Shown piece after piece: positions 1 through 48,616 of a stretch of DNA of 48,616 bases. The DNA is taken from positions 1 to 48,616 of the forward strand of contig JAUXEM010000006.1 of the NCBI GenBank assembly GCA_030620515.1, read 5' to 3'. The DNA is from Salinivirgaceae bacterium. Its GTDB lineage: Bacteria; Bacteroidota; Bacteroidia; Bacteroidales; SZUA-534. How positions within the stretch are numbered: the first letter of the stretch is position 1; each line of letters begins with the position of its first letter. A program made the position numbers and the translations under genes. Below the pieces are notes generated by a model. It was not told the origin of the DNA. It saw only the letters and a list, made by a program, of their open reading frames with translations, and searched no databases.

Positions 1-1224
1 GGCTAAAACAATACCTACTATCCAAAAACGTATTACTATTTTAGCTTCGGGCATTCCCTTCATTTGAAAATGATGATGAAGCGGTGCCATTAAGAATATT
101 CGGCGTCCTTCGCCGTTTCTCTTTTTAGTATATTTAAAATATGCTACTTGCATCATTACCGATAAATTCTCCATTAAGAACACGCCGCATAACAAAGGAA
201 TTAGCATCTCTTTATGAATAATAATAGCGTAAACAGCAATTATACCACCAAGAGATAAACTGCCAGTATCACCCATAAATACTTGTGCAGGATATGAATT
301 GTACCATAAAAAGCCAATAGTAGCACCAATAAAGGCAGCAGCGAAAATAACCAGTTCACCCGTATGTGGAATAAACATTATATTCAAATAGTCGGCATAA
401 ATCATGTGACCCGACACATAGGCTAAAATTCCAAGAGTAGCACCCATAATAGCCGACGAACCTGTTGCTAAACCATCTAAGCCATCGGTCATGTTTGCTC
501 CATTCGAGACTGCCGTTATAATAAATATTACTACAATTATAAAAAGTATCCAGCCCCATTTTTGTGCTCTTTCTTTCCCAAGGAATTCAAAAATACCAGC
601 ATAATCGGCTTCGTTATTTTTAAAAAATGGAATAGTTGTTTTGGTCGATTTTACATCTATCACCTGATATTCTTCTTCCTCCTCAAGCTCTCCTTGTATA
701 TTGTCAACCACCTCAATATTACCATTGATTTTCACATCTTCGGCTCTTTCCCGAATAACCACATCGTTGCTTAAATAAAGGGTTACACCAACAATTAAAC
801 CAAGACCAATTTGACCTAGTATTTTAAATTTACCTGCTAAACCCTTTTTATCTTTTTTGAAAACTTTTATATAATCGTCCAAAAAGCCTATTAAACCTAA
901 CCATATGGTAGTTATTAGCATTAATATAACATATGTATTATCTAAGCGAGCGAATAAAAGTACTGGTATAATAATAGACAGAATTATTATTATGCCACCC
1001 ATAGTAGGCGTACCTTTCTTTTGCATTTGACCCTCTAAACCTAAATCGCGCACAACTTCACCTATCTGCTTTTTTTGTAACAACCTAATAATTTTTTTCC
1101 CAAACACCATGGAAATAAAAAGTGATGTTATTATGGCTAAACTAGATCGAAAAGATATATACTGGAACATTCCGGCTCCAGGCAGATTCATATCGTTTAA
1201 TAATTCAAATAGATAATATAACAT
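1..1224 (-). CDS. mraY: Phospho-N-acetylmuramoyl-pentapeptide transferase MraY, 3' end cut by window edge
   Basis: Integral inner-membrane enzyme that transfers phospho-MurNAc-pentapeptide from UDP to undecaprenyl phosphate, making lipid I. The frame opens with ATG at 1224, two bases after the murE stop, and stays open for 408 codons to the window edge. Visible family motifs are the aspartate pair in GFLDDYIK (D116, D117), [12 protein letters not shown] near residue 244, [10 protein letters not shown] and the late HHHFQ. Hydrophobic segments recur throughout. Residues about 158-215 form a long hydrophilic insert with an acidic run (ELEEEEEY); longer MraY loops are usual in Bacteroidota, but I cannot judge this one without an alignment. 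Last gene of the minus-strand dcw cluster within the window. Identity is secure; the C-terminus is missing. Confidence 0.95.
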
Positions 1225-1226
1225 AA

Positions 1227-2684
1227 CTATGCTGTTTTAAATATTTCTTTAACTACTTCAATATCATCGAAATGATATTTCACACCATTTATTTCTTGAT
1301 AGTTTTCGTGTCCTTTTCCTGCAACTAAAATAATATCGCCAGGTTGAGCCAAGGCACATGCTGTTCGAATAGCTTCTTTCCTGTTGGTTATTGATAAAAG
1401 CTTAGAATTTAAAGGTTCTAAAACGCCTTTGCGCATATCACTAATAATGTCGTCAGGATTCTCGTTTCGCGGATTATCTGATGTTAATACCACATGATGA
1501 CTCAGCTTTGCAGCAATAGTAGCCATTATAGGGCGTTTGGATTTATCTCGGTTTCCTCCTGCACCAACTACGGTAATAATTTTATTGTCACCCTCGGAAA
1601 TTTGCTGAATGGTATTCAAAACATTATCCAGAGCATCAGGCGTATGTGCATAATCTATAATGGCAATTTTTCCATCTTTAGATATTATATACTCAAAACG
1701 ACCTTTAACTGTTTTTAAATTACTTAATACCTGAACTACCTCTTCTTGCTTTTGACCTAATTCAAGAGCTACACCATAAACAGCCAAAAGATTATAAGCA
1801 TTAAATCCACCAATAAATCTTGTCCAAATTTCAGTATTGTTAAACGAAACCAACATGCCATCTAAATGCGACTCTAAAACACGCCCATTATAATTTGCCA
1901 TTGATTTTAATGCGTAAGTCAGCTTGCGAGCTTTCGTATTCTGTAGCATTACAGTACCATTTCTATCATCGTTATTTACTAGGGCAAAAGCACTAGCAGG
2001 CAACTTATCGAAGAATAGTTTTTTAGCACTTATGTATTCTGAAAAAGTTTTATGATAATCTAAATGGTCTTGAGTAATATTTGTAAAGACCCCCCCAGCA
2101 AAAGTTAAGCCTGCTATTCGCTGTTGATGGGCTGCATGCGAACTTACTTCAATAAAGCAGTAATCGCATCCTACAGTAACCATTTCGGCTAGCATTTTAT
2201 TTAGTTCCACCGGATTTGGTGTAGTGTGTGTAGCATCGACAGCCACAGTATTAATATAATTACAAATTGTAGATAATAGTCCGGCTTTGTATCCTAAATT
2301 TAAGAACATTTGATACAACAAAGTTGCAATAGTAGTTTTGCCATTGGTCCCCGTTACTCCTACCAATTTTAATTTTGCTGATGGATGCCCATAAAATACC
2401 GAAGCCATAACTCCGACAGCATTTGCAGCATCTTCTACTTTTATATAGGTTATTTTATCGTTAATAATATTCGGTAAATTTTCACAAACAATTGCAGTAG
2501 CCCCCAATTCAATAGCCTTAGCAATAAAGTCATTACCATCAACCTGTGTTCCCTTAATAGCCACAAAAATATCGTTAGCCTTAATCGCACGAGAATCGAG
2601 CTGAATATTATTTACGCTTTTAGTTAAATCGCCCGAATTTTCGAGCACCTTAATTTCAGCTAATATGTTGCTTAGTTTGATCAC
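1227..2684 (-). CDS. murE: UDP-MurNAc-tripeptide synthetase MurE (meso-diaminopimelate type)
   Basis: Cytoplasmic ATP-dependent Mur ligase adding the third residue to UDP-MurNAc-L-Ala-D-Glu. It is 485 aa, the normal length. The ATP loop TGTNGKTT lies at residues 111-118, and the substrate-recognition motif is DNPR at 403-406, which in the family marks meso-diaminopimelate rather than lysine specificity. Predicted peptidoglycan is therefore the DAP type, as is usual for Bacteroidota. The start abuts the ftsI stop with no spacer, and mraY follows after 2 bases, so translation is probably coupled. The nearby GKGHENYQ segment is also typical of MurE. Confidence 0.96.
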
Positions 2685-4796
2685 CTATATTAAGTTTAAT
2701 ACAATTCTGTCGCCTTTACGGAAAGGGGTATCGGGTTGTATTGATTGCTGCCCAACTGAACCTCTTCCTTTTATCACGACATTTAATCCTATATTTTCTA
2801 AAATATATAAAGCATCTTTGGCGCCCATTCCCTTTACATTGGGCACCGTTGCATTTTTTACATATCTGTTATTAAATTCAATTACAGTATCTTTTTTATG
2901 AGTAGAAATCCAATCGGAATTAGCTCCTAAATCTATATGATGAATGTTTAGTTGATTAAGAGCACTCACTAAATCTTTTTTGCTTCCATTTCTGGAATAG
3001 GGAGCTTCTTTATTTGCATTCTCTACCAAATAGGAATCTTTTTGAAGATCGATGCTAGTAGAATAAACCTTATCGGCAATTTCTTTAAATACCTGACCCG
3101 CCACTAGATTGCCATAGTACACGCCACTAGATGGTGCGTTAACAACAACAATGCAAGAATATTTAGGATTATCAGCCGGAAAGTAGCCAACAAATGTAGC
3201 CTGATAACTTGTACGCGATTGGTATTTATAACCATATTTTTGGTTGGCAATTTGTGCAGTTCCAGTTTTACCGGCAATCTTATAATTAGAATTCCTAAGG
3301 TTTTGAGCAGTACCATCAGTAACCACACCTTCCAACATTAACTTTGCTTTTTTTATGGTTGATTTAGAGCAAATAGTAGGATTAATAACTTGGGTTTTGA
3401 ACTCTTTCACAACTATTCCATGATCGGCAATAGCTTTAACAAAGCGAGGTTTCATCATTCTACCATTGTTGGCAACCGCATTATAAAAAGTTAATATCTG
3501 TAAAGGGGTTTGTTCTATTTCATAACCATAGCTTATTTGAGGCAATGAAATACCCGACCATAAAGTATCGTTAGGGAATTTTATATATGGCTTTCGTTCT
3601 CCTTTAATCTCCACACCTACTCTTTTAGTAAGAGACATGTTTTTTAAACGATTCACAAAACGCTCTTCTTTTCCGGTATAATACTGTGTTACAATTTTAG
3701 AAACACCCACATTACTAGACACTTCAAAAATTCTTTGCACTGTAATTTTTCCATGTCCGCCTTGCCGCGTATCTTTAACATCATGATCGTAATAACGCAT
3801 TACACCATTGCCTGTGTCAATACTGTCTCCAAGATCAATATAGCCATCTTCAAGAGCAACCATTAAAGAAGCCAGCTTAAAGGTTGAGCCAGGTTCGGTA
3901 CGCTCTGCAATTGCAAAATTGTATTGCTCTGAATAAAAGCCGTCCTTATTTTTAAGGTTTACAATAGCTTTAATATCCCCAGTTTCCACTTCCATTAGTA
4001 CAGCTGTACCGTGGCTTGCAGCATGCTTGCGCAATTGCTGTTTTAATGCTTGATGCGCTACATCTTGTAAATTAATATCTAGTGTTGTTATAATATCTTT
4101 CCCATTAATTGCTTCCACTTCACTTTCGTCAGAGATTGGCATCCAGTAATTACCGGCAATTCTCTGCTCCATTCGAACACCCTGCTCTCCTTTTAATTCA
4201 TCGTTAAAAGCGCCTTCTATCCCAACATCGGTTCCACCCTTATTTTCATAGCCAATAGTACGACTAGCCAAGGATACAAATGGTTTTATTCTTCGGTTCT
4301 CTTGTTTTATAATTAATCCGCCTTTAAACTGTCCCCTTCGTAATATTGGAAATGTTTTTAATTCTTTAAGTTGAATATAGTCAACACGACGCATAATTAG
4401 ATGATACCTATCGCCTTTATAGCGTGCACTAATCAGCTTGCGCTTATATTGGGTTGCTGTTTTATCTTTAAATAAACTTGATAAGCGGTAAGCTAATGAA
4501 TCTACATTTTTATTAAAATAAGCTTCGTTAAAACCAGGACAACGAGTATCCATACGAACTTCGTAGTATGGTACCGATGTGGCAAGTACACGACCGTCGG
4601 AAGCGCAAATATCGCCACGGTCGGGTTCAATAACTATTTTCCTTTGTGTATTTTCGTTTATGTCAACCCACTTATCATGTTCAACCACCTGCAGATACGC
4701 TACTTTACCAATAATTATAAGCGCAAAAGCTACAATTGCAATATATACAATGCTTAAGCGTATAACTATTTCCTTACGTATCTTATTATCATTCAT
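2685..4796 (-). CDS. ftsI: Division transpeptidase FtsI / PBP3 with C-terminal PASTA domain
   Basis: Septal D,D-transpeptidase (class B penicillin-binding protein) anchored in the inner membrane. It is 703 aa. A single membrane helix lies near residues 12-34, followed by the dimerisation/pedestal region. The penicillin-binding domain carries the active-site tetrad STFK (S304, K307), the SxN motif S360-S361-N362 and KTG at K510. Residues about 645-703 read as one PASTA domain (PNVKGMGAKDAL...). The start overlaps the end of ftsL by 8 bases. The length and PASTA tail fit Bacteroidota FtsI, which is longer than the E. coli protein. Confidence 0.95.
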   Translation of the reverse strand: MNDNKIRKEIVIRLSIVYIAIVAFALIIIGKVAYLQVVEHDKWVDINENTQRKIVIEPDRGDICASDGRVLATSVPYYEVRMDTRCPGFNEAYFNKNVDSLAYRLSSLFKDKTATQYKRKLISARYKGDRYHLIMRRVDYIQLKELKTFPILRRGQFKGGLIIKQENRRIKPFVSLASRTIGYENKGGTDVGIEGAFNDELKGEQGVRMEQRIAGNYWMPISDESEVEAINGKDIITTLDINLQDVAHQALKQQLRKHAASHGTAVLMEVETGDIKAIVNLKNKDGFYSEQYNFAIAERTEPGSTFKLASLMVALEDGYIDLGDSIDTGNGVMRYYDHDVKDTRQGGHGKITVQRIFEVSSNVGVSKIVTQYYTGKEERFVNRLKNMSLTKRVGVEIKGERKPYIKFPNDTLWSGISLPQISYGYEIEQTPLQILTFYNAVANNGRMMKPRFVKAIADHGIVVKEFKTQVINPTICSKSTIKKAKLMLEGVVTDGTAQNLRNSNYKIAGKTGTAQIANQKYGYKYQSRTSYQATFVGYFPADNPKYSCIVVVNAPSSGVYYGNLVAGQVFKEIADKVYSTSIDLQKDSYLVENANKEAPYSRNGSKKDLVSALNQLNIHHIDLGANSDWISTHKKDTVIEFNNRYVKNATVPNVKGMGAKDALYILENIGLNVVIKGRGSVGQQSIQPDTPFRKGDRIVLNLI

Positions 4797-5157
4797 CTTT
4801 AATGGTCAATTTACGTGGTGGCTCCACTGCTTCTTTTAAACCAAGTCCTCTCTGTTCAACCAAACGTGCTACTTCGCTCTGCTTACTTTTAAACATTAGC
4901 TTCGATGTAGAAGTAATGGCTTCAGCACGTAGCTCTTTTAGCTCATGTGATATATTTATTGTTTCGCGTAAAATTTTTTCGGCGTGATACCTATTGCCAA
5001 TGTAAATAACTGCAATTAGGGTAAGAAAAAAGATATAAGGAATTTGATTCAAGAATCCTTCATGGGTGAGGATACTCCCATCCATAACGTTGCGGAGCGG
5101 AGCTTTTGCTTCGCTCTTTTTTGTACTGTGCTTTATTTTTTTCCTTAATAACTTCAT
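4789..5157 (-). CDS. ftsL: FtsL-like cell-division membrane protein
   Basis: Small bitopic division protein of 122 aa. A basic cytoplasmic N-terminus of about 35 residues is followed by one hydrophobic helix (around residues 39-58) and a periplasmic stretch with heptad-like character (ILRETINISHELKELRAEA...). Its position directly upstream of ftsI, with an 8-base overlap, and its topology match the FtsL family of Bacteroidota, which recruits FtsI/FtsW at the septum. Primary sequence is poorly conserved in this family, so the assignment rests mostly on synteny and topology. Confidence 0.85.
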   Translation of the reverse strand: MKLLRKKIKHSTKKSEAKAPLRNVMDGSILTHEGFLNQIPYIFFLTLIAVIYIGNRYHAEKILRETINISHELKELRAEAITSTSKLMFKSKQSEVARLVEQRGLGLKEAVEPPRKLTIKDE

Positions 5158-5161
5158 ATAA

Positions 5162-5206
5162 AGTGCCTAGAGTACTTAAAGTGCCTAGAGTGAACTAGAG
5201 TACTTT
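5162..5206. repeat. Left repeat block flanking the S23 gene
   Basis: AGTGCCTAGAGT occurs at 5162-5173 and again, one base longer (AGTGCCTAGAGTG), at 5180-5192; a related CTAGAGTACTT word occurs near 5167 and 5195. The 13-mer at 5180-5192 is the exact reverse complement of 5613-5625 on the other side of the S23 gene, so the gene sits between inverted repeats. Confidence 0.8.
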
Positions 5207-5214
5207 GAGTGATT

Positions 5215-5574
5215 TTAGTTTTTTAAGTTTTTACCTATTGAAGTGAAAATTGCCAATAATTCGTTTGCTTCTTTATTGATTGCACTAATTTTCTCCTCTT
5301 TTAACCATTCTATTTCTTCAATTAATTCAAGCCAATAAACTGTTTCACTAGCTTCAGCTTCACAAATCTTTATCTTGTTTGCAAAATCAGCTTTACTTCT
5401 AGCCCTATTTGATTCACGATAATTAGCTCCAACACTAGTTCCCGATTTCGAAATCTGATTCTTTATAACTTTACTTTCAGTAGAATTTGGTAACAAAGAC
5501 GACAACTTAAGAATGCTAATAGCAAACTTTTTAGTTCTCAACTCTAACTCTTTTCCAAACTCTTTATTATTCAT
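5215..5574 (-). CDS. Four-helix bundle protein of the S23 / 23S rRNA intervening-sequence family
   Basis: Small, mostly helical protein of 119 aa with the recognisable family pattern: SLLPNSTESKVIKNQISKSGTSVGANYRESNRA followed by the acidic helix with KICEAEASETVYWLELIEE. This family was first met in intervening sequences within 23S rRNA genes and is common as a free-standing gene in Bacteroidota; its biochemical role is unknown, although it resembles the Avd accessory proteins of diversity-generating retroelements. It is not normally part of the dcw cluster. Here it lies between rsmH and ftsL, on the same strand, and is bracketed by 13-bp perfect inverted repeats, which suggests insertion as a small element. 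The reading frame is intact. Confidence 0.9.
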   Translation of the reverse strand: MNNKEFGKELELRTKKFAISILKLSSLLPNSTESKVIKNQISKSGTSVGANYRESNRARSKADFANKIKICEAEASETVYWLELIEEIEWLKEEKISAINKEANELLAIFTSIGKNLKN

Positions 5575-5612
5575 TTTTATTTATTTCTTTTTAACTCCAG
5601 TTCACTTTAGCG

Positions 5613-5625
5613 CACTCTAGGCACT
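5613..5625. repeat. Right inverted-repeat arm of the S23 element
   Basis: CACTCTAGGCACT here is the exact reverse complement of 5180-5192. Similarity continues imperfectly outward (GTTCACTTTAG here against CTAGAGTACTTT-type words on the left). In RNA the arms could pair and enclose the S23 gene. Confidence 0.8.
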
Positions 5626-5632
5626 CCAAACT

Positions 5633-6532
5633 TTAGTTTCTTACAGCAATTCTTAATTTTGCACTACGTGCACGGTTGTTTCGTTTAATCTCGGCTTCAT
5701 CAGGAATAATTATTTTCCTATTTACTGCTGTTAAAGGAACATCTACATTGCCATACAAATCTTTTTCAGGTTGCCCTTCGAACATTCCACTTCTTATAAA
5801 ATTCTTTACCAACCTATCTTCTAATGAGTGGTAAGTTATTACCGATAATCGCCCACCTGGCTTTAGTACATTAATAGAATGGTAAAGCATTTCTTGCAAA
5901 ACCTCCATTTCTTGGTTTACTTCAATGCGGATAGCCTGAAATACTTTTGCTAAATATTTAGATTGCATTTTTTGTGGTGTAATGGGTTCAATAACTTCTT
6001 TAAATTCGTTAATTGTGTTTATAGAACCTAATTGTCTAGCAGTATCAATAGCCGACACTAATCTGCCCACATTTTTTACTTCACCATAGGTGCGAAACAT
6101 CTTTTTAAGTAAATGCACCTCGTATTCGTTTATTACTTTTTTTGCAGTAAGTTCCGACTCCTGATTCATGCGCATATCTAACTCTGCGTCGAACCTAAAA
6201 GAGAATCCGCGTTGCTCAGCATCAAAATGATGACTGGAAACCCCCAAATCAGCTAGTATGCCATCTACTTGTGAAATCCCCTCGTAGCGTAAGTAATTCT
6301 GTAAATATTTAAAATTTCCTTGAATAAGGGTTAAGCGATCATCGTCCGCTTTATTGGCTATGGCATCAGAGTCTTGATCAAAGGCTATTAACCTGCCTTT
6401 ATCTAAACGCGAAAGAATTTCAGATGAGTGTCCACCGCCCCCATAGGTGCAGTCAACATATATACCATTAGGATTTATTGCAAGACCATCGACACTTTGA
6501 TGCAACAAGACAGGAATATGATAGTTGTCCAT
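5633..6532 (-). CDS. rsmH: 16S rRNA m4C1402 methyltransferase RsmH (MraW)
   Basis: S-adenosylmethionine-dependent methyltransferase modifying the N4 of cytidine 1402 of 16S rRNA at the ribosomal P site. It is 299 aa, the usual length. Features are the N-terminal HIPVLLHQSVDGL, the SAM loop YVDCTYGGGGHS near residues 26-37, ILADLGVSSHH, and the late SVITYHSLEDRLVKNF and NNRARSAKLR motifs. It overlaps the mraZ stop by a single base (TAATG arrangement). Second gene of the dcw transcript; the next gene is the inserted S23 gene rather than ftsL. Confidence 0.96.
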   Translation of the reverse strand: MDNYHIPVLLHQSVDGLAINPNGIYVDCTYGGGGHSSEILSRLDKGRLIAFDQDSDAIANKADDDRLTLIQGNFKYLQNYLRYEGISQVDGILADLGVSSHHFDAEQRGFSFRFDAELDMRMNQESELTAKKVINEYEVHLLKKMFRTYGEVKNVGRLVSAIDTARQLGSINTINEFKEVIEPITPQKMQSKYLAKVFQAIRIEVNQEMEVLQEMLYHSINVLKPGGRLSVITYHSLEDRLVKNFIRSGMFEGQPEKDLYGNVDVPLTAVNRKIIIPDEAEIKRNNRARSAKLRIAVRN

Positions 6533-6993
6533 TATTCCTCCTCATTTTTGGGTTTATTCATAATCTTCTCGGCCAAGGCAGCAAATTCCATTTCGTCCTC
6601 GTCCATTGTGTCGTACACCTCCTTAGCCCACATTTCAATTTTAGCATCTTGCCCCGAAAGCACAATTTCTTTGCTTATACCAGCTAAATTAAACAAACGT
6701 TTAGGTACCAAAAGACGACCATTATTATCGAGCGAAAGCTCAGCTGTACCACGTGAGTAACCGCGTAAAAAACGATTATGCTCTTTATTAAAAGGATTAA
6801 GCTGGTTACGGATATTTTCGTTTTGCGTTTTCCACTCTTGAGCGGTATAAATTACCAAGCAGTTTTCAAAAAGGTCTTTTTTTATTACAAAATGACCAGC
6901 ACCCTCAGCCAGCTGCTTTTTTAAAGCTGCTGGAAATAGAATTCTGCCTTTACTATCGACCTTACATGCGTGATCTCCAATAAAATTCGTCAT
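6532..6993 (-). CDS. mraZ: Transcriptional regulator MraZ
   Basis: DNA-binding regulator of the dcw cluster, with two SpoVT-AbrB-like swapped-hairpin halves. Both halves show their signature: KVDSKGRILFPAALKK near the N-terminus and LDNNGRLLVPKRLF in the middle. I chose the ATG at 6993 (MTNFIGDHACKVD, 153 aa, the family length) over a GTG at 7041, because the longer version has no family match and would begin inside the operator repeats at 7039-7071. It heads the minus-strand cluster and probably regulates its own promoter. The 3' end overlaps rsmH by one base. Confidence 0.94.
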   Translation of the reverse strand: MTNFIGDHACKVDSKGRILFPAALKKQLAEGAGHFVIKKDLFENCLVIYTAQEWKTQNENIRNQLNPFNKEHNRFLRGYSRGTAELSLDNNGRLLVPKRLFNLAGISKEIVLSGQDAKIEMWAKEVYDTMDEDEMEFAALAEKIMNKPKNEEE

Positions 6994-7038
6994 TTTTGTG
7001 CTTATAAAATTTAATAAGCAAAATAACAATTTTTTTAC

Positions 7039-7071
7039 CACTTTTTTACACTTGCTCCCACTTTTTTACAC
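7039..7071 (-). promoter_or_regulatory. MraZ operator: four GTG repeats at 10-bp spacing
   Basis: Read on the minus strand, GTG[T/G] occurs four times with exact 10-bp periodicity (plus-strand CAC at 7039, 7049, 7059, 7069), embedded in a perfect 14-bp direct repeat (7038-7051 and 7058-7071). Known MraZ boxes are likewise short G-rich repeats spaced one helical turn apart upstream of mraZ. The repeats begin 46 bp upstream of the mraZ ATG. A weak -7-like TTATTTTG lies between them and the gene (7026 to 7019). Confidence 0.8.
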
Positions 7072-7072
7072 C

Positions 7073-7112
7073 ATTGTTAATAACTCGCAATTATTTGAGC
7101 GATTGTTAATAA
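7073..7112. repeat. Direct repeat ATTGTTAATAA next to the MraZ operator
   Basis: ATTGTTAATAA occurs at 7073-7083 and 7102-7112, 29 bp apart, immediately upstream of the MraZ boxes. The role is unknown; it could be a second regulator site. The rest of the 7113-7420 gap is AT-rich, with no gene that I can see. Confidence 0.5.
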
Positions 7113-7420
7113 GTGGGGTAATTATGTTGGGTTGCTACAGAATAACGTAAGGCGTGGCGGCAAATATATATATACAACGGTACATCGGGCAATCCTCAAC
7201 GATAAATATTATATATTTATTGGTGTAAGCATAATGTGTAATTCACGCATATCCTAAATCCGAAAGTTGCAGCGCTACCATGTTGCATATGAAGGTTTTA
7301 ATAAGTTTTAGCATCTTTTAAATAAGTGGTATTATACCGCGATTATTGCCTAGTTTACAGAATATTACGCATTATACTTGTGGACATGAGTAATAATAAA
7401 ATACTTTATTTTAAAATAAA

Positions 7421-7452
7421 TTTCGTACTAAGCAGATAAAATAATAACTTTG
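7421..7452 (+). promoter_or_regulatory. Promoter of the cold-shock gene
   Basis: TAACTTTG at 7445-7452 is a perfect match to the Bacteroidota -7 element TAnnTTTG, with TTTC at 7421-7424 as a weak -33 element, 20 bp upstream. The predicted start near 7458 gives a short AT-rich 5' leader before the ATG at 7481. Confidence 0.65.
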
Positions 7453-7480
7453 CATCCTATTTAAATTTAAATTAATAATT

Positions 7481-7672
7481 ATGAGTAACGGAACGGTAAA
7501 ATTTTTTAACAACTCAAAAGGATTTGGATTCATTACACCTGATGATGGTAGTAAAGATGTGTTTGTACACCAAAATGGATTAACTGATGAGATAAGAGAA
7601 GGTGATAAAGTAAGCTATGAAGTTGAAGAAAGTCCAAAAGGATTGAACGCAATAAATGTTAGAGTAGAGTAA
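7481..7672 (+). CDS. Cold-shock domain protein (CspA family)
   Basis: Single-stranded nucleic-acid-binding beta-barrel of 63 aa, thought to act as an RNA chaperone. RNP1 is visible as KGFGFI (residues 13-18) and RNP2 as DVFVHQ (residues 26-31); the N-terminal [15 protein letters not shown] is diagnostic. Normal length is 63-70 aa. It has its own promoter and terminator and is therefore a monocistronic unit, divergent from the dcw cluster across a ~490-bp gap. Confidence 0.96.
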
Positions 7673-7701
7673 TACTGCTTTTTGACATCCTTACAAAATA
7701 T

Positions 7702-7730
7702 AAGCCTATCAGATTTGATAGGCTTTTTTT
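7702..7730 (+). terminator. Intrinsic terminator of the cold-shock gene
   Basis: Perfect 10-bp stem AAGCCTATCA / TGATAGGCTT with a 4-base loop (GATT), followed directly by a T tract to 7730. Confidence 0.92.
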
Positions 7731-8141
7731 AATTGCTAATTACCCTGTATTAAGGCTTTGTTTTATAATGTATTGACTGAAGTAGGCAAAGTTATTCTGT
7801 AAACATTATTACTGAACAAGCATATTGTGGTTCATTATTCTGGATCTAAAATTTATAGAAACTAAAGTAGTTGCAATAAAAATTGACTACCGTTAGGATA
7901 GTTTGTAGGGTATTAACCAATAACTTGATAATAAATGACAGCTATTTAAAATTACTTGAACGAATATTACATGTTATTAAGACAATTTATCTTAATAATA
8001 AACTCGAAGTCAAACGGCTGTTTTAGTTTCGCTTTTAAACATTTAAAGCATCTGTCGCAATAATCCAAAAGTTACTATCACAAAGGGCTTACACTTTTCT
8101 GCAGATTTAATTCTTCTCCCTAATGCCAAATTAATTAGTCG
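7731..8141. other. Gap without a recognisable gene
   Basis: About 410 bp of AT-rich sequence. The only structure seen is an AT-rich hairpin at 7974-7998, with perfect 9-bp arms TTATTAAGA / TCTTAATAA. A possible gatE promoter element, TATCTTTT (8187-8194, one mismatch to TAnnTTTG), lies just downstream of this gap. Confidence 0.6.
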
Positions 8142-8213
8142 TTGCTAATTCTTTGTTTTTTGCTTGGTAAACTTAATTATCCTATCTATCTTTTGCTTCA
8201 AATTAATACTATT

Positions 8214-10184
8214 ATGCAGAAATTTAATGCTATAAAAAACTACCAAGCCACTCGAAAAACCATCGGCTATGTAAGCAGAAAAGAGGCCACAGAAGACGAT
8301 TATAAAAGAATCGGGTTTATGTCTGGTTTGGAAGTTCATCAACAACTAAAAACCAAAAAGAAACTCTTCTGCCATTGTCCGGCAGGCATGTTACATGATC
8401 ATGACGATTATAATGCTGAAATTATTCGACACATGCGTCCAACGCTTAGTGAACTTGGAGAATATGATGGGACAGCTTTAATGGAGTTTAAAACTAGAAA
8501 AGAGATAATTTATCGTTTAAACAACAAAACAACTTGCACTTACGATATTGATGACACGCCACCCTTTATAATTAATAAAGAGGCCTTGGAATATGCTCTT
8601 GAAATATCTTTGCTTTCTAATTTAAATATTGTGGGCGAAGTGCATATTACTCGTAAACAATATTTGGACGGAAGTATTCCTGCTGGTTTTCAAAGAACGG
8701 CAATTCTTGGTGTTGAAGGTCATATTCAATTAAAAAATAAGAAAATTCGTTTAATTCAGTTAAGTATAGAAGAGGATTCATGTAGAGAGATTTCAGACAT
8801 TGGTCACACCAGAGTGTATAAAACGGATCGCTTGGGAGTACCTTTAATTGAAACAGTAACTTATCCCGATTGTGAAACGCCCGATGAATTAAGAGAAGCT
8901 GCTGAATACATTCGTTTCCTAAATCGCAGTACGGGAAAAGTGCGTACAGGAATGGGTGCTGGTCGCGAAGATGTTAACGTGAGCTGCAAAGGAGGTACTC
9001 GTGTAGAAATAAAAGGTGTAGCCCATAATAAATGGATACCTGAGCTTTCGCATAATGAATGTTTCCGTCAGTGGGCTTTGCTAAATGTGCAAAAACTACT
9101 TAAAAACCAGGTTAAAAACCAAAATAAGTGGAAAATAAAAAGTGTAAAAATTGATCTTGCTGAATTAAAGCTTAAAAACATGCTATTGGCAGGCATTGAT
9201 TTTTCCGAAATAGAGGTTTATGCAGTGAATTTAGAAGGTTTTAAAGGTGTGCTTTCCCATTTTACTCAGCCAAGCCAATGCTTTGCCAATGAAATTACCG
9301 ATAGGTTAAAAGTTGTTGCTTGTATTGAAAAGCCAAATATGATTCATTCGGAAGAAATTGATGGATCGAATATTAAGGCAGATTTTGATAAAATTAAAGA
9401 GCTTTTAAAAGCTGGTGAAAACGATGCGCAAATTGTATTCTGGGGACCAAAAGACGATATTCCTACGGCTATTGAAACCATTGAAGAAAGATGCATTATG
9501 GCATTCAATACCATACCGCAAGAAACACGCAAATCGTTTAAAGATGGAACTACAATATTCGAAAGAGTATTGCCAGGAGCAGATAGAATGTATCCTGATA
9601 CCGATTCGGCGCCTATTCCATTAGCAAATGATTATATTGAAAGTTTAGACCAAAATTTACCTGTAGAAATATTCAAGCGCTTTGAGCAACTTCGTAAGTG
9701 GGGAATACCAACAGATACCGATCACTATATTTTAAAAAATAATTTGGTTCCGGTTATAGAGGAGATTGAAAAATTAAAAGTCCCTGCCAAGTTTGTTGGA
9801 ACTTTCTTAGGACACACATTGAAAAATTTAGAAGGAAAGTACAAAAAGCATGAGGACTTCCAATTTAGTAGGATTGTAAAAATGTTTGAATATATACAAA
9901 AGAACAAACTTCATTATGCTATCTCAAAGCTTATGCTTCCCGTGCTAATTGAACATCCTAATATGGACTTTTCTTCGATTCTTACCAGCATAAACTTTAA
10001 GAAAAAAAGTGTTGAGGAATTATTGGCTCCCGTAAATTATTTGAATGAAAAATTCAGAGAAACCAACTCCCAAGCCCATAAAGAGAAAGTTGTTGATTGG
10101 ATTATGGGTCAGCTGCATAAGCAGGCTACAGGGAATTTAGCATTAAGTGAATTGAAAACTAAGATTGAAAAAGCTATTAAATAA
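8214..10184 (+). CDS. gatE: Glu-tRNA(Gln) amidotransferase subunit E (GatE, archaeal type)
   Basis: tRNA-binding kinase/transamidase subunit of the archaeal GatDE complex, which converts Glu-tRNA(Gln) to Gln-tRNA(Gln). The protein opens with IGFMSGLEVHQQLKTKKKLFCHCPAGM, the GatB/GatE cradle signature, and continues with YDIDDTPPF, the SIEEDSCREI region, GAGREDVNVSCKGGTRVEIKG, and a GatE-specific AspRS-like insertion (about residues 260-400 of 656). The C-terminus is the helical YqeY-like tail (EKVVDWIMGQLHKQATGNLAL). I chose ATG at 8214 over an upstream in-frame start at 8142, because the extra residues are hydrophobic with no family match and a -7-like box lies between them. gatD follows 8 bases downstream. 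GatE without a GatB-type neighbourhood is the archaeal arrangement and unusual in bacteria. Confidence 0.92.
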   Translation: MQKFNAIKNYQATRKTIGYVSRKEATEDDYKRIGFMSGLEVHQQLKTKKKLFCHCPAGMLHDHDDYNAEIIRHMRPTLSELGEYDGTALMEFKTRKEIIYRLNNKTTCTYDIDDTPPFIINKEALEYALEISLLSNLNIVGEVHITRKQYLDGSIPAGFQRTAILGVEGHIQLKNKKIRLIQLSIEEDSCREISDIGHTRVYKTDRLGVPLIETVTYPDCETPDELREAAEYIRFLNRSTGKVRTGMGAGREDVNVSCKGGTRVEIKGVAHNKWIPELSHNECFRQWALLNVQKLLKNQVKNQNKWKIKSVKIDLAELKLKNMLLAGIDFSEIEVYAVNLEGFKGVLSHFTQPSQCFANEITDRLKVVACIEKPNMIHSEEIDGSNIKADFDKIKELLKAGENDAQIVFWGPKDDIPTAIETIEERCIMAFNTIPQETRKSFKDGTTIFERVLPGADRMYPDTDSAPIPLANDYIESLDQNLPVEIFKRFEQLRKWGIPTDTDHYILKNNLVPVIEEIEKLKVPAKFVGTFLGHTLKNLEGKYKKHEDFQFSRIVKMFEYIQKNKLHYAISKLMLPVLIEHPNMDFSSILTSINFKKKSVEELLAPVNYLNEKFRETNSQAHKEKVVDWIMGQLHKQATGNLALSELKTKIEKAIK

Positions 10185-10192
10185 CCAACTAG

Positions 10193-11575
10193 ATGGAAGA
10201 TATTTTTCAAGGATATAAAGGTGGTGCGCTAGAAGTACTTAAAAAATATAATGTAAGAGTTTGGGGAACGGCAAAAATTACTACAACGCGTGGCATTTTT
10301 GAAGGAACCATTTTACCAAGATCAGAAAATGATGACGATCAGCATATTGTATTAAAAATTATTACCGGTTATAATATTGGTGTCGATATAATTACCATAA
10401 CCAATATGAAGGAAACAGGTTATAAAAAGGCTAATTATAAGATACCTGAAAAAGAGTTTCCTTTTACCGAAGGCTTGCCCAAAGTAAAATTATTTGGTAC
10501 AGGAGGTACTATTGCCTCACGCCTTGATTATAGAACTGGTGCAGTAATCCCAGCTTTTTCGCCAGGTGAATTGTATGGAGCTGTTCCCGAATTGGCAGAT
10601 ATTTGCAATTTAACAACAGAGAAAGTTTTTGCAGTATTTAGTGAAAACATGGGCCCAGATCAGTATGTACAACTGGCCAAAGCCATAGGTAAAGAGATTG
10701 AAAATGGAGTTGATGGAATCGTTATTGGTCATGGTACGGATACAATGCATCACACTGGTGCAGCCTTAACTTTTATGGTTCAAAACTCACCTGTGCCTAT
10801 TGTTATTGTGGGATCACAAAGATCATCTGACCGCCCAAGTTCCGATGCTGCTTTAAACCTAATGCATGCTATGTTTGCTGCTGGTAATTCTGATATTGCT
10901 GAGGTTATGGTTTGTATGTTCGGACCAACATCAGACGAGTACGGATTACTTCATAAAGGAACACGTGTACGTAAGATGCACTCCTCTTATCGGTCAACAT
11001 TCCGAACCATTGGTGATACACCATTAGCTATGGTCAATCGTCATAAAATTGATTATATTAAAAAAGAATACAAGCCTAGAAGAAAAGACCGAAATGTGGA
11101 TATAAAGCCCTATTTCAGTGATAAAGCAACTATGTTTTATTACTATCCAGGCATGAAACCTGACGTGTTAGACGCCTTAGTTGATTGTGGATACAAAGGA
11201 ATTGTTTTTATAGGAACAGGCTTAGGTCATGTGAATAAAGAATTGTATCCGTCCATTGCTAGAGCTAAAGAAAAAGGCGTGTATATGTTTATGACTCTTC
11301 AAACCATTTGGGGATATGTTCAAATGTTTGTTTACGAAACAGGACGTGAAATGATGGCAAGGGGAATTGTTCCTGGAGGAAACATGCTCCCTGAGGTTGC
11401 ATACATCAAACTGGGTTGGGCACTAGGTCAGACAGACGACTTGGAAGAGATTAACAGACTTATGATGACTCCAATTAATGATGAAATAACTGAAAGAGAA
11501 CCATATAATGGATACTTGTTATACCAAGGAGGAATTCCTGAAGTAGAAAAATTTATAAAGGAAGTTCATAAATAA
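10193..11575 (+). CDS. gatD: Glu-tRNA(Gln) amidotransferase subunit D (GatD, asparaginase-like)
   Basis: Ammonia-releasing subunit of GatDE, 460 aa. It has an N-terminal small beta domain (residues 1-90) followed by an L-asparaginase fold. Catalytic features are visible: FGTGGTIAS with T103, GHGTDTM with T182 and D183, and GTRVRKMHS with K261, equivalent to the asparaginase Thr/Thr-Asp/Lys set. The N-terminal domain, the length and the linkage to gatE separate it from free-standing asparaginases, which start near the GTGGTI motif. It lies 8 bases after gatE, so the two subunits are presumably made from one mRNA. Base composition is like that of its neighbours. Confidence 0.92.
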   Translation: MEDIFQGYKGGALEVLKKYNVRVWGTAKITTTRGIFEGTILPRSENDDDQHIVLKIITGYNIGVDIITITNMKETGYKKANYKIPEKEFPFTEGLPKVKLFGTGGTIASRLDYRTGAVIPAFSPGELYGAVPELADICNLTTEKVFAVFSENMGPDQYVQLAKAIGKEIENGVDGIVIGHGTDTMHHTGAALTFMVQNSPVPIVIVGSQRSSDRPSSDAALNLMHAMFAAGNSDIAEVMVCMFGPTSDEYGLLHKGTRVRKMHSSYRSTFRTIGDTPLAMVNRHKIDYIKKEYKPRRKDRNVDIKPYFSDKATMFYYYPGMKPDVLDALVDCGYKGIVFIGTGLGHVNKELYPSIARAKEKGVYMFMTLQTIWGYVQMFVYETGREMMARGIVPGGNMLPEVAYIKLGWALGQTDDLEEINRLMMTPINDEITEREPYNGYLLYQGGIPEVEKFIKEVHK

Positions 11576-11598
11576 TATTGCCATTCCTTATACTCTTG

Positions 11599-11735
11599 AA
11601 AAGGGTGTCAAAAAAATGAATTTCGAGGCATTGCGAATAAAATGAAGCAATCTTTCATTACGAATATCAACAGATTGCTTCTTCGTTACTCATTGCAAAG
11701 ACTCTGGATTTTTTTTTTTGGATACCCACCTTTTT
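11599..11735. repeat. Long imperfect palindrome (REP/MITE-like hairpin)
   Basis: The inner arms (ATGAAGCAATCT near 11641 and AGATTGCTTC near 11672) and flanking GCATTGCGAA / CTCATTGCAA words pair imperfectly. Outer arms continue with AAAAGGGTGTC at 11599 against GGATACCCACCTTTT ending at 11735, with A and T runs between. The whole can fold into one hairpin of about 135 nt. Words of the CATTGCGA...GAAGCAATCT type recur as dispersed intergenic repeats in many bacteria. It also ends the gatED unit, so a terminator role is possible. Confidence 0.65.
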
Positions 11736-11798
11736 TCTTGTGCTTTTAAAAGTCTCCCAATATTTTAGCTAAATTCGGAATCTAAAATAATAGTGCTT

Positions 11799-12686
11799 AT
11801 GTTATTCTCCCCTGTTACTTACAATGAACCTGTTTTTCGCCCACCTGGCGAGGCTAATTCAGTTATAATTCAAGCTACCCTGGGTTGCTCATGGAACCAG
11901 TGTTCGTTTTGTGAAATGTACACTTCTAAAAAATTTAAAGTCAGAAATCAGGAGGAAGTTATTGCCGAAATACAGAAATTAAGCAAATACTATAAAGGTG
12001 CGAAAAAAATATTTTTAGCCGATGGTAATGCTTTTATTCTATCTAGCAAAAAGCTAGTTCCTTTATTAAAGCAAATTAATTCAGATTTTGGTCGAATTCA
12101 ACGAGTTTCATCTTATGCTTTACCAAAAGATATTTTAAATAAATCGGTTAGTGAATTGCAAGAACTAAAGGCTCATGGACTTAAATTACTATACATAGGA
12201 ATTGAAACAGGCGACGATGCTTTATTAAAGCTTATTAATAAAGGAGAAACATACAATTCAACTGTTGATGGTATTTTGAAAGCACAGCAAGCTAGTATTG
12301 ATACTTCAATTATGATATTAAATGGTATTGGAGGTAAAAAATACAGCCAACAACATGCACTTAATTCGGCAAAAATTATAAACGAAATAAATCCAAAATT
12401 CCTATCAACCCTTACCTTAAGTTTACCCTATGGGATTGAACATTTTCAGAGTAAATTTAAAGGCGATTACACTCAACAAAGCATTACCGAGTTATATGAA
12501 GAGTTAAAACTCCTTATCCAAAACACAAAAGTGAACAATGTAATATACCGTAGCGATCATGTTTCTAACAATCTTATTTTAAAAGGAATATTATCGAAAG
12601 ACAACGATAAACTAATAAGTACAATAGAGCAAGCTGTTGCTATAACTTCTGAAAATGAATACCCTTCTGCTCCTTCTGTTTTGTAA
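11799..12686 (+). CDS. Radical SAM protein with CX4CX2C cluster motif
   Basis: Predicted [4Fe-4S]/S-adenosylmethionine radical enzyme of 295 aa; the substrate is unknown. The N-terminal ATLGCSWNQCSFCEMY holds three cysteines (C30, C35, C38) spaced CX4CX2C rather than the canonical CX3CX2C. Downstream are barrel segments IFLADGNAFIL, RVSSYALPKDIL and LLYIGIETGDDALLKLINKG, all typical of the radical SAM fold. There is no cobalamin-binding or extra cluster domain. I used ATG 11799 rather than a GTG two codons earlier. It stands alone between a palindromic element and a degenerate gap, so context gives no function. Confidence 0.85.
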   Translation: MLFSPVTYNEPVFRPPGEANSVIIQATLGCSWNQCSFCEMYTSKKFKVRNQEEVIAEIQKLSKYYKGAKKIFLADGNAFILSSKKLVPLLKQINSDFGRIQRVSSYALPKDILNKSVSELQELKAHGLKLLYIGIETGDDALLKLINKGETYNSTVDGILKAQQASIDTSIMILNGIGGKKYSQQHALNSAKIINEINPKFLSTLTLSLPYGIEHFQSKFKGDYTQQSITELYEELKLLIQNTKVNNVIYRSDHVSNNLILKGILSKDNDKLISTIEQAVAITSENEYPSAPSVL

Positions 12687-13225
12687 AGGGCTTCCTGTTT
12701 TTTACAAAACAACCGGTTAGGCAGGGCGGAATTTTTTCATTGGTAGTGTAGCAGACTTTATTATGGCATTAGGGTTTACTCAAAATCGCTCTAGCAATAA
12801 ACAATGGAATCACTACCATTGACATAAAACAGTTTTCATTGCAACGGAATCCTTCTCAAGCCTCAGGCTATATCGAAATGACTCATAGGTGGAGAGTCAT
12901 TCATGGGTCATTTGGCCACCAGCCAAATAAAATAATAAATTAAAGACCCAAGCACCAGAAGATAACCGTGTAGCATTAGTAAATTCAGTAAACCAGTCAA
13001 AAGTATCAGCTATCCTATCCGAATTTGGATACGATGCCGAAACAATTGCATGAAATATTTGAAGTTACTATCTTTATAAAAATATAATTTATGAACTACG
13101 TAATCTTAATTAAATATATTATAGCATTTGTTGTGTAGTTTTCCCTATATATTTATTTAAAAAAAGCATCGTCATTATAACTATAAAAACAGAATAAATT
13201 AAGCTCCAATTAATAATACAAATAC
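12687..13225. other. Degenerate intergenic region
   Basis: About 540 bp with no intact gene. It holds a GGCAGGGCGG word, an imperfect inverted repeat (CATTGGTAGTG at 12738-12748 against CACTACCATTG at 12811-12821), a short hairpin around ATGACTC...GAGTCAT near 12880-12900, and a possible coding remnant at 12952-13053. Confidence 0.5.
12952..13053 (+). pseudogene. Possible 33-codon remnant of a decayed gene
   Basis: An open stretch beginning APEDNRVALVNSVNQSKV and ending FGYDAETIA before a TGA has protein-like composition, but no plausible start or upstream coding sequence in frame. The family was not recognised. It may be the tail of a deleted gene, or chance. Confidence 0.25.
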
Positions 13226-15736
13226 ATGAAAAAGTTAAATCTAATTCTCATCCTTACCCTTATTGTAAATACAATAATTGCACAAGATACTTTAAACTTA
13301 AAATGGTGGAATATTACAAATCCGCAGAAAATAAATTTGCCTGCTTTTTCAGATGTTAAAAATATAGATGGAAAAGAATTCGACGCATCAAGTTTATTAA
13401 GCTCTACAAACATAGATATTAATAGCAAACAATTGAATTGGAAAACCATTGAAGTAGCTGGCGATAGTATTTTATTAAGTGATACTTCAGAAAATAATTT
13501 GGTGTTATTATCTACTTACCTTTCGGTAGATAGATGGACAAAAAGTTCACTAAACATAAGCTTAAATGCATTTTACGAATTGTATATTGACAATGAACTA
13601 ATTAAAACCAAAAAAAGTACTGACTTAAAGAATACCAAAATTGATATAACGCTCAATTCAGGCAATCACAAAATTGTAATTAAAGCACTTAGCTCCCAAG
13701 ATAATTTAAAACTGGCTGCCAATTTCGAATACAAAGAAGGTTTTGAAAACTGTATTACAACAGCCGATAATGCCAATAGATATCTTACAATACACGATAT
13801 AATGAATAGTAAAAGTATTTCAGCAAGCATATCGCCATCGGGTAAGTATGCTTTAATAAACTATTCTGAAGTAGTTGATGATAGCGGAAAGAGCAAAAAG
13901 CACTCAGTAATTTATGACCTTGAAGAGCAGAAAAACTTTACTGTTTTACGAAATAAAAGTATTGCAAATGTTAATTGGCTACCAAGAACCGATAGACTAA
14001 GCTACTCGGTTAAATTTGAAAAAAAATCGGAAATATTTGTCTATGATATAATAAGTGGGACAGAAAGATTGGTGGCGCATGATATATCTGATTTATCAAA
14101 ATATTCGTGGGCTCCAACTGAGAACTTTATTATTTATTCCAACCACATTAAAGGAGAACAGCCCACCGACTTAAAACGCATTTATGGAAACAATGACAGA
14201 TTACCAAATTTTCGCGACTATTCTTACTTATTTAAAATTGATGTTACCACAGGTAGCATTACTCAGCTAACAACTGGCAACCAGTCGGCAAGTCTACACA
14301 ATATTAAACCTGATGGTTCAAAAATTCTGTTTTCTACCTTAAAAATGGATTATTTAGAAGTGCCATTCAGAAAACAGAATATGTACGAAATGGATATTGA
14401 AACAAATGAACTTTCTGTTATTTGGGAAAATAAAATATATGGTGGTTATGCCAGTTATTCACCCGATGGAACTAAATTATTAGTACAAGCTGGCCCAGAA
14501 TGCTTTGGTGAACTTGGCGTTAATATGAGCGAGGGGAGAATTCCTAATACCTACGACTCTCAACTTTATTTATTTAATATAGAAACTAAAGAGGTTGAGC
14601 CATTAACCAAAGATTTTAATCCGGCGGTTCGCAATGCATATTGGACAAAAGATAATCAACTATACATTTCGGTAACCGAGCGCGATTATAGGAATCTTTA
14701 CAACTATAGTTTTAAAACAAAGCAATTATCAAAAATTGATTTGTCGGTTGAGATGCTTAGCAGAATTGATTATGCTTATGATAAAGCTATTGCCATATAT
14801 ACCGGAACTAGCATCTCAACACCAAACAAACTATATACTTTAAACTTAAAAACAGAGAACAATTCAGTAATTAATTTTCCTGAAAAGGAAAAATTTGCCA
14901 ATATTAAATTTGGTAAAACTGAGCCTTGGAATTTTACAAATAAGAACGAAACAACTATTTATGGACGAGTTTATTACCCGCCAAATTACGATGCTGAAAA
15001 AAAGTATCCTGTAATTGTTAATTACTATGGCGGCACATCGCCAATAGGACGTTCTTTTGGAGGGCGATATCCAATTAACATATGGGCTGCTTCAGGCTAT
15101 ATTGTGTATGTATTACAACCAAGTGGCGCTACCGGATTTGGGCAAGACTTTTCAGCACTACATGTTAATGGCTGGGGTTTTGATGCCATTGATGACGTTA
15201 TTGATGGAACCAAGAAGTTTTTGGAAAAACACCCTTCTGCTGATGCTGAAAATGTTGGCTGCATAGGTGCATCATATGGTGGATATACAACTATGTTACT
15301 ACAAACCAGGACAAATATTTTTAAAACAGCCGTTTCACATGCAGGTATAAGTTCCATTACTAGCTATTGGGGCGAGGGTTATTGGGGCTACTCATATAGT
15401 GCAGGGGCAACAAAAGGTAGTTACCCTTGGAACCGAAAAGATATTTATGTAGAGCATAGCCCTATTTACAATGCCGATAAGTTTCATAATTCTATATTAT
15501 TGTTGCATGGTACTGCCGACACAAATGTGCCTGTTGGCGAAAGCTTGCAGTTTTATGCTGCACTAAAATTACTTGGTAAAGATGTTGAAATGGTTTTAGT
15601 AGAGGGTGAAAACCATTGGATAGTGGAATATAATAAGCGTATTAAATGGCATTACACAATTATGTCGTGGTTCGATAAAAAGTTAAAAGATCAAGCTGAA
15701 CAATGGGATGATTTATATCCAGAAAAGAATTTATAA
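13226..15736 (+). CDS. Exported S9-family (prolyl oligopeptidase/DPP-IV-like) serine peptidase
   Basis: Predicted periplasmic or surface serine peptidase of 836 aa. The N-terminus MKKLNLILILTLIVNTIIAQ is a signal peptide. The middle holds WD40/beta-propeller-like repeats (SPSGKYALI, SPDGTKLLVQ, KPDGSKILF). The C-terminal alpha/beta-hydrolase domain carries the nucleophile motif GASYGGY (S683), HGTADTNVP (D765) and GENHWI (H797), a complete catalytic triad in S9 order. An N-terminal segment (residues 20-180) resembles a jelly-roll addition rather than the propeller. The gene stands alone; the large inverted-repeat element begins 15 bp after its stop. Confidence 0.9.
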   Translation: MKKLNLILILTLIVNTIIAQDTLNLKWWNITNPQKINLPAFSDVKNIDGKEFDASSLLSSTNIDINSKQLNWKTIEVAGDSILLSDTSENNLVLLSTYLSVDRWTKSSLNISLNAFYELYIDNELIKTKKSTDLKNTKIDITLNSGNHKIVIKALSSQDNLKLAANFEYKEGFENCITTADNANRYLTIHDIMNSKSISASISPSGKYALINYSEVVDDSGKSKKHSVIYDLEEQKNFTVLRNKSIANVNWLPRTDRLSYSVKFEKKSEIFVYDIISGTERLVAHDISDLSKYSWAPTENFIIYSNHIKGEQPTDLKRIYGNNDRLPNFRDYSYLFKIDVTTGSITQLTTGNQSASLHNIKPDGSKILFSTLKMDYLEVPFRKQNMYEMDIETNELSVIWENKIYGGYASYSPDGTKLLVQAGPECFGELGVNMSEGRIPNTYDSQLYLFNIETKEVEPLTKDFNPAVRNAYWTKDNQLYISVTERDYRNLYNYSFKTKQLSKIDLSVEMLSRIDYAYDKAIAIYTGTSISTPNKLYTLNLKTENNSVINFPEKEKFANIKFGKTEPWNFTNKNETTIYGRVYYPPNYDAEKKYPVIVNYYGGTSPIGRSFGGRYPINIWAASGYIVYVLQPSGATGFGQDFSALHVNGWGFDAIDDVIDGTKKFLEKHPSADAENVGCIGASYGGYTTMLLQTRTNIFKTAVSHAGISSITSYWGEGYWGYSYSAGATKGSYPWNRKDIYVEHSPIYNADKFHNSILLLHGTADTNVPVGESLQFYAALKLLGKDVEMVLVEGENHWIVEYNKRIKWHYTIMSWFDKKLKDQAEQWDDLYPEKNL

Positions 15737-15750
15737 AATAAGAACATTTT

Positions 15751-16233
15751 ACTCAAAGGTGCAAATGTTTAGTTCTACCTTACGATATTAAAGCAGGTTG
15801 TAAATCAGCCTGTAAGGCTGAAGTAATTAGCATGGGCTGTTGCCCTGTGGAATTGCAATATACTACGCCGGTCCTGAAAAGGTGCTATCGACCTTTCAGG
15901 CATACGCGTAAACTTTAGAGATAATGTGTTGATATATAACTAGCCCCGAGCTTTAGCTCAGTGTGTTTAGTTACTAAAAAAAGGCTTTAGCCGAAAATTG
16001 GCTATCAATATTTTGGCTAAAGCCAATAATCATCTGCTTTACAAACTACGGCATAAATGCCGTATCTAATTATATTTCTGCTACTTACGACTTAAGTTGA
16101 CGCATATACCTTTCAGGACTGATAACCTTTTTACATGAATAGCATAGGACGTTGCCCTATGTTAGTGATTGCGCTCTTTCAGAGCTATTTGCAACTTCGT
16201 AAAGTAGAACTAAACATTTGCACCTTTTTGAGT
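15751..16233. mobile_element. Non-coding element with 35-37 bp terminal inverted repeats and multiple hairpins
   Basis: The left end (15751-15785) and right end (16197-16233) are inverted copies differing by one base and a 2-base indel; both contain GGTGCAAATGTTTAGTTCTAC in one orientation or the other. Inside are at least six short hairpins: 15805-15821, 15831-15849, 15873-15900, 15983-16024, 16048-16063 and 16143-16161. No open reading frame of meaningful size is present. This looks like a MITE-like or REP-cluster element mobilised in trans; its activity is unproven. Confidence 0.7.
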
Positions 16234-16430
16234 TTTTTTTAAAAACTATACGTAGGGTTTACTGAAAAAGTCTATAATATACCATATACAAAGCAGCAAA
16301 GTAAAGCTGTATAGATATTCTGCGAGCCGCAGCAACTAGCCTGCATAAACAGGCAGGCCATCATAAAATAAAAAAAGTTGTAAAATATGCAATTGCATTT
16401 ATTAATCAATGTACTAGTATGTAAACACTA

Positions 16431-17606
16431 CTACCTCTTTTCATCAGCCACAGTATTATTATATCCAAATACATATTTTGCACCTACTTGTATTCTATGA
16501 AAAGCTCCATTGGTATTATCCTCCAATTCTCTATAGGCATACATATACTCAACACCTAGTTGAATTGGAGGTATTGGATTCCACTTTAAGTTAGCCGAAA
16601 CGCTATAACTCATTTTATTTATTTGTTGAGAAACAATATCAGAATCGTGAAATGCATTGTATGCAGCAACACTAAAACTTGAGCTTATTTTAGCGGGTTT
16701 CCAGTAATGGTTATACGCAACATAACCGTTTAGGGTATTTATTGGATTTAATTCGCCTAAACTATCCATTGCAGCCCCTGATACAAATCCGGCTGAAATA
16801 TAACGTCCTAAACCATTACCATAGGTAGCAACAATTTTAATATCATCACCTCTATTACCAATTATAAGTCTGCCACCAGTAGTTAAACCATAGCCTATGG
16901 TATATCTGCTAAGTGAATCTTTTTTATAAAGAGTACGTCCAATACCAGCAACAGACCAACTACCCCATTTGCCACTAAAATTCTTTCGTACAACAACATC
17001 AGGTGCAATCTCAGAATTTGTCAATTCCGCCTTATTATCATTATATTGATAAATAGTTGTTTCGGGGTTTTCTAATGAGAACCACCAATTTTTATATTTA
17101 TATCTTATTTGTGGTTGACGAGTAAATACTAAACCATCTATGGCTCCGGTAAAGTCTATTTCATCGGGCACAACAACCAACATAAAGGTTGACCAAGTTT
17201 GCCCAATTAAAAAATTATTCCATTCAAAATAAGCATGTCTTATTCGCGGGTTATACGAGTTGCTTACCTTTGTATTTCCAGCTGCCGATAGCATAAAATC
17301 CATTTCGATAAAACTATGTACGGTTTTTCCAAGAATAGAGGTTTTTACATCAAAATTAAAACGGGTTTCTTTCACATGAAAGTCTAAATCTACATTTTGA
17401 TCCACATCACCAACTGGAATTAAACCAGATAAATGAAAGTCACGTAAAGGACTATTTTCACCTACATCACCATTTTGGTACCAAGTATTTATAGCATCTG
17501 CTTTAATGTATCCACCAAATTTAAAGGTAGTTTTAGCGGGGTCTTTTTGTGAAAACACCGACAATGATATTAGCATAAATGGGGTCAAGATATAGTACCT
17601 TTTCAT
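16431..17606 (-). CDS. DcaP-like outer-membrane porin
   Basis: Predicted outer-membrane beta-barrel of 391 aa. The ATG at 17606 gives a clean signal peptide (MKRYYILTPFMLISLSVFSQ); an upstream in-frame ATG at 17642 would add 12 residues ahead of it. After the signal come FKFGGYIKADAINTWYQNGD, ETRFNFDV, SFIEMDF, RIRHAYFEWNNFLIGQTWSTFM and a series of amphipathic strands, the typical DcaP/porin pattern. It probably passes small solutes; the substrate is unknown. It is flanked by hairpin-rich gaps and is a single-gene unit. Confidence 0.82.
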   Translation of the reverse strand: MKRYYILTPFMLISLSVFSQKDPAKTTFKFGGYIKADAINTWYQNGDVGENSPLRDFHLSGLIPVGDVDQNVDLDFHVKETRFNFDVKTSILGKTVHSFIEMDFMLSAAGNTKVSNSYNPRIRHAYFEWNNFLIGQTWSTFMLVVVPDEIDFTGAIDGLVFTRQPQIRYKYKNWWFSLENPETTIYQYNDNKAELTNSEIAPDVVVRKNFSGKWGSWSVAGIGRTLYKKDSLSRYTIGYGLTTGGRLIIGNRGDDIKIVATYGNGLGRYISAGFVSGAAMDSLGELNPINTLNGYVAYNHYWKPAKISSSFSVAAYNAFHDSDIVSQQINKMSYSVSANLKWNPIPPIQLGVEYMYAYRELEDNTNGAFHRIQVGAKYVFGYNNTVADEKR

Positions 17607-17667
17607 AGATAGAAAACAGGTGAATATTTTATTGTAATTCATAATTAAAAAGTAAATATTTGGTTGG

Positions 17668-17675
17668 CAAACTTA
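17668..17675 (-). promoter_or_regulatory. -7 element upstream of the DcaP-like porin gene
   Basis: The minus strand reads TAAGTTTG, an exact match to TAnnTTTG, 62 bp upstream of the preferred ATG. No clear TTTG -33 element is seen. Confidence 0.5.
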
Positions 17676-17979
17676 CAATACTTTTATTAGAAAAAACCCA
17701 GTATAAAAAGAATGGGCACTAAGGTATTAAGCTATAAAACACATATAAGAGTCAAGGAGTGAGGAATCTGCTCGTCCTTAAATTAGGCAGCGGTTAAGAC
17801 AAAAATCAAATATCTTTCTTATATAGTGCTTGCCCAAAAACTATGTCTATGATAAGAAAGCTACAATAATGAGGCTGCGTGCCATAAGTATTCAGGCAGG
17901 GCTTTCGTCTAGCATTAGGCAATAAAAATCAGGAGTTTGCTTTTCATAAATGATTGATTAAAATGCAAGAGTAACGAAA
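17676..17979. other. Gap without a recognisable gene
   Basis: About 300 bp between the porin promoter and the end of the histidine kinase gene. No open frame with protein-like sequence and no strong hairpin was seen; only a GGCAGGGCTTTCG word near 17895 recalls the dispersed repeats of other gaps. Confidence 0.5.
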
Positions 17980-20358
17980 TTAGTGGAGTTTTCTTGCAGA
18001 GGCTATAGGAATAGTGAAATAAAACTCTGACCCAACCCCAAATTCAGAAACAACACCAATTTCTCCACCCAAATCAGTGACTATTGCCTTGCAAATAGAA
18101 AGACCAAGCCCGGTTCCTCTATAAAGTTTCGATATATCGTCTTCAATTTTCAAGAAGCGTTCAAAAACCATATTTTGATTACTTTTTTCAATACCAATAC
18201 CTGTATCTTTAACAAAAAACACTATACTCTTTCCACTATTAATTTTATAGCCAAAATCAATTCTGCCTTTTTCAGTAAATTTTAATGCATTATCAAGTAG
18301 GTTTATCATTACTTGGTTCAATCTAATTTTATCAGAATAAATAATAGTTTTTGTTTCCTTTGGTTCTAGCAAGTTTATCTCTATATCTGCATCTGCTTCT
18401 TTTATTTTCTCTTTATAAACTAAATATAAATCATTCATTAAAGAATTTAAAGCGCAATTTGCCTTCTTAATTACTAATTTTCCAGCCTCTATTTTTGATA
18501 AATCTATAATATCATCAATTAATCTGACTAACGAATTTGCATTTGAATTAATAATGCTTTTATACTCCGATGCTTGTTTTTGGGTTACATTAGGCAGAGC
18601 CAGCAAGTTCGAAAAACCAATAACCGCATTCATAGGTGTTCGTATTTCGTGACTCATATTAGCAATAAAGGCTGATTTAAGCTTATCTGATTCAACGGCT
18701 TTATCCTTAGCTACAAGTAGTTGTTTTGTTCGTTCATTCACTAAATTCTCTAAGTGACTTCTATATTTCTCCAGTTCAACTTTTTGTTCTTCAAGCTTAT
18801 CTCGTTGTAAAATGATTTCCTCTTTTTGCAATAGAATATTCTCTTCTGCTCTTTTTAAGTCAGTTACATTAGCCTCAATTATAATTAACTTTTTTATTGC
18901 GCCATTTTCATCAAGGGTAGGTGTTATACTCGTATGCATCCACAATTTTTCGCCTAATTTTGTTGTATTAAGAGCAAAATATTCAACTGTTTTTTTAGTA
19001 TTCTTACATTTCTGAATCTTTTCCTCTATTCTGGAATAAGAGGATGCCGATACAATATTTTTTCCGAATTTATCTACTAGCTCTTCAATCCTATATCCAA
19101 ATAGCTTAGTAAAGCCTTCATTTACCCATTCAATATTACCCTCGCTATCTGAAATAATTACTGCATTATTTGTTTTGCTAGCTACAATAGATACTTTTTC
19201 AAGTTCCTGATTTGTAGTCTCAAGTATATCACGAGCAGTAGCTAACTCTTCTCTTTGCGCTTTAATTTCTTCATTCTGGGCTAAAATCTCGTCATTATAA
19301 GTCTTTAACTTTATATTGGCTTTCTTTTTAATTCTATAGCTTCTATAAATAAAATAACCTAAACTAATTACTAGAATTATAAATAAAAACGATCCTATTA
19401 AGAAATTTTGCTGCCTCTCTATTTCCGTTGACTGATTATAAAGAATATTTTTTTGATCATTAATTAAAAGCTCTTGTTGGTCTATTTTCTCATTATAACT
19501 TTCCAACTCTAGTTTAGCAAGTTGAATACTATCTTGCTTCTCAATAAGCTGGTTTTCTTTGAATTTAAGAATCTTTTGTCTCTCGTTAAAAATAACTTGC
19601 TTTTGTTCTATCTTTCCTGACAATCCAACAAGTTCTCTTATTTGACTTACTAGTTTCTTATCCTGCTCATTTATTTTGCCATTCTGGGTTGTAATAGTAT
19701 TCTCCTTATCAACAATAAGCTTATCCTGCCAAATAATAACACTGTCTTGCTTCTTAACCTCAACTTTACTCCTTTCTAACTTTTGTTTCTCAAGTTCTAG
19801 TTCAAATTCTTTTTCCTGAAAAAGCTTTCTAACATCAATATAAGTGCCTCCTAAAAGCAAAATATCGGGATGAATAATAAACCCTGCATCAATCATGTTC
19901 TTTTGGTTAATCTCATAACGAACAACCTCCTCTTTCTCCGATGGAAGAAAGTTAATCATAAGCGCTTCTTTTGTTTGACAATTATCGGTAACCAATACAG
20001 TATTTCTTTCTTTTACAAGCATTAAAATATCATCAATATAATCGTCATTCTCTTTGCTAACATAGAGTATGTGCAGCTTTTCAACGGCTAATTGCTCAAT
20101 ATTTTCAATATGGATAATGTTGATTTCTTTATTCTTGATTTTTCTTGTTGAAGCTAAATACTCAAATTTATGAAGCATTACTTCATCATTATCGAAAACT
20201 CCAATAGAATAGTTTTTTATTTCACTCTCATCTTGCCACTCAATATATTCAGTAAATTTATTAATGTAGGCAATCCGAATATCAGCACTGGTAACTTGTG
20301 CAAATGTTTTAAGAGTTGAAGTAAATAATAAAATAAATAATACTTGCCTTATTCTCAT
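17980..20358 (-). CDS. Membrane sensor histidine kinase with N-terminal YfiR-like (DUF4154) domain and PAS domain
   Basis: Predicted inner-membrane sensor kinase of 792 aa. Order: signal peptide (MRIRQVLFILLFTSTLKTFAQ), YfiR-like extracytoplasmic domain (about 22-175, with AYINKFTEYIEW), a ~135-residue periplasmic coiled coil, one membrane helix (about 319-339), PAS (about 390-500), coiled coil, HisKA (MSHEIRTPM, H570) and HATPase_c (NLLDNALKFTEKG, DTGIGIEKS, YRGTGLGLSI). There is no receiver domain. ATG 20358 was preferred; ATG 20364 is also possible, and a TTG at 20373 is less likely because it overlaps a -7-like GATCTTTG. The gene is divergent from a TonB-dependent receptor, so it may sense the same ligand; its response regulator is not in the window. 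Confidence 0.88.
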   Translation of the reverse strand: MRIRQVLFILLFTSTLKTFAQVTSADIRIAYINKFTEYIEWQDESEIKNYSIGVFDNDEVMLHKFEYLASTRKIKNKEINIIHIENIEQLAVEKLHILYVSKENDDYIDDILMLVKERNTVLVTDNCQTKEALMINFLPSEKEEVVRYEINQKNMIDAGFIIHPDILLLGGTYIDVRKLFQEKEFELELEKQKLERSKVEVKKQDSVIIWQDKLIVDKENTITTQNGKINEQDKKLVSQIRELVGLSGKIEQKQVIFNERQKILKFKENQLIEKQDSIQLAKLELESYNEKIDQQELLINDQKNILYNQSTEIERQQNFLIGSFLFIILVISLGYFIYRSYRIKKKANIKLKTYNDEILAQNEEIKAQREELATARDILETTNQELEKVSIVASKTNNAVIISDSEGNIEWVNEGFTKLFGYRIEELVDKFGKNIVSASSYSRIEEKIQKCKNTKKTVEYFALNTTKLGEKLWMHTSITPTLDENGAIKKLIIIEANVTDLKRAEENILLQKEEIILQRDKLEEQKVELEKYRSHLENLVNERTKQLLVAKDKAVESDKLKSAFIANMSHEIRTPMNAVIGFSNLLALPNVTQKQASEYKSIINSNANSLVRLIDDIIDLSKIEAGKLVIKKANCALNSLMNDLYLVYKEKIKEADADIEINLLEPKETKTIIYSDKIRLNQVMINLLDNALKFTEKGRIDFGYKINSGKSIVFFVKDTGIGIEKSNQNMVFERFLKIEDDISKLYRGTGLGLSICKAIVTDLGGEIGVVSEFGVGSEFYFTIPIASARKLH

Positions 20359-20504
20359 CCCCATGATACACAAAGATCATTTTTTTTTTGAGAAATGCAA
20401 CTAAACCGTTAATTGATTATTGAGAATTGCTTTTTTTTGCATAGCAGGCGTTAAATTCAATAGATTGTAACTATCTTTAATATATTGATTAAATTCTGAC
20501 AACA

Positions 20505-22637
20505 ATGATTAAGCTAAACATACTTCTCATATTACTGACTATTATACTAAGCATAAACTCTTTTGCCCAATACAAAGTTGACACCACACTTGAATCGGTT
20601 TTAGATTTATCAATAGATGAACTTTTAAATACTAAAGTAAGTATTGCTACAAAATCGGAAAAATCTTTAAATGAAGCCCCTGCTATTGTCACTGTTATAT
20701 CGGCAGAGCTTATAAAAAATACTGGTGCTCGAAATTTACAAGACATTCTACAATACATACCTGGATTTGAATTTTCAAAACCAAGGGCAGGTTTTTTTAC
20801 TATTGGAGTAAGAGGCGTTAAGGATCCTCTAACTAATTCAAGATTCCTTGTTTTAAAAGATGGTGCACCATATAATGGAATTATGTATGGTTCAGGCATT
20901 GGAATTATGAAACAATTTGATATAAATACAATTGAACGAATAGAGGTTGTTAGAGGGCCTGGTTCGGCTCTTTATGGGCGTAATGCTTTTATTGGTGTTG
21001 TAAATATTATTACCCGTTCAGGAAAAGGGAATAATGAGATTGATTTAAGAGCATCTGCCGGAAATTTCAATACACTAAGCTATGGTGCAGCTTATGGTAC
21101 AAAAAAAGATGATTTTGATGCTTATTTTTCAATAGAAAAAATGAATTCTGATGTAACTGATTCAAAATTTGACAATGGAATGGGCGGAGAGGCTGTATGG
21201 AATTTAGGTGTTGATAATGTATTTGCTAATACAAAAATAAGATTTAAAGATTTTGTTATAACGGGAATGTATTCTGATATTCATAATGATGCCAGCATTG
21301 GTCCTTTTATAACCGAATCGGATAAAGATGTTAAGATTGGTGTTTATTCCTTGGATTACTCTAAAGATATTAATACAAAAACAAAGCTAAACACCAAGCT
21401 TTATGGAAGAAATGAAATCCAGATTCAAAATATTGAAATATTTAAACCCGGAATTACAGCCGAAGCAGCACCTGGGCTACCATTTAGTGCAATATATCCT
21501 AATGGAATGTATGCTACTCCTGATTTTAATGCTTATACCTATGGAGCCGATTTAAATTTAAATATGAATCTTCACCTGCAACACAATACTCTAATTGGAA
21601 TACAGACAGATTTTTATGGTATAAAGAATGCCGATCTAAAATCTAGTTATGATGCCTATACAGGAATGCCATTAACCTATGTTGAAAATGGACAGACTAT
21701 ATTTAGAGGGAAGGATACGCAAATAAAAGAAGAACGTGGTTGGATTGAAGGCGGTGGTCATGATTATACAAATATTGCTTTTTATCTTCAGCACATATAC
21801 AACCCTATTAAACGCCTAAGTATTACTTTAGGTGGAAGATACGATATTGATAGTGAATTTGGAGGTATTTTTAATCCAAGGTTTGCATTGGTTTGGAATT
21901 CAAACCATAAGTTAAACTATAAACTATTATATGGACAAGCATACAGAGCCCCTAATGTGCAAGAACAATACAGGCTAACTGGTTTCACCCTTGGAAACAG
22001 GGATTTAAAACCAGAGACAATAAAAACTACAGAACTATCTATTGATTATAGCATTAACAAGAATATAAATACTCGCCTAACCATATTTTACAATGCTTTA
22101 GATAATATGATATTTTCATCAAGTAATACTACCGGAATACCTGATACTACATATTCAAACATTAGCGAAAATAAATCACTTGGTTTTGAATATGAATTTA
22201 AGATGAGTTTTAACAAGCAATTTTATATGTATTTGAATTACAGCTTTACATCATCAGAAAACAAAGTAACTTTTAATAATGAAGTTGAATATTATAAGCA
22301 CCGAGATATAGCTCCTCATAAAATGAATATTGGACTGAATTATAGATTCTTAAAATACTTTAATGCAAATACTAATTTAATGTACAGAAGTGAACGTGAG
22401 AAATATTCATCAATAAATGAAGGTGGAGAAATAGTTGCTGTTTCTCAAGACGAAATTGGAAATTACTTTATACTAAATGGGAAACTAAGGTTGATTAACT
22501 TTTTTAACACCATGGAGGTTTCATTGGAAGCCTACAACATTCTTAATACAAAGTACTACGATCAAGATACTGAAAATGCTCATCAACCATTAAGAGAAGG
22601 GTCTCAATACATATTCTCGCTTAGCTATACTTTTTAA
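20505..22637 (+). CDS. TonB-dependent outer-membrane receptor
   Basis: Predicted TonB-gated outer-membrane transporter of 710 aa. It has a signal peptide (MIKLNILLILLTIILSINSFAQ), then a plug domain (about 50-165: EAPAIVTVISAELIKNTGARNLQDILQYIPG, then RIEVVRGPGSALYGRNAFIGVVNIITR), then a 22-strand-type barrel ending with the aromatic terminal residues SLSYTF. It lacks the carboxypeptidase-like extension and SusD partner of polysaccharide systems, which points to a siderophore, cobalamin or similar small ligand. It starts 146 bp from, and divergent to, the YfiR-domain kinase. A TAnnTTTA-type box lies at 20472-20479. Confidence 0.92.
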   Translation: MIKLNILLILLTIILSINSFAQYKVDTTLESVLDLSIDELLNTKVSIATKSEKSLNEAPAIVTVISAELIKNTGARNLQDILQYIPGFEFSKPRAGFFTIGVRGVKDPLTNSRFLVLKDGAPYNGIMYGSGIGIMKQFDINTIERIEVVRGPGSALYGRNAFIGVVNIITRSGKGNNEIDLRASAGNFNTLSYGAAYGTKKDDFDAYFSIEKMNSDVTDSKFDNGMGGEAVWNLGVDNVFANTKIRFKDFVITGMYSDIHNDASIGPFITESDKDVKIGVYSLDYSKDINTKTKLNTKLYGRNEIQIQNIEIFKPGITAEAAPGLPFSAIYPNGMYATPDFNAYTYGADLNLNMNLHLQHNTLIGIQTDFYGIKNADLKSSYDAYTGMPLTYVENGQTIFRGKDTQIKEERGWIEGGGHDYTNIAFYLQHIYNPIKRLSITLGGRYDIDSEFGGIFNPRFALVWNSNHKLNYKLLYGQAYRAPNVQEQYRLTGFTLGNRDLKPETIKTTELSIDYSINKNINTRLTIFYNALDNMIFSSSNTTGIPDTTYSNISENKSLGFEYEFKMSFNKQFYMYLNYSFTSSENKVTFNNEVEYYKHRDIAPHKMNIGLNYRFLKYFNANTNLMYRSEREKYSSINEGGEIVAVSQDEIGNYFILNGKLRLINFFNTMEVSLEAYNILNTKYYDQDTENAHQPLREGSQYIFSLSYTF

Positions 22638-22960
22638 TCAAACAACTAATTAGAGTTTGTCTATAAATTAAATAAATCTCAATAATTGCGTTTTAGGCAT
22701 GCTCTGCTTTTCAAATTAGCTTTGTGTCGTAAAACGCTAAAACCCTTACCATTCAACATCCCTAGGGCGATGCCCTAGACTATTGGCTTTCGCCCACTTC
22801 GGGGCTATTTTGCTCCGACAATAAAAAACTTGACTTTGTAGGCAGGGGCTAATTAGAGCTTAGTTTTCAAAATTATTTTATTCAAAATACATAGAAGCTA
22901 ACGAGCTTGTTAATACCTTAGTTTTCAGACAACAATATCCATTAATTTAACTATATTTTT
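22638..22960. repeat. Hairpin-rich gap after the TonB receptor
   Basis: It contains inverted arms GCGTTTTA (22688-22695) / TAAAACGC (22730-22737), a perfect hairpin CTAGGGCGATGCCCTAG (22762-22778) and the words GGCTTTCGCCC and CTTCGGGGC right after it. The GGGC-GNTGCCC hairpin type also occurs at 15831 and 16143. No gene was seen. Confidence 0.6.
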
Positions 22961-22990
22961 TTTGGTTTTAGGAAAACCCTAGTACATTTG
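22961..22990 (+). promoter_or_regulatory. Orphan Bacteroidota-type promoter
   Basis: TTTG (22961-22964), an 18-bp spacer and TACATTTG (22983-22990) match both consensus elements. The predicted start is near 22997, but no sizeable reading frame follows before lysC at 23756. Confidence 0.6.
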
Positions 22991-22991
22991 C

Positions 22992-23160
22992 GCCACAAGT
23001 GGCATTGTACTTTTCAATGTGTTTGCTAAATATTTAGCTTAGCAATTATCTTTCAAGTATGAAGTGAATACTATTGATCAATATGATTTAAATTGGAAAA
23101 GTTGTATGTTTCGCAATAAAGGCATTGCCTTTAAATCTAATATAGCATACAATAAAACTC
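22992..23160 (+). ncRNA. Candidate small RNA downstream of the orphan promoter
   Basis: Sequence after the predicted start can form hairpins GCCAC-AA-GTGGC (22992-23003) and GCTAAATATTTAGC (23025-23038). Only very short open frames exist (the longest noticed is 23 codons, from an ATG near 23107). The 3' end is a guess. No known RNA family was recognised. Confidence 0.25.
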
Positions 23161-23248
23161 GATATACCTCAAGTTAAGCCACACAGACTCAGTTGTTCAG
23201 AAATTCAAGTATTTTAACTATTTCTTATAAGCCTTTTTCAATTACACT

Positions 23249-23280
23249 AAAAAAAGTTATCAGTAATATATTACTGATAA
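23249..23280 (-). terminator. 24-bp perfect palindrome with T tract on the minus strand
   Basis: TTATCAGTAATA / TATTACTGATAA (23257-23280) is a perfect palindrome. On the minus strand it is followed by CTTTTTTT, giving a terminator-like shape. The stem is AT-rich, and no minus-strand gene is seen to its right, so it may instead be a protein-binding palindrome. The remaining gap to 23600 holds nothing else I recognise. Confidence 0.4.
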
Positions 23281-23603
23281 TCAGAGTGGTTATAGTTTTT
23301 GGCAAGCACTATTTATGATAGAACCTTAAGGTAAATAGAATAATAGTTCATTGTATCCATTTAAAATTTGTGCTCAGGTTAAAGGCTGATTTGTTGGCAG
23401 ACTGGCATAACTCACTTTTTAATAATTCCGTAAGTATCTCTATATTTATTTTAGCCATGCGCTGTTACATATTTCATTATTTTTGAATTTATTCCAGCTT
23501 TTTTAGTGGAAAACTTGTTAAGAATTACTGTTTAGCATCAATAGCAATGAAATTAACTGCCATAATAGTTTATGTAAAAAGCAATTGATTTAGAAATAAA
23601 AAT

Positions 23604-23611
23604 TATTTTTG
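23604..23611 (+). promoter_or_regulatory. Possible lysC promoter -7 element
   Basis: TATTTTTG matches TAnnTTTG; a TTG lies 16 bp upstream (23585-23587). It would give a 5' leader of about 140 nt. No lysine riboswitch or leader peptide was recognised in that leader. Confidence 0.35.
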
Positions 23612-23755
23612 CATCAAATACTTATACAAAAATAAGATTATATTAAATAGAATAAGCGCATTACGAAATTTATAATTCTTAAGCAATTTTTATATTGCCG
23701 TTATTAACAAATACTTAGCAAAGACAATTATTAATAAAATTAATAGATTTTTAAA

Positions 23756-25015
23756 ATGATAGTTAATAAGTTTGGAGGAGCTTCGGTAAAAGATGCTGAT
23801 TCGATTAAAAAAATGGCAGAAATATGTCAATCTAATATTAGATCGGGAATTTTAGTAGTGTCGGCAATGGGTAAAACCACAAATATGCTTGAGAAAATTA
23901 GCGATAAATATTTTTCAGGACTATCAACTATTAATTTGATGCAAGAGTTAAAGGCGTACTATAATACTACATTAACTACTCTTTTTGCTGCAAATAATAA
24001 TATTTTTAAAGAGATTGAATCCTATTTAAGCGAACTGGATTCTGTATTATTGGGTAGCCCTAGTTTTAATTACGATTTTGAATACGATAGAATAGTTCCT
24101 TTTGGAGAACTAATTTCGACAAAAATAATTACTGTTTATTTAATAGAATTGGGTATAGATGCTGAGTGGGTGGATATTAGAAAAAGCTTAAAAACCGATA
24201 GTACTTATCGAGAAGGGAAGGTAGATTGGGAACTAACTTCGAATCTAATTGCCCAAGAGTTTAGTAAAAATAGTACTCATTTATATATTACTCAGGGCTT
24301 TATAGGTTCTGATATCAATAGCTTAAATACAACTTTAGGGCGTGAAGGTTCTGATTATACCGCAGCTCTTTTAGCAAATATTTTGAATGCCGAAAAAGTT
24401 GTTGTCTGGAAAGATGTGCCAGGAATTTTATGTGCCGATCCTGCTTGGATGCCAAATACAGATAAGTTAGAAAGGATATCTTACAATGAAGCCATTGAAC
24501 TTACTTTTTTTGGAGCTAAAGTTATTCACCCCAAAACAATTAAACCTTTAGAAAACAAAAAAATACCTCTTCAAGTACGTTCGTTTATAGATTTGAACCA
24601 AGGGGGAACTCTAATAACAAATACGGAGAATATTGAATTACCACCTATTTATATTAAAAAGGAGAATCAGGTTCTTATTTCGATTAAGCCCCTTGACTAC
24701 TCTTTTATTGTTGAAGAAAATTTGAGTCACATTTTTAGTGTATTTTCAAAATATCATATTAAAGTTAATGTGATGCAAAACAGTGCAGTTAGTTTTTCAG
24801 TGTCTGTAGATGGAGAGATAGACCGAGTTAAAAATGCTATTAGGGAATTAAAAAAGCACTATAATGTTAAGTATAACGACAATTTAGAGCTGATTTCTAT
24901 ACGTCATACCACGAAAGATGCTGAATATAAAGTAATGTTAGGGCGCACAATACTACTTGAACAAAGGAGTCGTTCAACGCTGAGCTTTGTGGCAAGAGTA
25001 GCGCCTAACGATTAA
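23756..25015 (+). CDS. lysC: Aspartate kinase (monofunctional)
   Basis: Catalyses ATP-dependent phosphorylation of aspartate, the first step towards lysine, threonine, methionine and DAP. It is 419 aa. The kinase domain begins with VNKFGGASV (KFGGASV at residues 4-10) and contains TLGREGSDYTAALLANIL and VWKDVPGILCADP. The C-terminal part (about 300-390) reads as ACT-type regulatory sequence (FSKYHIKVNVMQNSAVSFSVSVD). There is no fused homoserine dehydrogenase. The last 11 bases overlap the 3' end of the convergent pyrC. DAP from this pathway would feed the MurE encoded at 1227-2684. Confidence 0.93.
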   Translation: MIVNKFGGASVKDADSIKKMAEICQSNIRSGILVVSAMGKTTNMLEKISDKYFSGLSTINLMQELKAYYNTTLTTLFAANNNIFKEIESYLSELDSVLLGSPSFNYDFEYDRIVPFGELISTKIITVYLIELGIDAEWVDIRKSLKTDSTYREGKVDWELTSNLIAQEFSKNSTHLYITQGFIGSDINSLNTTLGREGSDYTAALLANILNAEKVVVWKDVPGILCADPAWMPNTDKLERISYNEAIELTFFGAKVIHPKTIKPLENKKIPLQVRSFIDLNQGGTLITNTENIELPPIYIKKENQVLISIKPLDYSFIVEENLSHIFSVFSKYHIKVNVMQNSAVSFSVSVDGEIDRVKNAIRELKKHYNVKYNDNLELISIRHTTKDAEYKVMLGRTILLEQRSRSTLSFVARVAPND

Positions 25016-26339
25016 ACAACAATCTTTTTCCACTAGGTTCTCCAATAATTTCACCATTATTATATACAAGTTTACCATTCAAAAAAGTATGGGTTACTGT
25101 CGACGAGAAATTCACATTGTCAAAAGGCGACCATTTACATTTATATAAAATGTTATTTTCAGTAACCTTATATTCTTGGTTCAAGTCAATCAAAACCAAA
25201 TCTGCCCAATACCCCTCTTTTAAGTACCCTCTTTTTTCAACTTTAAATAAGTCGGCTGGTGCGTGGCACATTTTCTTAACAATATTTATTAACGGCACTT
25301 TACCGTTCTTAAAAAGTTCAAGCATTGCCATTAGAGAGTGTTGTACCAGCGGTCCTCCAGAAGCAGAATTATTATATTGGTTCAATTTCTCATTTAAAAG
25401 ATGCGGTGCGTGATCTGTAGCAACAACATCCAACACATCGTTATTTAATGCATCAATTAATGCTTCTTGATCTGCCTTTGTTTTTATAGCTGGATTCCAT
25501 TTAATCTTATGTCCTAGCTTTTTGTAATAGGTATCATTAAACCACAGGTGATGCACACAAACTTCACCCGTTATTTTTTTTGTATCTACATTTCCAGCTT
25601 CAAATAATTCGAGCTCCTTAGCGGTCGATAAATGCAAAACGTGTAGCTGTGTGTTGTATTTATGTGCTAGCTCAACAGCTTTCGACGATGATTTGTAGCA
25701 GGCTTCAGCACTTCTTATTAGCGGATGATGTTCAGGTTGAATATTGTTTCCAAATTCATTTGTGTATTTCTGTAAATTTGCTTGAATAGTTTTTTCATCT
25801 TCACAATGAGTAGCAACCAAACATGGAGCTTCCGCAAAAATACCTTTCAATGCTTCTTCACTATCCACAAGCATATTTCCAGTAGATGCTCCCATAAATA
25901 CTTTTATGCCACAAACAGTTTTCGGGTCTGTTTTAACTATTTCGCCAAGGTTATCATTAGTAGAACCCATGTAAAAGGAATAATTTGCAAAGGATTTCCC
26001 GTCTGCTAAATCATATTTAGCTTGTAAAGCTTGTTGTGTTGTAGTTTGAGGATTCGTATTGGGCATCTCCATAAATGATGTTATGCCACCAGCAATAGCG
26101 GCTTGCGATTCGGTACGAATTTCTCCTTTATGTGTTAAGCCAGGTTCTCTAAAGTGTACTTGGTCATCAATTATACCAGGTATAGCAATTTTCCCTGTGG
26201 CATCAATTACTTGATATTCATTCTCATTGGATGGTGCAATTTTTGTGATCCTCTCAAATTTACCATTATTGATAATAATGTGTCCATGAAATTCTTCACC
26301 CTCATTAATAATTGTAGCATTCTTTATTAAAAACATCAT
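25005..26339 (-). CDS. pyrC: Dihydroorotase (class I, Bacteroidota variant)
   Basis: Zinc amidohydrolase that cyclises N-carbamoyl-aspartate to dihydroorotate in pyrimidine synthesis. It is 444 aa. Motifs: DDQVHFREPGLTHKGE (residues 58-73), GIKVFMGAS with the lysine expected to be carboxylated, VATHCEDE, LHVLHLSTAKE and DVVATDHAPH. The position of the first metal-ligand histidine in the usual HxH is a glutamine here (QVH, residues 60-62); a DQVHFREPGLT version occurs in other Bacteroidota dihydroorotases, so this is probably a lineage feature. Two adjacent ATGs (26339, 26336) could start translation. Its end overlaps lysC tail-to-tail. Confidence 0.9.
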   Translation of the reverse strand: MMFLIKNATIINEGEEFHGHIIINNGKFERITKIAPSNENEYQVIDATGKIAIPGIIDDQVHFREPGLTHKGEIRTESQAAIAGGITSFMEMPNTNPQTTTQQALQAKYDLADGKSFANYSFYMGSTNDNLGEIVKTDPKTVCGIKVFMGASTGNMLVDSEEALKGIFAEAPCLVATHCEDEKTIQANLQKYTNEFGNNIQPEHHPLIRSAEACYKSSSKAVELAHKYNTQLHVLHLSTAKELELFEAGNVDTKKITGEVCVHHLWFNDTYYKKLGHKIKWNPAIKTKADQEALIDALNNDVLDVVATDHAPHLLNEKLNQYNNSASGGPLVQHSLMAMLELFKNGKVPLINIVKKMCHAPADLFKVEKRGYLKEGYWADLVLIDLNQEYKVTENNILYKCKWSPFDNVNFSSTVTHTFLNGKLVYNNGEIIGEPSGKRLLFNR

Positions 26340-26624
26340 ATCAAATTGAATTAGTATTGTTTTGAGTTAAAATATGAATAGTATAAGAATTACATTTTTA
26401 CAATAACTAGTGTCCGTAAGTTTTTTATAACAATACATATATCTAAATATAAGCTGCATGCAAAAACCATCCAAACGCAGGCAGACAAATATATTAAGTT
26501 TCGTATGCTAGTATTTTACAGTTTGTAATATTCTAAAATTTTGTACTTGGTAATAAATGCTTATATATGGATAAGGAATTCATGTACAAAATGTTTTATA
26601 AAAACTGGTTTATTAATGGAATGT

Positions 26625-27362
26625 TTATTCGCGATTGTATTTTCTAAAGAAGCTACTCCATTTCATTCTAATAACTCCACCAATTGCCTCGCCAAATATC
26701 CCTCCACTCATTTTCGAGTTACCTTCTTGTCTGTCTGTAAATATAATAGGCACTTCAACAATATTAAAACCGAATTTCCAAGCAGTAAACTTCATTTCAA
26801 TCTGGAAAGCGTATCCTTTAAACTTAATACGGTTAAAATCTATGGTTTCAAGCACCTTTTTCGAGTAGCATTTAAAGCCTGCTGTAGTATCTTTAATTTT
26901 CATTCCAGTAACAAAGCGAACGTAGGCTGAGGCATAATAACTCATTAAAACCCTACCCATTGGCCAATTAACCACATTGATTCCTGAAATGTATCGGGAT
27001 CCAATTGCCATATCAGCACCTCCGGTTGCACATGCCTCATAAAGGCGAATCAAATCGTCTGGATTATGCGAGAAATCGGCATCCATTTCAAATATATATG
27101 AATAATTATTCTCCAAAGCCCATCTAAAACCATCAATATAAGCAGTACCAAGCCCAAGCTTTCCTTCTCTTTCCAGAATGAAAATTCTTTCCTTAAATTC
27201 AGGTATCAGCTTTTTAACGATGGCAGCAGTTCCATCAGGGCTATTATCTTCCACAATTAAAACATTAAAATTGCCATTAAGCGACATTACTTTTCTAATT
27301 ATCGCTTCAATGTTGTCCTTCTCATTGTAGGTGGGTATAATTACAATTTTATCCTTATTCAT
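26625..27362 (-). CDS. Family 2 glycosyltransferase, polyprenol-phosphate mannose synthase-like
   Basis: Predicted GDP-mannose (or other sugar nucleotide):polyprenyl-phosphate transferase, 245 aa, without a C-terminal membrane anchor. Motifs: VIIPTYNEKDNIEAIIRKV, LIVEDNSPDGTA, the metal-binding DADFSHNP, and GSRYISGINVVNWPMGR, all characteristic of the DPM1-like branch. I chose the ATG at 27362 (MNKDKIVIIPTYNE), because the longer frame from 27425 adds 21 residues with no family match. It is 85 bp downstream of ilvC on the same strand. The acceptor and sugar cannot be read from sequence. Confidence 0.9.
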   Translation of the reverse strand: MNKDKIVIIPTYNEKDNIEAIIRKVMSLNGNFNVLIVEDNSPDGTAAIVKKLIPEFKERIFILEREGKLGLGTAYIDGFRWALENNYSYIFEMDADFSHNPDDLIRLYEACATGGADMAIGSRYISGINVVNWPMGRVLMSYYASAYVRFVTGMKIKDTTAGFKCYSKKVLETIDFNRIKFKGYAFQIEMKFTAWKFGFNIVEVPIIFTDRQEGNSKMSGGIFGEAIGGVIRMKWSSFFRKYNRE

Positions 27363-27447
27363 ATTATTATATGTAATGTTATGATGCGAAGATAAGAATT
27401 TATAAGAATTATTTGCAAAATACATACTATTTTCAAACCTACTTTAT

Positions 27448-28914
27448 TTATTCCATAGCTGTCATAGCTTCGCGCAGTTCTGCACCAATAAACTCAATTT
27501 CATGGTTACGAATAATGTCATTAACAGCAATTAATTGCTTATTATCTACCCCATTTGTTTTTCCATCCATGTAATTTTTTCCAATAACATCGCTATCAAT
27601 TTTAGCCATAAAGTTAGCCAATAAAGGCTTGCACGCATGGTTAAATAAATAACAGCCATACTCGGCAGTATCGGAAATTACGCGGTTCATTTCAAACAGT
27701 TTTTTACGGGCAATTGTGTTTGCAATTAATGGCACTTCGTGTAACGATTCGTAGTAAGCCGACTCTTCAATAATACCTGCCTCGGTCATTGTTTCAAAAG
27801 CAAGCTCAACGCCCGATTTCACAAAGGCAATCATAAGTACTCCATTATCAAAATACTCCTGTTCCGAAATTTCTACATTACCCGCAGGCGTTTTCTCAAA
27901 AACAGTTTCACCCGTTTCAGCTCTCCAAGTCAAAAGGTTTTTATCGTTGTTAGCCCAGTCCTCCATCATGGTTTTCGAGAATTTGCCACTCATAATTTCA
28001 TCCATATGCTTTTGGAACAATGGGCGCATTATTTTTTTCAACTCCTCAGCTAGTTTAAAAGCTTTAATTTTTGCAGGATTAGCTAAACGATCCATCATAT
28101 TAGTAATACCACCATGCTTTAAAGCCTCGGTAATAGTTTCCCAACCATATTGCACTAATTTAGATGCATAAGCTTTATCAATTCCCTTTTCAAGCATTTT
28201 GTTAAAGCTAAGAATTGAGCCTGTTTGCAATAAACCACATAAAATAGTTTGCTCGCCCATAAGGTCTGACTTAACCTCGGCAACAAACGACGATTTTAAC
28301 ACACCAGCACGGTGTCCACCAGTAGCTGCAGCGTAAGCTTTTACTTGTGCCCAACCATGATTTTGAGGGTCGTTTTCAGGGTGAACAGCAATTAATGTAG
28401 GAACACCAAAGCCACGTTTATACTCTTGGCGAACCTCTGTACCCGGTGATTTTGGGGCAACCATAATTACCGTAAGATCTTTGCGTATTTGCATACCCTC
28501 TTCAATAATATTAAAACCGTGCGAGTAAGAAAGTGTAGCACCCTGTTTCATAAGTGGCATAACTGCACCAATAACGCCAGAGTGTTGTTTATCGGGGGTA
28601 AGATTTATTACTAAGTCGGCAGTAGGTAACATCTCTTGGTAAGTACCAACTTTAAAATTATTTTTAACCGCATTTTTATACGATTGACGCTGTTCTTTAA
28701 TGGCAGCTTCACGTAGTGTATAAGCAATATCTAAACCCGAGTCGCGCATATTTAAACCTTGGTTTAAACCCTGTGCTCCACAGCCTACAATAACTATCTT
28801 TTTGCCTTCAAGTGCTTTAACACCATCAGCAAATTCAGATATAGACATGAATTCGCATTTTCCAAGCTGATTTAACTGCTCACGTAAGGGAAGTGAAGAA
28901 AAATAATTTGCCAT
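27448..28914 (-). CDS. ilvC: Ketol-acid reductoisomerase (class II)
   Basis: Isomerises and reduces acetolactate or acetohydroxybutyrate in valine/isoleucine synthesis, using NADPH and magnesium. It is 488 aa, the long (E. coli-type, class II) form with duplicated C-terminal helical domains. The Rossmann loop [17 protein letters not shown] lies near residue 44, followed by [14 protein letters not shown]; metal-binding segments include [13 protein letters not shown] and [10 protein letters not shown]. It is not in the ilvDBNA operon but on the opposite strand beyond an AraC-type gene. No leader peptide or terminator was seen in its 187-bp upstream gap. Confidence 0.95.
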
Positions 28915-29101
28915 TTTACAATATATATTAAATACTATTACTATATAAATGCATTATATCACAACTAAACAGATGCCATAACTACATGATACAAAGTAAT
29001 AACTATTACAAAAAGCAGCTTAGATAACAAAGCAGGTAATTTAGGTACTTTTCATGGATTGATTCCATATACAAATCTCATAATCGAAAAAGATAAAAAA
29101 T

Positions 29102-30016
29102 CTACTCCTTCATTTTTCTATACTGCAAAGGAGTAATTCCGCAAGCTTTTTTAAAGAATTTAGTAAAATAGCTTTGATCGCTAAAGTTCATATAATCAGC
29201 AATTTCAGTTACTGTCATTTCTGAATGAATAAGCAGACGCTTTGTTTCAATTATAACCTTATTTTGCAATAGTTTGCTCGAAGTTGTGCCGGTAACATGC
29301 TTTACCATTTGGGTTAAATGATTAGGAGTTATGGATAGCATGTTGGCGTACTCACTTATCGCTATGTTCTTTTGAAAATTCTCCTCAATTAGTTGCAGTA
29401 AATTTTTAACTAACAAATGCCCTCTTGTTTTTTGCAATCCAAATTCTAATGGATATAATTTATTACACGTTTGCAATAAAACATCAAGTAAAGCACGTAT
29501 TACCTCTTCCGATACATCATCTTCTAAATTTTCTTCATGACACCCTCTAGCAAACAATGCTTTTAAAAACTCAGCATCACTACTATCCGCTAATAAAAGA
29601 GGCGGATTATTCTGCTCAACCGAATAAAAAAACGGTAACTCCAACAGCTTGTTTTTATTTACTCTATTCAACAAATAAAACTCTTCTGTAAATAAAAACA
29701 GATACCCACCAATATCACTAGAAAGCTCTAATTTGTGTGCCTGGCCTGGCGACATAAAAAAAATACATGGTGGTTCAATTTTATATTTATTACTGTCAAT
29801 TATATGATAACCTGAACCTTGTGTTAAAAAAAGCACTTCGTAAAAATCATGCTTATGCGGATAAGATACCTCAAAATGTCGGTTAGCGTCGAACACTTCT
29901 ACCTGATAATTTTTTGATTTATTATCGACAGAACTAAACTCGCCTAAACTATATATTGGTATTTGTTTCGATTTATACAAGGTGTTAAAATTAAAAATAA
30001 TTATGCATCTAAACAT
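29102..30016 (-). CDS. AraC-family transcriptional regulator
   Basis: Predicted cytoplasmic regulator of 304 aa. The N-terminal half is a cupin-like ligand domain (SYPHKHDFYEVLFLTQGSGYHIID, ...CIFFMSPGQAHKLEL). The C-terminal ~100 residues are the double helix-turn-helix domain (ISEYANMLSITPNHLTQMVKHVTG, ...VTEIADYMNFSDQSYFTKFFKKACGITPLQYRK). It lies between ilvC (same strand) and the divergent ilv leader, so control of branched-chain genes is possible, but family members often act elsewhere. The first ~25 residues are hydrophobic and atypical; a later start is possible. Confidence 0.88.
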   Translation of the reverse strand: MFRCIIIFNFNTLYKSKQIPIYSLGEFSSVDNKSKNYQVEVFDANRHFEVSYPHKHDFYEVLFLTQGSGYHIIDSNKYKIEPPCIFFMSPGQAHKLELSSDIGGYLFLFTEEFYLLNRVNKNKLLELPFFYSVEQNNPPLLLADSSDAEFLKALFARGCHEENLEDDVSEEVIRALLDVLLQTCNKLYPLEFGLQKTRGHLLVKNLLQLIEENFQKNIAISEYANMLSITPNHLTQMVKHVTGTTSSKLLQNKVIIETKRLLIHSEMTVTEIADYMNFSDQSYFTKFFKKACGITPLQYRKMKE

Positions 30017-30201
30017 AAAAATAAGCTAAAAGCCCGAATTTATTGGGAAAAACTAATGCAATAAACTTGAACAAATAAAAATATTATAGTGTGGCAATTG
30101 GATTCAAAAAAGCTCACTTAAGTATTGGCATACTGTATTTTAAACATTCTTTTATGAAAGGGTTTTTGAATTGGGTGTTGTATTGATAAATTATTTAATC
30201 A

Positions 30202-30232
30202 TTTGTCATGTTAAAATTAATATCTAGGTTTG
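30202..30232 (+). promoter_or_regulatory. Promoter of the ilvDBNA operon
   Basis: TTTG (30202-30205), a 19-bp spacer and TAGGTTTG (30225-30232): both Bacteroidota elements match perfectly. The predicted start near 30239 gives a ~390-nt leader before ilvD. Confidence 0.75.
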
Positions 30233-30314
30233 TTGCATCAAAAACAAAAAACAATTGTTAGGTTTTTTAACCAAACAAGTTGTTTGTGTTACCACGTAGT
30301 ATATACTTAAGTAA

Positions 30315-30383
30315 ATGAAACATAGTATTAACATTTCTATTATTAATATTCTAGTCATTATTATCGACTCAGGAGGGTTATAG
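30315..30383 (+). CDS. Leader peptide 1 of the ilv attenuator
   Basis: ATG-to-TAG frame of 22 codons, with 8 Ile, 2 Leu and 1 Val (half of the peptide), including consecutive ILVIII at residues 12-17. It ends DSGGL. It lies about 20 bases before a terminator hairpin, and its Gly-Gly codons (GGAGGG, 30372-30377) are complementary to CCCTTC in that hairpin. This is the classical design of a branched-chain attenuator: scarce charged tRNA(Ile/Leu/Val) would stall the ribosome and free the antiterminator. Confidence 0.75.
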   Translation: MKHSINISIINILVIIIDSGGL

Positions 30384-30402
30384 CTATATGAAAAATATTG
30401 TG

Positions 30403-30434
30403 AGCCCTTCTGGAAACAGAGGGGCTTTTTTTTT
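30403..30434 (+). terminator. Attenuator terminator 1
   Basis: 10-bp stem AGCCCTTCTG (30403-30412) / CAGAGGGGCT (30417-30426) with a GAAA loop and one G-T wobble, followed by T's to 30434. The upstream GGAGGG at 30372-30377 can pair with CCCTTC (30405-30410), forming a competing antiterminator. Confidence 0.85.
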
Positions 30435-30464
30435 GAATAAACTAAACATATAAAGATTCCATTT

Positions 30465-30536
30465 ATGCTAAAGCATGTCATTATTATCATTTCTATTAAT
30501 ATAGTCATTATCGATTATGAGGCAAAAGAGCTATAG
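30465..30536 (+). CDS. Leader peptide 2 of the ilv attenuator
   Basis: Second ATG-to-TAG frame of 23 codons, with 8 Ile, 2 Val and 2 Leu, including VIIII at residues 5-9 and IVII at 13-16. Its DNA is visibly related to leader 1 (shared CATTTCTATTAAT and TAGTCATTAT words), indicating tandem duplication of the module. It ends at TAG 30534-30536, with AAGAGC (30526-30531) just before the stop, complementary to GCTCTT in the next hairpin. Confidence 0.75.
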   Translation: MLKHVIIIISINIVIIDYEAKEL

Positions 30537-30552
30537 ATAAATAAAAATGTTT

Positions 30553-30590
30553 ATAAGGCTCTTCAGAAAACGAAGAGCCTTATTTATTAA
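30553..30590 (+). terminator. Attenuator terminator 2
   Basis: 12-bp perfect stem ATAAGGCTCTTC (30553-30564) / GAAGAGCCTTAT (30572-30583) with a 7-base loop, followed by an interrupted T-rich tail (TTTATT), weaker than in terminator 1. The 5' arm can pair instead with AAGAGC at 30526-30531. It ends about 40 bp before ilvD. Confidence 0.75.
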
Positions 30591-30627
30591 TAAAAAATTC
30601 ACTAATCAATAATCAACGAATTAAATA

Positions 30628-32463
30628 ATGAACTACAAAATACCATTACGAAGTAACACTACAAAACTAGGCGCAAAAATGGCTGGTGCCCGTGCCTTAT
30701 GGCGTGCCAATGGAATGAAAGAAGAACAATTTAAAGCTCCGGTTATAGCCGTTGTTAATTCGTTTACCCAATTTGTACCAGGGCATGTTCACTTGAAAGA
30801 TATAGGACAAGAGGTAAAAAAGATTATTGAAGCGGAAGGCTGTTTTGCTCCTGAATTTAATACTATAGCCATTGATGATGGAATAGCAATGGGACACGAT
30901 GGTATGTTATACTCACTGCCATCGCGCGAAATAATTGCCGATAGTGTTGAGTATATGTGCAATGCACACAAAGCCGATGCTATGATATGTATTAGCAACT
31001 GCGATAAAATTACCCCAGGCATGCTTATGGCTGCAATGAGACTTAACATACCTGCCATATTCGTATCTGGTGGCCCAATGGAGGCTGGTATTTTTAATGG
31101 CAAAAAGTACGATTTGGTTGATGCTATAGTATTAGGAGCCGACGAAAATACTTCAGCAGAGCTTTTAAAAGGCGTTGAAGAAAACGCTTGCCCTACTTGT
31201 GGTTCATGTTCTGGTATGTTTACAGCAAACTCTATGAACTGCCTAAATGAGGCACTTGGATTAGCATTACCAGGGAATGGAACAGTTGTAGCAACACATA
31301 GCGAACGTACTAAACTTTTTGAGCAAGCAGCAAATCAAATTGTAAAAAATACTTATGCTTATTATAAAAATGGTAATACTTCATTTTTACCAAGAAACAT
31401 AGCCACCAAAGCAGCATTCCAAAACTCAATGAGTTTAGATATTGCCATGGGCGGCTCAACAAATACGGTTCTTCATTTATTGGCAATAGCTCACGAAGCT
31501 GAGGTTGATTTTACCATGAAAGAAATGGATGAGCTTTCACGTATAGTACCATGTTTGTGTAAAGTGTCGCCAAATGGAAGCTATCACATTGAAGATGTAA
31601 ACCGTGCTGGTGGTATAATTGGGATATTAAGCGAATTAAATAATGCTGGATTACTTGATACATCAGTTTCAAGAGCAGATGGAAATACCTTGCAACAAGC
31701 TATAGAGAAATATGATTTATTGCTAGACTCACATACCCAACAGGCTACCGCTGTTTACTCAGCGGCACCTGCTCAAAACGGACTAAACCTAACAATGGGA
31801 TCACAAAAAGCCCGATTTAAAACATTAGACCTAAACCGCGCAAAAGGATGCATACGTAACAACGAAAATGCCTATTCAAAAGATGGTGGTTTAGCTGTAC
31901 TATTTGGAAATTTAGCCAAAAACGGATGCATTGTTAAAACAGCAGGTGTTGATGAGTCAATATGGAAATTCTCAGGCCCTGCTAAAGTTTTTGATTCGCA
32001 AGATGGCTCAGTAAAAGCAATACTAGATGGCACTGTTAAAGCTGGCGATGTAGTGGTTATTCGTTACGAAGGTCCAAAAGGAGGACCGGGAATGCAAGAA
32101 ATGCTTTACCCAACATCGTACCTAAAAACAAGGGGCTTAGGAAAAGCTTGTGCATTAATAACCGACGGACGTTTTTCGGGTGGAACATCTGGCTTATCAA
32201 TTGGTCATGCATCGCCCGAAGCAGCAGCCAAAGGAACCATTGCTCTAGTTAAAGATGGAGATACCATTGAGATAGATATACCAAATCGTAAAATGGAATT
32301 GCTTGTGAGCGAAACGGAATTAGCTGTTCGTAGAGCAAACGAAGACGCAAAAGGCAAAGAAGGATATAAGCCAAATAGAGTGCGAGTAGTTTCGAAAGCT
32401 TTAAAGCAGTATGCTCATTTTGTTAGCTCAGCAGACAAAGGAGCTGTAAGAGAAATTGAATAA
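30628..32463 (+). CDS. ilvD: Dihydroxy-acid dehydratase
   Basis: Iron-sulfur dehydratase giving the 2-keto acids of valine and isoleucine. It is 611 aa, the normal size for the long form. Visible motifs: [18 protein letters not shown]-like start (here [17 protein letters not shown]), [13 protein letters not shown] with a cluster cysteine, [17 protein letters not shown] with further cysteines, GSTNTVLHL and [16 protein letters not shown] near the C-terminus. First structural gene of ilvD-ilvB-ilvN-ilvA, reached only by reading through two leader terminators. Confidence 0.96.
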
Positions 32464-32697
32464 ATTATGAAATCACAAAATTCAAATGACAATTAACAAA
32501 TTTCAAACCTGCTTAAGCGTAATCCTGAAACAACTAGAGAAGCATTTGCCAAATATTTGTTTTCTGATATTCAGACCATTATGGATCTTTTTTGAATTTT
32601 GTTTTTTGAATTCTTTTACAAAAACTAAATAGGACAAAACAAATATTATTAGGAAAAATAACTCCTTCATCAAAAAAATAAATAAAAACCTATTCTT

Positions 32698-34443
32698 ATG
32701 GAAACGCTTACCATCGAAAAAGAAAAAACTACTGAGAAGAAAATACAAAGTATGACAGGCTCCGATGCCTTGTTACAATCGCTAATAACCGAAGGCGTTT
32801 CAACAGTTTTTGGATATCCTGGTGGAGCAATTATGCCTTTGTACGACAAGTTATTAGATTATAAAAAAGAGATATCACACATTCTTACTCGCCATGAACA
32901 AGGTGCAATACATGCCGCACAGGGTTTTGCCAGAGCTACAGGAAAACCAGGAATTTGCTTTGCAACATCAGGTCCTGGAGCAACAAATTTAGTGACAGGT
33001 ATTGCCGATGCTTACATGGATTCTACCCCATTGGTTTGTATCACTGGTCAAGTATTTTCTCATTTATTGGGAACCGATGGCTTTCAGGAAACAGATGTGG
33101 TTGGTGTAACAATGCCCATAACAAAATGGAATTTTCAGGTAACAAAAGCCGAAGAAATTCCAGAAGCTATTGCCAAAGCATTTTATATTGCTTGTTCGGG
33201 CCGTCCGGGCCCGGTAGTTATTGATATAACTAAAGATGCTATGATGAATACATTTGATTATAGCTATGAAAAATGCTCTTATATTCGCAGTTATATTCCT
33301 GAACCACGTGTAAAAACCCCACAGATTGAGGCCGCTGCAAAACTTATAAATGAAGCTAAAAAACCTTTAGCAGTTATTGGACAAGGTGTAATTCTTGGTA
33401 ATGCTGAAAAAGAGTTGCTCGCTTTTGTAAACAAGTCAGGTATTCCAATAGCGTCTACTTTACTTGGCCTGTCTTCTATTCCTAACAATCATCCACAATT
33501 TACAGGAAGAGTAGGTATGCACGGCAATATTGGTCCTAATATAAAAACGAACGAATGCGATTTGTTAATTGGTATTGGAATGCGTTTTGATGATCGTGTA
33601 ACCGGCGTTGTTAGTAAATATGCTCCGCAAGCCAAGAAAATTCATTTCGAGATTGATAAGGCTGAAATAAATAAGATTATTAAAGTTGATGCTCCCGTTT
33701 TGGGAAATGTGAAAGAAACATTAGCTCAAATTCTAGATTTCATTCAACCCGATCAATATCCTGAATGGTTAGCTGAATTTGAAGCTTGCAGTAAGGAAGA
33801 GTACAATAGAGTTGCTAAAGAGGAAGTGCATCCTAGCGATGGTAAAATTAACATGGGAGAGGTTATTGAAGTACTTAATCAGCAATCGAAAGGAGATGCA
33901 ATTATAGCTACTGATGTGGGACAACATCAAATGTTCTCTATGCTTTATTGCAAATTTAAAGACACAAGAGCCTGGATAACATCAGGTGGTTTAGGTACCA
34001 TGGGCTTTGGTTTACCTGCCGCAATGGGAGCTCAGTTTGGTTGTCCTGATAAGAAAGTTATCTCTATTTCGGGCGATGGTGGCTTTCAAATGACCATGCA
34101 GGAATTAGGAACCATTGCCTACAATAAACTGCCTTTGAAAATGATTGTATTAAACAATAACTTTCTAGGAATGGTTCGTCAATGGCAAGAATTGTTTTTC
34201 GATGAACGCTACTCAAACACACCAATTAGTAGTCCTGATTTTGTGGCTTTAGCTGCTTCGTACAAAATTAAAGGTGAAACAGTAAATGATCGTTCAACTT
34301 TGAAAGATGCTATGGAGCGAATGTGGCGCTCTGAAGGAGCATATATTCTTGAAATTAAGGTAGCTGCCAAAGGTAATGTTTTCCCAATGGTACCTGCAGG
34401 AGCATCGGTTAGTGATGTAATTTATGGCGATGAGCATAAATAA
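32698..34443 (+). CDS. ilvB: Acetolactate synthase large subunit
   Basis: Thiamine-diphosphate enzyme condensing pyruvate with pyruvate or 2-ketobutyrate. It is 581 aa. The N-terminal domain has VFGYPGGAIMPLYD and the catalytic glutamate in RHEQGAIHAAQG; the central FAD/regulatory domain follows; the C-terminal ThDP motif is SGDGGFQMTMQELGT...NNNFLGMVRQWQ. It starts 234 bp after ilvD and is followed by its small subunit after 31 bp. The 234-bp gap has no gene. Confidence 0.95.
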   Translation: METLTIEKEKTTEKKIQSMTGSDALLQSLITEGVSTVFGYPGGAIMPLYDKLLDYKKEISHILTRHEQGAIHAAQGFARATGKPGICFATSGPGATNLVTGIADAYMDSTPLVCITGQVFSHLLGTDGFQETDVVGVTMPITKWNFQVTKAEEIPEAIAKAFYIACSGRPGPVVIDITKDAMMNTFDYSYEKCSYIRSYIPEPRVKTPQIEAAAKLINEAKKPLAVIGQGVILGNAEKELLAFVNKSGIPIASTLLGLSSIPNNHPQFTGRVGMHGNIGPNIKTNECDLLIGIGMRFDDRVTGVVSKYAPQAKKIHFEIDKAEINKIIKVDAPVLGNVKETLAQILDFIQPDQYPEWLAEFEACSKEEYNRVAKEEVHPSDGKINMGEVIEVLNQQSKGDAIIATDVGQHQMFSMLYCKFKDTRAWITSGGLGTMGFGLPAAMGAQFGCPDKKVISISGDGGFQMTMQELGTIAYNKLPLKMIVLNNNFLGMVRQWQELFFDERYSNTPISSPDFVALAASYKIKGETVNDRSTLKDAMERMWRSEGAYILEIKVAAKGNVFPMVPAGASVSDVIYGDEHK

Positions 34444-34474
34444 AGATTAAGTAATAATATTAAAAATATAAATC

Positions 34475-35023
34475 ATGAATCAAGAATTCACATTAACAAT
34501 ATTTTCGGAAAATAGCATTGGATTACTTAATCGAATCACAATTATATTCACAAGAAGAAAACTAAACATTGAGAGTCTGACGGTTTCAGAATCAGCAATT
34601 AAAGGTGTTTTTAAGTTTACTATTGTGGTTAACTGTGAAGAACACAACGTTAAAAACTTGGTTAAGCAAATTGAAAAACAGATTGATGTTATTCGTGCCT
34701 TTTACCTTTCGTCGGATGAAATATTACATCAAGAAATTGCCATGTATAAAATTAAAACATCATCGCTACTTGAATCTAATTTAGTTGAAGGTATTATTCG
34801 CCGTTACAATGCTCGTATTCTAGAGCTTACTAAAGAGTATACTGTAATAGAAAAAACAGGTCATAAGGCCGAGACTCAAGAATTATTTGAGCAACTAAAG
34901 CCATATGGTGTATTACAGTTTGTTCGTTCAGGCCGAGTGGCTATTACACGTTTAAAGAAAGAACATTTAAGTAGTTATTTGGAGAATTTAGAAAAAGAAC
35001 ATCGCCAACCTGTAGAAGCGTAA
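34475..35023 (+). CDS. ilvN: Acetolactate synthase small (regulatory) subunit
   Basis: ACT-domain subunit that confers valine feedback control on acetolactate synthase. It is 182 aa. The ACT fold is seen in TLTIFSENSIGLLNRITIIFTRRKLNIESLTVS (residues 4-36), with the usual second half and a C-terminal domain ending in a charged tail (GVLQFVRSGRVAITRLKK). It lies directly after ilvB, as expected for the holoenzyme pair. Confidence 0.93.
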   Translation: MNQEFTLTIFSENSIGLLNRITIIFTRRKLNIESLTVSESAIKGVFKFTIVVNCEEHNVKNLVKQIEKQIDVIRAFYLSSDEILHQEIAMYKIKTSSLLESNLVEGIIRRYNARILELTKEYTVIEKTGHKAETQELFEQLKPYGVLQFVRSGRVAITRLKKEHLSSYLENLEKEHRQPVEA

Positions 35024-35061
35024 TTTTCTTTATGAGAAACAAATTTTTTATAGATTTAAAT

Positions 35062-35117
35062 TCACCCCCAAGTGTTTCGCCTTGCTCAAGTTTGCCATTG
35101 AGTTTGGGGTACTTTTG
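35062..35117 (+). promoter_or_regulatory. Hairpin and possible internal promoter before ilvA
   Basis: ACCCCCAA near 35063 and TTTGGGGT ending at 35110 can close an imperfect hairpin. TACTTTTG at 35110-35117 is an exact TAnnTTTG match, with TTTG at 35091-35094 only 15 bp upstream (short spacing). Either could let ilvA be expressed separately from ilvDBN. Confidence 0.35.
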
Positions 35118-35194
35118 CTTTTCAAAGTAAAGATAAATAAAGCATTTTGCTACGAATAAATAAGAATAACTAGCACGCATTCAATAAATAAACT

Positions 35195-36466
35195 ATGCCA
35201 GAAATATTAAAAGAGACTGTTTGGTATCCAAGTCTCGAAGAAATAAATAAAGCTCACACAAGTCTTGCAACTATAATAGAACCTACTCCGCTTGTAAAAA
35301 GTATATCATTATCGGAACAGTATGGTGCTAATATTTTTTTAAAACGCGAAGATTTGCAACTAGTTCGTTCCTATAAAATAAGAGGGGCTTATAATAAAAT
35401 TTCTTCCTTATCGGGAGAGGTCCTGAAAAAAGGAATTGTATGTGCCAGTGCCGGAAATCATGCACAAGGAGTAGCCTTTTCTGCGGCGCACATAAAAACC
35501 AAGGCTATTATTTTCATGCCTGAAACTACGCCAAAACAAAAGGTAAGGCAGGTGCGTATGTTTGGTAAAGAATATGTTGAGGTTATTTTAATTGGCGATA
35601 CCTTTGACCATGCTTACGATGCTGCTTTAGAAAAATCGAAGAATGAAGGCATGGCTTTTATTCACCCTTTTGATGATGAGAAAATAATTGAAGGACAAGC
35701 CACTGTTGGTTACGAAATTTTACAACAAGCAAAATGCCAATTCGACTGTTTAATTATGCCCATAGGTGGGGGTGGCTTGGCAGCTGGGGTTGGAAGCTAT
35801 TTTAAAACTATTAGTCCAAATACAAAGCTTCTTGGCGTTGAGCCAGAAGGGGCTCCTGCCATGAAAGAATCGATAGCAAAAGGACAATTGGTTAAGCTCG
35901 GCAAAATGGAAACTTTTGTAGATGGTGCGGCTGTAAAGCAAGTTGGAAAACTAACTTTCAATATCTGCAAAGAATTTATTGATGAAATAAGATTGGTTCC
36001 AGAAGGATTAATTTGTACTACCATATTAAAACGCTACAACGAAGATGCTATGGTGGTTGAACCAGCAGGTGCAATGAGTATTGCAGCCCTTGAGCTAATG
36101 AAGGATGAAATAAAAGGCAAAAATATTTGCTGTATTGTAAGCGGTAGCAATAACGACATTACACGTACCGAGGAGATTAAAGAGCGTTCGTTAATTTACG
36201 AAGGGTTAAAACATTATTTTATAGTACGTTTTCCGCAGCGTGCTGGTGCATTAGGCGAGTTTGTAAATAATATATTACAACCTGGTGACGACATTACTCT
36301 TTTTGAATACTCTAAAAAACACAATCGCGAAAAAGGACCGGCTTTAATTGGTATTGAGTTGAGTAATAAAAATAATTTTAACCAGCTAATTCGGAATCTA
36401 GAAGAAAGAGGTTTTGAATATGAATATATTAATAATAAACCAAATTTGTTTCAGTATTTAGTGTAA
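35195..36466 (+). CDS. ilvA: Threonine deaminase (threonine ammonia-lyase, biosynthetic)
   Basis: PLP enzyme producing 2-ketobutyrate for isoleucine synthesis. It is 423 aa. The PLP lysine is in VRSYKIRGAYNK (K61), the phosphate loop is MPIGGGGLAAGVGSY, and SAGNHAQGVAF is present. The C-terminal ~80 residues (YFIVRFPQRAGALGEFVNNILQPGDDITLFEY) form a single ACT-like regulatory half, as in other ~420-aa IlvA proteins, shorter than the E. coli form. Last gene of the ilv cluster, after a 171-bp gap with its own promoter-like box. Confidence 0.94.
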   Translation: MPEILKETVWYPSLEEINKAHTSLATIIEPTPLVKSISLSEQYGANIFLKREDLQLVRSYKIRGAYNKISSLSGEVLKKGIVCASAGNHAQGVAFSAAHIKTKAIIFMPETTPKQKVRQVRMFGKEYVEVILIGDTFDHAYDAALEKSKNEGMAFIHPFDDEKIIEGQATVGYEILQQAKCQFDCLIMPIGGGGLAAGVGSYFKTISPNTKLLGVEPEGAPAMKESIAKGQLVKLGKMETFVDGAAVKQVGKLTFNICKEFIDEIRLVPEGLICTTILKRYNEDAMVVEPAGAMSIAALELMKDEIKGKNICCIVSGSNNDITRTEEIKERSLIYEGLKHYFIVRFPQRAGALGEFVNNILQPGDDITLFEYSKKHNREKGPALIGIELSNKNNFNQLIRNLEERGFEYEYINNKPNLFQYLV

Positions 36467-36495
36467 GCTTCTTTAGTAATACCGATTATCATTCA

Positions 36496-36602
36496 AAATG
36501 CGCCTTAAAAAACAAAGCCGCTTTGAATGTATGCCGAAGTTAATTCGGCACAGGTTATCGGCATTAACCACTGTATTTATTAAAATGGCTTTCAGCGCAT
36601 TT
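36496..36602. repeat. Nested hairpin element after ilvA
   Basis: Outer arms AAATGCGC (36496-36503) / GCGCATTT (36595-36602) enclose two smaller hairpins, TGCCGAA...TTCGGCA and GGTTA...TAACC. It can fold as a multi-branched structure. No coding potential was seen. Confidence 0.55.
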
Positions 36603-36631
36603 AAATATACAATTGGTATAAAAAGCAATAA

Positions 36632-36659
36632 GGGTTTGTCTTAAAATAAAGACAAACCC
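36632..36659. terminator. Bidirectional terminator between ilvA and the PKD protein gene
   Basis: Perfect 11-bp stem GGGTTTGTCTT (36632-36642) / AAGACAAACCC (36649-36659) with loop AAAATA, between convergent genes. T tracts are short on both sides. Confidence 0.65.
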
Positions 36660-36690
36660 CAACTTTTAGGCAGTATTGTGTTCTAGTAAT

Positions 36691-38130
36691 TTACTTTGTA
36701 ATTTTATACGATTGTATGTTATTACCATGCGCAACATGTAGTATGTAAATACCCTTTTCTAAAAAAGCTGTATTTATTTCCAACTTATTTTTACCGCTAG
36801 CAGCATTAAATCTTTCGTTAAATAAAGTTTGTCCTGCAATATTTGTTATAGAAATATTAGTAAAACCATTTTCGTTACTCTGGAAATACACATTTGCCAC
36901 TTCGTTTACAGGGTTAGGAAATACTTTAACTTCAGATAAACCAAATTCAGAAATAGTAGTTGTACTTTTGTTAAAGTAGCCTTTATATGTTGAGTCGCTA
37001 AGATTAATTTGCATTGTAAAAGTAGATATGTCAAATGAATTGCCTATACCAAGTGTTACTATGTATGTACCTAATTCATTGTAAGTATGTATAGGGTTTT
37101 TTACTTTTGATGTAGCCTCGTCGCCAAAATTCCAGTGCCAACTCCATATATCGCCTTGCGATTGATTATGAAATGTAACTGTTTTACCATTAAACGTAGG
37201 AACAAATAATGCTGTAAACGTTGAGTCAGTATAAAAATCGTTAACCCAAATATCCATTTCAAATACAGAGCTACACGAATCGTTCGGGTTTATTGTTAGC
37301 TTAACTGTATATTGTCCTTTATTGGCATAGGTATGAATAGGGTTTTCTTCAGTACTGGAACTTTCATCTCCAAATTCCCAATAATACCCTGTTATTTTGC
37401 CCATGGATTTGTTAATAAAATCAACTGTATTACCCTCACTCATTACCGGAAAAAACATTGCTAAGCAATCATCATAGCCCCAAATGCTATCGGAAATATA
37501 TTCGTAGCCTGCATAAACATACATTGTTTCAGTACTTTCGCAATCATTTCCTGAAATGCTTAATGTAACAACAAACTCGCCTGTATCGGCATAAGTATGC
37601 ACAGGGTGTTGTTTAGTAGATGTGTTTCCATCACCAAAACTCCAGTTCCAATCCGTTGGAGAACCGCTCGATAAATCAACAAAAGATATTGATAAAAGAT
37701 TCATGTCAAAAGTAGAATCTTCTACAATAAAAGACGAATCGATAATAAAACTTGAATAGTACTCAAAACTTGCCATACACTCTTCTCCCTGCCCAGTAGT
37801 GTCTCCGCAAACAACAAACTCTATGTCTTCACCCTCAATAAATGAAGCAGAATGTATATATTCATTACAAGGGTCGGCTGTAAAAACAAAAACAAAGAAT
37901 GATGAGTCTTGCTGATTAAGTTCAATACTTTTTGTAAAAAAGCCACTAGTATTTGTAGTAGTAGTAAGTGTGTCGTTTGCTCCATCTACAATAAAACTAA
38001 TTAAATGATCTGCTACTGGTTCACCAGTAGATTGGTTTGTTACCGTGCCGTTTACATTAATATTTTCGCTTTGAGCCATTAATGCTATACCAATAAATAT
38101 TAATGTAAATAAGGGTTTAAATAATTTCAT
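36691..38130 (-). CDS. Secreted protein with three PKD domains and a T9SS sorting domain
   Basis: Predicted surface or secreted protein of 479 aa. Signal peptide MKLFKPLFTLIFIGIALMAQS, then a Cna-B/carboxypeptidase-like segment, then three PKD repeats marked by W(N/E)FGD...NPIHTY (around residues 165, 250 and 335), and a C-terminal type A T9SS sorting domain (VKVFPNPVNEVANVYF...GIYILHVAHGNNIQSYKITK). Such proteins are exported by the type IX system and displayed or released; the PKD domains often mediate binding, but the ligand is unknown. Last gene of the sigma factor/barrel/PKD operon, 71 bp after the preceding gene. Confidence 0.88.
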   Translation of the reverse strand: MKLFKPLFTLIFIGIALMAQSENINVNGTVTNQSTGEPVADHLISFIVDGANDTLTTTTNTSGFFTKSIELNQQDSSFFVFVFTADPCNEYIHSASFIEGEDIEFVVCGDTTGQGEECMASFEYYSSFIIDSSFIVEDSTFDMNLLSISFVDLSSGSPTDWNWSFGDGNTSTKQHPVHTYADTGEFVVTLSISGNDCESTETMYVYAGYEYISDSIWGYDDCLAMFFPVMSEGNTVDFINKSMGKITGYYWEFGDESSSTEENPIHTYANKGQYTVKLTINPNDSCSSVFEMDIWVNDFYTDSTFTALFVPTFNGKTVTFHNQSQGDIWSWHWNFGDEATSKVKNPIHTYNELGTYIVTLGIGNSFDISTFTMQINLSDSTYKGYFNKSTTTISEFGLSEVKVFPNPVNEVANVYFQSNENGFTNISITNIAGQTLFNERFNAASGKNKLEINTAFLEKGIYILHVAHGNNIQSYKITK

Positions 38131-38201
38131 AATAATTTAATTTTTTAGTTTATACTTTGTAGATAGTATTATTACCAATGGTTGCACGGTATTATAAAAT
38201 A

Positions 38202-39473
38202 TTATTTTGTTTTTTGCACTTTAAAAGTGTGTTCAGGAGTTTTAATAAAATATATTCCATTACTAAGGTGCGATAAATTAATCTGCACTTTACTGTTGAA
38301 TATTCTAACAAGCTCACTATGTATAATTTGTCCGGAGTAGTTAAATACTACTACTGCGATTTTTTTGTTGGCTGTGTTGTTAAAATGTAAAAAAATGTTG
38401 CTGCTGAATGGGTTTGGAAATACTGCAACTTGGTTAGGTTCTTCTGCATTCTCAATAGATGTTATACCATTATCATTAATTACAAAATTTATGTTTTTTA
38501 TCGGATTATCTTCGCTAATTGAAACAAATAATGGAGTACTTACAATACCAATATTATTAACAAGCAAATAATAATCGCCATAAGGCAATTGATTTAAAAC
38601 AAAAGTGTTGTTATATTTTAAAGATGCATATTTCAATGGTTCTTTATTTGTGTCTAAGAGCAAAATGTTTGTTTCATACAAATCATAATAGCCATTTTGA
38701 TCAGTAATGATACCCTCTATTGATCCATGCCCATAAAAAATACCCTCTCGTTTAACTAAATCTATATAAACAAATTCAGGTTCGTGAGGGTAAAAATAAT
38801 CAGCATTTTCCCAATATATTACGTTACCATAATAGCTAGGAAAATACTCGGGAAAAGAAAGATTGGGTACATTTAATTCTGGTATTACATATAAGATATG
38901 TGGCAAATAATATGAATAGGGTATTGAAAAAAAGCCACTATCAACAGGAAAAGAAGTGTTTAAATAAGGTATAAATTCAGAATTAATAGTATCGGCAGTA
39001 TAAAGTACTACTCGCCCATTAGGCAAAAAGTTTGAGCCTGCACTAACAAAACCGCTTAAATATTTTGTGCTTTCAATAATTAAAAAATCGCTCTTACGCC
39101 CTATGCAACTATCCGTAGTGGAAATAGACAACAATACTTCATACACCCCATTGTTAGAATAAGTATGTATAGGATTTTCTTGTTCAGAATAAGTTCCATC
39201 GCCAAAATCCCAATACCATTCTAATATATCGCCAACTGAAGTGTCATTAAATTGAACAGTGCTGTCGTTTAAAAAAAAATACTCAAAATAAGCTTCACAA
39301 CTATCGCTAATATATTGGCGTGTTTCGGTCTTTAGCCCCAAAATACTATAATTGCTAGCATATGTTTTATTAAAAAGCAATGCAAAGAATACTAATACCC
39401 AAACTCTAGGTAAATAGCTTTTCATTTCATTCAAATAGCTTAACTTAGGTATTATACAATATAATTGTTTCAT
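38202..39473 (-). CDS. Secreted protein with one PKD domain and a T9SS sorting domain
   Basis: Predicted T9SS cargo of 423 aa. One PKD domain near residues 65-130 (WYWDFGDGTYSEQENPIHTYSNNGVYEVLLSI), a middle region that reads as carboxypeptidase-like or SdrD B-like beta domains (NGRVVLYTADTINSEF...), and a C-terminal sorting domain (VAVFPNPFSSNIFLHF...GIYFIKTPEHTFKVQKTK). The first ATG lies 2 bp after the upstream stop; a later ATG at 39425 (MKSYLPRVWVLVFFALLFNKTYAS) gives a cleaner signal peptide and is the more likely start. Its partner genes are the outer-membrane barrel upstream and the three-PKD protein downstream. Confidence 0.85.
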   Translation of the reverse strand: MKQLYCIIPKLSYLNEMKSYLPRVWVLVFFALLFNKTYASNYSILGLKTETRQYISDSCEAYFEYFFLNDSTVQFNDTSVGDILEWYWDFGDGTYSEQENPIHTYSNNGVYEVLLSISTTDSCIGRKSDFLIIESTKYLSGFVSAGSNFLPNGRVVLYTADTINSEFIPYLNTSFPVDSGFFSIPYSYYLPHILYVIPELNVPNLSFPEYFPSYYGNVIYWENADYFYPHEPEFVYIDLVKREGIFYGHGSIEGIITDQNGYYDLYETNILLLDTNKEPLKYASLKYNNTFVLNQLPYGDYYLLVNNIGIVSTPLFVSISEDNPIKNINFVINDNGITSIENAEEPNQVAVFPNPFSSNIFLHFNNTANKKIAVVVFNYSGQIIHSELVRIFNSKVQINLSHLSNGIYFIKTPEHTFKVQKTK

Positions 39474-39475
39474 AG

Positions 39476-40717
39476 TTAGTGTGTTTTTAAACGGTAACGA
39501 AGCGAGATGTTTATGCCATAACTTTGTTTGTTAATAATTTCGCTGTAGCTTGTACTATATTTGCGCAAGGGGTATTTATAATAAATATTTAAACCAAAAC
39601 CGAATTGCCGTTTTAGGTTGTAAACAACTCCTATTCCACCATATAAAGCAAAATTGTATTTAGTAAAATTCATTACTTCGTTAATGTCTTCAATATTTCC
39701 CGTATTTGAATATGATTTTCCTTTAGATAAGAGATGTATTTGGTTAACTCCCCCTAATTTTAATTGAAATGCTATTTTTGAAAAAGCCCACTCGTACGAA
39801 AATATAATAGGAATTTCGAGGAAAGCATGTGTATTTATTTCCGTTTCTTGCTGCTCAGTTCTGGAAGTATCGTAGGTGTAGTATAGCGAATCTTCAATAA
39901 TTAATGTGTCATAAGTGTCGTAATATGTTACCCATGTTGTATCGCCATTTAAAAGAGCATCAATATCCAAAAAATTTAAAGTGTCGGTTCTAGTAACGAT
40001 GTGGCTAATAGTTTTTGAATATTCGGTACTATCAACATTTATATTTATCTGTGTGTAATAAAATTCGTTGCGAAGTTGAGATAAGCCTACGCCTGTTTGT
40101 ACTGTGTATTGAAAAACGTTGTAGTTTACCAGTAACCCATATTCAATACCAGTAAGGGGCATAATTGAATTATTTAACCTTGTAATACTCTCTGCATTTG
40201 CAATATTCGAGTACTGTGTATTATGAAAAACTGGTCCCGAATAAGCTTCTAAGCTATACACTCCACGAGAAAGCACATGTAAGTCGAATTTACCTTTATT
40301 TGGATTTAATGTTAATTTTGGGTCATAATTTACACTATGCTTTTTCCGCTTTGGTTCTTTCTTTTTTTGTTTTAAATCGTACCTGAGTTTGTGTAATTTA
40401 TTTCGTTTAATGGGTTTCTGCTTTTTAAAGTTGGTTATTTCAGAAAGCGATAAAATTCTATATTGAAATGGTGAATAGTAAATTTGCTTTACCTCAATAG
40501 GCTTCATTTTATTCAATTGTTTTAAAGCAGTAGCCATGTATATTGTATCATATACCCATATTGTATCGTACACAGCTTCGTAAACCCATACAGTATCGTA
40601 AATATATACAGTATCTTCGTAAGTATTTAAATTTTTGGATATTGTATTAATATCTGCTTTTGCTGAATAATGCATTTGCAAAACAAATAGTACAAAAAGC
40701 ATAAACCGAAAGCGCAT
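39476..40717 (-). CDS. Outer-membrane beta-barrel protein with Tyr-Asp-Thr repeats
   Basis: Predicted outer-membrane protein of 413 aa. Signal peptide of about 22 residues (MRFRFMLFVLFVLQMHYSAKA), then residues 33-60 with a tandem D-T-[VI]-[YW]-[IV]-Y pattern (DTVYIYDTVWVY, YDTIWVYDTIY), a Lys-rich linker (about 98-135) and a C-terminal barrel of the PorT/OmpA-like type (YGLLVNYNVFQYTVQTGVGLSQLRNEF ... GINISLRYRLKTH). The function is unknown. It starts 39 bp after the sigma-factor gene and ends 2 bp before the next gene. Its DT repeats echo the C-terminal tail of the sigma-factor protein. Confidence 0.75.
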   Translation of the reverse strand: MRFRFMLFVLFVLQMHYSAKADINTISKNLNTYEDTVYIYDTVWVYEAVYDTIWVYDTIYMATALKQLNKMKPIEVKQIYYSPFQYRILSLSEITNFKKQKPIKRNKLHKLRYDLKQKKKEPKRKKHSVNYDPKLTLNPNKGKFDLHVLSRGVYSLEAYSGPVFHNTQYSNIANAESITRLNNSIMPLTGIEYGLLVNYNVFQYTVQTGVGLSQLRNEFYYTQININVDSTEYSKTISHIVTRTDTLNFLDIDALLNGDTTWVTYYDTYDTLIIEDSLYYTYDTSRTEQQETEINTHAFLEIPIIFSYEWAFSKIAFQLKLGGVNQIHLLSKGKSYSNTGNIEDINEVMNFTKYNFALYGGIGVVYNLKRQFGFGLNIYYKYPLRKYSTSYSEIINKQSYGINISLRYRLKTH

Positions 40718-40756
40718 ACAAAACCATTTTTAGTATCTGCAACAAAAGTAATATTT

Positions 40757-41878
40757 TTAACGCAATGTGTCTGTAACTATTACCGTATCGACAATGTACT
40801 TTTTACGCACAATTTTCACTTCTTTTTTTATAACAATACTATTGCTGGCAGTATCATTTATTTTTGGTTGTATTAATTTTTGCTTTTTATTAATTGATAA
40901 ATCTTGTTTTAAGGTTTTTAACGAATCGCTTATAATGTAATTAATTGCGTTATTAGTAGTATCGGTAATAACCATTGAGCCAGTGCTTTTAGATATTGGT
41001 GTTTCAATATTATTACTAGAACTATCAAGTTTATTTGTTTTGTTATGTAAGACAATAAAGGCAATGCTTGAGCCTGTTACGGCTACAGATGCTATCCAAA
41101 ATATTTTTTGCCTAAACAATGTAATTAGTTTTCCTTTTGCTCCAAAATAAGAAAGCTGTTTTGCATTTGCACTGGTGTTAATAATATTATTATTAATTAC
41201 AGGTGGTTTTGACGAAAAGTTATTTAGCTTTTCATAAGCTAACTTATCAATATAATTATTATCGTTCATAATTACTAACATTGAAACAAATAATACTTTT
41301 TTCCTTGATTTTTCTTTCTCTAAAACTAATTCATTTAATTTTTTCTGAATTTGTTTTCTTGCTCTTAATAATTGCGATTTTGATGTTCCCTCTGAAATTT
41401 CAAGTTTTTTAGCAATATCGCTATGTTTATATTTCTCAAATACATACAAGTTGAAAACTGTTCGGTAACCTATTGGTAATTCACTAATTATATGTAACAT
41501 GTCGTTTTGCGAAATACCAAACTCTAAAATGCGTTCTTTAATATCCTGTTCTTCGTTTGTATTTTCTTGATTAAATGAAGCATCATTTATTTCGTTTAAA
41601 TAGAAGATATGCTGCTGACTTTTAAGAAATATTAATGCATTATTTATTGTAATTCTCTTTGCCCATGCCTCAAAAGAATTATTACTATTAAGTTGCTTTA
41701 TTTTATCAAATACAGTAATAAATGTTTCTTGCAAAATATCTTCGGCCTGCATTCTGTTATTTACATACCTAAGGCATATCCCAAACATTAATGGTGCATA
41801 TTTTTTATACATCCATTTCTGAGCTTGCACATCACCCTGCTTGCATCTATCAATAAGTCTCGACTCCTTCTTTAGCAT
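40757..41878 (-). CDS. ECF sigma factor fused to a membrane helix and extracytoplasmic tail
   Basis: 373 aa, about twice the length of a normal ECF sigma factor. Residues 8-90 hold sigma region 2 (MYKKYAPLMFGICLRYVNNRMQAEDILQETFITVF), and about 125-180 hold region 4 (ELPIGYRTVFNLYVFEKYKHSDIAKKLEISEGTSKSQL). The frame continues into a hydrophilic linker, a single membrane helix near 258-277 (IFWIASVAVTGSSIAFIVL) and a ~95-residue tail that ends YIVDTVIVTDTLR. The downstream part looks like the anti-sigma or membrane protein that often follows such genes, here continuous with the sigma factor. First gene of an operon with a barrel protein and two T9SS/PKD proteins. Confidence 0.85.
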   Translation of the reverse strand: MLKKESRLIDRCKQGDVQAQKWMYKKYAPLMFGICLRYVNNRMQAEDILQETFITVFDKIKQLNSNNSFEAWAKRITINNALIFLKSQQHIFYLNEINDASFNQENTNEEQDIKERILEFGISQNDMLHIISELPIGYRTVFNLYVFEKYKHSDIAKKLEISEGTSKSQLLRARKQIQKKLNELVLEKEKSRKKVLFVSMLVIMNDNNYIDKLAYEKLNNFSSKPPVINNNIINTSANAKQLSYFGAKGKLITLFRQKIFWIASVAVTGSSIAFIVLHNKTNKLDSSSNNIETPISKSTGSMVITDTTNNAINYIISDSLKTLKQDLSINKKQKLIQPKINDTASNSIVIKKEVKIVRKKYIVDTVIVTDTLR

Positions 41879-41974
41879 ACTTTAATTAATAGATAGCAAA
41901 TTTAAAAAAGGTTGCATTAATTTTTAAAAAAAGTAGTTTTTAACTGTTTTTTTTGAAGCACAAATAATTAGCAA

Positions 41975-42631
41975 CTACTTTGAAGGATTAGTAATTCGTG
42001 CCAGCTTCATCCAACTGGTGCGGCTTAGGTGTTCGTCAGAATCTGTGCTTACCTTTACTCCACACTTTTGAACAAAGTATTTATGAAAAGCTAACGATGA
42101 GGTAAGCTCGGGATGAAAGACAGTTGCCAAACAGTTTTCGTCTTCAGCGGCGGCTACATAATCATCAATTTCTAGCAGAGCCTTAACATTGGTGCCTAGC
42201 TCTTTAATTTTTGGAGCACGTATAAAAGTTAATTCTATTTCATCGTTACTAACTTTTGGAACTTTTACTTTGGCATTAAAACTATCAACCTGGAATCCGA
42301 AAGCATTTCGTGCTATAGAAATATCCATTAAGCCTAACTGCGAATTATTACCTTCAATATTTTTTGCTAAAAGAATTGCCCCCGCACAAGTACCCCAAAT
42401 TTTCATTCCGTCGGCAAAAGCTTCTTTAAGCTTTGGAGCAATCTCAAAAATATTTAACAAACGAATTAAACAGGTGCTTTCACCACCGGGCAAAATAAGT
42501 CCTGCTAAATCGTCAAACTGACTTGCTTCCTTAACTCTTACTGGGTTTAAACCTAATGCTTGTAGGTGATTTATATGCTCAAGAACTCCACCTTGTAGGT
42601 CAAGAACCCCAATCCTATTTCGTGTTGCCAT
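41975..42631 (-). CDS. pdxT: Pyridoxal 5'-phosphate synthase glutaminase subunit PdxT
   Basis: Class I glutamine amidotransferase that supplies ammonia to PdxS. It is 218 aa. Motifs: IGVLDLQGGVLEH, ILPGGESTCL, the nucleophile in GTCAGAILLAK (C82) and the His-Glu pair in TVFHPELTSS. It lies downstream of pdxS on the same strand, separated by 102 bp that contain a terminator-like hairpin. Confidence 0.95.
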   Translation of the reverse strand: MATRNRIGVLDLQGGVLEHINHLQALGLNPVRVKEASQFDDLAGLILPGGESTCLIRLLNIFEIAPKLKEAFADGMKIWGTCAGAILLAKNIEGNNSQLGLMDISIARNAFGFQVDSFNAKVKVPKVSNDEIELTFIRAPKIKELGTNVKALLEIDDYVAAAEDENCLATVFHPELTSSLAFHKYFVQKCGVKVSTDSDEHLSRTSWMKLARITNPSK

Positions 42632-42648
42632 TATAAGTATTTATTGAA

Positions 42649-42682
42649 AAAACCTGTTAAGTGCAATTACTCAACAGGTTTT
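42649..42682 (-). terminator. Terminator-like hairpin between pdxS and pdxT
   Basis: Arms AAAACCTGTT (42649-42658) / AACAGGTTTT (42673-42682) form a perfect 10-bp stem with a 14-base loop. On the minus strand it is followed by a run of T's. It lies inside the presumed operon, so it could reduce pdxT relative to pdxS. Confidence 0.6.
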
Positions 42683-42733
42683 GTAAATATTCTATTTTAA
42701 ATAATAATTATCAATTAATCATTATTCATTGAT

Positions 42734-43615
42734 CTACCAACCTCTTTTAGCTAGTTTTTCGTCTTCGGCCATGCCTGAGCAGTTAATACCTACCATTGGC
42801 TCACCTAGTCCTTTTGATGCTTCCATTACTTTAGTAGCATCTTTGTAATAAGCAGTAGCTTTTACAATAGCACGAGCACGTAATGCAGGGTCACCTGATT
42901 TAAAAATACCAGAACCTACAAATACACCATCGCAACCTAATTGCATCATAAGTGCAGCATCGGCAGGAGTAGCTATACCACCAGCAGCAAAATTCACTAC
43001 AGGTAAGCGACCTAATTCACGCACTTGTAAAGCCACGTTATAAGGTACACCATTGTCTCTACAGAAAGGCATTACTTCTTCAGGGTCTAAGGCACAAAGC
43101 TCTTTAATGTCTTTTTTCATTTGACGCATATGACGAACCGCCTCAACAACATCGCCAGTTCCAGCTTCGCCTTTTGTGCGAATCATGGCAGAACCTTCAG
43201 CAATACGACGAGCTGCTTCACCTAAGTTACGAGCACCACAAACAAATGGCACGCTAAATTTAGATTTATCAATATGGTTTTCTTCATCGGCTGGAGTTAA
43301 AACTTCACTTTCGTCGATATAGTCAACTTTTAATGCTTCTAGAATCTGAGCCTCAACAAAATGCCCTATTCTTGCTTTTGCCATAACAGGAATTGAAACG
43401 GCAGCCTGAATCTCAGCAATCATTTCAGGATCCGACATACGAGACACACCACCATCGGCGCGAATATCAGCAGGTACACGTTCTAATGCCATAACGGCAA
43501 CCGCACCTGCTTCTTCAGCAATTTTCGCTTGTTCAGGATTAATAACATCCATTATTACCCCACCTTTTAACATTTGGGCAAGCTGAGCATTCAACTCAAA
43601 ACGATTATTTTCCAT
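42734..43615 (-). CDS. pdxS: Pyridoxal 5'-phosphate synthase lyase subunit PdxS
   Basis: Forms PLP from ribose 5-phosphate, glyceraldehyde 3-phosphate and ammonia as a dodecamer with PdxT. It is 293 aa. It is highly conserved: [11 protein letters not shown], the catalytic lysine in [10 protein letters not shown] (K80), [32 protein letters not shown] and [29 protein letters not shown]. First gene of pdxST. This deoxyxylulose-5-phosphate-independent route can supply the PLP needed by IlvA, encoded at 35195-36466. Confidence 0.97.
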
Positions 43616-43641
43616 CTCTCAATTGTATTTATATTTTGGCG

Positions 43642-43649
43642 CAAAATTA
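43642..43649 (-). promoter_or_regulatory. -7 element of pdxS
   Basis: The minus strand reads TAATTTTG, an exact TAnnTTTG match 27 bp upstream of the ATG. No clear -33 TTTG at the usual spacing. Confidence 0.55.
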
Positions 43650-43699
43650 ATCAAAAAACCGTAAGTATTAGTATTTTTATAACATGATTAGTAAATAAT

Positions 43700-43860
43700 C
43701 CTCGGGGCAAGCCCACGAGGCATTAAAATTCAACCTGCCCTACTGGTCAGACGGGAAAACAAACCTGCCCGACATAGTCATTCAGGCGGGGCCTCGGGAA
43801 ACTTACCAGCCGTGAAGCTTTGGCAGACGGGTTATACCCAAAGAGATTATAGAGTTTACA
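43700..43860. repeat. GC-rich hairpin repeats upstream of pdxS
   Basis: A hairpin CCTCGGGGCAAGCCCACGAGG (43700-43720; arms CCTCG/CGAGG and GGGC/GCCC), a second at CCTGCC (43764-43769) / GGCGGG (43785-43790), and further CTGCC and ACGGG words stand out from the AT-rich surroundings. The ACCTGCCCGA...GGCGGG type recurs at 48192-48220. No gene in this gap. Confidence 0.55.
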
Positions 43861-43932
43861 GCTATTTAGAAAGCATTAGAAATTTTAACCCTATTATTCA
43901 TAGATAAAATATGAAACTTTGTATAAAACCTT

Positions 43933-45381
43933 TTAGTTTTTAATCCATTTACCGCGACCAATAAGCTTTGCACTATTCCAAATTTCGTAAATATAAATTC
44001 CTTTTTGTAAAACAGTAGTTTGAATAGTATTTTGCTCGAACTCTGTTGTTCTTGTTAGTACTTTTTTGCCCGATATATCATATAGGTTAAATTGTGCAAT
44101 AGTGACACCACTAGGTAATTTAAAATTAATTGTGTTGGAGCCAGGATTAGGGTAAACACAAATATTTTGTTTTTCAATTAATGACTGGTGTATGCTACTT
44201 GGCGTGTAATTACCAAGGGAATCTACCTTTAATAAGTACATATCTAATTTATTACCCTGAGTTTCCTGATTATTGCGTGTTGCTGCCACTAAACAACCCC
44301 CATCGCTGGTTGCTAAAATATTCATAGCATAGTAATAATAGCCATCGTCTTTTTTGTATTCTTTATCCCAAATAAGATCTATATTTCTATCTAGTTTTAC
44401 TATGTTAACTGTTGATTCATAACCATAAAGAAAGGAACTGTAATTACCACTACCCCCAAAATAAATAGAATTCTTATTAACGGATAAACACTTATTAAAA
44501 GCCGAACATCTTCTATCGTTATCATAGTTTCCAAATGTCCTAACTGTTTTTACCGATAGGTCACTATTAAATTGTGCAAATAACAAAGTACTTATATTAC
44601 CTCCTAAAACTAATTTATTATCTATCCAATCCGCTGTTATATGTTTCCACATAATATAATAAGAAGTATCAGTGGAATGTATTATCAACTCATCTGGCAG
44701 GGTATCTACAATATTCTGCTCATTATTTGCCATATAAGTTTTAGTACTAAAAAACAGTAATAAAGAATCCGTTTTGGCATAAGGAGTAATACTTTGGGGT
44801 AAGGCATCATGTCCTAGATCATTATAATAATTACTTGTATGCTCCAGTGTAATAGGATTTATTTTATTTAAATAATACCCTCCCTCTTTATTATCAGCCA
44901 AATCTTGATAACCAAATGCATGTATTAAGTTGCCTTTAATATTAAAACATATTTTTGATGCAACAGTAATGGCTAAATCATTGGACGAGCGAGGCACCCT
45001 AGTTTGAATTTCTTTGCTTTTTATAGTTTCAAAATCTAAATTTAACAAATGGTAAACAAGCTTTGACGAATCACTATTGGGTTCTAGTTGGTTAATAACT
45101 ACAAAAACTAGCGTGTCGTTAACCAATATAATATTTTCAATAACATTAGAGCCATTCTTATCGAACTTACAACTTCGCATTTCATTACCTTGCTTATTGT
45201 ACAAACTTAGCATGGCATATGCTTTTTTATTATTATCTGCAACGCGTGTTGATATAAGGTAACCCTCTGAGCATTCAATAGCATCGGTTGCAATTTGAAA
45301 AATATTATTTGTAAAAACCTTCTCGAATGTTTGCGATAAGCTAAATAATGGTATAATTAATATTGTAAAAAGTAAACGCAT
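43933..45381 (-). CDS. T9SS-sorted secreted protein, beta-propeller-like
   Basis: Predicted exported protein of 482 aa, family not recognised. ATG 45381 gives a good signal peptide (MRLLFTILIIPLFSLSQ); an in-frame ATG at 45429 lies in the stem of a terminator and is unlikely. The body holds repeated beta-rich units (for example GYQDLADNKEGGYYLNKIN, YYAMNILATSDGGCLVAATR) that resemble a propeller. The C-terminus is a type A sorting domain (NICVYPNPGSNTINFKLPSG ... GIYIYEIWNSAKLIGRGKWIKN). It lies just downstream of a lipoprotein gene on the same strand, with a terminator between them. Confidence 0.8.
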   Translation of the reverse strand: MRLLFTILIIPLFSLSQTFEKVFTNNIFQIATDAIECSEGYLISTRVADNNKKAYAMLSLYNKQGNEMRSCKFDKNGSNVIENIILVNDTLVFVVINQLEPNSDSSKLVYHLLNLDFETIKSKEIQTRVPRSSNDLAITVASKICFNIKGNLIHAFGYQDLADNKEGGYYLNKINPITLEHTSNYYNDLGHDALPQSITPYAKTDSLLLFFSTKTYMANNEQNIVDTLPDELIIHSTDTSYYIMWKHITADWIDNKLVLGGNISTLLFAQFNSDLSVKTVRTFGNYDNDRRCSAFNKCLSVNKNSIYFGGSGNYSSFLYGYESTVNIVKLDRNIDLIWDKEYKKDDGYYYYAMNILATSDGGCLVAATRNNQETQGNKLDMYLLKVDSLGNYTPSSIHQSLIEKQNICVYPNPGSNTINFKLPSGVTIAQFNLYDISGKKVLTRTTEFEQNTIQTTVLQKGIYIYEIWNSAKLIGRGKWIKN

Positions 45382-45402
45382 AAAATAAGATTTAAATTTT
45401 GG

Positions 45403-45430
45403 TAAAAGTGGGGATAATAATATCCCCACT
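45403..45430 (-). terminator. Terminator between the lipoprotein and the T9SS protein gene
   Basis: Perfect 10-bp stem AGTGGGGATA (45407-45416) / TATCCCCACT (45421-45430) with a 4-base loop; the minus strand continues with TTTT. It sits about 20 bp after the lipoprotein stop. Confidence 0.7.
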
Positions 45431-45450
45431 ATATTAATATTTTAAAAAAA

Positions 45451-46492
45451 TTATAAAGAAAAAGGCTTCTTGTCAAAATAAGTTACTTTTCTTATTTTTC
45501 TAGTTCCAAAATAAAAATTAGAAACATACATTATTGAATAATATCTTGGTGTGCCATCATAATTAGTAGTGCCATCATTATTAAAAGTACCATCAGCATC
45601 TAGGGTTACACCAACTAGATCCTTGCCCAAGCATATAATATTATGAGCTCTAGTAAGTGCAATCTTTTTAACAACCTCATTATAAAACAAATTCATACCA
45701 TATGGATTGATGCAAGAATTTGAAAATCCTCGAAATAAATTTGTATTCGGATTACTTGCATTAAGAGGGGAAATGCTAACATAATAATACAAAGGGGAAT
45801 TCTTGCTGCAATTATATTTCATAATGGCTCTTTCTATTTCACTTTCGGCATCGGCTACTCCAGCATACTGTCCTAATTCATAACGACATTTTCCTTTGCG
45901 GTGTTCAACATCGTGATAAAGATTGCCAGGGAACCAATAATCGGTGGGTCCAAAAGGGTTAATTTTATTTGCTGTTGCCCCTTGTTTTTGAGTGCTAAAA
46001 GAACCCATAGCCATATTTATAAATATCTGATTTCCGTTAGGTGTTGCTTCCAATTCAAAATCAATAAATACAACACCTTTATTGGATGCATTAAAAACAT
46101 TGTAGATTTCCCCTAGTTTATTATTTATAGAAATAAATAGATTTTGTAATTCTGCCATTGGTATTTCATCAAAAGAGCCATAATTTACAGGTATATATAC
46201 AGAGTCAGTTTGGGTAAATTCACAATCGCCTTCGCTAAAACAGTTATTATAATTAAAGCTTGCTTCCAACATCCATAAGGCATCAGCAAAATTCATGGTT
46301 TCGTTTGTAGCTGCTTTTCTGCTACTCTTCATTAGAGCACTAAAGTCCAATATTTGTAGTTCTAGCTCTTTATCACTAATGTTTTCAGAACTTTCTTTTT
46401 TTATAGTTGATATTTCGTCTTTATTACAAGAGGTAAAAATCCCCCCCCACAAGAATTGTGCAAATAAATGCAAGAATTATTTTATAATTCAT
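45451..46492 (-). CDS. Lipoprotein of unknown function, reading frame broken at a G8 tract in the signal peptide
   Basis: Function not recognised. From the ATG at 46492 the frame reads MNYKIILAFICTILVGG, a clear lipoprotein signal; seven G's would continue into GIFTSCNKDE with the lipobox cysteine and then the 330-residue body. The sequence has eight (C8 at 46441-46448 on the plus strand), so the ATG frame stops a few codons later, and the body frame has only a TTG start at 46473. Either slippage switches expression (phase variation) or the tract is a sequencing error. The body is soluble-looking, with ELELQILDFSALMKSSRKAATNETMNFADALWMLEASFN and a YHDVEHRKGKCRYELGQYAGVADAESEIERAI region. Confidence 0.65.
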
Positions 46493-46847
46493 TTTTTAAA
46501 TTTTTATTGAACCACACCCAAAAATTGAAATATTTACTTTCAATAAAAAAGTGCTATTTTTTTAATTGTTTTTGTTTTGCAAACTACGTTATAAACGCAT
46601 AGTAAGAATTCAGAATATATCTGTAAATAGTTAAATTTTCTCTTATTGAGCTTGCTCAACATTACTTATTTACAATTCGAGAATAGTTAAAGTAAATAGT
46701 CTAATTTATTCTTTCATGGGCTTAGTTTTGGTTTATGGTTGAATTAATTGTTATCAATATTAAACAATAAATTCTGTTTGTCAAAATTTAATTATTTTTA
46801 TTCTACCTTATTGCTAATTCAAAAAGCCCTACTATAAAACTTCTTTT
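46493..46847. other. Gap without a recognisable gene
   Basis: About 355 bp of AT-rich sequence between divergent genes. It must hold the promoters of the lipoprotein and rarA. TATCTTTA at 46848-46855, just beyond, is a near match to TAnnTTTG ahead of rarA; no other structure is clear. Confidence 0.5.
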
Positions 46848-46872
46848 TATCTTTATGCAAAAATAGGATACA

Positions 46873-48150
46873 ATGTCAATGCAACCTTTAGCAGAACGTT
46901 TACGGCCAAAATCATTAGATGAATATATTGGACAAAAACATTTAGTTGGTGCAAAAGCAATTTTACGCCAAACTATTGAAAGTGGTAGAATACCCTCCAT
47001 GATACTTTGGGGACCCCCTGGTGTAGGAAAGACTACATTAGCCAGCATTATTTCGCAGCAACAAGATCGTCCATTTTACAGTTTAAGTGCAATTAATTCG
47101 GGTGTGAAAGATATTCGCGATGCCATAGAAAAAGCAAAAAACACACGTTTTTTCAATCAAGCAAATCCCATTATGTTTATCGATGAAATTCATCGTTTTA
47201 GCAAATCGCAGCAAGACTCGCTACTAGGTGCAGTGGAAAAGGGCGTAATTACCTTAATTGGTGCTACTACTGAGAATCCGTCGTTCGAGGTTATTTCGCC
47301 ATTACTTTCGCGCTGTCAGGTTTATGTACTAAAACCACTTGCAAAAGACGATTTAGATAAGCTTTTACAACGGGCTTTGAAAACCGATGTTGAGCTAAAA
47401 CAAATAAATATAAAGGTGAAAGAGAGTGAAGCCATGTTTCGCTATTCGGGTGGCGATGCTCGTAAATTACTTAATATTATTGAACTGGTAATAAATTCAT
47501 CTACAACCAAAAGCATAACCATTACTAATAAGAAGGTTGAAGCCATTTTGCAAGAGAATATTGCTGTTTACGATAAAAATGGCGAAATGCATTATGATGT
47601 AATTTCCGCTTTTATAAAAAGCATTCGTGGTGGCGATCCTAATGCAGCTGTGTATTGGTTGGCACGTATGCTTGAGGGTGGCGAAGATATTAAATTTATA
47701 ACACGCCGCTTAGTTATTTTAGCTGCCGAAGATATTGGGCTTGCTAACCCAAATGCTTTACTACTAGCAAATACCTGTTTTGATGCTATTCATAAAATTG
47801 GCATGCCCGAGGGTAGAATTATTTTAAGTGAATGTGCTATTTACCTAGCAACGAGCCCTAAAAGCAATTCTGCTTACGAAGCTATAAACCAAGCAATGGC
47901 TGAGGTTAAAAATTCAGGTGATTTGCCAGTGCCTTTACATTTACGCAATGCTCCCACAAAACTTATGAAAGAGTTGGGTTATGGAGCTGAGTATAAATAT
48001 TCGCATGGTTACAAGGGGAATTTTGCCGAGCAAGATTTTTTACCTGAAAAAATAAAAACAATGAAATTATATAATCCGCAAAATAACCCGCAAGAAGAAA
48101 GCATTAGAGCAAGACTTGTGAGTTGGTGGAAGAAAAAATATGGATATTAA
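46873..48150 (+). CDS. rarA: Replication-associated recombination protein A (RarA/MgsA, AAA+ ATPase)
   Basis: Clamp-loader-like AAA+ ATPase acting at stalled replication forks and on single-strand gaps. It is 425 aa. N-terminal PLAERLRPKSLDEYIGQKHLVG, Walker A GPPGVGKTT (residues 47-55), Walker B MFIDEIHRFSKSQQD, sensor 1 IGATTENPSF, sensor 2 region SGGDARKLLN, and the C-terminal tetramerisation region (MLEGGEDIKFITRRLVILAAEDIGLANP, HGYKGNFAEQDFLP). No operon partner; the next gene begins 101 bp downstream. Confidence 0.95.
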   Translation: MSMQPLAERLRPKSLDEYIGQKHLVGAKAILRQTIESGRIPSMILWGPPGVGKTTLASIISQQQDRPFYSLSAINSGVKDIRDAIEKAKNTRFFNQANPIMFIDEIHRFSKSQQDSLLGAVEKGVITLIGATTENPSFEVISPLLSRCQVYVLKPLAKDDLDKLLQRALKTDVELKQINIKVKESEAMFRYSGGDARKLLNIIELVINSSTTKSITITNKKVEAILQENIAVYDKNGEMHYDVISAFIKSIRGGDPNAAVYWLARMLEGGEDIKFITRRLVILAAEDIGLANPNALLLANTCFDAIHKIGMPEGRIILSECAIYLATSPKSNSAYEAINQAMAEVKNSGDLPVPLHLRNAPTKLMKELGYGAEYKYSHGYKGNFAEQDFLPEKIKTMKLYNPQNNPQEESIRARLVSWWKKKYGY

Positions 48151-48191
48151 AGTAGATTACTCCTAGACAATAAAATTCAAAAAACAAATTT

Positions 48192-48220
48192 CAAACCTGC
48201 CCGAAAAAGTCTGGCGGGTT
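48192..48220. repeat. Hairpin repeat after rarA
   Basis: Arms AAACCTGCC (48192-48200) / GGCGGGTTT (48212-48220), one wobble pair, 11-base loop. It shares ACCTGCCCGA and GGCGGG with the hairpin at 43764-43790, so it is a dispersed repeat; it may also end rarA transcription, although no T tract follows. Confidence 0.5.
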
Positions 48221-48251
48221 TCAAAAAAAGCATTACTTTTATTACGAGTGT

Positions 48252-48616
48252 ATGAATAAGACAATTATAACTATATCAGTACTGTTTTTACTTAGCATAA
48301 AAGTGTTTGGAATTGATTTTCCGAAAGCATATACTTTGCGCGATGAAATGCATTTTCAAGATAGCAATAGTTTGTACTTTAATTTTTACAATTGTAACTT
48401 TTTATGGAATAACGAATACTTTAACGATATAGTTGAAGGATATACTCTTATAGGGTATTTCATAACACCAACTCTGCAATATCATTTTAACAAAAACATA
48501 AAAATAGAAGTTGGGGCGCACTTTTTAAAATATTCAGGACTTAATAAGTATTCAACTATTTCGCCTTACTATTCAGCAACATACTACAAAAAAGATTTTG
48601 CTTTTGTAATGGGAAC
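48252..48616 (+). CDS. Exported protein, probably outer-membrane, 3' end cut by window edge
   Basis: ATG at 48252 begins MNKTIITISVLFLLSIKVFG, a signal peptide, followed by an open frame to the window edge (121 codons seen). The visible mature part (YTLRDEMHFQDSNSLYFNFYN, LIGYFITPTLQYHFNKNIKIEVGAHFLKYSG) has alternating aromatic strands and N-K-N-I-K-turns, as in outer-membrane barrel proteins. The family was not recognised. Confidence 0.65.
   Translation, partial: MNKTIITISVLFLLSIKVFGIDFPKAYTLRDEMHFQDSNSLYFNFYNCNFLWNNEYFNDIVEGYTLIGYFITPTLQYHFNKNIKIEVGAHFLKYSGLNKYSTISPYYSATYYKKDFAFVMG

Follow-up and report, generated by a model that had tools for sequence, protein, structure and literature searches.

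The closest described systems to the leader reported here are attenuators read by a translating ribosome. In Escherichia coli, thrL, ilvL (ilvXGMEDA) and leuL each have a leader ORF with many residues of the regulated amino acids, a segment 2 at the end of the leader, and alternative 2:3 and 3:4 stems, and our locus shares these traits. It differs from the E. coli leaders in that two modules stand in series before one operon, and also in phylum, promoter type and sequence. Predicted attenuators of branched-chain amino acid operons, some of them in Bacteroidetes/Chlorobi, were reportedly described by Vitreschak et al. in 2004.

Doubled attenuators have been described in other settings. The mgtCBR operon of Salmonella carries mgtM and mgtP in tandem in one 5' leader. 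There, mgtM answers ATP and mgtP proline, their effects are additive, and the stem-loops are said not to resemble intrinsic terminators (PMC3641672). Our locus is like mgtCBR in combining a pair of leader ORFs with a pair of attenuators within a single 5' leader, and unlike it in that its gates have predicted intrinsic terminators and are built on the same amino acid set. Intrinsic terminators that answer the same signal would be expected to form a multiplicative lock, in contrast to the additive control of mgtCBR. In streptococcal mefA/msrD, msrD lies behind two erythromycin-sensing attenuators, an arrangement termed a double-lock against basal expression. In that operon mefAL acts on mefA and msrD, and msrDL on msrD only, with a macrolide as the signal (PMC10314930). 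The shared feature is a pair of ribosome-mediated attenuators that take the same signal in series. A gene separates the gates of mefA/msrD, whereas ours lie next to each other within a single leader and would respond to charged tRNA. Also mentioned in the literature are a second terminator in tandem in the rimP leader of several Gammaproteobacteria (PMC2965389) and long 5' UTRs in Bacteroides with short ORFs that recall attenuation leaders (PMC7366714).

Among the matches listed by full-text searches of a literature that most subscription papers fall outside, none dealt with ilv leader-peptide attenuation in Bacteroidales or with two attenuators for the same amino acid in one leader. An earlier note on this DNA knew of no description of the layout in Bacteroidota. 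That view holds within the literature searched, where no case was found; other phyla do have known tandem attenuators of the leader-peptide kind. Here, we analyze the region upstream of ilvDBNA in a Salinivirgaceae bacterium (assembly GCA_030620515.1). The window, meaning the whole stretch of DNA analyzed, covers 48,616 nucleotides (contig JAUXEM010000006.1, positions 1 to 48,616, forward strand). Our analysis makes it very likely that the ilvDBNA leader holds two ribosome-mediated transcription attenuators, each complete, arranged in series downstream of a single promoter.

Organization of the ilvDBNA leader

On the + strand, a predicted promoter, leader ORF 1, terminator 1, leader ORF 2 and terminator 2 follow one another 5' of ilvD (30628). 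The features are:

30202..30232, +, predicted promoter of the Bacteroidota sigma-ABfr type: TTTG (30202), 19-nt spacer, TAGGTTTG (30225-30232), a perfect match to TTTG / TAnnTTTG
30243..30290, +, predicted 5' UTR hairpin between promoter and leader 1 (30239-30314 folded; -14.4 kcal/mol over that whole stretch)
30315..30383, +, leader peptide 1 ORF, MKHSINISIINILVIIIDSGGL and stop; 11 of 22 residues Ile/Leu/Val (8 I, 2 L, 1 V)
30369..30379, +, putative segment 2 of module 1 (5' strand of the antiterminator) where leader 1 ends, pairing with 30403-30413 (-17.7 kcal/mol on an upstream ribosome stall)
30402..30427, +, stem of terminator 1 (segments 3 and 4), a predicted intrinsic terminator with a T run to 30434
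30465..30536, +, leader peptide 2 ORF, MLKHVIIIISINIVIIDYEAKEL and stop; 12 of 23 residues Ile/Leu/Val (8 I, 2 L, 2 V)
30526..30539, +, putative segment 2 of module 2 (5' strand of the antiterminator) where leader 2 ends, pairing 30526-30532 with 30557-30563 and 30533-30539 with 30548-30554 (-10.9 kcal/mol)
30553..30583, +, stem of predicted terminator 2 (segments 3 and 4), with a weaker tail, TTATTTATTAATAAAA (5 T in 8)
30628..32463, +, ilvD, dihydroxy-acid dehydratase (NF009103.0, 1028.7 bits)
32698..34443, +, ilvB, acetolactate synthase large subunit (TIGR00118.1, 712.2 bits)
34475..35023, +, ilvN, acetolactate synthase small subunit (TIGR00119.1, 105.5 bits)
35195..36466, +, ilvA, threonine ammonia-lyase (NF006390.0, 617.4 bits)

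All four ilv genes were called by NCBIfam models that score above their cut-offs. The coordinates and residue counts that the earlier note had given for the leaders and terminators, and for the segments GGAGGG (30372) and AAGAGC (30526) at the stop regions of leaders 1 and 2, were confirmed on the sequence. Its consensus promoter before module 1 is of the Bacteroidota type, whose consensus is given in PMC7366714. This form, with a spacer of 18-21 nt, occurs three times on the + strand of the whole window and not at all on the - strand. A generic sigma-70 scan of the window was uninformative (6 sites against 6.3 expected). One promoter is predicted to lie ahead of both modules. The U tract of terminator 2 is poor, so gate 2 may terminate weakly.

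We searched both strands of the window with a strict detector that demands an Ile/Leu/Val (ILV)-rich leader, a terminator and an antiterminator. It returned two modules, these two, and nothing else. Terminators 1 and 2 are two of the four terminator-like hairpins found in the window at the thresholds used. The strict detector passed 1 of 875 shuffled ilvD upstream regions, the control having been run for this rule only, and found no module at any of 27 loci from outside Bacteroidota that carry the same type of IlvD. No Rfam family reached its threshold in the window; Phe_leader (RF01859) scored 26.7 on module 1 and 22.1 on module 2, and Thr_leader (RF00506) scored 18.7 on module 2, each against a threshold of 55. 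A looser form of the detector suggested a third module upstream, made of an ORF at 30171-30227 and a hairpin near 30255. We rejected this candidate: the ORF begins 5' of the promoter and overlaps it, and the hairpin has only 3 G-C pairs and lacks a proper T run.

Other features of the locus and genome were recorded alongside. A 21-codon ORF (30388-30453) has its ATG 4 nt past the stop of leader 1 and runs across terminator 1, where reinitiation would disrupt the hairpin. Upstream, ilvC and an AraC-type gene, the latter with best models below their cut-offs, lie on the opposite strand, and the detector found no attenuator before ilvC on the - strand of the window. No attenuator was seen within 500 nt of leuA of the same genome. 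The region upstream of hisG (L256, G000:C13:5020-5562) has one leader ORF rich in His, MYLNLHHLHHHFIHAKKAQD, and after it the terminator AAGGCTCACAGAAATGTGAGCCTT with its T run; this is likely a single his attenuator.

Folding of the leader with a ribosome in place

The earlier note had proposed that the segment at each leader stop codon can pair with the 5' arm of the following terminator, and had suggested folding the leader as a check. We moved a ribosome along the leader, setting one codon after another at the A site, and left the RNA free from 13 nt past the first A-site base. The transcript was folded only to the end of the terminator 5' arm, when the 3' arm is not yet made. In module 1, the antiterminator had a mean probability (P) of 0.89 (-17.7 kcal/mol) for stalls at every scanned codon to 30357; P was 0.60 and 0.32 at the final two Ile codons and 0.00 at the stop. 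In module 2, mean P was about 0.73 (-10.9 kcal/mol) for stalls to 30510 and 0.07 at the stop. The zone in which a stall yields the antiterminator covers 9/11 ILV codons in leader 1 and 10/11 of those scanned in leader 2. The same code applied to E. coli controls gave the same profile, with 4/4 for the Ile codons of thrL, 13/15 for ilvL and 9/10 for leuL. The proposed pairing thus held in both modules: the antiterminator forms in silico on most ILV stalls and almost not at all at the stop.

Full-length equilibrium folding, applied to the window modules, favored the terminator wherever the ribosome stood (P never below 0.87). Equilibrium folding is thus uninformative as a test of the switch, which must be kinetic and decided during transcription, as in the classical model.

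Each segment 2 in the window prefers its own segment 3 (-17.3 and -11.2 kcal/mol, compared with -9.9 and -6.3 kcal/mol for cross-pairing). We do not claim selection for orthogonal antiterminators, since this comparison has no null and, among nine loci, L006, L187 and L194 break the order somewhere. Pairing between leader and segment 2 (1:2) exceeded that of permuted-codon versions in 118 related modules preselected by a loose antiterminator filter, at a mean z of -0.84 (s.e. 0.13). By eye, 1:2 pairing is weak in module 1 of the window. An alignment of leaders from the window's family shows, also by eye, a conserved AUAGUC (window 30501-30509, for example) able to pair with GGCUAU at the leader stop as a candidate 1:2 hairpin.

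Attenuator modules in related Bacteroidota

We gathered 185 Bacteroidota ilvD loci, leaving out partial hits and distant IlvD paralogs and sorting named records by title; 179 were non-redundant, and 175 of these had at least 300 nt upstream. At least one module was present in 89 of the 175 loci by the strict rule and in 111 by the loose rule. The other 64, which include Prevotella and Alistipes, had none even by the loose detector. Some of the module-less loci are detector misses, because at least one of them (L012) shows a leader and a near-terminator by eye. The genome of the window is coded f1/g1, and its order is Bacteroidales: G040, from the same order, shares its ilvD upstream region with Heminiphilus faecis of the Muribaculaceae, a Bacteroidales family. 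In family f1, to which the window belongs, a leader and terminator precede ilvD in 16/16 loci (14 strict, L003 loose, L012 by eye). Two of these 16 are tandem, the window and the genome coded G003. The nearest relatives, G005 and G001 (IlvD 86% and 85% identical), have one module only, so a second gate is not essential.

The predicted switch extends to these relatives. Among 100 modules picked without an antiterminator filter, 73% had P of at least 0.5 on ILV codons and at most 0.3 at the stop, compared with 13% of 300 shuffles. Two doubtful far-upstream modules (L074, L180) were kept in this sample. Both it and the 118-module sample omit duplicates or near-copies (L009, L010, L011, L015, L016, L165, L177, L178, L181), loci with less than 200 nt upstream, and five modules set aside as spurious on manual inspection. 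As for promoters, 77 of 92 single-module loci have a perfect TAnnTTTG within 160 nt 5' of the leader, and 72 of 81 such -7 boxes sit 10-40 nt before it (13 boxes in shuffles).

Alignment of related ilvD upstream regions, also suggested in the earlier note, bore out the stems. We aligned 12 of the 18 family modules (10 distinct rows), with near-copies and L012 left out and the block register set by hand. Paired cells made up 95% of stem 2:3 and 98.8% of stem 3:4, and base changes on both sides occurred at 2 pairs in 2:3 and 3 pairs in 3:4. For 3:4, the share of paired cells was reached in 0/500 shuffles and the count of both-side changes in 12/500. The corresponding values for 2:3 were 18/500 and 139/500, which makes it the weaker case for compensatory change. 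Together, these patterns point to ribosome-mediated attenuation as a frequent form of ilv control in Bacteroidales.

Two side observations concern how leader and gene are distributed. In L007-L016 (family f1, genera g5 and g6), IlvD groups with Prevotella and a Bacteroidaceae MAG, and the attenuator DNA is like that of the window's family; perhaps ilvD was swapped in under a native leader. L224 and L229, from other orders of the class and with a distant type of ilvD, have an ILV-rich leader and terminator upstream by the loose detector, and attenuation of ilvD may reach beyond Bacteroidales.

Tandem loci and the origin of the pair

Tandem modules were found in 11 of the 175 loci: L001 (the window), L006, L066, L082, L084, L139, L151, L187, L194, L199 and L240. 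They are spread over the coded families f1, f110, f99, f21, f19 and f30 and the Marinifilaceae. On a quick FastTree of 96 IlvD rows that includes 10 of the 11 tandem loci (L199 is absent), the tandem label needs 8 changes, counted as gains or losses, of which 7 are forced by well-supported branches. Across the 22 tandem modules, mean P ranged from 0.47 to 0.98 with the ribosome on ILV codons and from 0 to 0.34 with it at the stop. By the cut-offs used above, 20 of the 22 switch (rounded values); the near misses are module 2 of L194 (0.34 at the stop) and module 2 of L240 (0.47 on ILV codons).

A perfect -7 box precedes module 1, with none between the modules, in 10 of the 11 tandem loci. Series gating is predicted from this arrangement. 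The box of L240 lacks a -33 match, and four loci (the window, L066, L082 and L084) have their box about 75-110 nt from leader 1, farther than usual. The exception is G003 (L006), which has a promoter before each module, the second being TTTG-18-TATATTTG. Tandem modules are therefore not always in series.

The earlier note described the two window modules as similar and seemingly duplicated. The similarity stands: their aligned identity is 0.79, and of 208 comparisons made against modules from elsewhere, 1 scored as high. A small module tree with moderate support splits them, placing module 2 with the single modules of the nearest relatives and module 1 elsewhere. Duplication within the window is plausible but not clear. 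The pair in L194 clearly looks like a recent duplication, with modules 0.90 identical and leaders that share their last 16 residues. In L139 and L151, 70 and 73 of the 208 other-locus comparisons score as high as the locus's own pair, so these modules are no more alike than strangers.

Alternative readings

We weighed four other accounts of the window. In the first, a single module works and its partner is left over from a duplication or from an older leader. Most module-bearing loci do have one module (of the 111 scored by the loose rule, 11 are tandem), and the U tract of terminator 2 is weak. Gain or loss is seen within one genus of f110, where G128 has one module and G221 and G293 have two. 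The Marinifilaceae bear on this account in both directions. Between Labilibaculum and a third Marinifilaceae genome, module 2 with its spacer and terminator differs at 13/145 positions, no slower than the upstream stretch (15/168). Yet both modules are kept across Marinifilum, Labilibaculum and the third genome, and module 1 with spacer and terminator is nearly unchanged between the latter two (1/142). Between Marinifilum and Labilibaculum, a 1-nt indel shifts the frame of leader 1 past the ILV run; the end of this peptide is not conserved, which is tolerable for a leader. In the window itself, both modules retain a full leader frame, a terminator and a ribosome-dependent antiterminator. We consider a single working module unlikely, with a small chance of being right.

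In the second account, the gates sense different amino acids or isoacceptor tRNAs and form a two-signal AND gate. The earlier note had raised sensing of different tRNAs as one option, and mgtCBR is a two-signal precedent. Leader 2 also has one ATA codon and one Val more than leader 1. Against this, both leaders are dominated by Ile and similar in make-up: each window leader has 8 Ile codons, all but one of them ATT or ATC, and the L194 leaders are identical over their final 16 residues. The suggestion was not borne out, and we regard two signals as improbable. Gates for different signals fit less well than a double lock, which would leak less and have a higher gain.

The third account posits two promoter-attenuator units, with a second promoter before leader 2 that lets transcripts bypass gate 1. 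G003 shows that such an arrangement occurs. Between the window modules, no -7 box with at least 5/6 matches was found, and the nine tandem loci besides L006 and the window have no 6/6 box between their modules. The gap from terminator 1 to leader 2 is merely 11-38 nt in 7 of the 11 tandem loci. A bypass promoter in the window is very improbable.

Finally, ILV-rich ORFs and hairpins could arise by chance in this AT-rich region, where Ile codons are frequent and ILV residues make up half or more of 7 of the window's 250 small ATG ORFs, but the shuffle and non-Bacteroidota controls and the paired stem changes speak against it, and this reading, already contradicted by the conservation found, is close to impossible.

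Two ribosome-mediated attenuators in series, as the earlier note had proposed, are thus the best reading of the leader, given the switch in silico, the paired changes in relatives and a sole consensus promoter 5' of module 1.

Discussion

The mechanism is best read as classical attenuation. In each module, RNA polymerase would transcribe an Ile-rich leader ORF. When charged tRNA-Ile (or Val/Leu) is scarce, the ribosome would stall in the ILV run and leave segment 2 free to pair with the terminator 5' arm, and polymerase would read through. When charged tRNA is plentiful, the ribosome would reach the stop codon and cover segment 2, the terminator would form, and transcription would end. Both gates would have to be passed before ilvD, so that readthrough probabilities multiply. 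Doubling would square the leak and increase the logarithmic gain roughly twofold while lowering the starvation maximum little. Sequence and computation supply the two ORFs, the two terminators, the alternative pairings with their dependence on where the ribosome stands, the modules of relatives and the one consensus promoter; from these we infer leader translation, termination in vivo, the response to amino acids, the start site and the benefit of doubling.

We illustrated the effect of doubling with a ribosome-polymerase race model, which uses an assumed leak of 5-10% and chosen parameters and serves as illustration only; the framework follows Elf and Ehrenberg 2005 (PMC1183508). One gate gave a 6-8 fold range and two in series gave 37-72 fold, with the logarithmic gain doubled and readthrough near 1 in starvation.

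Ribosome-mediated ilv attenuation in Bacteroidales is merely hinted at in the literature searched. The new part is the series arrangement, which appears to recur in Bacteroidales. Related one-gate and two-gate versions form a natural series for attenuation theory, on which the tuning of gain and leak, and whether gates multiply, could be examined. Tandem leaders are also potential ready-made parts for tight amino-acid-responsive expression.

Tandem leaders differ from single ones in composition. The Ile share of ILV residues is 0.58 in tandem leaders (16 leaders) and 0.31 in single leaders (90 leaders), and the GC content of the region is 0.314 and 0.373, respectively, in a comparison that counts L066 and L199 as single. 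Below a GC of 0.34, the Ile difference persists (p = 0.014 by GC-matched permutation of 33 loci, 8 of them tandem; kinship uncorrected, L199 as single). We tentatively propose, as an idea somewhat more apt to fail than to hold, that doubling of same-signal attenuators is a recurrent route in Bacteroidales to higher gain and lower leak of ilv, favored in AT-rich genomes with Ile-reading leaders. If this is true, heavy use of a codon would lower the sensitivity of a lone attenuator, and adding another gate in series would compensate.
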